A stretch of 36,927 bases of DNA from a bacterium (lineage in GTDB: Bacteria > Bacteroidota > Ignavibacteria > Kapaibacteriales > UBA2268). The notes under the pieces are model-generated. The model ran no database searches. It was not told the DNA's origin and saw nothing but the letters and a program-made list of their open reading frames with translations. The stretch is taken from positions 1 to 36,927 of the forward strand of contig JAUIIX010000030.1 in NCBI GenBank assembly GCA_030431515.1. Direction: 5' to 3'. Each line of letters begins with the position of its first letter. The stretch's first letter is position 1. This document shows positions 1 through 36,927 of this stretch, in pieces. The position numbers and the translations under genes were made by a program.

Positions 1-427
1 TATTGAATGGCTTAGAAACAAAGCAAGACCTTATTTATTTTCAAACACATTAGCTCCTGCTGTAGTAGGTGGTACATTTAAATGTCTTGAAATTCTATCT
101 GAATCTACTCACTTACGTGATAAATTGATGGAAAATACAAATCACTTTAGAACTCGTATGACAGAAGCAGGATTTGATATTGTTAAAGGAGTTCATCCAA
201 TAGCACCTGTTATGTTCAGTAAATTTGAAAATTCTGCGGAACTTGCAGTAAAATTTGCTGATAGAATGTTAGAAGAAGGAGTATATGTTATTGCCTTTTC
301 TTTCCCTGTTGTTCCAAAGCAGCAAGATAGAATTAGAGTTCAATTATCAGCTGGTCATTCAACAGAACAAGTTGATGCTTGTATAGATGCATTTATTAAA
401 GTCGGTAAAGAATTGAAAGTAATATAA
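1..427 (+). CDS. kbl: Glycine C-acetyltransferase (2-amino-3-ketobutyrate CoA ligase), C-terminal part
   Basis: The 3' end of a PLP-dependent fold-type I enzyme; the reading frame is open to the left edge, with the first complete codon at base 2. Seen: about 141 residues including the motif RPYLFSNTLAPAVVGG near the start and QQDRIRVQLSAGHST near the end. Both are typical of Kbl, which with threonine dehydrogenase turns threonine into glycine and acetyl-CoA. The Schiff-base lysine lies outside the window. The related BioF/ALAS enzymes share the fold, but the PYLFSN-LAP segment and the C-terminal IRVQLSAGHS block fit Kbl best. An ATG at 125 is internal, not the true start. A terminator hairpin follows 24 bases after the stop. 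Confidence 0.88.
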   Translation, partial: IEWLRNKARPYLFSNTLAPAVVGGTFKCLEILSESTHLRDKLMENTNHFRTRMTEAGFDIVKGVHPIAPVMFSKFENSAELAVKFADRMLEEGVYVIAFSFPVVPKQQDRIRVQLSAGHSTEQVDACIDAFIKVGKELKVI

Positions 428-451
428 TTATACAATTAATATTTATATAAT

Positions 452-484
452 AAGCCATTGGAGTTATTCCATTGGCTTTTTTTT
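452..484 (+). terminator. Rho-independent terminator after kbl
   Basis: A ten-base stem, AAGCCATTGG pairing with CCATTGGCTT with one T-T mismatch and a seven-base loop, runs directly into a run of T residues. It lies 24 bases after the kbl stop and separates kbl from the receptor operon. Confidence 0.85.
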
Positions 485-607
485 GCTTTAAAAAAAATAA
501 AAATATGAACCTATTTTTTATTTTAATGTTATTTTTAACAAATATTTTATAACTAAACTATAAAAAAAACGTTTTACACAAAAAAACAAGGATAGTAAAC
601 AAACAGA

Positions 608-2965
608 ATGATAAAAATAATTGGAATTATATTCCTAATACTTATACAAAGCTCATATTCACAAGAAAACATTACAATAAGTGGATACATAAAAGACAAA
701 TCTTCGGGCGAAACTCTTATCGGTGCAAGCATAGCAGTAAAAGAACTACAAACAGGAGCATATTCTAATGCTTATGGTTTTTATTCTATTTCTATTCCAA
801 AAGGGAAATATACTTTTATAACAAGTTATGTTGGGTTTGAATCTCTTACAAAAGAAATTAATTTAACTAAAAGTATTAAATTTGATTTTGAATTAGAAAA
901 TTCAACTTTTGGAACAGAAGAGATTGTAGTTACTGCAGAAAAAGAAGATCAAAATATTAAATCAATTGAAATGTCTTCAATAGCTGTGAATACAGAAGTA
1001 CTTAAAAAAATGCCAGCTCTTTTAGGCGAAGTTGATGTTATTAGATCTATTCAACTTTTACCTGGTGTTTCAACTGTTGGAGAGGGTTCAACTGGCTTTA
1101 ATGTTAGAGGTGGTGGAATAGATCAAAATTTAGTTTTACTTGATGAAGCCCCTGTTTATAACTCATCACATTTATTTGGATTTTTCTCAGTCTTTAATCC
1201 TGATGCTGTAAAAGATGTCAAGTTAGTAAAAGGTGGAATAGACGCTGAATATGGTGGTAGATTATCTTCAATTTTAGATGTTAGATTAAAAGAAGGAAAT
1301 TCACGAAAATTCAACATTGATGGTGGGGTAGGAGCAATATTTTCACGTTTAGCAGTTGAAGGACCAATAATAGAAGATAAAGTGTCATTTTTAGTAGCTG
1401 GTCGTCGTTCATATATTGATGTATTAGCCAAACCATTTCTATCAGATGATTTATCAGATTCTAAATTCTATTTTTATGATTTAACAGCTAAAGCAAACTG
1501 GAAAATTGATGATAAAAATACTTTATTCTTATCAGGTTATTTTGGACGTGATATTTTTGGATCTGGTTTTGTTTTCAATTGGGGAAGCCAAACAGGAACA
1601 TTAAGATGGAATCACTTATTTAATGATAAATTATTCTCAAATTTAACTTACTATTTCTCTAACTACGATTATGTTTTAGGTTTTGGTGATGACGATCAAG
1701 ATAGATTTGATTGGAATTCTAACATTGTAACTCAATCATTAAAAAATGACTTCACTTATTTCCAAAATACAAATAGTATATTTAATTTTGGTGTTGAAGC
1801 AATTTATTATGACTTTGAACCTGGTAATGCTGTTGGTAAATCTAATGGTATTAGTGTTCCAATTAGTTTAGATCATAAATATGCTGGGCAATTAGCAGCT
1901 TATATAGGTCATGAATGGGACATTAGTGATCTATTAACCGTAAAATATGGTATAAGAGCATCTTACTTCACATTTTTAGGACCTGGTAAATATTATGATT
2001 TAGGAGATACTACAAGTGGTACACCTAAACCTGTACTAAATGTATATGAATCTGAAGATTATGAAAATATAGCTGATTACATTAATTTTGAGCCTCGTTT
2101 TAGTTTGAACTATTCATTATCAGATGTTAATTCTGTTAAATTATCATATAATAGAATGGTACAATATCTTCATTTAGTTTCAAATACTGCCGCAGCAACA
2201 CCGCTAGATTTATGGACTCCATCAACTAATAATTTACAACCTCAACTTGCCGACCAAATTGCAGTTGGTTATTTCCATAATTTTGATGATAATTTATATG
2301 AAACTTCTATTGAAGTATTTTATAAAGATTTACAAAATCAAATTGCTTATAGAGATGGGGCAGATGTATTATTAAACGAATACCTTGAAGCAGATTTAAT
2401 CTTTGGAAAAGGTAGAGCTTATGGAGCAGAATTCTATATTAAAAAAACTAAAGGTAAGTTTAACGGTTGGATTAGTTATACTTTATCTCGAACAGAAAAC
2501 AAAATAAATGGTATCAATAATTTTGATTGGTTTCCTACAAGATATGACAGAACTCACAATTTAAGTATTGTAGCATTCTACGAAATCAACAAAAAATGGA
2601 ATTTATCTTCAAACTTTACATTGACTTCAGGAACTCCGGCAACTTTCCCTACAAATGGATACTATTTTAATGGTCAATATGTTCCTCACAATGCTCTAAA
2701 CGAAAGAAATGGTAATCGTATTCCAACATATCATAGACTTGACTTGTCTGCTACTTACAAACCATTTAGTGAAGCAGACGATTGGTGGAAAGGTGAATGG
2801 GTATTCTCATTATATAATGTTTATAATAGAAAAAATGCTTTTTCTGTATATCCTCAACTTAGTGATAAAAACATTCCACAAGCCATTCAATTCAGTGTAA
2901 TTGGGTCTATTGTTCCTTCAGTTTCTTATAATTTTAATTTTGACATTCAAAACTTGGTGAAATAA
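608..2965 (+). CDS. TonB-dependent outer-membrane receptor with carboxypeptidase-D-like N-domain
   Basis: A 785-residue outer-membrane receptor. Residues 1-19 are a Sec signal peptide ending SYSQ. Residues 22-103 form a CarboxypepD_reg-like beta-sandwich (GYIKDKSSGETLIGASI). About 125-230 is the plug, with LPGVSTVGEGSTGFNVRGGG and DAEYGGRLSSILDV. The rest alternates aromatic and polar residues as in a 22-strand barrel. There is no STN signalling domain, so no sigma/anti-sigma control through this protein is expected. The ligand cannot be read from the sequence. The stop overlaps the next start by one base (TAATG), so it is co-transcribed with the DUF4249 lipoprotein, a common pairing in Bacteroidota in which the lipoprotein probably assists at the cell surface. 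Confidence 0.92.
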   Translation: MIKIIGIIFLILIQSSYSQENITISGYIKDKSSGETLIGASIAVKELQTGAYSNAYGFYSISIPKGKYTFITSYVGFESLTKEINLTKSIKFDFELENSTFGTEEIVVTAEKEDQNIKSIEMSSIAVNTEVLKKMPALLGEVDVIRSIQLLPGVSTVGEGSTGFNVRGGGIDQNLVLLDEAPVYNSSHLFGFFSVFNPDAVKDVKLVKGGIDAEYGGRLSSILDVRLKEGNSRKFNIDGGVGAIFSRLAVEGPIIEDKVSFLVAGRRSYIDVLAKPFLSDDLSDSKFYFYDLTAKANWKIDDKNTLFLSGYFGRDIFGSGFVFNWGSQTGTLRWNHLFNDKLFSNLTYYFSNYDYVLGFGDDDQDRFDWNSNIVTQSLKNDFTYFQNTNSIFNFGVEAIYYDFEPGNAVGKSNGISVPISLDHKYAGQLAAYIGHEWDISDLLTVKYGIRASYFTFLGPGKYYDLGDTTSGTPKPVLNVYESEDYENIADYINFEPRFSLNYSLSDVNSVKLSYNRMVQYLHLVSNTAAATPLDLWTPSTNNLQPQLADQIAVGYFHNFDDNLYETSIEVFYKDLQNQIAYRDGADVLLNEYLEADLIFGKGRAYGAEFYIKKTKGKFNGWISYTLSRTENKINGINNFDWFPTRYDRTHNLSIVAFYEINKKWNLSSNFTLTSGTPATFPTNGYYFNGQYVPHNALNERNGNRIPTYHRLDLSATYKPFSEADDWWKGEWVFSLYNVYNRKNAFSVYPQLSDKNIPQAIQFSVIGSIVPSVSYNFNFDIQNLVK

Positions 2966-3843
2966 TGAAAAAAATACTATTAATCCTAATTTCATTTTAT
3001 TTAATTTCTTGCGAAGACCCTATTGATATTGAAATCGAAAATGGTGAATCTCAACTTGTAGTAGAAGCAATATTAACAAATTCGTTAAAAGAACAAAAAG
3101 TTATATTGTCTAAATCTGGAAATTACTTTGACCCTATATTTAATGAAGTAAGAAATGCAGAAATTAGTATATTAGATAATCAAGGTAATGTAATAAAACT
3201 TGAAAATAATAATTCTTCAACTTACTCATTTAACCCAACTGAATTACCCTTTCAAGATGACTTAACTTATACGCTTGAAATAATTTATGATAATAATACT
3301 TTTACTTCTTTAAGTAAACTAAAACCTGTTCCTCCAATTGACTCTATAACCTGGTTTAAAGAAAAAGTATTGTTTGGTGATTTAGATTCTATTATAATAG
3401 CTCAATTCTGGGCTTATGATTTACCTGGATTAGGTGATACCTATTGGATAAGAAGTAAAATTAATGGTACTTATTTAGATAACATTAGTATTGCTTATGA
3501 TGGCTCTACTGGAAGTGGCTCATCATCGGATAATATTCCTTTTATTGCACCTGTAAGATTTTCCATAACCCCTAACTCGTCTGATGAAGAAGATGTTTTA
3601 AAGTATGGTGATGAAATTGAAGTAGAATTATATTCTATTTCAACAGAGTTTGCTAATTTTTGGAAAATACTTGGAGATCAAATAAATAATGGTGGCTTAT
3701 TTGCTACTCCTCCAACTAATGTACCTACTAATATTAAAAACATTAACATAAATGGTCCAAAAGCTATTGGTTGGTTTGAAATTTCTAATATATCAACTGA
3801 TTCGGCTACTATAACTCGAGATAAAACAAACAATAAAGAATAA
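2965..3843 (+). CDS. DUF4249-type lipoprotein
   Basis: A 292-residue protein. The N-terminus MKKILLILISFYLISC gives a type II signal peptide with the lipidated cysteine at position 16, followed by acidic residues. The next 80 residues (a GESQLVVEAILTN block, then repeated beta-strands) match what I know of DUF4249 proteins, which accompany TonB receptors in Bacteroidota. The function of DUF4249 is unknown; a role as a surface-exposed partner of the receptor is inferred from the one-base overlap with it. The protein ends in a polar tail (TRDKTNNKE) with no sorting domain. A terminator follows 25 bases downstream, closing a two-gene operon. Confidence 0.8.
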   Translation: MKKILLILISFYLISCEDPIDIEIENGESQLVVEAILTNSLKEQKVILSKSGNYFDPIFNEVRNAEISILDNQGNVIKLENNNSSTYSFNPTELPFQDDLTYTLEIIYDNNTFTSLSKLKPVPPIDSITWFKEKVLFGDLDSIIIAQFWAYDLPGLGDTYWIRSKINGTYLDNISIAYDGSTGSGSSSDNIPFIAPVRFSITPNSSDEEDVLKYGDEIEVELYSISTEFANFWKILGDQINNGGLFATPPTNVPTNIKNININGPKAIGWFEISNISTDSATITRDKTNNKE

Positions 3844-3868
3844 ATATCCTATCTTATTATTTAAAAAT

Positions 3869-3907
3869 AAAGTATTGTTATATAATTATAGCAATACTTT
3901 TTTTTTT
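3869..3907 (+). terminator. Rho-independent terminator after the DUF4249 gene
   Basis: A nine-base perfect stem (AAAGTATTG with CAATACTTT, 14-base AT-rich loop) runs directly into a long T run up to base 3907. It closes the receptor/lipoprotein operon. Confidence 0.85.
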
Positions 3908-3962
3908 GCGTATTTTTAAAAATATTGTAAAAATAATGTAAAATAATGTTATTTTTATTTCC

Positions 3963-3993
3963 TTGATAAATGCTAAGACCATATATAAATTTG
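3963..3993 (+). promoter_or_regulatory. Bacteroidota-type promoter for the 4025 gene
   Basis: TTG at 3963-3965 and TAAATTTG at 3986-3993, spaced by 20 bases, match the Bacteroidota -33/-7 consensus (TTTG / TAnnTTTG), with C in place of the first T of the -33 box. Predicted transcription start is near 3999, about 26 bases before the ATG. Confidence 0.5.
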
Positions 3994-4024
3994 TTTTATT
4001 CAATTATCAAAAAGGAAAAATATT

Positions 4025-4660
4025 ATGTTAAACGACATCTTAAATTCACTAAAATCATTTCAAGAATTTGAAAACACAAACAACGTTAAATCAAATCAAT
4101 TAAAGTATTACAACAACTTGAATTTAATGTTTACATCAATCAACTATTTGATTGAAACTATTAACTCAAACTATGAAGGTATTTTCTTAGAAGAAGATGA
4201 TCAATTTACAAAAGTAAAAAAAATTGAAAAAGTAATGAGAATTTTTATGCTCTATATCAAGTTAGTTGAAAATCTTGAAGAGAAAATGAGTGAAGCACCA
4301 TTCCTTGAAAATAGTGAGGATATTATTAATGAATTTGAAAAATTTAATACTAATTTTAATGATAGTGATTTAAAGAATAAAAAAACTTATACTAAACCAA
4401 GCAAAGCCGAACCAGAGAAAAAAATATTAAAATTAAATGCTAAAGAAGAAATTAATGAAGCAATAAAAGAATCTGAAAAAAACGAAATTGAAGAAGTGTT
4501 AAACTCTAAAGATAACATAGAGATAAAAGATTTAGTTAATAACTCAACTAATACAATAAAATCAAATTCCTTTGATTTAAAGAAACAACTAAAAATCAAA
4601 AAAAATATAAATTTGAATAAAAACAGGAAAAAGAAAAATAAAAAACCCAATCTAAAATAG
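4025..4660 (+). CDS. Hypothetical protein with helical N-half and lysine-rich tail
   Basis: I do not recognise this 211-residue protein. Residues 1-100 look helical and amphipathic (short stretches such as LNDILNSLKSFQEFE, and IEKVMRIFMLYIKLVENLEEKM). Residues 105-175 are low-complexity and charged. The last 35 residues are strongly basic (KKQLKIKKN, then NRKKKNKKP), suggesting nucleic-acid or membrane-surface binding, which is inference only. There is no signal peptide or membrane segment, so it is likely cytoplasmic. It has its own promoter and stands alone between two terminators. Its final codons and TAG stop form the hairpin that terminates the convergent dnaN. The opposite strand of its 3' half is open but gives only a phenylalanine-rich shadow. 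Confidence 0.72.
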   Translation: MLNDILNSLKSFQEFENTNNVKSNQLKYYNNLNLMFTSINYLIETINSNYEGIFLEEDDQFTKVKKIEKVMRIFMLYIKLVENLEEKMSEAPFLENSEDIINEFEKFNTNFNDSDLKNKKTYTKPSKAEPEKKILKLNAKEEINEAIKESEKNEIEEVLNSKDNIEIKDLVNNSTNTIKSNSFDLKKQLKIKKNINLNKNRKKKNKKPNLK

Positions 4661-4666
4661 ATTGGG
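4631..4666 (-). terminator. dnaN terminator overlapping the end of the convergent gene
   Basis: CCCAATCTA (4646-4654) and TAGATTGGG (4658-4666) form a perfect nine-base stem with a three-base loop. Read on the minus strand, the hairpin is followed by a T-rich tract (complement of 4631-4645) and lies 28 bases after the dnaN stop. The same hairpin contains the last codons and TAG stop of the plus-strand gene at 4025; on that strand the following T tract is weak. Confidence 0.8.
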
Positions 4667-4694
4667 CATTTTAGTAAATCTTAAAATTAAATTA

Positions 4695-5879
4695 TTATCT
4701 AATTTTAACAGGCATAATTAAATTAAGTAGTTCTTTACCATCTTCATTTGGTAATACCAAGATTGGTTTCAATGGGTCAGAAAAAGTTAAATAAACTAAA
4801 TTATCTTCTGTTTTGTCGATGTTATTTATAGCATCTTCTAAGAATTTATAATTAAATCCAATTTCTATTTCATCACCAGAATATTGACATTTAATATTTT
4901 CAGTTCCAGACATTCCACTATCTTCATCAGTACCAACTATTATAGTTAGATTCTCTTGAAACTTTACTCTTACTTGCTTAGATACTGAATTAGAGAAGAA
5001 TGAAACTCTTTTAATTGAAGTTAATAATTCGTCTCTATCAAAAATAGCAATAAAATTATTATTCTGAGGAATAACAGATTCATAAGGAGGAAATTTTTCT
5101 GTTATTAATTTACTAATAATAACGGTATCTCCATAATCAAATCTGCAGTGAGTTACTTTATCTTTAGCTAATAAAAATGAAACTAAAACATCATTGTCAA
5201 CTGATTTAAGTAAGTCAACAGTTTTAGGAGGGATAATTACGTTCAAATCTTCAGGAAGATTAGCATTCATTGGTGAGTAAGTAGCACGTACCAATCGGTA
5301 AGAATCTGTAGCAACTACATTCAAATAATCTTCTCTAAATTGAAAATAAACTCCAGTCATTGAAGGTCTAAACTCATCTGATGACACAGCAAAAGCGGTT
5401 TTTTGACACAAAGTAGAAATAGAATCTTTATCAATAAATGCAGGTTTATTTGATGCATCATAATCTCCATCAAATGTTTCACCATTCCAAATTGGTTTCG
5501 AAGACTCCTCTAATTCTGGTAACTTCAAGTATTCTTCAACATCCATACCCTTCATCTTATAATTACCAGTAGAAGTAGTTATAGATACATTGAATAATTC
5601 TAAATCAATATTAAATTTAACTTCACCAACCATTCCCGGAACTTTCAAAAATTCATTTATTTTTCTAGCAGGAAGTAAAACTTTACCGTCTTCTTCACCT
5701 TGAACTTGAACTGTTGATAAAATTGTTATATCCTGATCAGTAGAAATTAAAGTTAAAACATCTCCTTCTAATTTCACGTAAAAATGCTCCAACACAGGTA
5801 AAGTTGATTTAGGAGGTATAGCTGGTAGAACTCTTGAAACTACTTTTTTAAGTTCAACTACGTCTGCTGAAAACTTCAT
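4695..5879 (-). CDS. dnaN: DNA polymerase III beta subunit (sliding clamp)
   Basis: A 394-residue clamp that encircles DNA as a dimer and tethers polymerase III and repair partners. Seen: N-terminal MKFSADVVELKKVVSRVLPA, then KSTLPVLEHFYVK, LLPARKINEFLK, the central block SSDEFRPSMTGVYFQF, ATDSYRLVRA, and a C-terminus ending LIMPVKIR in place of the usual MPMR/L. It is about 25 residues longer than the 366-residue E. coli protein. The extra length lies mainly around residues 122-148, an acidic linker between domains 1 and 2. dnaN often sits beside dnaA and recF; neither is in this window, so this is not an obvious origin region. The gene is divergent from psd and single, with its own terminator. 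Confidence 0.95.
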   Translation of the reverse strand: MKFSADVVELKKVVSRVLPAIPPKSTLPVLEHFYVKLEGDVLTLISTDQDITILSTVQVQGEEDGKVLLPARKINEFLKVPGMVGEVKFNIDLELFNVSITTSTGNYKMKGMDVEEYLKLPELEESSKPIWNGETFDGDYDASNKPAFIDKDSISTLCQKTAFAVSSDEFRPSMTGVYFQFREDYLNVVATDSYRLVRATYSPMNANLPEDLNVIIPPKTVDLLKSVDNDVLVSFLLAKDKVTHCRFDYGDTVIISKLITEKFPPYESVIPQNNNFIAIFDRDELLTSIKRVSFFSNSVSKQVRVKFQENLTIIVGTDEDSGMSGTENIKCQYSGDEIEIGFNYKFLEDAINNIDKTEDNLVYLTFSDPLKPILVLPNEDGKELLNLIMPVKIR

Positions 5880-5891
5880 TTTTTGTTCCTA

Positions 5892-5925
5892 TTTGTTAAC
5901 TTAATATTAAAATTTGTTATTTTTG
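5892..5925 (+). promoter_or_regulatory. Bacteroidota-type promoter for the psd operon
   Basis: TTTG at 5892-5895 and TATTTTTG at 5918-5925, 22 bases apart, are full matches to TTTG / TAnnTTTG. Transcription should start about 30 bases before the psd start codon. The site lies in the 81-base divergent gap with dnaN. Confidence 0.55.
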
Positions 5926-5960
5926 AAAATTCAATTTAAAGAAAATTAAATAAAAACAAT

Positions 5961-6650
5961 TTGAGTGTTGAAAATATGTTAACAAAATATGGCTTAGATA
6001 ATATTATAGTAATGCTTCTAACTGGTTTATTACTTATAATTATACCTTATTTCACTAGTAATATGAAAGTTCTAAATTGGGTATTATACTCACTTGGAGG
6101 ATTCCTTATTATCTTTACTTTTGTCTTTTTCAGAGATCCTGATAGAACAATTCCAAGTAAAGTTTTACAAGATGAATCATATATTATAGCCCCAGCTGAC
6201 GGAAAAGTTGTTAACATTGAAGATGAGTTCGAAAAATACTATTTGAAATCAGATTCAAAGAGAATAAGTATATTTTTATCTCCAATAGATGTTCACGTTA
6301 ATCGAACTCCTGCAAAAGGCGTAGTTGATTTCTATGAATACTTCGAAGGAGATTATCTTGTTGCTTATCATCCAAAATCTTCTGAATTAAACGAACATTC
6401 TAGAATTGGTGTTCTAAATAAATACGGAAAAGTCTATTTTAAACAAATAGTTGGAGTACTTGCACGTCGTATAGTATGTGATGTAAAAGTTGGCGATACT
6501 CTCGAAGCAGGTGATAAAATTGGTATGATGAAATTTGGTTCTCGTATGGATATTGCAATTTCCCCTGAAAGTGAAATTTATGTAAAAGTTGGTGATAGAG
6601 TAGTAGCAGGGGAGACTATCATTGCTCGTTTACCTAAAAAGGATAAATAA
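5961..6650 (+). CDS. psd: Phosphatidylserine decarboxylase, short PSD-related type
   Basis: A pyruvoyl-dependent membrane enzyme converting phosphatidylserine to phosphatidylethanolamine, 229 residues from a TTG start. An ATG at 5976 would give 224 residues and is equally possible; no clear ribosome binding site decides it. Seen: two membrane segments at about 13-29 and 38-57; PADGKVV near 78-84; the SPIDVHVNRTPAKG block near 107-120 with conserved histidine 112; and the self-cleavage motif KFGSRMD with Gly193-Ser194, where Ser194 would become the pyruvoyl group of the alpha chain. This matches the short family related to archaetidylserine decarboxylase. The stop overlaps the pssA start by one base (TAATG), joining two consecutive steps of one pathway. 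Confidence 0.92.
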   Translation: MSVENMLTKYGLDNIIVMLLTGLLLIIIPYFTSNMKVLNWVLYSLGGFLIIFTFVFFRDPDRTIPSKVLQDESYIIAPADGKVVNIEDEFEKYYLKSDSKRISIFLSPIDVHVNRTPAKGVVDFYEYFEGDYLVAYHPKSSELNEHSRIGVLNKYGKVYFKQIVGVLARRIVCDVKVGDTLEAGDKIGMMKFGSRMDIAISPESEIYVKVGDRVVAGETIIARLPKKDK

Positions 6651-7435
6651 TGGCTACTCGTAGAGTAACAAGGTCTTTTGTTCCTAATTTACTAACAACA
6701 GCAAATCTTTTTACAGGATTTGCAAGTATAGTTTATGCCTCAATGGGAGATTATGAAAGAGCTGCCTTCTTTATTTTGCTTGGTGCATTTTTTGATATGA
6801 TGGATGGACTTACTGCAAGAATGATTAATGCCGCTTCAGAATTTGGAGGAGAATTAGATTCATTATGTGATGTAGTAACATTCGGTATAGCACCATCTTA
6901 TTTATTATATGAAATTTATTTCTATCAATATGATGAATTAGGAATATTTTTCGCTTCATTCCCAGCCATAATGGGAGCATTACGGCTCGCTCGTTTTAAT
7001 GTACAATTATCTTCATTTGAAGATAAAAAGTATTTCACTGGCTTTCCTATTCCAAGCTCAGCATTAATAATTTGTAGTTATTTAATATATTATCATCTTG
7101 ATGATAGTATTTCTCCTAAAAGTAAAGATTTCTTAGCTTTCTTTGTTACAATTGCAACATCATTAGCTATGATTTCAACTATTAAATATAGAAATATTCC
7201 AAGACCAAGCTTAAGAAATATTAAATCAAAACCAGTATTACACATTGGATTTATTTTAATAATTGTTGCAGTGATTATTTCTAAAGGTTTTTTACTTTTT
7301 CCTTTTATGTTAGTTTATTTAGTAATGAGTGCTATTCTCCATATTTACAAATGGCTTAGAAAAGGGGATACTCTTGAGCGAAGTCTCGAAGAATTTGATG
7401 ATGACGATTATGAAAATGAAAACGATTATAATTAA
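6650..7435 (+). CDS. pssA: CDP-diacylglycerol-serine O-phosphatidyltransferase
   Basis: A 261-residue integral membrane enzyme of the CDP-alcohol phosphatidyltransferase family that makes phosphatidylserine from CDP-diacylglycerol and serine, the substrate of the neighbouring Psd. The diagnostic pattern DG-x2-AR-x8-G-x3-D-x3-D is complete: D52, G53, A56, R57, G66, D70 and D74. The N-terminus RSFVPNLLTTANLFTGFASI is typical of PssA. About six to eight hydrophobic segments follow. The C-terminus (about 245-261) is strongly acidic with four consecutive aspartates, presumably cytoplasmic. It is co-transcribed with psd, and purS follows after a short gap. Confidence 0.94.
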   Translation: MATRRVTRSFVPNLLTTANLFTGFASIVYASMGDYERAAFFILLGAFFDMMDGLTARMINAASEFGGELDSLCDVVTFGIAPSYLLYEIYFYQYDELGIFFASFPAIMGALRLARFNVQLSSFEDKKYFTGFPIPSSALIICSYLIYYHLDDSISPKSKDFLAFFVTIATSLAMISTIKYRNIPRPSLRNIKSKPVLHIGFILIIVAVIISKGFLLFPFMLVYLVMSAILHIYKWLRKGDTLERSLEEFDDDDYENENDYN

Positions 7436-7476
7436 TACATTTTACCTTATATTTGAATTTTAATTTTGGACAAATT

Positions 7477-7728
7477 ATGAAAAATTATAAAGCAAAAATT
7501 TATATTACTCTTAGAGAAAACATCTTAGATGTGCAAGGAAAAGCAGTTGAACATGCTCTTCATTCATTGGAATTTAATAACTTTTCTGATGTTAGAATCG
7601 GAAAATATGTTGAGTTAATTGTATTAGCTCAAAACGACGGTCAAGCAGAAGAAATGGTTAAAAGTGCTTGCGACAAATTAATTGCAAACCCGATTATAGA
7701 AGATTATACAGTTGAAATAATTGAATAA
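7477..7728 (+). CDS. purS: Phosphoribosylformylglycinamidine synthase, PurS subunit
   Basis: An 83-residue subunit of the three-part FGAM synthase (PurS-PurQ-PurL) of purine synthesis; it bridges glutaminase and synthetase. Seen: YKAKIYITLRENILDVQGKA, then a VRIGKYVELIV strand and a C-terminal VEIIE, all characteristic. I place the start at the ATG at 7477, because an in-frame TTG at 7453 would add eight residues (NFNFGQI-type) not expected in the family and would overlap a possible TATATTTG promoter-like box at 7448-7455. purQ starts 10 bases after the stop. The PurL partner is not in the window. Confidence 0.9.
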   Translation: MKNYKAKIYITLRENILDVQGKAVEHALHSLEFNNFSDVRIGKYVELIVLAQNDGQAEEMVKSACDKLIANPIIEDYTVEIIE

Positions 7729-7738
7729 GGAAAATTAA

Positions 7739-8434
7739 ATGAAATATGGTGTTATAGTATTTCCAGGTTCAAATTGTGATAGAGATGCCTTATTTGCTGC
7801 TTCTTTAATGGGGAATACAGCAGAGTTTATTTGGCATAAAGATACATCTATACCAAGTGATATTGATAGTATTATTATTCCAGGCGGATTCTCTTATGGA
7901 GATTACTTGAGATGTGGAGCAATTTCTCGATTCTCAAATATAATGAAAGAAGTTATAAAATTTGCTGATTCTGGAAAACCAGTTATTGGTATATGTAATG
8001 GCTTCCAAATATTAACTGAAGCAAATTTATTGCCTGGTGCATTATTAAGAAATAAATCTATTTCCTTTATTTGTAAAGATGTATATCTAAAAGTAAATGA
8101 AGATAATACACCATTTACCAATACTTTGGAAAAAGATTCTGTAATTAAAATTCCTATTGCTCATGGAGAAGGAAATTATTTTGCAGATGATAATACGATA
8201 AAATCTTTACAAGATAATAATCAAATTGTTTTCCAATATTCAGATGTTGATGGTAAAATAACTGATGAAGCAAATCCTAATGGATCAATGCTTAATATTG
8301 CTGGAATTACAAATAAAAACAAAAACGTATTAGGTATGATGCCTCATCCTGAAAGATATTCAGATAATATTTTAGGATGTGATGATGGATTAAATGTTTT
8401 TAAGTCAATTACTAATTTTATAAACTCAAACTGA
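7739..8434 (+). CDS. purQ: Phosphoribosylformylglycinamidine synthase, PurQ glutaminase subunit
   Basis: A 231-residue class I glutamine amidotransferase that supplies ammonia to PurL for FGAM formation. Seen: N-terminal [33 protein letters not shown], the nucleophile elbow GICNGFQ with Cys86, and the rest of the triad in MMPHPERY with His203 and Glu205. AHGEGNY at 141-147 is the typical PurQ segment. Length is normal for the stand-alone subunit. It follows purS by 10 bases and precedes tatA by 8, inside the psd-dsrE operon. Confidence 0.95.
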
Positions 8435-8442
8435 GAGGATTT

Positions 8443-8631
8443 ATGTTTCCAATGCCTGGTGGAATGGAATGGGTATTAATAGGTGCTGTAGTGTTATTAT
8501 TATTTGGTGGAAAAAAAATTCCTGAATTAATGAAAGGACTTGGGTCTGGTATTAAGGAATTTAAAAAAGCTACAAATGATGTAGAAGGAACTGTAACTAA
8601 AGATAATGATAAAAAAGAAGTAAAAAACTAA
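8443..8631 (+). CDS. tatA: Sec-independent translocase protein TatA
   Basis: A 62-residue TatA/E-type protein of the twin-arginine translocase. Seen: a short periplasmic N-terminus, one membrane helix (about 9-21, [12 protein letters not shown]), the hinge [14 protein letters not shown], an amphipathic helix to about 45, and a charged tail. TatA oligomers form the pathway for folded proteins recruited by TatC. A second TatA/B-type gene starts seven bases after its stop; tatC is not in the window. The DUF1501 protein at 15410 has a Tat-type signal and could be a client. Confidence 0.9.
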
Positions 8632-8637
8632 AATAAT

Positions 8638-8889
8638 ATGTTTGATATTGGTGGCGGTGAAATATTTTTCATAGTTATTGTTGTATTATTGCTATTTGGA
8701 CCTAAAAAAATTCCAGAGATGGCAAGAACTGTAACTAATGGATTACAAAAACTTAAAAATGCCCAAAAAGAATTCACAAAAGAGTTTACCAATATTAAAG
8801 ATGAAATGAATCAGTCTATCAAAGATGCAGAAAGACAAGCTGCGATAGATAATACTAAAAAAAAGAATGATAAAAAGGAAGATGAATGA
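8638..8889 (+). CDS. TatA/TatB-type translocase protein, second copy
   Basis: An 83-residue TatA/B-family protein: one N-terminal membrane helix (about 8-20, IFFIVIVVLLLF), the hinge FGPKKIPEMART, then a long charged amphipathic helix rich in lysine and glutamate. It has a longer tail than the preceding tatA and a TatB-like FGPKKIPE hinge, so it may fill the TatB role (signal-peptide reception with TatC), but TatA and TatB cannot be told apart safely by sequence here. Its stop overlaps the gatA start by four bases (ATGA). Confidence 0.85.
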   Translation: MFDIGGGEIFFIVIVVLLLFGPKKIPEMARTVTNGLQKLKNAQKEFTKEFTNIKDEMNQSIKDAERQAAIDNTKKKNDKKEDE

Positions 8890-10310
8890 TATCCTATGTT
8901 GATTTTAGAAAAGATATTTTAAATAAAAAAACTAATACAGTTGATTTTGTAAAATCTATCTTTATTAAAATTGAAGAAAAGAAACACTTAAATGCTTTTA
9001 TTTCTTTAAATTATGAGAATGCTATTAAACAAGCAGAAGAGTCAGATAAAAGATTTAGTAACAATACCCCTCGTTTAGCCGAAGGAATGATAGTTGCTGT
9101 AAAAGATAACATTAGTGTAAAAGGTCTGAAAATGACTTGTGCATCTAAAATTTTAGAAAATTATGAAGCACTTTATGATGCAACAGTTGTAACAAAGCTA
9201 AAAGAAGCAGGTGCAATAATAATTGGAAAATGTAATTTAGATGAATTCGCAATGGGATCATCAAATGAAAATTCATACTTTGGTAATGTATTAAATCCAT
9301 TGAATGAAGATTATGTCCCTGGTGGTTCATCTGGTGGATCTGCAGTTGCAGTAGCAGCATCATTATGTCATATTTCATTAGGTTCAGAAACAGGTGGCTC
9401 AGTAAGACAACCCGCTTCATTTACTGGCTTATATGGTGTTAAACCATCTTATGGTAGAGTTTCTCGCTACGGATTAACAGCATTTGGCTCATCACTTGAC
9501 CAAGTAGGGATATTTTCAAGTAATTTAGAAGATTTATCATTAGCATTAGATATTATTTCAGGAGAAGATGAGTATGATTCTACTTCAGTAAAAAAAGAAA
9601 AATTAGACACACTTTCATACTTAAATAATATTGATGAAAATGAAAAAATAACAATTGGTGTTGTAGATGAAGAATTATTAAAACATTCAGATTTTGATGT
9701 TCTCGAAATCTATCAAAATGCAGTTGCTAAATTAGAAAAAGCTGGTCATAAAATAGTAGAAGTTGAATTCCCCTTTTCAAAAGTATGGATTCCAACTTAT
9801 TATATTATTGCAACGGCAGAAGCATCTTCTAACTTATCAAGATATGATGGTGTTAGATTTGGATTTAGAGCAGAAGTTGAAGAAGGTGAAGACTTAATTA
9901 AGTTAACAAGAAGTCAAGGATTTGGTGCAGAAGTTAAAAGAAGAATACTACTTGGAACTTATGTATTATCAGAAGGACATCACGATGCCTTTTATCTAAA
10001 AGCTCTAAAAGCAAGAAGAGTAATTTTTAATAATTACAAAGAAATCTTCAATAAAGTTGACACAGTATTTATGCCGACTACTCCATCATGTGCTTTCAAA
10101 TTTAATTCAAAAGCAGATAATCCTATAGCAATGTATATGAGTGATTTCTATACAGCATCAGCTAATTTGGCAGGTGTACCAGCTATCTCTTTACCATTGG
10201 GCGTTAACAATGATAATATGACAATTGGAATGCAATTACAAACTGATAATTTCAAAGAAAGTGAAATGATAAAGTACTCTAAAATTATTGAAGATGTATT
10301 AGGAAAGTAA
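8886..10310 (+). CDS. gatA: Glutamyl-tRNA(Gln)/aspartyl-tRNA(Asn) amidotransferase subunit A
   Basis: A 474-residue amidase-signature enzyme; with GatB and GatC it makes Gln-tRNA(Gln) and/or Asn-tRNA(Asn) by transamidation, releasing ammonia from glutamine. The catalytic Ser-cisSer-Lys triad is intact: Lys73 in VAVKDNI, Ser148 in VPGGSSGGSA and Ser172 in GSETGGSVRQPA, with the spacing of S. aureus GatA (79/154/178). GLYGVKPSYGRVSRYG follows as in the family. Length is normal. It overlaps the preceding tat gene by four bases, and the next gene begins on the base after its stop. GatB and GatC are not in the window. Confidence 0.95.
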   Translation: MISYVDFRKDILNKKTNTVDFVKSIFIKIEEKKHLNAFISLNYENAIKQAEESDKRFSNNTPRLAEGMIVAVKDNISVKGLKMTCASKILENYEALYDATVVTKLKEAGAIIIGKCNLDEFAMGSSNENSYFGNVLNPLNEDYVPGGSSGGSAVAVAASLCHISLGSETGGSVRQPASFTGLYGVKPSYGRVSRYGLTAFGSSLDQVGIFSSNLEDLSLALDIISGEDEYDSTSVKKEKLDTLSYLNNIDENEKITIGVVDEELLKHSDFDVLEIYQNAVAKLEKAGHKIVEVEFPFSKVWIPTYYIIATAEASSNLSRYDGVRFGFRAEVEEGEDLIKLTRSQGFGAEVKRRILLGTYVLSEGHHDAFYLKALKARRVIFNNYKEIFNKVDTVFMPTTPSCAFKFNSKADNPIAMYMSDFYTASANLAGVPAISLPLGVNNDNMTIGMQLQTDNFKESEMIKYSKIIEDVLGK

Positions 10311-10670
10311 ATGCAAAATATATTAATTGTAATAAATGATGCTCCTTACGGAAGTGAAAAAGCATATAATGCTCTAAGATTAGCAATGAAATTAAAAAGT
10401 GAATATAAGTCAGAAGTTCAAATCAATATTTTCTTATTAGCAGATGCAGTATTTTGTGGACTTCCAAATCAGAAAACACCAAATGGATTTTACAACATAG
10501 AAACAATGATGAAATCTGTAATAAATCAAGGAGGAATTGTTAAAAGTTGTGGTGGATGTTCTGAAGCAAGAGGAATTGATAATCTTAATTTTATTTCAGG
10601 TGTCGAGTTAAGTAACATGAAAGAGTTTTCAAAACTTACATTTGATGCTGATAAAGTATTGACTTTCTAA
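10311..10670 (+). CDS. DsrE/DsrF-like (YchN-type) sulfur-relay family protein
   Basis: A 119-residue protein with the DsrE fold pattern: N-terminal strand MQNILIVINDAPYGSEKAYNA, a second strand NIFLLADAVFCG, and the conserved C-terminal SCGGCSEARG. Cysteines at 49, 80 and 83 are candidates for sulfur transfer or redox chemistry; in the family, DsrE-type cysteines carry persulfide during tRNA thiolation or sulfur oxidation. Its partner is unknown. It starts immediately after gatA and is the last gene of the psd operon, ahead of a strong terminator. Confidence 0.8.
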   Translation: MQNILIVINDAPYGSEKAYNALRLAMKLKSEYKSEVQINIFLLADAVFCGLPNQKTPNGFYNIETMMKSVINQGGIVKSCGGCSEARGIDNLNFISGVELSNMKEFSKLTFDADKVLTF

Positions 10671-10722
10671 AAATAAATCAATCAATCAAAATTAATATCA
10701 TTTTTATTTAAAAAATAAACAT

Positions 10723-10758
10723 AAAAAAAAGGTTAGAATAAATATTCTAACCTTTTTT
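10723..10758. terminator. Bidirectional Rho-independent terminator
   Basis: GGTTAGAAT (10731-10739) and ATTCTAACC (10744-10752) form a perfect stem flanked by eight A on the left and six T on the right, so it works in both directions. It ends the psd-dsrE operon on the plus strand and the fibronectin-like gene on the minus strand. Confidence 0.9.
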
Positions 10759-10779
10759 AGTTTAATACTAATTCAAATA

Positions 10780-13440
10780 TTATTTTGTAATATTCAAATT
10801 AATACTTGTTTGATTTCCTTCATTATCAATTAATAAGTAATATGTTCCATTGCTTATATTAGATAAATTTAAGTTAATGTTATGATTACCTTTATTCATC
10901 ATTTTAGGAGCAATTTCAAATACTTTGTTACCTTTAATATCATAAACAACAATAGAAGTTAATCCATTGTTTTTCAAATCAAAAGATAATTTAGCATAAT
11001 CTTGATTGATTGGGTTAGGGTATAAAGTTACATTATTAATTTTATCAGATTTTACAGAAGTTAAATCTAAAGTTTTGAATGACCAAGTTTCAGACCAAGG
11101 ACCATCACCAGCTTCATTAAATCCTCTAACTCTCCAGAAATAATCAGTTGTATGATCTAAGCTAAATACTGTATGAGTATTTAGGAAAACACTTCTTGTA
11201 TCATATTTTACTGTTCCATCTTGAAAATTAGGTGTAGTTGAAATTTGTAATTGGAATGCACCTTTTACATCTAAAGTATTATCAACTGGGAACCATTCAA
11301 ATACTGCTTTTTTATGATTAATTTCTGTTGCATTATCTGCAGGTAAATTTAATGTTGCTGAATCAGTTACACTTGGAGCTATTGTTTTAAATGCCCAAGG
11401 TTCTGTCCATGCAGAAACACCTGCAGTATTACCTGATCTAACTCTCCAATAATAAGTTGTAAAATTCTCTAAGTCAGTAACTAATAACAAAGTATCAGAT
11501 AAATCATTATGAGCAATATCTACATTTGTAAAGTTTTCATCAGTTGTAATTTGTAAATCGTAGTAATTAGCATCACTTGATTTAAACCATCTAAATACTC
11601 TTTCAATTGCTTGCTTGTCAGTTAAGTCTTTTGGTTCAATTTTAGTTGGTCTTATACTTGGTTCAACACCAGTTGTAAAAGATCTAATAACTGAATAAGG
11701 AGCTTTACTAATACCTGTATTTGTTCTAACTCTCCAATAGTATTTAGTTGATGGTTTTAAACCAGAGATAAGAATAACACTCGTATCTACTGCAATTCTA
11801 CCTTTTTCAATTACTGCAAAATCAGAAGAAGTTGAAATTTCAATATCATAGTTCTTTTTGTATTTTACATCTGACCAATCAAATAAAATATCTAAAGGAG
11901 TGTTTGTAGCATTATTTTCAGGTGAAACTAATGTAGGAGTACCAGTCATAGTTGTAAAGTTTCTTGTCTCAGACCAATTTGATAAACATTCTGTAAAAGA
12001 AGCACTAACTCTCCAGTAATACTTAACACCATAGTTTGTTAAAGTAGCACTATAATTTTCATCTGTATATCCAACTTCATTTACAATCATTGACTCAGGA
12101 GAAAAATCAGAAGAAGATGCAACTTGTAAATTATAGTTAGCAATCGAATTTTGAGATTCCCATGATAAATCTGCTATAATGAAAGTTTCAGTAGAATCAT
12201 TTACTGGTAATAATAAATTTGGAGAGAACAATCCGCTTGTAAATTCTCTTCTTTCTGACCAATTTCCAATATTATTATTATCTTCAGCTCTTACTCTCCA
12301 GTGGAACTTTGTTAATGAATTTGGTAAGTCAAGAGTATAAGAATTAGAAGTAATATTTGAAATGTCAAACTGGACAGGAGTTGGGAAATTTGGATTTTCT
12401 GAAATTTGTAATCTATAAGATGCTACACCTTGAGACTCATTCCAAGTAACCATTGCTCCATTTACTGGAATACATTTAGCTTCATTTGCCGGTTCATCTA
12501 AAGTAACATCTGCAAATCTTGTTTTAAATGTAAATGTATCAGACCAATTAGATTCACATAAATCAGCAGAAGAAGCTTTAACTTTCCAATAATATACTTT
12601 ATTGTAATCTTCAGTTAATTGAACCATTAATTGACTATCATTATGGTTAATTACTTCTTGAGTAATAGTACCAAAACTAGGAGTTTCAGCTAATTGGAAT
12701 GTATATGAGGCTGATCCATTTTCTGGCATCCATGTGAAATTTACATTAAAATCAATCCCTTTTGCATTATTAACTGGTTGATCTAAATTTGGTTTAGTAA
12801 CTTCAGTTGTAAAAGATGCTGAGTTTGACCATTCACTTGTACAAGTTGTAGTTCCTGATGTATAATTTGCTCTTACTCTCCAAAAGTATGCAGTATAACT
12901 TTGATTAAGTGCAGCAGAAAAAGTATTTGAAGCAATAGAATTATTGTTAATTTCAGGACTATTAAATGAAGCGTTTGGAGATACTTGTAGTTGATAAGAT
13001 GTTACATTTGGCAATGGAGCCCATTCAAACATAACTGGATTATCTTGACATATCATTCCAATATTTGGCACCATTGTGTTAGTACCAGCTCTTTTTGTTT
13101 CAAAAGTAAATTCATCACTCCAAGCAAAAGTACTTGAATAATTAGCTTTAACTCTCCAATAGTATGTAGCGCTATTGTCAGATAAAACTGCACTTGTAGA
13201 AGTTGTTGTAATACCAGTTTCATTTACAACAGGGTTAGTATAACTACCAGATACTGTTGTTACTTGTAAGTCATAACTTGTTGCATTAACTTTTTGAGTC
13301 CAAGAAAAATCAACATCTAAATCTAAACATTTAGTATCGTTTTCTGGCTCTAATAAAACAGGTTCTAAACCTTGTGAATACAAGTTTATTCCTGTTAAAA
13401 ATAATACAGATATGAGAAAAATACTCTGTAAATACTTCAT
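10780..13440 (-). CDS. Secreted multi-domain fibronectin-III-like protein with T9SS sorting domain
   Basis: An 886-residue cell-surface or secreted protein. Residues 1-22 are a Sec signal peptide ending LYSQ. Eight repeats of about 90-100 residues fill 24-800; each ends in a variant of YYWRVRA...W(S/T)E...FTT, the F/G-strand region of fibronectin type III domains. Residues 803-886 are a type A T9SS sorting domain (LYPNP..., then VVYDIKGNKVFEI, then ISNGTYYLLI...). In T9SS bacteria this tail directs export across the outer membrane and attachment. No catalytic domain is visible, so a binding, adhesion or structural role is likely but unproven. It is a single gene with its own promoter and a bidirectional terminator. 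Confidence 0.88.
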   Translation of the reverse strand: MKYLQSIFLISVLFLTGINLYSQGLEPVLLEPENDTKCLDLDVDFSWTQKVNATSYDLQVTTVSGSYTNPVVNETGITTTSTSAVLSDNSATYYWRVKANYSSTFAWSDEFTFETKRAGTNTMVPNIGMICQDNPVMFEWAPLPNVTSYQLQVSPNASFNSPEINNNSIASNTFSAALNQSYTAYFWRVRANYTSGTTTCTSEWSNSASFTTEVTKPNLDQPVNNAKGIDFNVNFTWMPENGSASYTFQLAETPSFGTITQEVINHNDSQLMVQLTEDYNKVYYWKVKASSADLCESNWSDTFTFKTRFADVTLDEPANEAKCIPVNGAMVTWNESQGVASYRLQISENPNFPTPVQFDISNITSNSYTLDLPNSLTKFHWRVRAEDNNNIGNWSERREFTSGLFSPNLLLPVNDSTETFIIADLSWESQNSIANYNLQVASSSDFSPESMIVNEVGYTDENYSATLTNYGVKYYWRVSASFTECLSNWSETRNFTTMTGTPTLVSPENNATNTPLDILFDWSDVKYKKNYDIEISTSSDFAVIEKGRIAVDTSVILISGLKPSTKYYWRVRTNTGISKAPYSVIRSFTTGVEPSIRPTKIEPKDLTDKQAIERVFRWFKSSDANYYDLQITTDENFTNVDIAHNDLSDTLLLVTDLENFTTYYWRVRSGNTAGVSAWTEPWAFKTIAPSVTDSATLNLPADNATEINHKKAVFEWFPVDNTLDVKGAFQLQISTTPNFQDGTVKYDTRSVFLNTHTVFSLDHTTDYFWRVRGFNEAGDGPWSETWSFKTLDLTSVKSDKINNVTLYPNPINQDYAKLSFDLKNNGLTSIVVYDIKGNKVFEIAPKMMNKGNHNINLNLSNISNGTYYLLIDNEGNQTSINLNITK

Positions 13441-13478
13441 AAAAGACCTCTTAAAATTATTAAAATTATTTAATTATT

Positions 13479-13513
13479 CAAATTTATTAGATATAAAACA
13501 CAAAATTAACAAA
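13479..13513 (-). promoter_or_regulatory. Possible promoter of the fibronectin-like gene
   Basis: On the minus strand, TTTG (complement of 13510-13513) and TAAATTTG (complement of 13479-13486) are 23 bases apart, at the long end of the Bacteroidota spacing range. Predicted start is about 30 bases before the gene. Confidence 0.4.
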
Positions 13514-13627
13514 AAATCCATAGATTAACTCATAGAATTATACACAAATTCTATTGGATGCTAATATAACGAAAAAAGCTATATTTTGTTTTAAATTATG
13601 ATTTTAAAGATATTTTTTATATTTTTG

Positions 13628-13657
13628 TTGTATATCGAAAATAATATTTTAAATTTG
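13628..13657 (+). promoter_or_regulatory. Bacteroidota-type promoter of the DUF1800-DUF1501 operon
   Basis: TTG at 13628-13630 and TAAATTTG at 13650-13657 are 19 bases apart, the commonest Bacteroidota spacing. Predicted start is near 13663, leaving a leader of about 54 bases. The remainder of 13441-13716 is AT-rich and shows no gene. Confidence 0.55.
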
Positions 13658-13716
13658 TAACAAATATTACTATTGAGTGTAAATTGATATTAAAGAAAAT
13701 AACTTTTGGATAATTT

Positions 13717-15405
13717 ATGAAAAGAAGAGAATTTATTAAGGATATTATTAGTGATGTTAAAGATAATAATGCTTATAATACAGCCGAATTAAAAGGAAAT
13801 CTTGATGAATATACTGGTGAATGGGGTAAATCTCAAGCAAATCATTTGTTAAGAAGGACTCTATTTGGGTTTAGAAAAAATGATTTGGAGAAAGCTCTTA
13901 CATTTAACTCTTCATCTAAATGTATTGATGAATTAACTAAAATTAAAGCTGTTGAAGTTGATCCTCCTGTTAAATTTTACGACTCTGGTCAGTATCCTGA
14001 TACAGTTAAAGTTGGAGAAACATGGGTGAATTCTTATTTTTCAGCTCAATTAGAGAATGAAAGAATTGCTGGATTAAAAGCATGGTGGTTTGGAAAAATG
14101 ATAGACCAAGACTTTAATATCAGAGAGAAAATGACTTTGTTTTGGCACAATCATTTTTCAACTGAATCTGAAATAGTTAGAGTTGGTGTTTTCCATTATA
14201 CTACAAATGAATTATTTAGAGAATATGCATTAGGTAATTTTAAAGAATTAGTAAAAAAAGTAACTTTAGACCCAACTATGCTTTTTTATTTGAATGGGAA
14301 TGAAAACTTGGCTGGTAAACCTAATGAGAACTTTGCTCGTGAATTACTTGAATTATTTACTATTGGTAAAGGACCATTAATTGGTGATGGTAACTATACT
14401 AATTATACTGAAGAAGATATTAGAGAAGCTGCAAAAGTGTTAACTGGATGGAATTTAAGAATTAGAGGAACTGTATTTGAAAATGAATTAAAGTTTTATA
14501 GTGCAATTCATGACTATTCAGTTAAACAGTTTTCTTCAGCATTTCAAAATAAAACAATAACACCTACTGGTGAGAATGAATATATAGAATTGATAAATAT
14601 GATTTTTAATCAAGATGAAGTTTCAAGATTTATTGTTAGAAAAATCTATAAATGGTTTGTATATTATAATATTACAGAAGAAACTGAAACGAATATTATT
14701 GAACCTCTTGCTAAAATTCTTAGAGATGACAATTACGAAATAGAAAGGGTTGTAAAAACACTTTTAAAGTCGAACCATTTTTTTCAAACAGAGTCTTATG
14801 GTGTAATGGTCAAAAATCCAATTGATTATGTTTGCGGATTAGTAAAAAATTTAGAACTAAGTTTTCCAACTAAAAATAATCCTGATTTACCTGAAGTTAC
14901 AAACAAATATTTAGCATGGTTTAATTATGGTTTTCAAACTGCATCTGATTTGCAATTAGAATTATTTGACCCTCCAAGTGTGGCTGGTTGGGAAGCATAT
15001 TATCAAACTCCGACTTTTTATAGGATATGGATAAGTTCTGCAACAATTCAAATTAGGCAGCAATTTGTTCAGAATATATTGTCAAATAGAGGATTAAACA
15101 GATTAAATATTACACTAAAAGCATCTGGAATTGATTTTGCTGAGACTTTATCAAATCCTTCTGATCCTAATAAATTAGTTAATGAAATGTGTGATAGATT
15201 GTATCCTTTTGATTTGACACTTAATCAAAAAACAATACTAAAATTGAATATTGTTGATGAGGGTCAAGGAGATTATAATTGGACAAATTTATGGGGTTTA
15301 TATCAATCAAATAAAAATGATCAATTAACAAAAGCTACTGTTGAAACAAAACTAACTAATTTATTAAAAAGTGCTTTAGAATTAGCAGAATATCAATTAT
15401 CTTAA
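13717..15405 (+). CDS. DUF1800 family protein
   Basis: A 562-residue DUF1800 protein. Seen: HLLRRTLFGFRKND at 43-56, then blocks containing MTLFWHNHFST, GNENLAGKPNENFARELLELFTIG and AAKVLTGWN, all hallmarks of the family. DUF1800 genes are regularly next to DUF1501 genes in many phyla; the biochemical function is not established. The N-terminus MKRREFIK resembles a Tat motif but is followed by a charged, polar stretch rather than a hydrophobic core, so it is not a convincing signal peptide. There is no C-terminal sorting domain. The DUF1501 gene starts four bases after the stop, so the two are co-expressed and may work, or be exported, together (inference). Confidence 0.88.
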   Translation: MKRREFIKDIISDVKDNNAYNTAELKGNLDEYTGEWGKSQANHLLRRTLFGFRKNDLEKALTFNSSSKCIDELTKIKAVEVDPPVKFYDSGQYPDTVKVGETWVNSYFSAQLENERIAGLKAWWFGKMIDQDFNIREKMTLFWHNHFSTESEIVRVGVFHYTTNELFREYALGNFKELVKKVTLDPTMLFYLNGNENLAGKPNENFARELLELFTIGKGPLIGDGNYTNYTEEDIREAAKVLTGWNLRIRGTVFENELKFYSAIHDYSVKQFSSAFQNKTITPTGENEYIELINMIFNQDEVSRFIVRKIYKWFVYYNITEETETNIIEPLAKILRDDNYEIERVVKTLLKSNHFFQTESYGVMVKNPIDYVCGLVKNLELSFPTKNNPDLPEVTNKYLAWFNYGFQTASDLQLELFDPPSVAGWEAYYQTPTFYRIWISSATIQIRQQFVQNILSNRGLNRLNITLKASGIDFAETLSNPSDPNKLVNEMCDRLYPFDLTLNQKTILKLNIVDEGQGDYNWTNLWGLYQSNKNDQLTKATVETKLTNLLKSALELAEYQLS

Positions 15406-15409
15406 GGAA

Positions 15410-16981
15410 ATGAAAATGAAAAGAAGAGATTTTATAAAAAATACATCATTATTAACAGCTACTCCTTTTGTAATTGGTGGTTTGAGTGTAACTGCTAATT
15501 CTTCTCCAGTATTAGAAACTTTAGCAAAAAAAGCAAATGCTGAAGATAAGATTCTGATATTAATACAATTAGTTGGTGGAAATGATGGATTAAATACTGT
15601 AATACCCTTAGATAAATACGATAAATTATTTAATGCTCGAGAGAATATTATTATTGATGAAAAGAAAACTTTAAAATTGACTGATTCAGTAGGACTTCAT
15701 CCTGTAATGACTGGAATGAAAACTTTATGGGATGAGGGTAAATTAGCAGTTGTTCAGAATGTTTCTTACCCAAGTCAAAATTTTTCACATTTTAGATCAA
15801 CAGATATTTGGACATCCGCTTCTGAAGCAGATAAATATGTAAGTTCTGGCTGGATAGGTAGATATTTAAATAATTTACATCCTCAATTTCCAGAGAATTA
15901 TCCAAACGATGATTATCAAGATCCACTTTCGATTACTGTAGGTTCTTTGGTATCACAAACTTGCCAAGGACCAATATTTTCAATGGGATTAGCCCTTAAT
16001 TCTGCAACAAATTTTGTTGATTTGAACAAAAATCCAGACGAAGATAAATTAGATAGTGAATATGGGAAAGAATTAAATTATGTAAGAACTGTAATTGCTC
16101 AAACTGAAAAATATGTTGATGTTTTACAAAATGCTATTGACAAAAGTAATGTGGATGATAATATTTGGAGTGATTTAAATTTTAATTTAGCGAATCAATT
16201 AAAAATAGTTGCCCAATTATTATCTGGTGGAATTAAAACTAAAGTTTTTGTTTGTAGTATTGGTGGATTTGATACTCACTCAACTCAAATAAGTGATGAA
16301 AATGATACAAGTATTGGAGCACATGCAAACTTACTTGCTCAAGTATCTAGTTCTATTTATGCCTTTCAAAAACAAATTGAAGCTACTGGAATATCTGATA
16401 AAGTAGTTGGTATGACATTTTCAGAATTTGGTAGAAGAATAATATCAAATAGTAGTTTAGGGACTGATCATGGTTCTGCTGCTCCAATGTTTGTTTTTGG
16501 TGACTCTATTAATGCTGGTATTTATGGAAATAATCCTGATATACCAGATAATGTTGATGTAAGTAGTAATTTAGAAATGGAATTTGACTTCAGAGATATT
16601 TACTCAACTGTACTTAGAGATTGGTTTGAAGTAAATAATTCTCAATTGAATGAAATAATGTTTAGGGAATTTGATATATTACCTTTATTTAAGACTACAT
16701 CTGTTAAAAATAATACTTCTAATATCGATGCTGTAAGGGTTTATCCTAATCCAGCTTCTAATAAAACAAATTTGAAGTTCTTTACAAAAGCAGGTGGAGT
16801 AAAAATTGAGTTGTTTGATATGTCAGGTAGAAAAGTAGCTGATATATTTAACTCTTATTTAGGTAATGGTGAACACAATATTGATATTAATTTACTAAAA
16901 ATTAACAATGGGCAGTACTTGATTAAAGTTAGTGATGAGAAAGGATTGTTTAACTCAGTTAAACTAATTGTTAATAAATAG
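15410..16981 (+). CDS. DUF1501 family protein with Tat-type signal and T9SS sorting domain
   Basis: A 523-residue DUF1501 protein of the alkaline-phosphatase-like/sulfatase fold group. Residues 3-10 hold a twin-arginine motif (KRRDFIKN), followed by a hydrophobic core to about 30: a Tat signal. The body has LIQLVGGNDGLNTVIPL, PSQNFSHFRSTDIWTSA, CSIGGFDTHSTQ, SEFGRRI and GTDHGSAAPMFVFG, typical of the family. Residues 441-523 form a type A T9SS tail (VYPNPAS..., IELFDMSGRKVADI, NNGQYLIKV...). Export of folded protein by Tat to the periplasm and then by T9SS outward is the simplest reading. It pairs with DUF1800 and ends one base from a convergent gene. Confidence 0.9.
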   Translation: MKMKRRDFIKNTSLLTATPFVIGGLSVTANSSPVLETLAKKANAEDKILILIQLVGGNDGLNTVIPLDKYDKLFNARENIIIDEKKTLKLTDSVGLHPVMTGMKTLWDEGKLAVVQNVSYPSQNFSHFRSTDIWTSASEADKYVSSGWIGRYLNNLHPQFPENYPNDDYQDPLSITVGSLVSQTCQGPIFSMGLALNSATNFVDLNKNPDEDKLDSEYGKELNYVRTVIAQTEKYVDVLQNAIDKSNVDDNIWSDLNFNLANQLKIVAQLLSGGIKTKVFVCSIGGFDTHSTQISDENDTSIGAHANLLAQVSSSIYAFQKQIEATGISDKVVGMTFSEFGRRIISNSSLGTDHGSAAPMFVFGDSINAGIYGNNPDIPDNVDVSSNLEMEFDFRDIYSTVLRDWFEVNNSQLNEIMFREFDILPLFKTTSVKNNTSNIDAVRVYPNPASNKTNLKFFTKAGGVKIELFDMSGRKVADIFNSYLGNGEHNIDINLLKINNGQYLIKVSDEKGLFNSVKLIVNK

Positions 16982-16982
16982 G

Positions 16983-17543
16983 TTAATTTTCTTGAACTTG
17001 TTTTTCTAATAATTCAAACATTTTGTTTGAATTAGGGTTACCTTTTCCTACTATGTTACCATATTTATCTATCATATAATAATATGGGAAAAAGTCAATA
17101 GGGTAGATTGATCTAAGATTTTTATATTTATCCTGATTAAATATATTATATATCTTTTTGTCAGGAGTTAACTTAGTAATAAATTCATCTTCATCATAGT
17201 CTATTAAAACTCTAATGATTTCTAATTCAGAATTTTTATATTGTTCATGTAATTCAATTAGTTTTGGGTCAAAAAGTCTGCAATAGACACACCAACTTGC
17301 TCCAAATGAAATTAAAACAGTTTTATTTCTAAAATCGTTTAATTGAACAGGTTGTTTAGAGTCAGGATTCATAACAAAATTAGGTGCTTTATCGCCTATA
17401 TTAAGTTCTTTTGGTGTGTTAAAATAATCAATACTTCTAACATCATAAGGTGAAGTTGTTTCAAAATTAGATTTTATCTCACTATTTTCTTTACACGAAA
17501 ATAATACAATATTAAAAATAAAAATTATTATTATTGCTTTCAT
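16983..17543 (-). CDS. Thioredoxin-like (TlpA/ResA-type) lipoprotein
   Basis: A 186-residue envelope thiol-disulfide protein. A lipobox ending LFSC puts the lipidated cysteine at 17. The thioredoxin domain spans about 47-186: GDKAPNFVMN, then ISFGASWCVYCRLFDP with redox cysteines 85 and 88, and a cis-proline region DFFPYYYMID with Pro153. It probably faces the periplasm and reduces or isomerises disulfides; the partner is unknown. Some family members lack the second cysteine, but here CxxC is intact. Its stop is one base from the convergent DUF1501 stop, and its promoter region is shared divergently with the 17609 gene. Confidence 0.85.
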   Translation of the reverse strand: MKAIIIIFIFNIVLFSCKENSEIKSNFETTSPYDVRSIDYFNTPKELNIGDKAPNFVMNPDSKQPVQLNDFRNKTVLISFGASWCVYCRLFDPKLIELHEQYKNSELEIIRVLIDYDEDEFITKLTPDKKIYNIFNQDKYKNLRSIYPIDFFPYYYMIDKYGNIVGKGNPNSNKMFELLEKQVQEN

Positions 17544-17545
17544 TA

Positions 17546-17579
17546 TTTGCTTTTTTAATCTAAAAAATTCTTATATTTG
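17546..17579 (+). promoter_or_regulatory. Bacteroidota-type promoter of the IPT/TIG lipoprotein operon
   Basis: TTTG at 17546-17549 and TATATTTG at 17572-17579 are 22 bases apart, both exact matches to the consensus. Predicted start is about 25 bases before the ATG at 17609. The -33 box is only 3 bases from the start codon of the divergent thioredoxin-like gene. Confidence 0.55.
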
Positions 17580-17608
17580 TTTTTAAAAATTTAACAAAGT
17601 TAAATATT

Positions 17609-18886
17609 ATGACGAAGTTACGATTGATATTATTGTTATTTGCAATTATTTTTCTTGCATCTTGCAATGAAGATGATGAAATACAAGAGTTTACTATTAT
17701 TAGTTTCACACCAAAAAGTGCTTTAGAAGGTGATAAAATAACTGTAATTGGTAAAGATTTTCCTAATGATAAACGTAACACTTTAGTTACTGTAAATGGA
17801 TTAGAGTTTGCTGTTGAATCGATCAATAATGATACTCTTGTTTGTTTTGTACCAAAGAATGCTCAAAGTGGTCAAATAAGAGTGGTTTATAAAGGAAATG
17901 ATGCCATAAGTACTGAAACCTTATCTATCGAAAAATTTGAAATTATAGATTTCATTCCAAATGTAGGGTTTGAGGGAGATGTAGTAAGTATTAGTGGAAA
18001 TGGATTTACTACTGAAAAAAATGATTTGAATGTTAAATTCAATGGTGTCGATGCAGTTATTTTGCAATCAAATATCAATACAATTTTAGTAAAGATACCT
18101 CCTACTGCAACAACTGGTAGAGTAACAGTAAGTTATAATAATACTACTATAACAAGTGCTTATGATTTTAAAATAGTAGAAAAAATAGATAAAGAAGATC
18201 CCAAAGGAAATGCAGAAGTTTATTTACCTGTTGTTACAAATTCACTTTTATTTCAAAATTGGGAGTATGATGAAGAAGATAAAAGAACAGGTTTTCCTGA
18301 ATTAGATTCTACTTGGTTTCAAGGAAATATGAATCATAACGGTTTTCCTTCTACTAAGGTTAATATTAAAAATATTAGTACTAATGAAATTGAAGAAAGA
18401 TTTTATCGTGCAAGCGGTAATCAATATTATGCTGATGGTAAATTAGAAACTCAATTGCCTGAATTATTTTCTGATCAATTAGGTAATGATATTGACTGGG
18501 TTGTTCTATTAGATTTAGATAGAACAAGTTGGCAAGTATATAATATTGATGGAATAAGCTTTCAGATTCCATTACAAGGGCAAACTGCTAATGTTGAATT
18601 GAGTTCTACTGGTAATGCTAAAATAATTGGTCAACCAAGAATGGAAACTATAGCTGGCAAAGAGTTAGAGATAATCGAAGTTGAATATACTTTTGTAACT
18701 GATATTACAATTAGAATTGGATTTTTTCCTTTAAGTCAAGGGTCAGAAACTAAATCAAGATATTGGTTTGCTAAAGGTTATGGGATTGTAAAAGAAATAT
18801 TTTATAATGGGGAAGAAACAGGCACTCCTATTGGTGGTGATTTTTCTACTCCAGGTGAAAGAGTTTTATTTAAAATTAACGAATAA
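17609..18886 (+). CDS. Lipoprotein with two IPT/TIG domains
   Basis: A 425-residue lipoprotein. FLASC gives a lipid-modified cysteine at 19, followed by acidic residues. Two immunoglobulin-like IPT/TIG domains follow at about 29-108 and 111-188, each with the family signature (FTPKSALEGDKITVIGKDF in the first; FIPNVGFEGDVVSISGNGF in the second). Residues 195-425 form a separate domain I do not recognise; its end contains the SRYWFAKGYGIVKE pattern seen in several Bacteroidota lipoproteins of unknown function. It is probably a surface-anchored binding protein. The next gene, a HAD hydrolase, starts 12 bases downstream, so they may share a transcript, although the functions look unrelated. Confidence 0.82.
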   Translation: MTKLRLILLLFAIIFLASCNEDDEIQEFTIISFTPKSALEGDKITVIGKDFPNDKRNTLVTVNGLEFAVESINNDTLVCFVPKNAQSGQIRVVYKGNDAISTETLSIEKFEIIDFIPNVGFEGDVVSISGNGFTTEKNDLNVKFNGVDAVILQSNINTILVKIPPTATTGRVTVSYNNTTITSAYDFKIVEKIDKEDPKGNAEVYLPVVTNSLLFQNWEYDEEDKRTGFPELDSTWFQGNMNHNGFPSTKVNIKNISTNEIEERFYRASGNQYYADGKLETQLPELFSDQLGNDIDWVVLLDLDRTSWQVYNIDGISFQIPLQGQTANVELSSTGNAKIIGQPRMETIAGKELEIIEVEYTFVTDITIRIGFFPLSQGSETKSRYWFAKGYGIVKEIFYNGEETGTPIGGDFSTPGERVLFKINE

Positions 18887-18898
18887 GAAATAATATTA

Positions 18899-19636
18899 AT
18901 GAAAAAAGCGATTACAATAGACTTTTGGAATACCCTTTATGATTCTACTAATGGTTTGGAACGTAATAAATATCGTCAGAGGGTTTTGATAAATGAGTTA
19001 GATAAATATGGGATAATGGTTCTTGCAGAGGAATATGATAGAGCAATGAAAGCAACTTGGGATTTCTTTGAAATTACTTGGAAGAATGAACATAAAACTC
19101 CAACTGCTCGTGAATGTGTTGAGTATTTTTGGGATTTTGTTAAAGTTCCTAAAGATATGGACTCAATTGAGATTGTAACTCAAGCTTTTGAGGACTCTGT
19201 TATTGTTCATAAACCTAAATTAATAAGCAATGTAAAAGAATCACTTGATATTCTTTCTAATGAATTTGATTTGGCGATAATATCAGATACTGGGTTTTCT
19301 CCTGGCAATATTTTGAAGCAATTAATGATAGAAGATGATATTGAAAAGTATTTTAAAGGGTTTAGTTTTTCGAATGAAACAGGATTTTCTAAGCCAAATG
19401 AAAATGCTTTTAAAATAGCTTTAGAGCAGTTAGGTGTTAGTGCCGATAATTCTTTACATATTGGAGATATAGAGCATACGGATATTGTAGGTTCAAAAAA
19501 TTATGGAATGAAATCTATTAGATTTTCTGGTTCGGTTACTGAATACACTACAAGAAACAATTCTAAATCAACTTTGGCTGATTATGAAACAGATTCTTGG
19601 ACTGATATTGTAAGTAAAATTAATGATTTAGTATGA
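18899..19636 (+). CDS. HAD-superfamily hydrolase with atypical motif I
   Basis: A 245-residue cytoplasmic HAD-family phosphatase-like protein. Motif I is DFWNTLYDS with the nucleophile Asp8; the usual second aspartate (DxD) is Trp10, so the general acid/base residue is absent. Motif II is IISDTG near 127-132, motif III includes Lys165 in GFSKPN, and motif IV is GDIEHTD with Asp190 and Asp195. A helical cap lies between motifs I and II (about 18-100), as in subfamily IA. DxWxT variants occur among HAD proteins, so this is probably a real variant rather than an error. The substrate is unknown. The stop overlaps the next start by four bases. Confidence 0.85.
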   Translation: MKKAITIDFWNTLYDSTNGLERNKYRQRVLINELDKYGIMVLAEEYDRAMKATWDFFEITWKNEHKTPTARECVEYFWDFVKVPKDMDSIEIVTQAFEDSVIVHKPKLISNVKESLDILSNEFDLAIISDTGFSPGNILKQLMIEDDIEKYFKGFSFSNETGFSKPNENAFKIALEQLGVSADNSLHIGDIEHTDIVGSKNYGMKSIRFSGSVTEYTTRNNSKSTLADYETDSWTDIVSKINDLV

Positions 19637-21075
19637 TAATTAAAACTGATAAAACTACTTTTGAGAACTATTTAAAAGATGCTTCTAATTATTATGGTGA
19701 TTGTGAAAAGTTAATCTTGGTTGAGAATAAAGATGAAATAATTGATATTTTTAAACAAGCAAATATTGAAAATACAAAAATTACTATCCAAGGTTCGAGA
19801 ACTGGTTTAACTGGTTCGGCAATATCTGATAATGGAATATTAATTTCAACAGAACTGTTAAATCATTGTAATATTGATATAAATAACAAAACAGTTTGGG
19901 TTGGACCTGGTTTGAAGTATTTTGAATTAAATGATATTTTAAAAGAACAAAAATTATTTTTCCCTCCTAATCCAACTGAAACTACATCTTCTATTGGTGG
20001 AAATATTGCTACAAATGCTTCAGGTAGCAGAACTTTTAAATATGGTGCTACTCGTGATTGGGTAATGGAGCTAAAAATAATATTAGCAAGTGGGGAAGAC
20101 CTTCATATCAAAAGAGGTGAGTATATTGTTAAGAATAATAGAATTAAATTCTCTGATTACAATATTCATTTTGATGATGTATTTATGCCTGAAATTAAAC
20201 ATGCCGCTGGCTATTATCTAAAGAATGGAATGGATTTAATAGATTTGTTTATTGGTTCTGAAGGTACTCTTGGCTTTATTTATGATGCAAAATTAAGGTT
20301 ATTAGATATAGCAAATGAACTAATAGGATTGATAGTGTTCTTTAGAGATAAAACAGAACTATTTGATTTCTTAGAAGAAACTCGAGATTTGTCAATTAAA
20401 AACTTTGAATTAGATGGTGAAATATCAGCCCGATTAATTGAGTATTTTGATGAGAATTCTTTGAAAATCTTGAGAAATCATTATCCTCAATTACCTGATA
20501 GTATTCATTCAGCAATATGGATAGAGCAAGAAGTTGAAAGTAATATTGATAATTATTTAGAAAAGTGGTTTGAATTAATTGAGAAAAATTGTTCTTTAGC
20601 TAATCATACTTGGACTGCACTGACTGATAACGAACATATTGAATTTGCAAAGTTTAGGCATAAATTACCAGAAGAAGTGTATGAAAACTTGGCAAATAAG
20701 AATATTCAAAAAATAGGAACTGATACGGCTGTAGAATCAAAATATTTTAAAGATTATTATGATTTTTTATATAAAGAATTAGATTCTTTAAAGTTAGATT
20801 ATATTGTATTTGGTCATATTGGAAATTCTCATTTACATGCTAATGTCTTTTATCAAAATGAAAATGAATTGAGGAAGGCAAAGGAATTTTATAAAAAATT
20901 AATAAAATATACTGTTGGATTGCAAGGAACTGTATCAGCTGAACATGGAATAGGGAAGATAAAAAAAGAATATTTAGAGTTGATGTATGGTAGCAAGTTA
21001 AATGAAATGAAAAAGATAAAAAAATCATTTGATAAAAATATAATACTTGGCTATGGTAATTTATTTGATATATAA
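19633..21075 (+). CDS. FAD-linked oxidase, GlcD / D-lactate dehydrogenase type
   Basis: A 480-residue flavoprotein of the vanillyl-alcohol-oxidase fold. The FAD-binding half includes TIQGSRTGLTGS at 51-62 and PPNPTETTSSIGGNIATNAS, then GSEGTLGFIYDAKLRL. The C-terminal FAD-oxidase domain has FGHIGNSHLHANVF and SAEHGIGKIKKEYL, whose histidines bind metal or substrate carboxylate in relatives. Such enzymes oxidise 2-hydroxy acids (D-lactate, glycolate or D-2-hydroxyglutarate); the substrate cannot be told here. There is no signal or membrane segment. It overlaps the HAD gene by four bases (ATGA) and ends four bases from the convergent hprK. Confidence 0.9.
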   Translation: MIIKTDKTTFENYLKDASNYYGDCEKLILVENKDEIIDIFKQANIENTKITIQGSRTGLTGSAISDNGILISTELLNHCNIDINNKTVWVGPGLKYFELNDILKEQKLFFPPNPTETTSSIGGNIATNASGSRTFKYGATRDWVMELKIILASGEDLHIKRGEYIVKNNRIKFSDYNIHFDDVFMPEIKHAAGYYLKNGMDLIDLFIGSEGTLGFIYDAKLRLLDIANELIGLIVFFRDKTELFDFLEETRDLSIKNFELDGEISARLIEYFDENSLKILRNHYPQLPDSIHSAIWIEQEVESNIDNYLEKWFELIEKNCSLANHTWTALTDNEHIEFAKFRHKLPEEVYENLANKNIQKIGTDTAVESKYFKDYYDFLYKELDSLKLDYIVFGHIGNSHLHANVFYQNENELRKAKEFYKKLIKYTVGLQGTVSAEHGIGKIKKEYLELMYGSKLNEMKKIKKSFDKNIILGYGNLFDI

Positions 21076-21079
21076 GTAA

Positions 21080-22090
21080 TTATTCTATATCACCTTGAAA
21101 ATAATCAACCATTCTTTCTTCATAATCTTTACTTTTCATTTTAATTTTTTCAGCTAACTTATTAGAGAATACTTCTGCGGCATCATACCCATAAGTTTTT
21201 AACAAATAGTTAAGTGCGATGACTTCAGCTATAACTGTTACGTTTTTACCAGGTATTATCGGTAATTTAACAGTGTTAATTTCAACACCCATGATTTCTG
21301 AAGGTACTTGTTCTAATCCTGTTCGTGTATATTCAGAATTTTCTTTCCATTCTTCTAATTCAACAACAATTTCTAATCTTTTTTGGAATCTAATTGATCT
21401 TATTCCAAACATTTGTCTTACATCAATAATTCCTAGACCTCTTATCTCCATAAAATGCTGAACTAAACTTGTTCCAGTCCCTAAGAGAGTAGTTTCGCCC
21501 TTTTTGTTTATCATTACTATGTCGTCGGCTACAAGTCTGTGGCCTCGTTCTATTAAGTCGAGGGCAATTTCAGATTTACCTATACCACTTCTACCAACAA
21601 ATAATAAACCAACACCATACACATCTACAAAAGAGCCATGAACCATAGATTTTTCTATAAATTGGTCATCTAAGAAGTCTGATAATATAGCTGATGCTTT
21701 GGTAGATTCGAATTTAGTTTTGAAAACTGCAATTTTATATTTCTTACAAATATTTAGTAAATCATCATCAAAAATATGATTATTTGTTAAAATAATACAA
21801 GGTAATCTAAATTTAGAAATTTTTTCAAATGCAGCTATTCTTGCTTCTCGTGATAAACTTTTTAAATAATATATTTCAGTATTTCCAAATAATTGAACCG
21901 ATTTAAAGTTAAACAGTTCTACATAGCCAGTTAATGCTAGTTGTGGCCTATGTATATGTTTGCTAACTAACTTATTATCAAAACCAGTTTCATCAAGTAA
22001 TGAAACTGGTTTGATTGGTGATTTAAGAAGTAAAGAAACGCTAATTTCTTCTTTCTTCATTATTTCTAAATTTGAAAACTGATTAGGCAT
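21080..22090 (-). CDS. hprK: HPr kinase/phosphorylase
   Basis: A 336-residue bifunctional kinase/phosphorylase that acts on a serine of the PTS protein HPr or a homologue. Seen: His151 in the VHGSFVDVYGVGLLFVG strand, the Walker A loop GRSGIGKS at 166-173, the Asp pair at 189-190 (LVADDIV), the HprK signature EIRGLGIIDV at 215-224, and the C-terminal IAEVIALNYLLKTYGYDA. Length is normal. It follows hpf by five bases. In proteobacteria hprK is also near hpf (rpoN locus); no rpoN, ptsN or HPr gene is in this window. It probably links carbon or energy status to regulation rather than to sugar uptake (inference). Confidence 0.94.
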   Translation of the reverse strand: MPNQFSNLEIMKKEEISVSLLLKSPIKPVSLLDETGFDNKLVSKHIHRPQLALTGYVELFNFKSVQLFGNTEIYYLKSLSREARIAAFEKISKFRLPCIILTNNHIFDDDLLNICKKYKIAVFKTKFESTKASAILSDFLDDQFIEKSMVHGSFVDVYGVGLLFVGRSGIGKSEIALDLIERGHRLVADDIVMINKKGETTLLGTGTSLVQHFMEIRGLGIIDVRQMFGIRSIRFQKRLEIVVELEEWKENSEYTRTGLEQVPSEIMGVEINTVKLPIIPGKNVTVIAEVIALNYLLKTYGYDAAEVFSNKLAEKIKMKSKDYEERMVDYFQGDIE

Positions 22091-22095
22091 TTTAT

Positions 22096-22380
22096 TTATT
22101 GATTAATCTTTGTTTTATGTTTTTTTATTTGTCTTGCCATTCTATCTGTTGCATCATGAAGTGCTTTTTTAAGATCATCGTTTTCTTCACTAATTACTAA
22201 AGTTTTTTCTTTAATATAAATTTTAATTTCAACAGATTTCGGTACTTGATTTGAAAATACAACATCACCAGATATTATATTATCATGAAATCTTTCTAAT
22301 TTTGTTAACGATTCAAGTGCTAAGTCTTGTAAATTAGGATGCTGACCTTCGAAATGTCTAAATGTTACGTTCGTTTCCAT
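22096..22380 (-). CDS. hpf: Ribosome hibernation-promoting factor, short type (HPF/RaiA)
   Basis: A 94-residue cytoplasmic ribosome-binding protein that silences ribosomes in starvation. Seen: VTFRHFEGQHPNLQDLALESL, then LERFHDNIISGDVVF, VEIKIYIKEKTLVI and the helix DLKKALHDATDRMARQIKKHK, which together give the beta-alpha-beta-beta-beta-alpha fold of the family. There is no C-terminal dimerisation extension, so it is the short form. Its start codon lies 23 bases inside the end of the preceding barrel gene, suggesting translational coupling. It is followed by hprK. Confidence 0.9.
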   Translation of the reverse strand: METNVTFRHFEGQHPNLQDLALESLTKLERFHDNIISGDVVFSNQVPKSVEIKIYIKEKTLVISEENDDLKKALHDATDRMARQIKKHKTKINQ

Positions 22381-23164
22381 TCTGAACCTCTTTTTTATTG
22401 TGATAAAAATTTATTGTAATACCAAAGTTTATTTCAAATATAAAGTTATTAAACCAAAATGATTCATTTAGAGAGTTAACATGATTTTCAAATTGATTGC
22501 TAATAACTGAGAAAAAATCAATTTTTCGAAAAACATAGTTTATTCTTGGTTCAATTGTTATTCCTCCAAGCATTGATTGTTTTTCTTCTTTGTCGAATCC
22601 AAGTTCAGTTCCAGCATATAATCTAATAATAGGGAAGAACATCAGTTCGTCGTATCTAAGTCCACCTTTTCTTTTGTCCCAATCATAAGTATTTATTTCT
22701 TCATTCCAATACATTTTAGTTACAGTTGTACCTAAAGCAATTCCTCCATAAGTTTTGAATTGTTGGCGTTGTCTTGGATTATATTCAAACATTAAAAGAA
22801 CTGGGAAGTCTATCATTTTAAAATCTTCATTGACTAATCGAGTTGATAAACCACTATTATTTATATTTTGTTCAAAGGTATCATACATACTAAATTGTAA
22901 ATATGAAATGGAATATCCAATTCTATATTTTTTTTTGAACTCATATTTAGTTGAAAAACTGAAATTAGGATTAGTTTTAATTTCATTATTAAATCCACCA
23001 ATTATTTTGTTGTATTTTTCAAAGAACTTTGCATCAGAACTAGCGTTTGAAAAACCAATACTTAAATTTACAACTGAGTTAACATTTTTATTTATTTCTT
23101 CATCTTTATCTTCATAAGAGTAAAGATTGGAAAAAGATAATAATAATATTAACATTATGTTCAT
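22358..23164 (-). CDS. Outer-membrane beta-barrel protein, PorT-like
   Basis: A 268-residue protein from the preferred ATG at 23164, which overlaps the accD stop by one base (TAATG) like other junctions here. An upstream ATG at 23182 would add six residues (MVHGKI) and is less likely. A Sec signal peptide is visible (MNIMLILLLSFSNLYS). The mature part has alternating hydrophobic/aromatic strands typical of small barrels, for example YRIGYSISYLQFSMYD, and TYGGIALGTTVTKMYW, and ends NFGITINFYHNKK. It belongs broadly to the PorT/OmpW-like group; the specific function is unknown. The last 23 bases overlap hpf. Confidence 0.72.
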   Translation of the reverse strand: MNIMLILLLSFSNLYSYEDKDEEINKNVNSVVNLSIGFSNASSDAKFFEKYNKIIGGFNNEIKTNPNFSFSTKYEFKKKYRIGYSISYLQFSMYDTFEQNINNSGLSTRLVNEDFKMIDFPVLLMFEYNPRQRQQFKTYGGIALGTTVTKMYWNEEINTYDWDKRKGGLRYDELMFFPIIRLYAGTELGFDKEEKQSMLGGITIEPRINYVFRKIDFFSVISNQFENHVNSLNESFWFNNFIFEINFGITINFYHNKKEVQNGNERNI

Positions 23165-24003
23165 TATTTTGCCATGAACCATTCAATAAAGTAGGAAAGT
23201 GTGTTCTTCATTTCTTTTCTATGGACGATTTTATCGATAAATCCGTGTTCTAAAAGAAATTCTGCTCTTTGAAACCCTTTAGGAAGTTTTTTCTTAATTG
23301 TATCTTCAATTACTCTTGGACCAGCAAATCCAATTAAGGCACCTGGTTCAGCAAGAATTATATCTCCAAGCATTGCATAAGATGCACTAACCCCTCCAGT
23401 AGTAGGATCGCTTAAAATTGAAATGTAAGGTAAGTTGTTATCTGCTAATCTTGATAATGCTACACTTGTTTTTGCCATTTGCATAAGTGAAAGTGCTGCT
23501 TCTTGCATTCTCGCACCTCCTGATGCAGATATACAAATGAAAGGGATTTTATTATCTATTGCATAATTAACGGCTCTAACGAATTTTTCACCAACTACCG
23601 ACCCCATACTTCCACCAATGAATCCAAAATTCATACAAGCGAAAGATACATTATTTCCATTTATTTTACCATATCCAGTTGTTAGAGCATCATTAAATTC
23701 AGTTGATGAATATGCTTTCTCTAATCTATCTTTATAAGATTTGGTATCAACAAACTTTAGAGGATCACCAGATCTCACTTTTTCGTTAGTCTCTTTAAAT
23801 GTATTTTTATCAAATAATATTTTGATATACTCTTTACTACCAATTCGAAAATGATGTGTACTATTTGGATCAGTAAACATATTTTCTTCAAGTTGAGATT
23901 TGTAAATTATTTCACCAGAAGGACTTTTAGTCCATAATCCTTCAGGCATTTCTTTAGTTTCGTTATCTTTTATATTTTTTCCAGATCTATTAAACCAAGC
24001 CAT
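23164..24003 (-). CDS. accD: Acetyl-CoA carboxylase carboxyltransferase subunit beta, zinc-ribbon cysteines absent
   Basis: A 279-residue beta subunit that, with AccA, transfers CO2 from biotin to acetyl-CoA to make malonyl-CoA. The carboxyltransferase core is well conserved: SGGARMQEAALSLMQMAKTS, SDPTTGGVSASYAMLGD and GFAGPRVIEDTIKK. The N-terminal ribbon, which in most bacteria has four zinc-binding cysteines, is here LWTKSPSGEIIY and MFTDPNSTHHFRIG: the positions carry Ser27, a gap near Gly30, Asp45 and Ser48. From memory, other Bacteroidota AccD proteins look the same, so this is probably a lineage trait rather than decay. Flanking junctions overlap by one base each, placing it in one operon with its neighbours. 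Confidence 0.94.
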   Translation of the reverse strand: MAWFNRSGKNIKDNETKEMPEGLWTKSPSGEIIYKSQLEENMFTDPNSTHHFRIGSKEYIKILFDKNTFKETNEKVRSGDPLKFVDTKSYKDRLEKAYSSTEFNDALTTGYGKINGNNVSFACMNFGFIGGSMGSVVGEKFVRAVNYAIDNKIPFICISASGGARMQEAALSLMQMAKTSVALSRLADNNLPYISILSDPTTGGVSASYAMLGDIILAEPGALIGFAGPRVIEDTIKKKLPKGFQRAEFLLEHGFIDKIVHRKEMKNTLSYFIEWFMAK

Positions 24004-24545
24004 TAGTTTTCCTCCGTTGCTTCTATATCAATTACATCAATTCCAGTACCTTCAAATATATGCAATATTGAACCATAATTTAATCGTTCAACTGAATTAA
24101 AGAAAGGTGCAGGTTTAAGTGTTATATCCATAATACCCATATCGGTAAATTCTCCAGTGATTACATCAATGTTGTCCATTTTCTTAATTACTATTGATAC
24201 GACTTTTCCTAAATGAGGTTTTATTTTTTTAATAATTTGTTTTTGAATTTCGGGGTTTCTTAATTTAACATTTAAACCCTTTACTTGTTTTAAAGTTAAT
24301 AATTCGCTTCCGTTTTTATTATAGATAGCGAAAATTCTTTTTTTATCACCTTCAAAAAACTTAATATTTACAGCACCATCGGCTGCAAAGTCTGATGATA
24401 ATTGAATTGTACTCGCATTCATATTTTTTAGAATACCCTTTTGTACTCTTAAAACATTTTTGTTAAAATCTTTGTAAATTATGGATAAAACTGTTGATTT
24501 ATGTTTAGAAATTATTTGTAAAACATTTTGAGTTATATTATTCAT
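24003..24545 (-). CDS. Unknown protein, possibly two Sm-like domains
   Basis: A 180-residue protein from the preferred ATG at 24545; an ATG at 24584 would add 13 residues but lies upstream of the start expected from a TAATTTTG box (complement of 24582-24589). I do not recognise a family. Both halves show one pattern: a helix, then a strand of the type VLSIIYK or VVSIVIKK, then G-(I/E)-(L/F) and a strand IQL or ITLK, ending with a later turn (LLTLKQVKGL; SILHIFEG). This resembles Sm/LSm or RimP C-terminal folds and would suggest RNA or ribosome contact, as inference only. It has no signal or membrane segment. It ends one base into accD, so it heads that operon. Confidence 0.7.
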   Translation of the reverse strand: MNNITQNVLQIISKHKSTVLSIIYKDFNKNVLRVQKGILKNMNASTIQLSSDFAADGAVNIKFFEGDKKRIFAIYNKNGSELLTLKQVKGLNVKLRNPEIQKQIIKKIKPHLGKVVSIVIKKMDNIDVITGEFTDMGIMDITLKPAPFFNSVERLNYGSILHIFEGTGIDVIDIEATEEN

Positions 24546-24605
24546 TTTTCCCTGATAATAATTTTGTAAGACTAAATTAAGCAAAATTAATAAATATTAC
24601 AAATA

Positions 24606-26168
24606 TTAATTTAATTTATGAAATCTTTTAGATATAATGTCCATAAGTTTTAGTGCATCGTTTTCATCTATATCTGTAATTGAGGCATCATTTATTCCTG
24701 AAGAAGCTGCTGTATCTACGTGTAATGTTGCGAGTTGTAGTCTTCTCTGGAAGAAAGATCTCTTTACATTTATAGTTTGAATTTTATTTATTGGAATTAT
24801 TTTTATTCTTCGAGAATAAAAGCCCTGTTTGATAATTATTTTATCATCTTGAATCTGCCACCCTCTATGTTGCCATCTTAAAACAGCACCAAAATATACT
24901 ATTGGAATTAATAATGAGAACCAATAATAGTCTAAACCAAATGAATATGCTATTGCAGTTATAATTAATACTACAATAAAATATCTAATAAATGCTCGTC
25001 TAATTGTTTTACGTGATACTTGCTCGTAAGTAATTGGAAAATCAAAGTTAATTATTCCTTTAGCGAGTTCAATTACTTTGTCAAATTTGGCAAAAGGAAC
25101 AGCAGTTTCTGGTCTTCTATTCTCAACTGAACTAAGCCCAGCTGTTTCAAGCATTAACCCCCAATAACCAAATTTTTGTCTTATAACATTTGAAAATAAT
25201 ACTATCATTTGGAGTTTTTTTAATGGAATAGTTCCATGTCTTTTATTTAAAAAGCCATGACTTGTATATAGTTTATTTTCTCCTAATTTTAACTTAAATG
25301 ACCACCACTGATTTATTGTTAATATTATATCCAAAATCCAAGAAAGAATGAATGCAACTAAGAATAAAGCGATGAAATATAGAGATATTAGAAACCAATT
25401 CATTGAATTGGAATACTCTTCTATGTTGTATATAGCATCTTCTAAATATTGTTGAATATCTTCAGGCATAAACTGCTGACCAATAGAATATATCCAAGCA
25501 ACTAAAACAAATAACACTGGTCTGAATCTTAAAATTCCATAAATAATTAATTCTTTTACTGACATTGAAATTAGTTCTTTTTCATTGTCTTCTTCATTTA
25601 CATATTCTTGTTTTTCTTGAGTATTATCGCTATCAATTAATATTTCGTTATTATCTATATTTAGTGTTGAAGAATCAACTGATAAATTATTTAGTACATT
25701 TGAAGGAACATTTGATTGATATGATTTGATTAAGTTTTTTATTTCATTAGCTTTAGATGTTTTAATAGAATCTAAAACTCCCTCAGCATTTGCATCACCT
25801 GCAGTTTCCATTTGAATTTTAGAAATATTAAATAATCTTTGAATAAAATTTTGAGTTATGTTAACATTTTGAATTCTTTTTAATGGTATGTTTCTTTGTT
25901 TTTTACTTAATATTCCAGAGTGAATTATTAACTCATCTTTTGTAAATAAGTATTTGAAATAATAAAAGTTTAATAAAGTGATAGGGAAGATGAATAATCC
26001 ATAAATAAGAGCAAGAATAATATATATCCAATTTTCGCCACTACCTCTAGAAATTGCAAAATAAAATGTTAATATTAAACCTGGTAGTTGTCGTATAGAT
26101 TGATAAATAATACTTAATGGAGATAATCTAAGTCCATCAGTATGAATATTATAATTAATATCACTCAT
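24606..26168 (-). CDS. Three-domain bacterial PH membrane protein (YdbT type)
   Basis: A 520-residue membrane protein with three bPH2 (DUF304) domains separated by hydrophobic pairs. Seen: membrane helices near 28-68, then a PH strand series ELIIHSGILSKKQRNIPLKRIQ; a central acidic linker near 165-205; helices near 215-295; a second unit with KLYTSHGFLNKRHGTIPLKKLQ; further helices near 395-430; and a third unit with IIIKQGFYSRRIKIIPINKIQ. This repeat of (G-F/I)...(I-P)...K-(I/L)-Q is the family hallmark. In Bacillus the ydbS-ydbT pair contributes to resistance to membrane-active peptides; the molecular role is unclear. Its start overlaps the YdbS-like gene by four bases. Confidence 0.88.
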   Translation of the reverse strand: MSDINYNIHTDGLRLSPLSIIYQSIRQLPGLILTFYFAISRGSGENWIYIILALIYGLFIFPITLLNFYYFKYLFTKDELIIHSGILSKKQRNIPLKRIQNVNITQNFIQRLFNISKIQMETAGDANAEGVLDSIKTSKANEIKNLIKSYQSNVPSNVLNNLSVDSSTLNIDNNEILIDSDNTQEKQEYVNEEDNEKELISMSVKELIIYGILRFRPVLFVLVAWIYSIGQQFMPEDIQQYLEDAIYNIEEYSNSMNWFLISLYFIALFLVAFILSWILDIILTINQWWSFKLKLGENKLYTSHGFLNKRHGTIPLKKLQMIVLFSNVIRQKFGYWGLMLETAGLSSVENRRPETAVPFAKFDKVIELAKGIINFDFPITYEQVSRKTIRRAFIRYFIVVLIITAIAYSFGLDYYWFSLLIPIVYFGAVLRWQHRGWQIQDDKIIIKQGFYSRRIKIIPINKIQTINVKRSFFQRRLQLATLHVDTAASSGINDASITDIDENDALKLMDIISKRFHKLN

Positions 26169-26638
26169 ACTGCATCTTCACTTGTATAATTTTTCAATTG
26201 ATCTCTTAAATCTTCTGCATATTGAATAGGTAGCCCAGGAATAAGAATATCAGCACCTTTTGTACCTGCTGTATAGATTACAAGTTTGCCTAATCCAAGC
26301 CATCTATCTAAAATTGATTGTATTACATCAATATGTTGTACTCTACTATATGGTGCAGTTGTATGAATTCGAGTGAAAACACCTCTTTCAATATATATTT
26401 CATTTTCTCTAACATCAAATTTCCAATATTTATATTTTAATGGAGGGATAATGAATAATAATAGTAAAAAAAATGTAAATACTAAAGCTGAAAAAACGTA
26501 ATCAGCGAAAAACCACTTATGAATGTGGTCAGAAATAATAAAATATTCTAAAGCAACAGCTACTATGGTAAAGAAGATTAATCTACTAACACCAGAAATA
26601 GCCCATTGAGATTTAATTTCGGGCGATAATTGAAACAT
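26165..26638 (-). CDS. Bacterial PH-domain membrane protein (YdbS type)
   Basis: A 157-residue protein with two membrane helices (about 20-35 and 45-65) and one bPH2 domain at about 70-145, containing EIYIERGVFTRIHTTAPYSRVQ and GLGKLVIYTAG. It forms the usual two-gene unit with the three-domain protein downstream (four-base ATGA overlap), so the two products probably act as a complex. The N-terminus FQLSPEIKSQWAISG is typical of YdbS proteins. A TAATTTTG box (complement of 26667-26674) lies about 30 bases upstream, but I found no matching -33 element. Confidence 0.88.
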   Translation of the reverse strand: MFQLSPEIKSQWAISGVSRLIFFTIVAVALEYFIISDHIHKWFFADYVFSALVFTFFLLLLFIIPPLKYKYWKFDVRENEIYIERGVFTRIHTTAPYSRVQHIDVIQSILDRWLGLGKLVIYTAGTKGADILIPGLPIQYAEDLRDQLKNYTSEDAV

Positions 26639-26736
26639 ATATTAGGTCTTAATTAATACTAAAAGACAAAATTAAATAAAATAATTGAAATTATGTAATT
26701 TAATCAATAAATTGTTGATAAAAGGGGAGAGTACAT

Positions 26737-26769
26737 AAAAAAAAGCCGTCTAAATGAATAGACGGCTTT
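26737..26769 (-). terminator. Rho-independent terminator after the RRM gene
   Basis: AAAGCCGTCT (26742-26751) and AGACGGCTTT (26760-26769) form a perfect ten-base stem. On the minus strand it is followed by eight T. It lies 107 bases after the RRM gene stop, so the transcript has a long 3' untranslated region. Confidence 0.88.
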
Positions 26770-26800
26770 GTAATAACAGAAAGATTTAAATTATAAATAA

Positions 26801-26857
26801 CTATAGAATATAAATGCCTAAAGAAAAGGGAAGAAAGAGTTCTTTATAATTCTATAG
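26801..26857 (-). repeat. Inverted repeat in the 3' untranslated region of the RRM gene
   Basis: CTATAGAAT at 26801-26809 and ATTCTATAG at 26849-26857 are perfect nine-base inverted repeats 39 bases apart, enclosing a purine-rich stretch. They could fold in the RNA between the RRM stop codon and the terminator. No reading frame is evident in this gap. Confidence 0.5.
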
Positions 26858-26876
26858 ATATAAATTAATTATCTAA

Positions 26877-27167
26877 TCAATAACGATTGAAATTATTTCT
26901 ATCTGAATTTCTTGGTCTGTCATCATCAGATCTCTCACGAGCTTCGTTGACAACCATTTTTCTACCTTCTAACTCACTACCGTTAAGTGCTTCAATTGCT
27001 TTGTTTCCATCTTCATCTTCCATTTCAACAAATCCGAAGCCTTTTTTTCTACCAGTAGCTCTGTCTGTGATCAATTTAACTGAGCTTACAGCTCCATAGC
27101 TTGAGAAGACTTTTTCAATATCGTCTTCACCAAGTGCATAGGAAAGGTTCCCTACATAGATATTCAT
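26877..27167 (-). CDS. RRM-domain RNA-binding protein
   Basis: A 96-residue single-RRM protein of the type common in cyanobacteria and Bacteroidota. RNP2 is IYVGNL at 3-8 and RNP1 is KGFGFVEM at 42-49, both intact with the aromatic residues that stack on RNA bases. A GRKMVVNEA strand closes the domain near 75, followed by a charged tail rich in Arg, Asp and Asn. In cyanobacteria such proteins are cold-induced; the role here is not shown. It has a good promoter, an A/T-tract leader of roughly 80 bases and a structured 3' region before its terminator, so post-transcriptional control is plausible. Confidence 0.92.
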   Translation of the reverse strand: MNIYVGNLSYALGEDDIEKVFSSYGAVSSVKLITDRATGRKKGFGFVEMEDEDGNKAIEALNGSELEGRKMVVNEARERSDDDRPRNSDRNNFNRY

Positions 27168-27255
27168 AACAAATTCCTAAAAAAAAAATAAAAAAAATAA
27201 TAATAGGTACCTTCCCTTTCGTTAGGCCAAAATCATATTTGTAAGAACTACATTA

Positions 27256-27287
27256 CAAAAATATGATAAATATTGATACAAAGCAAA
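27256..27287 (-). promoter_or_regulatory. Bacteroidota-type promoter of the RRM gene
   Basis: On the minus strand, TTTG (complement of 27284-27287) and TATTTTTG (complement of 27256-27263) are 20 bases apart, an exact consensus match. Predicted transcription start near 27249 leaves a leader of about 80 bases. Confidence 0.6.
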
Positions 27288-27338
27288 TATTATTTTAATT
27301 TATTGATAACTTTATGGATTTGTTTAATTTAATTAAGT

Positions 27339-27391
27339 AAAAAAAATAGTTGCAATTTAAAATAATACTGAATTATTATAAATGCAACTAT
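27339..27391 (-). terminator. Rho-independent terminator after the DUF6580-type gene
   Basis: ATAGTTGCA (27346-27354) pairs perfectly with TGCAACTAT (27383-27391), and the AT-rich inner part pairs further around a five-base loop with only a bulge and one mismatch. On the minus strand eight T follow. It lies 24 bases after the 27416 stop and upstream of the RRM promoter. Confidence 0.85.
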
Positions 27392-27415
27392 ATTAGAATA
27401 AGGTTATTAAAGATT

Positions 27416-27952
27416 TTATTTAATCTCTATAGCTTTAAATTTTTCGTTAAATATTTTATTTGATAATAAGTCGTAAGAAGCAAATAAAATAGTAGAATAA
27501 ATGATAGCACTTAGTAAAGTATTCTTATAAAACGGAATTGCTAAGGTATAAGAATTCAATAAACCAGCAAAATTATTAGTATAAAAACCTGAAGTAAGCC
27601 AAACTGAGAAATTAGTAAGTAAGAAAAATATGACTGTTCCAATAATAGAATTAATCATAGATTTAGTTAAACTATATTTTTCTTGATTAAAATATCCAAT
27701 AGCTATAATAATTGAAAATGAAAAATATACAGCAAGCATGTCAGGGTGAAATCCAAAATACATATCAGAAATAAATTGTGCTGATAATGGAATCAGAAAT
27801 GCAATAACTTTATTGCGAAACATATATCCAGAGAATAATGCAATAGATAGCATTGGTGAAAAGTTAGGTATATCTGATACAAAACGTGAAGCCCCAGCAA
27901 GAAGTATCGCTAATGCGATTAATGATATTTTAAATAGATTTTCTTTTTTCAT
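27416..27952 (-). CDS. DUF6580-type integral membrane protein
   Basis: A 178-residue membrane protein from the ATG at 27952 (MKKENLFKISLIALAI). An upstream in-frame ATG at 28018 would add 22 residues but overlaps the predicted promoter, so I reject it. Five to six hydrophobic segments are visible. The conserved features are ASRFVSDIPNFSPMLSIALFSG, the PLSAQFISDMYFGFH block, and an AVYFSF segment, which match DUF6580 proteins. These resemble substrate-binding (S) components of ECF vitamin transporters, so uptake of a small molecule is possible, but no partner gene is nearby and the ligand is unknown. It is a single gene with its own promoter and terminator. Confidence 0.78.
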   Translation of the reverse strand: MKKENLFKISLIALAILLAGASRFVSDIPNFSPMLSIALFSGYMFRNKVIAFLIPLSAQFISDMYFGFHPDMLAVYFSFSIIIAIGYFNQEKYSLTKSMINSIIGTVIFFLLTNFSVWLTSGFYTNNFAGLLNSYTLAIPFYKNTLLSAIIYSTILFASYDLLSNKIFNEKFKAIEIK

Positions 27953-27987
27953 AATGTTTTTTTCATAAAGTTTTGAAATAGTATATG

Positions 27988-28018
27988 CAAAATTATTATA
28001 ATGGTAGTTAATAATCAA
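27988..28018 (-). promoter_or_regulatory. Bacteroidota-type promoter of the DUF6580-type gene
   Basis: On the minus strand, TTG (complement of 28016-28018) and TAATTTTG (complement of 27988-27995) are 20 bases apart. Predicted start near 27981 lies downstream of the ATG at 28018, which supports the shorter coding region from 27952. Confidence 0.5.
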
Positions 28019-28076
28019 TAGGTGGGGATAATAATATTATTTACTTTACATAATATATATTATAATGTATGATATA

Positions 28077-28259
28077 TTATTGTTTGTATTTGTTCCTGAT
28101 ATTTTCTTCGTCTTCTAATATTAAGTTTTTAATATGGTTTAGAATCTTTTTATCACCAGTTTTAATTTTAGTTTCAATTTTAATTAACATTTCTTTCTGA
28201 ACCATCTGCTTCATCATTTTTTCTTGTTCTGCAAGTTCGTTTCTATCATTGTTTGACAT
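28077..28259 (-). CDS. Small hypothetical charged helical protein
   Basis: A 60-residue protein I do not recognise. It is almost entirely charged and helical in character (for example NELAEQEKMMKQMVQKEM, then an ILNHIKNLILEDEENI segment), with no cysteine, signal peptide or membrane helix. It begins nine bases after the GNAT gene stop, so it is probably co-transcribed, which is the main reason to believe it is real. Function unknown; a small coiled-coil partner is possible. Confidence 0.55.
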   Translation of the reverse strand: MSNNDRNELAEQEKMMKQMVQKEMLIKIETKIKTGDKKILNHIKNLILEDEENIRNKYKQ

Positions 28260-28268
28260 ACTTGTTCC

Positions 28269-28799
28269 TTAGAGTATTTTTTCCATTAAATAATATACTG
28301 ATTTGCTAACTGGAAATCCTTTTTTGTCCTGAATTGAATAATTACGTTTTAAGTAGAAGTTAACTACTTTTTCATAAGTACTCAAGGCTCCTAATCTAAT
28401 TGATGTTGCTTTTTCTTTAATTGCAACATCTTCTAAGTAATCCATCATAACACCTGCAAGACCCTTATTTTGATATTCAGGATCAACGCCTAATCGATAT
28501 ATCAATCTAAATGTATCAGATTTATCTTTCCAGTTTGCTTCTGCAAAATTTGGATGTTGATTTTTATTAATTGAACCAATAGCAATGATTTGACCTTGTT
28601 CATTTAACATTTTATACATTGAGTTCAATGAAATATCTTTTAAATAAACTTCTTCATTAGGATAACCGTTATTCCATTGAGTCATTCCTATGGATAATAA
28701 GTCTTGATTAATCTTTTCAGTTAATATCATAACTTCATCTATATCATTTTTATCGGCAAATTCTATAGAATACTTTAAGTTAGTTTTCAATTTTGTCAT
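28269..28799 (-). CDS. GNAT-family N-acetyltransferase
   Basis: A 176-residue acetyltransferase using acetyl-CoA. The A motif lies at about 100-124: LIYRLGVDPEYQNKGLAGVM, with the pyrophosphate-binding loop Q110-N-K-G-L-A115 (Q/R-x-x-G-x-A). Motif B follows with TYEKVVNFYLKRNYSI, including the tyrosine often used as general acid. The acceptor substrate cannot be deduced. Its start lies 20 bases inside the end of the preceding lipoprotein gene, and the small 60-residue gene follows, giving a three-gene unit. Confidence 0.86.
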   Translation of the reverse strand: MTKLKTNLKYSIEFADKNDIDEVMILTEKINQDLLSIGMTQWNNGYPNEEVYLKDISLNSMYKMLNEQGQIIAIGSINKNQHPNFAEANWKDKSDTFRLIYRLGVDPEYQNKGLAGVMMDYLEDVAIKEKATSIRLGALSTYEKVVNFYLKRNYSIQDKKGFPVSKSVYYLMEKIL

Positions 28800-29505
28800 T
28801 ATCTGTGAATATTAATTCGTTATTTTGAGTAAGTTGTTTAAATGTTAGAGACTTTTGAAAGATTTTATTATCAGTTGAATCAGTTAAAGTAATAATAATA
28901 TTACTTTTAACATCATAAGCTTTTAAATATCTGCCATCTGGAACAATATTTTGAACTTTTTTATTTATTAAATATTTAAAATCGGTATTAACTTTTTGTA
29001 ATTCGATTCCTTTAACATCATATTCATCAACCTGAATATAAAATTCTTTTTTAAATAATAATTGTCTATTATTTAAGTACAAACATTCAATAGATTCTGT
29101 TAACTTATTATCAAAATACAAGTTAATATCAATAAAACCTTCTTTAAAATTAGCAATATCAGATTTATTAAAGTGAAATTCATGATTTCCAGCAGATAAA
29201 GTTGCATCAATTAATTTAACTTTATTTTTTGTTGATTTTTCTGTTAATTCTAACTTTACTTTTGAAGCTTCTTGGACTTCAAATGAAATGAAAGTTTCAG
29301 AATTAAAAGGTGTTGGAAAAGCTACTAATTTTTGATTTGGTATAATTGTTAATGTATCAAATTGAAGTTCAATAATTAGTTTATTAATATTTGAACTTGG
29401 TATTATTACATTTATATCCGAATATGTTTTTACCTCATTATCTTCATCGCAGGAAAATATAAGTAGTGATATTACAAGCAGTAATATTATTCGTTTAATA
29501 GTCAT
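28780..29505 (-). CDS. Hypothetical lipoprotein with sorting-domain-like beta module
   Basis: A 241-residue lipoprotein. LIFSC places the lipidated cysteine at 19, followed by DEDNE. Residues about 58-120 resemble the beta-sandwich of T9SS tails or FlgD-type modules: FPTPFNSETFISFEVQEAS, then VKLELTEKSTKNKVKLID and a SAGNHEFHFNKSDI segment. The module is internal, not terminal, so a sorting role is unlikely. The remaining half is of unknown type. It overlaps the GNAT gene by 20 bases. Probably an envelope protein; function unknown. Confidence 0.72.
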   Translation of the reverse strand: MTIKRIILLLVISLLIFSCDEDNEVKTYSDINVIIPSSNINKLIIELQFDTLTIIPNQKLVAFPTPFNSETFISFEVQEASKVKLELTEKSTKNKVKLIDATLSAGNHEFHFNKSDIANFKEGFIDINLYFDNKLTESIECLYLNNRQLLFKKEFYIQVDEYDVKGIELQKVNTDFKYLINKKVQNIVPDGRYLKAYDVKSNIIITLTDSTDNKIFQKSLTFKQLTQNNELIFTDNDKIEN

Positions 29506-29568
29506 TCTAATCCTCTTTAAATGTGTATTTCAAGTTTGTAATAGACAATAAAATAAAAAAAATATTGT

Positions 29569-30909
29569 TTAATTATCTCTACTAAATAATAATCTTTGTC
29601 CTTTTTTGCTTTCGTCAAATTTACCATTAGAATAAGCGTGATGACCAGATACAATTGTATCAGTAATATAACCTTTTAGTTGTTTACCTTCAAGTGGCGA
29701 CCAAGCACATTTATAATAAATGTTAAATTTGTTTACTTCCCAAACTTTATTGAGGTCTAAAATTGCTAAATCTGCAAAATATCCTTCACGTATATATCCC
29801 CTATTTTCAATTTGGAATAGTTCAGCTGGTTTGTGACACATTTTATCTACTATTTTTTCTAATGATATTTTACCTTGATGATAAAAATCGAGCATTATAT
29901 TAATAGAATGTTGTACCAAAGGAACTCCAGAAGGTGCTGAATTATATGGGTTTTGTTTCTCTTGCCAAGTATGTGGTGCGTGGTCAGTTGCGATAATATC
30001 TAATCTATCATCTAACATTGCCTCGAATAAAGCATCTTTATCAGATTTTAACTTAATAGCAGGGTTACACTTTATTAAAGAGCCATATTCTTCGTAATCT
30101 GATTGCTCAAAATAAAGGTGATGAACACAAACTTCTGATGTTATTCTTTTATTTGCTAATGGTATTTGATTTGTGAAATATTTAAGTTCATCCGCTGTTG
30201 AAATATGTAGAATGTGCAACCTACCATTGCAAGATTTTGCTATATCTATTGCTCTAACTGTACATTTTTCACAAGCTTCACGAGATCTAATGTTAGGATG
30301 TTCGTAAAATGGAATATTATCTCCATATTTTTCCACATACTTAATCATATTTGCTGTAATAGTGTCTTCATCTTCAGAGTGAATTGCAACTGGCACATCT
30401 GAATTGCAGAATATTTTTTCAAGTGTTTGAGGATTATCGACTAACATATTTCCAGTTGAACTGCCCATAAATATTTTAATTCCACACACTTCTGTTGTGT
30501 TGATTTTAAGAACAATATCAGCATTGTCGTTGCTTGTTCCCATAAAAAAAGAGTAGTTAGCAAGGGAATCTCTACTTGCAATACTATATTTATCTTCGAG
30601 TAAGTCTAAAGTAAGTGCAGCGGGTTTTGTGTTTGGCATTTCCATAAATGATGTCACACCACCAGCAACTGCAGCTTTTGATTCAGTATAGATATTAGCT
30701 TTATGAGTTAATCCTGGCTCACGAAAATGTACTTGGTCGTCGATGATACCAGGGATTACGTAATTACCTTTTGCATCGATTACTTTAGCACTATTAGAAG
30801 ATAAATCTTTACCAATTTTTGCGATAAACTCATTTTCTATTAATAAATCATATTCTTCAATGCTATTTTCATTTACAATTTTTGCGTTTTTAATTAATAT
30901 TCTACTCAT
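29569..30909 (-). CDS. pyrC: Dihydroorotase, class I type, with altered HxH motif
   Basis: A 446-residue amidohydrolase converting carbamoyl-aspartate to dihydroorotate in pyrimidine synthesis. I choose the ATG at 30909, which overlaps the upstream stop (ATGA); an ATG at 30939 would add ten atypical residues. Seen: DDQVHFREPGLTHK with His61 and Arg63; GGVTSFMEMPNTKP; GIKIFMGSSTGNM with Lys145, the expected carboxylated lysine; HSEDE with His177; LHILHIST with His235; and ATDHAPH with Asp309. The first histidine of the usual HxH pair is Gln59. I recall DDQVH as common in Bacteroidota dihydroorotases, so activity is likely. An allantoinase or dihydropyrimidinase is less likely given the REPG and MEMPNT motifs. 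Confidence 0.88.
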   Translation of the reverse strand: MSRILIKNAKIVNENSIEEYDLLIENEFIAKIGKDLSSNSAKVIDAKGNYVIPGIIDDQVHFREPGLTHKANIYTESKAAVAGGVTSFMEMPNTKPAALTLDLLEDKYSIASRDSLANYSFFMGTSNDNADIVLKINTTEVCGIKIFMGSSTGNMLVDNPQTLEKIFCNSDVPVAIHSEDEDTITANMIKYVEKYGDNIPFYEHPNIRSREACEKCTVRAIDIAKSCNGRLHILHISTADELKYFTNQIPLANKRITSEVCVHHLYFEQSDYEEYGSLIKCNPAIKLKSDKDALFEAMLDDRLDIIATDHAPHTWQEKQNPYNSAPSGVPLVQHSINIMLDFYHQGKISLEKIVDKMCHKPAELFQIENRGYIREGYFADLAILDLNKVWEVNKFNIYYKCAWSPLEGKQLKGYITDTIVSGHHAYSNGKFDESKKGQRLLFSRDN

Positions 30910-31850
30910 TTTCCTTCCAAATATACTAAAACATTCCAAGCAATTTCAACTTGTCTTTGTGAAAGTGCTACTTTAACTACTCTATTAAAATAGTTAATGT
31001 TAACTTTTTCATTTAATAATAATTCTAACATTGACTCACAATCATTTTGTCTTTCATAAAATTCAAAGTTAACTTTATTAAATTCTTTCTTTGTTAACTG
31101 ATTAATGTATTTATTTGCATTATCAATACTTGGTATCTCAATATGTGAAATTAATTTTCCAATATCATTTGCCGTTAAGTAATCAGATTCTTTTATATAC
31201 TCTGGTAATTTATCATATCCAATTCCTATTCCTGTTGGTTTTGCAAGTTCAAATAAGGCATTTCCGTTTGCTCTTGTGTACCAATTTCCGCCATTTCTAC
31301 CGATAGTATCTAATTTGAATGGATCAATATGTCCTTTTTCGTCTAATACATTTTCGTTAACGTGAATATTAATAATTTCGCAAACAACTAAATTTCCTGA
31401 ACCTGCTTTACCCCCTATTTCAAGAATTTCTAACACTTTACATTCTAAATGAACGGGTGATTCTTTTACTCTTTTAGCTTTTACTAATTTAGAATCTATT
31501 GGTGTAAAACCTGATTTTTCAAATTCATCTACATCAGAATCAAATTCAGAAGAAGCATAATTCATTTTTTCAATCATGTCATAACTTACTATATGAACTA
31601 CACATTCATTAGTTTCTTTTAAATTATGATAAGTATCTTTTAGTGTATTGTCTCTACCTCTTCTGGAAGGTGAGAAAACTAAAACTGGAGGATTTGAACC
31701 AAATATATTAAAAAATGAAAATGGTGATAAATTATTAATTCCATCTTTAGAAATAGTTGAAACAAAAGCGATAGGTCTTGGAGAAACTGCACCAACCAGA
31801 TATTTAAAACTTTCTTGATTACCTACTTCTTGAGGGTTTATATTTAGCAT
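30906..31850 (-). CDS. Flavin reductase-like (FMN-binding split barrel) protein
   Basis: A 314-residue protein. The flavin-reductase domain fills about 1-200: YLVGAVSPRPIAFVSTIS, NLSPFSFFNIFGSNPPVLVF and SPSRRGRDNTLKDTYHNL, with FMN-contacting residues as in the DIM6/NTAB family. About 110 residues follow: LPEYIKESDYLTANDIGKL and a helical region to the end, found in longer Bacteroidota members. A flavin-dependent reduction is likely, but the substrate is unknown. Its stop overlaps the dihydroorotase start by four bases, so the two are co-transcribed; a functional link to pyrimidine synthesis is not established. Confidence 0.85.
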   Translation of the reverse strand: MLNINPQEVGNQESFKYLVGAVSPRPIAFVSTISKDGINNLSPFSFFNIFGSNPPVLVFSPSRRGRDNTLKDTYHNLKETNECVVHIVSYDMIEKMNYASSEFDSDVDEFEKSGFTPIDSKLVKAKRVKESPVHLECKVLEILEIGGKAGSGNLVVCEIINIHVNENVLDEKGHIDPFKLDTIGRNGGNWYTRANGNALFELAKPTGIGIGYDKLPEYIKESDYLTANDIGKLISHIEIPSIDNANKYINQLTKKEFNKVNFEFYERQNDCESMLELLLNEKVNINYFNRVVKVALSQRQVEIAWNVLVYLEGK

Positions 31851-31916
31851 TGCTTCCTTTTTGTTATTTTTAATAATTCAAATTTAAGGATTATATCTAT
31901 TAATTTAAAATTAAGA

Positions 31917-31952
31917 TTTGTAAAATATTTTTAACTTATAAGTATATATTTG
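31917..31952 (+). promoter_or_regulatory. Possible promoter of the 32009 gene
   Basis: TTTG at 31917-31920 and TATATTTG at 31945-31952 match the consensus elements but are 24 bases apart, slightly longer than usual. The gap 31851-32008 is divergent between the flavin reductase and this gene. A TAAATTTG box on the minus strand (complement of 31879-31886) may serve the other side. Confidence 0.35.
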
Positions 31953-32008
31953 TTAATTTAAAATAATATTCTTATTTTAAGATTTTAAAAAATAAATATA
32001 GATAAGAT

Positions 32009-34105
32009 ATGACTACATTTTATGTTATTTTATTTATGATTTGCAGTAATTTACTACAATCAGAAGTGATAGTAAGAGGAAGTGGAATTAATTGTAATTC
32101 AACTACTTCTGTTAATTACATAAAGCATTTTCCAGAATTTAATAAAACAATAATAGGTTTTGGATGTGACGGAATTACTCCAGATTTAGATAAACTACTA
32201 ATTTTAGATGATTTAAGAAAATCTTACCAAAGTAGCTTTATTATTGATTCTAATTTTGATAATTCAAATAATTATTTATTATATTTTAGTAATTATACTA
32301 AAAATGGATTAGATTTGTTGTATTATCAAAGGGATATTTATTCTAAATTTTTCATAAAAAATTATAATTTAGAAAATTATGAAAGTAAAATTAAACCAGT
32401 TCCAGTTAACTTTTTTAATTTTGAATGGGAATACTTTTTAAATTTAAAGAGTATGCAATCTAATAATAATTATTTTGCAATTACTGATAAAGACTTGATA
32501 AAATTATATAATAAAAGTAATTTTTTGGTAGTAAATTATATTGATACTTATACTAAGAATTTTCATTTAGATGGAGATTTTTTATACTATATGAATAATA
32601 AGAAATTAATTGAGCTTGATATAATTAATCAAAGCGAAAAAGAAATTGATAGTTATAAATCAACAAGTTATCAATATAATTTAATCAGTAAAGAAAATAA
32701 TAATTTAATATATTTTAGTACTTATGAATCATGTTTTTATAAAACAGATTTAAAGACTATGAAAAAGGATACTATAAATTTAGAAGTTGATGTTAGAAAT
32801 TTAATGTTTAAACAGTTTTCTCACTTTAATGATTCTTTGATATATTCGTTTGACAATAATTCTACTACTATTATCGATTTAAATACAAAAATATTCAATA
32901 GTTTAGACTTTTTTGTAAGTGATTTTACAGAAAATGAATTTATTAAGATTGAAAAGAATGGCTATTCTTTAATAAATAAACAAAGTTTAGAGAAAGAAAC
33001 ATTTGTCTATAATCATAATATTATTAAAGATGTTTACTTAAATGAAAAAAATATAATTTATACAAGCAATAATTCTATTAATAATATAGATAGCTTAGAT
33101 GATTATAATGTATTGTTAAATTATGATTTAGACAAAGATAGTTTAATTATTATTAATTATAGAGTAAGTAATCCTAAATTAGTTAATGATACAATCATAT
33201 ATTGCACAAATGGTATTCTAAAATCATATTCTACAATTACTAAACAAAGTCAAACAATATTAGATTTAACCAAAAGTGATAATATAAGTATTAAGTTTTA
33301 TGATAAATTTAATGATAAATATTACATTTCTGATGGGAATCATCTTGTTTGGGTTTATGATATTAATGAGAAAATAATAATTGATTCGCTTAAGACTTAT
33401 AATAATTATATTAATAAAATTCATTGTATTAATGATGATTATATATTTTTAGGAGTTTCTTCTAATAATCAAGACTTTAACTTTATAATATTTGATTTAA
33501 TAGATAAATTTGTAGTGGAAAGTTCAGATAAAGACTTTTTTATTGATGATGAATATAATAAGTATTCTATTGAAAATAATAAGCTTGTATATACATCTGG
33601 TGAAAATAGTTTTTATGTATATGATTTGTTAAATTTTAAAGGTGATGAATTTAAAACTGAATTACATTTTGAATTGGGTAATTATGTTTTGAATACTTAT
33701 AAAGATAATGTATATTTTCCTTTAACAAATGATGAAGGAGTTAATAAAGTTTTAGTTTATAATATTGTTAGTGGTAGTTTTATTAAAGAATTTGAATTAA
33801 CAATAGATAAGAAACAATTTTTATTTAATAATGATGTTAATATTAATAGTCTCAAATTTGTTTTCAATAATGAAAAATATTTATTCTTTTTTGATAGTAA
33901 TAAGAATTTGCATAAAGTAGAGAATACTTATACTGATGTTGAGTATTTTGATGAAGTTAAATGTAATAATTTAATAGAAATTGAATATTATGATATGAAT
34001 GGTAAACGTTTAAAACCTAATGAATTATTAAATCGTAGAATAATTGTTCAGTATCAATGTTTGGAAACAAATAAATATACATATAAATTAGAATTTAGAG
34101 AATAA
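32009..34105 (+). CDS. Unknown secreted protein, possible beta-propeller, very AT-rich gene
   Basis: A 698-residue protein I cannot assign. The N-terminus MTTFYVILFMICSNLLQSE looks like a signal peptide. The body is rich in Asn, Asp, Ser, Tyr and Lys, with recurring units of the kind (I/L)IY(F/T)(S/C)...(hydrophobic)xDL, such as LVWVYDINEKIIIDSLKTY and NFIIFDLIDKFV and SFYVYDLLNF, as in beta-propellers. The end, IEIEYYDMNGKRLKPNE... then a RRIIVQYQC strand and YKLEFRE, resembles the second half of a T9SS type A tail, but the YPNP half is missing. The DNA is visibly more AT-rich than its neighbours (some 60-base stretches hold only about eight G or C), suggesting weak constraint or transfer. 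Confidence 0.75.
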   Translation: MTTFYVILFMICSNLLQSEVIVRGSGINCNSTTSVNYIKHFPEFNKTIIGFGCDGITPDLDKLLILDDLRKSYQSSFIIDSNFDNSNNYLLYFSNYTKNGLDLLYYQRDIYSKFFIKNYNLENYESKIKPVPVNFFNFEWEYFLNLKSMQSNNNYFAITDKDLIKLYNKSNFLVVNYIDTYTKNFHLDGDFLYYMNNKKLIELDIINQSEKEIDSYKSTSYQYNLISKENNNLIYFSTYESCFYKTDLKTMKKDTINLEVDVRNLMFKQFSHFNDSLIYSFDNNSTTIIDLNTKIFNSLDFFVSDFTENEFIKIEKNGYSLINKQSLEKETFVYNHNIIKDVYLNEKNIIYTSNNSINNIDSLDDYNVLLNYDLDKDSLIIINYRVSNPKLVNDTIIYCTNGILKSYSTITKQSQTILDLTKSDNISIKFYDKFNDKYYISDGNHLVWVYDINEKIIIDSLKTYNNYINKIHCINDDYIFLGVSSNNQDFNFIIFDLIDKFVVESSDKDFFIDDEYNKYSIENNKLVYTSGENSFYVYDLLNFKGDEFKTELHFELGNYVLNTYKDNVYFPLTNDEGVNKVLVYNIVSGSFIKEFELTIDKKQFLFNNDVNINSLKFVFNNEKYLFFFDSNKNLHKVENTYTDVEYFDEVKCNNLIEIEYYDMNGKRLKPNELLNRRIIVQYQCLETNKYTYKLEFRE

Positions 34106-34114
34106 GTTATATCT

Positions 34115-34148
34115 TTTGAATTAGATTGATAAGTTTTATTTAATTTTG
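34115..34148 (+). promoter_or_regulatory. Bacteroidota-type promoter of the MarC-family gene
   Basis: TTTG at 34115-34118 and TAATTTTG at 34141-34148 are 22 bases apart, exact matches to the consensus, about 30 bases upstream of the ATG. Confidence 0.5.
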
Positions 34149-34180
34149 TAAAATTATTTTAACAAAAAGAGAACAATAAA

Positions 34181-34816
34181 ATGCAAGAAACTATAAGTTT
34201 TGCTTTATTATGTCTAACTTCATATTTTACTTTGATTAATCCACTTGGGATAATGCCTGTCTTTCTTACGATGACTACAGGATTGAGTTCAAAAGAAAAA
34301 GCGAAAACTGCTAGAAAAGCAATTATTATTGCGTTTGGAACTTTATTAGCTTTTGCATTTACAGGTCAATTTCTATTTAATTTTTTCGGAATTTCTGTAA
34401 ATAGCTTTAGAATTGTTGGTGGAGTAATATTTTTTATGATGGGTATGGAGATGTTAAATGCAAAGTTAGCCCAAATGAAAGTGTCTGATGATGAGATTAA
34501 AGAATATGTAACAGATATATCAATAACTCCTTTGGCTATACCTATGCTTGCTGGTCCTGGAGCAATTACTAATTCAATAGTTTTAATGGAAGATGCTGAA
34601 GATATAAGTCAAAAAGCAGTACTCATAGGAATAATAGCTATTATTCTTTTAACAACATATTTTGTATTATGGGCAGGTGCTGGTATATCAAAATTCTTAG
34701 GCGAAACAGGTATTAAAATTATGATGCGATTAATGGGTTTAATAGTAATGGTTATTGCAGTTGAGTTTTTCTTTTCAGGATTGAAACCAATCATAACTGA
34801 AATTTTAAGTCATTAA
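34181..34816 (+). CDS. MarC-family integral membrane protein
   Basis: A 211-residue inner-membrane protein with six predicted helices. Family hallmarks are YFTLINPLGIMPVFLTMT near 15-32, RIVGGVIFFMMGMEML near 76-91, and ITPLAIPMLAGPGAITNSIVLM near 121-142. MarC/UPF0056 proteins are sometimes annotated as neutral amino-acid transporters or antibiotic-resistance proteins; their physiological role is unsettled. It is a single gene. Its stop is two bases from the stop of the convergent SurA-like gene, so there is no room for a terminator outside coding sequence. Confidence 0.9.
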   Translation: MQETISFALLCLTSYFTLINPLGIMPVFLTMTTGLSSKEKAKTARKAIIIAFGTLLAFAFTGQFLFNFFGISVNSFRIVGGVIFFMMGMEMLNAKLAQMKVSDDEIKEYVTDISITPLAIPMLAGPGAITNSIVLMEDAEDISQKAVLIGIIAIILLTTYFVLWAGAGISKFLGETGIKIMMRLMGLIVMVIAVEFFFSGLKPIITEILSH

Positions 34817-34818
34817 TA

Positions 34819-36111
34819 TTATTCTACTAACTCCCAATGAAGTTCTTTTCTTAATTCTTGCAACCACTCTTTGACAAGTTCTCTTTGTTTATAGTTTTTT
34901 GCAATAATTTCGATACTTCCATAATCTTCATCAATGTTCATTTTATGTTGAGGATATAATTTTTTAAAATAAACTAATTGGAAAGAAGGTTTATTAGGGT
35001 CATTACCGTATGAGATTGGATTAGAAATGTCTCCTTCTTTCATATCTTTAATAACATTTTGAACTTGAGTTGGAAGCTCTTGAAGAGTAACTTTTCCTAT
35101 AAGCCCACCAAAACCTTTTGTATTTTCATCATCAGAGTGCAATTTAGCTTGTTCTTCAAATGTAGTTTTTTTGCTTTCCACATCATTTTTGATTTTAGTT
35201 AATAATTCTAATACATCTTTAGAATTATCATTCTCAGATTTGAATTTTATTAAAATATGTCTTGTTTTAACTTGGTCAACTTTCTTTTCAAGAGTTTGAA
35301 TAACATGATAACCAAATGGAGTTTCAACAGGAATAGAAGTCTCCCCCGTTGTTAAAGCAAATGCAGCTTTCTCAAATTCTGGAAATAGTAAACCTTTTTT
35401 TACCCAACCAAGTTCTCCACCATCTGATTTAGTAGTTTGGTCATCAGAATTATTAAGTGCTAATTTCTCGAAATCAGCACCTTTTAATATAGAATCTCTA
35501 ATACTTTTAGCAATTTTATAAGCATTTTCTTTAGCAGTATTGTCAACTTTTACATTCTTAATAATATGACTTACTTCATATTGATCAGGAATATATTTTA
35601 ATGAGTCTTTATATTTTTCATAAAACTCATTTATTTCTTTAGAGGAAATATTAATATCACCAAACTTAGTATAATTAAGTTTTTGAGTCATTATTTGATT
35701 TTTAATTTGGTCTCTAAACTCGTATTTAACACGGCTTAGAGATTTGCCAAATATCTGTTCTATTCTTGCTAATGAACCATATTGTAATTTCCAGTTATCA
35801 AGTAATTGCCCCCATCTTTGGTCAATTTCTTGGTCAGAAACTGCAATTGAATCTTTTTCTGCTTTTTGAATTAATAGTTTTTCATCGATTAAAGCATTTA
35901 ATACTTCACTTCTTTGATCTTCGTTGTAAAAATCTATATTGTTATCTGCTTGTAACATTCTTGCCATTTGAGCATCAATTTCTGAAGACATTACAACTTC
36001 ATTGCCAACGATAGCAACAATTTTATCAATTGTCTTTCCATCTTCAAGTTGAATTTCTTGAGAAAACAGAATGAAACTAGAAAATAATAACGATATAAGA
36101 ATTTTAAACAT
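34819..36111 (-). CDS. SurA-like periplasmic chaperone/peptidyl-prolyl isomerase
   Basis: A 430-residue protein. A Sec signal peptide (ISLLFSSFILFSQ) is followed by a SurA N-terminal region: DKIVAIVGNEVVMSSEID, then helices to about 170. Two parvulin (PpiC) domains follow at about 178-275 (SHIIKN..., DGGELGWVKKGLLFPEFEKA, PFGYHVIQTL) and about 280-388 (TRHILIKF..., GGLIGKVTLQELP). This layout is that of SurA, which escorts outer-membrane proteins through the periplasm. The second isomerase domain departs more from the consensus (no GYHV) and may be inactive. It starts two bases after the stop of another PpiC-type gene, so they form an operon. Confidence 0.88.
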   Translation of the reverse strand: MFKILISLLFSSFILFSQEIQLEDGKTIDKIVAIVGNEVVMSSEIDAQMARMLQADNNIDFYNEDQRSEVLNALIDEKLLIQKAEKDSIAVSDQEIDQRWGQLLDNWKLQYGSLARIEQIFGKSLSRVKYEFRDQIKNQIMTQKLNYTKFGDINISSKEINEFYEKYKDSLKYIPDQYEVSHIIKNVKVDNTAKENAYKIAKSIRDSILKGADFEKLALNNSDDQTTKSDGGELGWVKKGLLFPEFEKAAFALTTGETSIPVETPFGYHVIQTLEKKVDQVKTRHILIKFKSENDNSKDVLELLTKIKNDVESKKTTFEEQAKLHSDDENTKGFGGLIGKVTLQELPTQVQNVIKDMKEGDISNPISYGNDPNKPSFQLVYFKKLYPQHKMNIDEDYGSIEIIAKNYKQRELVKEWLQELRKELHWELVE

Positions 36112-36113
36112 AT

Positions 36114-36927
36114 TTACTTATAGATTTTATTAATAATATTATTGTGAATTTTTACTTTATGCTTAGATTTAACCCTGTCCAACCATTCTTTTTTCAAGTT
36201 ATTTTGACTTATTTCTAATGCTTTTGGTGAAATCATTGGAAATGCTTCTTCAAATGTCATAATTCTTGGAGGGAATTTTTCTATACATTTAACAATTGAA
36301 TATCCTCTATCAAGTTCAATTGGACCATATACTTGATTGATTTTTATTTTCTCTGGATCAATTTTTTTAGCAAGTGGATCTTTACCTGCATCTAAGACTC
36401 CTCTATATCCATTTTTCTCTCTGAATCCTTCTCTTTGAGTTTCTAAAGCTGCTAACATTGCAAAATCCTCTCCATCGTTAATTTTCTTAAGCGATGTTTT
36501 TATGTTATTTTCAGCAAATTGGAATATTTCATAAAGATCATATTGCCAGTTTGTAACATAATCTTCTTTATTTTGCTCATAATAAGTTTTAGCAATATTT
36601 GAATCTAATTTATTCTTTTGCCAAACTTCTTGTTCTTCTGCTTTAAATAGAATTGAACCATTTTTAAATTCTTCTGATAGAATATTAAATTCAGGGTATT
36701 TAACCTCTAAGTTTTTAGTTGCTAATTCATAAATTTCATCTTCAATCATTTTAAGAGTAGCTAATTCTAAACCTTCGTTACTTAGCAAGAATCCTTTTAA
36801 CTTTTTATTATTATTTGACTCATTAATAAAATCTTCAATTGTAAAGAATTTATTGTTAAATTTGAACAACTTTTTAGAATAAGAGTCTTTAGGTACACTA
36901 TCAGCCCATGTAGTACCTAAATTAGTT
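36114..36927 (-). CDS. PpiC-type peptidyl-prolyl isomerase, 5' end beyond the window
   Basis: The C-terminal part, about 270 residues, of a parvulin-type protein; the reading frame stays open to the right edge. A TTG at 36869 is in frame, but the frame continues through TWADSVPKDSYSKKLFKFN upstream, so it is an internal leucine. Seen: a helical stretch (EVWQKNKLDSNIAKTYYEQN), a linker WQYDLYEIFQF in place of the usual isomerase start, then DGEDFAMLAAL and a YGPIELDRGYSIVKCIEKFP end typical of PpiC domains. It is weakly conserved and may act mainly as a chaperone. It is immediately upstream of the SurA-like gene, suggesting a joint role in outer-membrane protein folding. Confidence 0.78.
   Translation of the reverse strand, partial: TNLGTTWADSVPKDSYSKKLFKFNNKFFTIEDFINESNNNKKLKGFLLSNEGLELATLKMIEDEIYELATKNLEVKYPEFNILSEEFKNGSILFKAEEQEVWQKNKLDSNIAKTYYEQNKEDYVTNWQYDLYEIFQFAENNIKTSLKKINDGEDFAMLAALETQREGFREKNGYRGVLDAGKDPLAKKIDPEKIKINQVYGPIELDRGYSIVKCIEKFPPRIMTFEEAFPMISPKALEISQNNLKKEWLDRVKSKHKVKIHNNIINKIYK

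Follow-up and report, generated by a model that had tools for sequence, protein, structure and literature searches.

A DUF1501 protein of Bacteroidota with a proposed Tat-type signal peptide and a T9SS sorting domain, encoded beside a signal-less DUF1800 partner

Introduction

Gingipains and RemA are examples of the type A cargo of the T9SS. Known T9SS cargo has been described as exported by Sec and unfolded at the inner membrane (PMC10202324), and this 2023 review and a 2025 paper (PMC12618676) assign a Sec-dependent signal to all T9SS effectors, which agrees with what the earlier note on the DNA studied here had assumed about the general route of such cargo. The Tat pathway, in turn, takes part in two described arrangements that are relevant to the present locus. 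In hitchhiker export, an established Tat mode used, for example, by hydrogenases and PaoABC (PMC4273604, PMC10924467), one signal-bearing subunit is accompanied by one or more signal-less partners, as in HybOC and PaoABC (PMC4273604), which remain periplasmic. In Tat-then-T2SS export, the inner and the outer membrane are crossed one after the other by a protein that is already folded (PMC9127263). As to the protein families concerned, Tat motifs on DUF1501 proteins and their operon with DUF1800 are already in print (PMC5122149), and signal peptides have been described in DUF1501-containing clusters (PMC4452313).

The DUF1501 protein described here resembles type A cargo in that its C-terminal sorting domain (CTD) scores above curated cut-offs and SprA is encoded in the genome; it differs in its first signal, which is of the Sec type in known cargo and of the Tat type here. 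Because this signal is twin-arginine and low in hydrophobicity, we class the protein as a variant rather than as ordinary T9SS cargo. With the Tat hitchhikers it shares the combination of a signal-bearing protein and a signal-less partner, with the difference that DUF1501 carries an outer-membrane signal besides and that the complex is putative in the present case. Compared with Tat-then-T2SS export, the outer-membrane machine and its signal are different. DUF1800-DUF1501 pairs in Proteobacteria, Deinococcota, and Actinomycetota have the same gene order and a twin-arginine DUF1501, but they lack the T9SS tail. Our literature searches, which covered part of the relevant literature, found neither a published connection between DUF1501 and T9SS nor a published Tat-type T9SS cargo. 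What is new here is the proposal that the first step in the export of a T9SS cargo can be of the Tat type, the Tat motif on DUF1501 and the operon being already known.

Results

The window, that is, the whole stretch of DNA analyzed, comprises 36,927 nucleotides of contig JAUIIX010000030.1 (assembly GCA_030431515.1; Bacteroidota, Kapaibacteriales), from a source genome of 3.55 Mb on 160 contigs. The DUF1501 open reading frame occupies positions 15410..16981 of the plus strand and encodes 523 amino acids, with the same boundaries as in the earlier note; its product exceeds the cut-offs of PF07394, PF18962, and TIGR04183. The DUF1501 domain itself covers residues 47-402 (15548..16615, plus strand; PF07394, 61.9 bits against a cut-off of 27), and PF07394 matches all 80 family members considered below (E <= 1). 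These 80 named loci are the best 80 of at least 581, come from across the phylum, and were ranked with a tail-bearing query. Alignment A2 combines the window protein with 79 of them, one locus (L154) being left out since it runs off its contig. The same genome holds a second DUF1501 gene, which starts with MKRRDFL and continues for 98 residues beyond the domain; this end looks CTD-like by eye and is absent from the genome's CTD matches listed. Elsewhere in the window, a short RRM protein (26877-27167) matches an NCBIfam model of an RNA-binding regulator above its cut-off, and two adjoining bacterial PH-domain (bPH_2) proteins, one with three stretches, lie at 24606-26638.

The predicted structure of the DUF1501 protein (mean pLDDT, 73.9) places its domain in the alkaline phosphatase superfamily. 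VIA matches connect the model to NPP phosphodiesterases (7cba_A; Z 17.2, rmsd 3.6, 248 residues aligned) and to sulfatases and phosphoethanolamine transferases (MCR-1/EptA) at Z of about 14-15, and LtaS tops the Foldseek list. The fold is common to DUF1501 and the superfamily (NPP, sulfatases, LtaS, EptA/MCR; Z 14-17 over ~250 residues). Sequence identity amounts to ~10-12%, and the catalytic role of DUF1501 is putative. Within A2, the motifs GGND, D-T/N-H (FDTH), SEFGR, and GTDHG are invariant or nearly so, and their conserved Asp and His residues would fit a candidate metal site. Taking fold and motifs together, we infer that DUF1501 is a putative secreted metallo-hydrolase or transferase that may act on phosphate or sulfate esters.

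Directly upstream lies a DUF1800 gene (13717..15405, plus strand; PF08811, 289 bits), whose stop codon is separated from the DUF1501 start by 4 bases. At 75 of the 80 named loci, the first gene upstream of DUF1501 likewise encodes DUF1800, at a distance of at most 40 bases in 64 of these 75. The other five loci were left out: two are cut, one has a broken frame, and two have no upstream room, and pieces of DUF1800 are present at the first three. As the earlier note had read from the window, the DUF1800 protein starts with MKRREFIK (RREFIK codons at 13723..13740, plus strand, by translation) and has neither a hydrophobic core nor a tail, and hence no signal peptide was seen. This holds beyond the window: leaving aside one cut start and one broken frame, none of the 74 readable DUF1800 genes encodes a core of Sec strength (>=2.2) from any ATG, GTG, or TTG start, so that alternative start codons hiding a Sec signal can be discarded for these loci. 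A twin-arginine or RK motif was detected by regular expression in 15 of 75 DUF1800 proteins, mostly without a core; a core of >=1.5 accompanies it in three (L104, L110, and L169). One of the three, a DUF1800 from Chlorobiota (L169:1925-3529), has an apparent Tat signal of its own (MNRRSFFSQAGLTAGALVVARKGG), unlike the rest.

The order DUF1800-DUF1501 was found in all eight plasmid records analyzed, and four of five proteobacterial DUF1800 proteins carry a Sec or lipoprotein-type signal when judged by eye. By the same inspection, the DUF1800 proteins of Vibrio, Miltoncostaea, and Persicobacter lack a signal, and that of Thermus is interrupted by an IS. Signal-less DUF1800 thus also occurs, in Vibrio and in an actinobacterium, alongside a DUF1501 without a T9SS tail. 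The presence of an own signal in some lineages and its absence in Bacteroidota fit the prediction of Tat hitchhiking, and the Sec/lipoprotein-type signals of the proteobacterial pairs, together with the Tat-like one of L169, suggest that DUF1800 works outside the cytoplasm there. As far as sequences can tell, the conserved pairing of the genes, the lack of a signal, and the four proteobacterial signals all favor the conjecture of the earlier note that DUF1800 might ride with DUF1501. Alternatively, DUF1501 might pass through Tat and T9SS alone, and DUF1800 might remain cytoplasmic and act as a chaperone for maturation or Tat proofreading, with the arginines found in some species being a decoy or a relic. 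Remnant signals are read by redox-enzyme chaperones, a slight parallel to the coreless motifs in 15 of 75 DUF1800 proteins, and the fact that none of the 74 readable sequences reaches the core strength of a Sec signal also favors this role; the signals on the four proteobacterial homologs and on L169 speak against it and make it rather unlikely in our view.

The confident structure model of DUF1800 is mainly helical (pLDDT, 92.2), and against the PDB Foldseek returned nothing below E 0.3 and VIA-align a best Z of 4.2, while the best sequence profile matches reached only E 0.11 and 0.25. This makes DUF1800 a candidate for an unsolved fold, which is less than the demonstration of a new one.

The N terminus of the window DUF1501 protein (MKMKRRDFIKNTSLLTATPFVIGGLSVTA) begins with MKMKRRDFIK and continues with a moderately hydrophobic core, whose best 10-residue Kyte-Doolittle mean is 1.9. 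We propose a Tat-type signal peptide of approximately residues 1-30 (15410..15499, plus strand), its extent and cleavage site being putative, with the twin-arginine motif RRDFIK at residues 5-10 (15422..15439, plus strand). Within A2 (n=80), the motif takes the form [K/N/E]RRxF[L/I][K/R]: the first arginine is present in 80/80, the second in 76/80 (three K and one H otherwise), and the phenylalanine in 80/80, followed mostly by L or I and then mostly by K or R. The remaining columns of the signal are mostly variable, except for one proline, one glycine, and one alanine. A larger set of 110 loci, window included, gave the same pattern, with RR in 106/110, Phe in 110/110, and RK or RH in the other four; one member of this set (L100) was read by eye, and two (L089 and L147) are identical. 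According to PMC6708511, Tat signals are marked by the consensus S-R-R-x-F-L-K, by being less hydrophobic, and by basic residues that precede the A-x-A site, the last being described as a trait that helps to avoid Sec. The residue preceding the conserved alanine (62/80) is basic in 39/80 sequences of A2 and is threonine in the window protein.

The signals were also compared with other T9SS cargo of the same genome. The hydrophobic core has a median of 1.79 in the DUF1501 signals (n=110) versus 3.05 in the cargo (n=74; Mann-Whitney p 5e-27, a value that is not a true probability because the sequences are related). A 10-residue Kyte-Doolittle mean of >=2.2 is reached by 8 of 110 DUF1501 signals versus 72 of 74 cargo N termini, the two others (L202 and L027) being without any hydrophobic core, and twin arginines within the first 25 residues occur in 0/74 readable cargo N termini. 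The cargo sample stems from the first 110 of the 150 CTD matches listed. Among the top 30, our own protein was set aside, two had no open reading frame, and 10 of the remaining 27 were readable; matches 31-110 contributed 64 readable N termini, with 13 cut by contig ends and three without an ATG, for a total of 74. The cargo start was taken as the ATG giving the best core, a choice that favors high cargo values. Such ordinary cargo is also found nearby, at 10780-13440 on the minus strand, where a protein with Ig/fn3 repeats combines a hydrophobic, Sec-like start with a T9SS tail.

By itself, the motif proves nothing: as a bare DNA pattern, RRxF[LIVMF]K has 71 matches genome-wide versus 83 in the reversed control, which is chance level. 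What gives it weight as evidence for Tat is that it sits right where translation begins and that it is conserved. Nor did we let the TAT family models decide, which are too weak and serve as aids rather than as definitions of the class. TIGR01409 and PF10518 left the window protein unmatched (E <= 1) and matched 11/80 and 9/80 family members, respectively, at the same threshold; this low coverage might perhaps be due to the models being short and weak. The protein of Polaribacter porphyrae exceeds the cut-offs for both signals, with 17.1 bits (cut-off 16.7) for TIGR01409 and 43.9 (cut-off 23) for TIGR04183. The survey of DUF1501 proteins for both signals that the earlier note had called for thus returned twin arginines in 76/80 sequences of A2 and a CTD match in 75 of the 80 family members.

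Twin-arginine signals can be compatible with Sec. It could therefore be argued that DUF1501 is ordinary Sec-dependent T9SS cargo whose arginines form a basic n-region inherited without function, a reading that the chance-level DNA pattern, the unmatched TAT models, and the general assignment of T9SS effectors to Sec (PMC10202324, PMC12618676) would allow. The conservation of RR-x-F in 76/80 and of the phenylalanine in 80/80 sequences across the phylum, a core weaker than that of nearly all readable cargo of the genome, and similar starts in tail-less relatives from Bacteroidota and other phyla all argue against it, and we consider it improbable.

With regard to the Tat machinery, two TatA/B-family genes are present in the window (8443..8631, PF02416, 61.9 bits; 8638..8889, PF02416, 52.4 bits; both on the plus strand and given for context only), as the earlier note had recognized. 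We gave them no weight, since they lie ~5-7 kb upstream of the DUF1501 locus with other genes between and since TatC is present in 391/395 sampled genomes of the phylum, which likewise led us to reject co-occurrence with TatC as evidence. The sole tatC found in this genome (one TatC match) is located on another contig. As to the T9SS translocon, SprA is encoded in this genome with 716 bits on one contig (775.7 including its neighbor) and another piece on a second one, along with at least 150 CTD matches (224 candidates, of which 150 were scored).

The C-terminal part of the window protein was assigned to the type A sorting domain by both curated models, TIGR04183 at residues 444-522 (16739..16975, plus strand; 46.8 bits against a cut-off of 23) and PF18962 at residues 444-521 (44.2 bits against 27). 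The domain is modeled as all-beta, with predicted strands between residues 440 and 521 and a pLDDT of 78-91 for the block. Consequently, the description of this protein in the earlier note as a DUF1501 with a twin-arginine start, a hydrophobic core, and a T9SS tail is confirmed by the motif, the moderate core, and the curated models. A family profile matched the C terminus of a GH167 hydrolase (9whd, E 1.4e-5) and, with E of about 0.005-0.009, solved T9SS CTDs (mirolase 8qb1, 8glk, and 8glj).

PF18962 and TIGR04183 each matched the tail in 75 of the 80 members (E <= 1), a share that is biased by the tail-bearing ranking query. TIGR04183 found no CTD in five members (L147, L151, L166, L167, and L170), and L152 scored 17.9, below the cut-off. 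Judging from Pfam counts, L166, L167, and L170 are probably the members with a PKD-like (one) or G8 (two) domain. In view of this bias, a tail-free query was also used, which matched in 97/119 sampled genomes of the order and 153/395 of the phylum. Among the matches listed, the open frames inspected by eye measure at least 510 amino acids except for four (440, 445, 451, and 472), which implies ~80 or more residues beyond the DUF1501 domain. SprA was found in 151/153 genomes with such a match versus 153/242 without (Fisher p 7e-20, shared ancestry ignored); the former count was made by eye, with SprA lacking in two genomes and reaching only E 9e-4 in a third. In a divergent DUF1501 branch (L288 and L290), SRRSFLQALG is preceded by a more extended stretch of N-terminal open frame, and the tail resembles a T9SS domain by eye. 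That the Tat signal is real and the tail merely an anchoring or nonfunctional Ig-like domain, leaving DUF1501 in the periplasm, would suit the lack of the tail in L151 and the matches of other members to G8 (in two) or PKD-like (in one) domains, but is improbable in light of the 75/80 matches to sorting-domain models, the tracking of the family by SprA, and the retention of the tail nearly throughout its clade.

Tail-less DUF1501 proteins of ~400 residues were found at ten further loci in Bacteroidota, where they start with RR-x-F (RK-x-F in one, L291), and the DUF1501 proteins of the eight plasmid records (one from Bacteroidota, five from Proteobacteria, and the others from Deinococcota and Actinomycetota) have an RR start and no tail by eye. 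When 68 domain sequences were placed on a quick tree and labeled by tail length rather than by CTD match, the label required two changes, which we read as one gain and a loss in L151, the tail being kept almost throughout its clade. Some branches of this tree are long, the outgroup is nonmonophyletic, and support for the position of the root, on which the direction "gain" leans, is weak. Together with the RR-starting tail-less relatives, the tree suggests that a Tat-type ancestor most likely acquired the CTD later and kept its signal.

Discussion

In the DUF1501 family, a twin-arginine start and a T9SS sorting domain are conserved together, genes of both machineries (TatA/B, TatC, and SprA) are present in the genome, and a signal-less DUF1800 is encoded next to the DUF1501 gene. 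Considering motif, core, CTD, SprA, and TatC jointly, the sequence data appear to be explained best by the Tat-then-T9SS route that the earlier note had put forward: the metalloenzyme-like DUF1501 would be exported by Tat and then by T9SS, probably with DUF1800 carried along, a reading to which we assign a probability of roughly 0.7.

The proposed sequence of events would begin in the cytoplasm, where DUF1501 may fold before export, probably bearing its metal and bound to its partner. The twin-arginine signal would then take the prefolded protein through Tat, with DUF1800 as a hitchhiker, and the CTD would subsequently direct the folded DUF1501 through T9SS. The use of Tat would be explained by a preloaded metal, a bound partner, or both, which need folded export. 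Since T9SS has been described to transport folded cargo (PMC9251779), the two pathways are compatible. The end point of DUF1800 could be the periplasm or the outside. It is tempting to speculate, as a tentative extension, that a heteromeric DUF1501-DUF1800 complex, put together in the cytoplasm, might pass folded first through Tat and next through the pore formed by SprA, a double hitchhike in which one Tat signal and one CTD, both on DUF1501, would possibly serve both proteins.

If the proposed route is true, a phylum-wide DUF1501 family, with members in cultured genera such as Polaribacter, Flavobacterium, Spirosoma, Neolewinella, and Lacihabitans, would be a counterexample to the notion of Sec-only T9SS cargo. 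T9SS would then accept proteins that were folded before leaving the cytoplasm, and cofactor-bearing or multisubunit proteins would have a route to the cell surface. For DUF1501 and DUF1800, both large families of unknown function, this provides a hypothesis about their transport.
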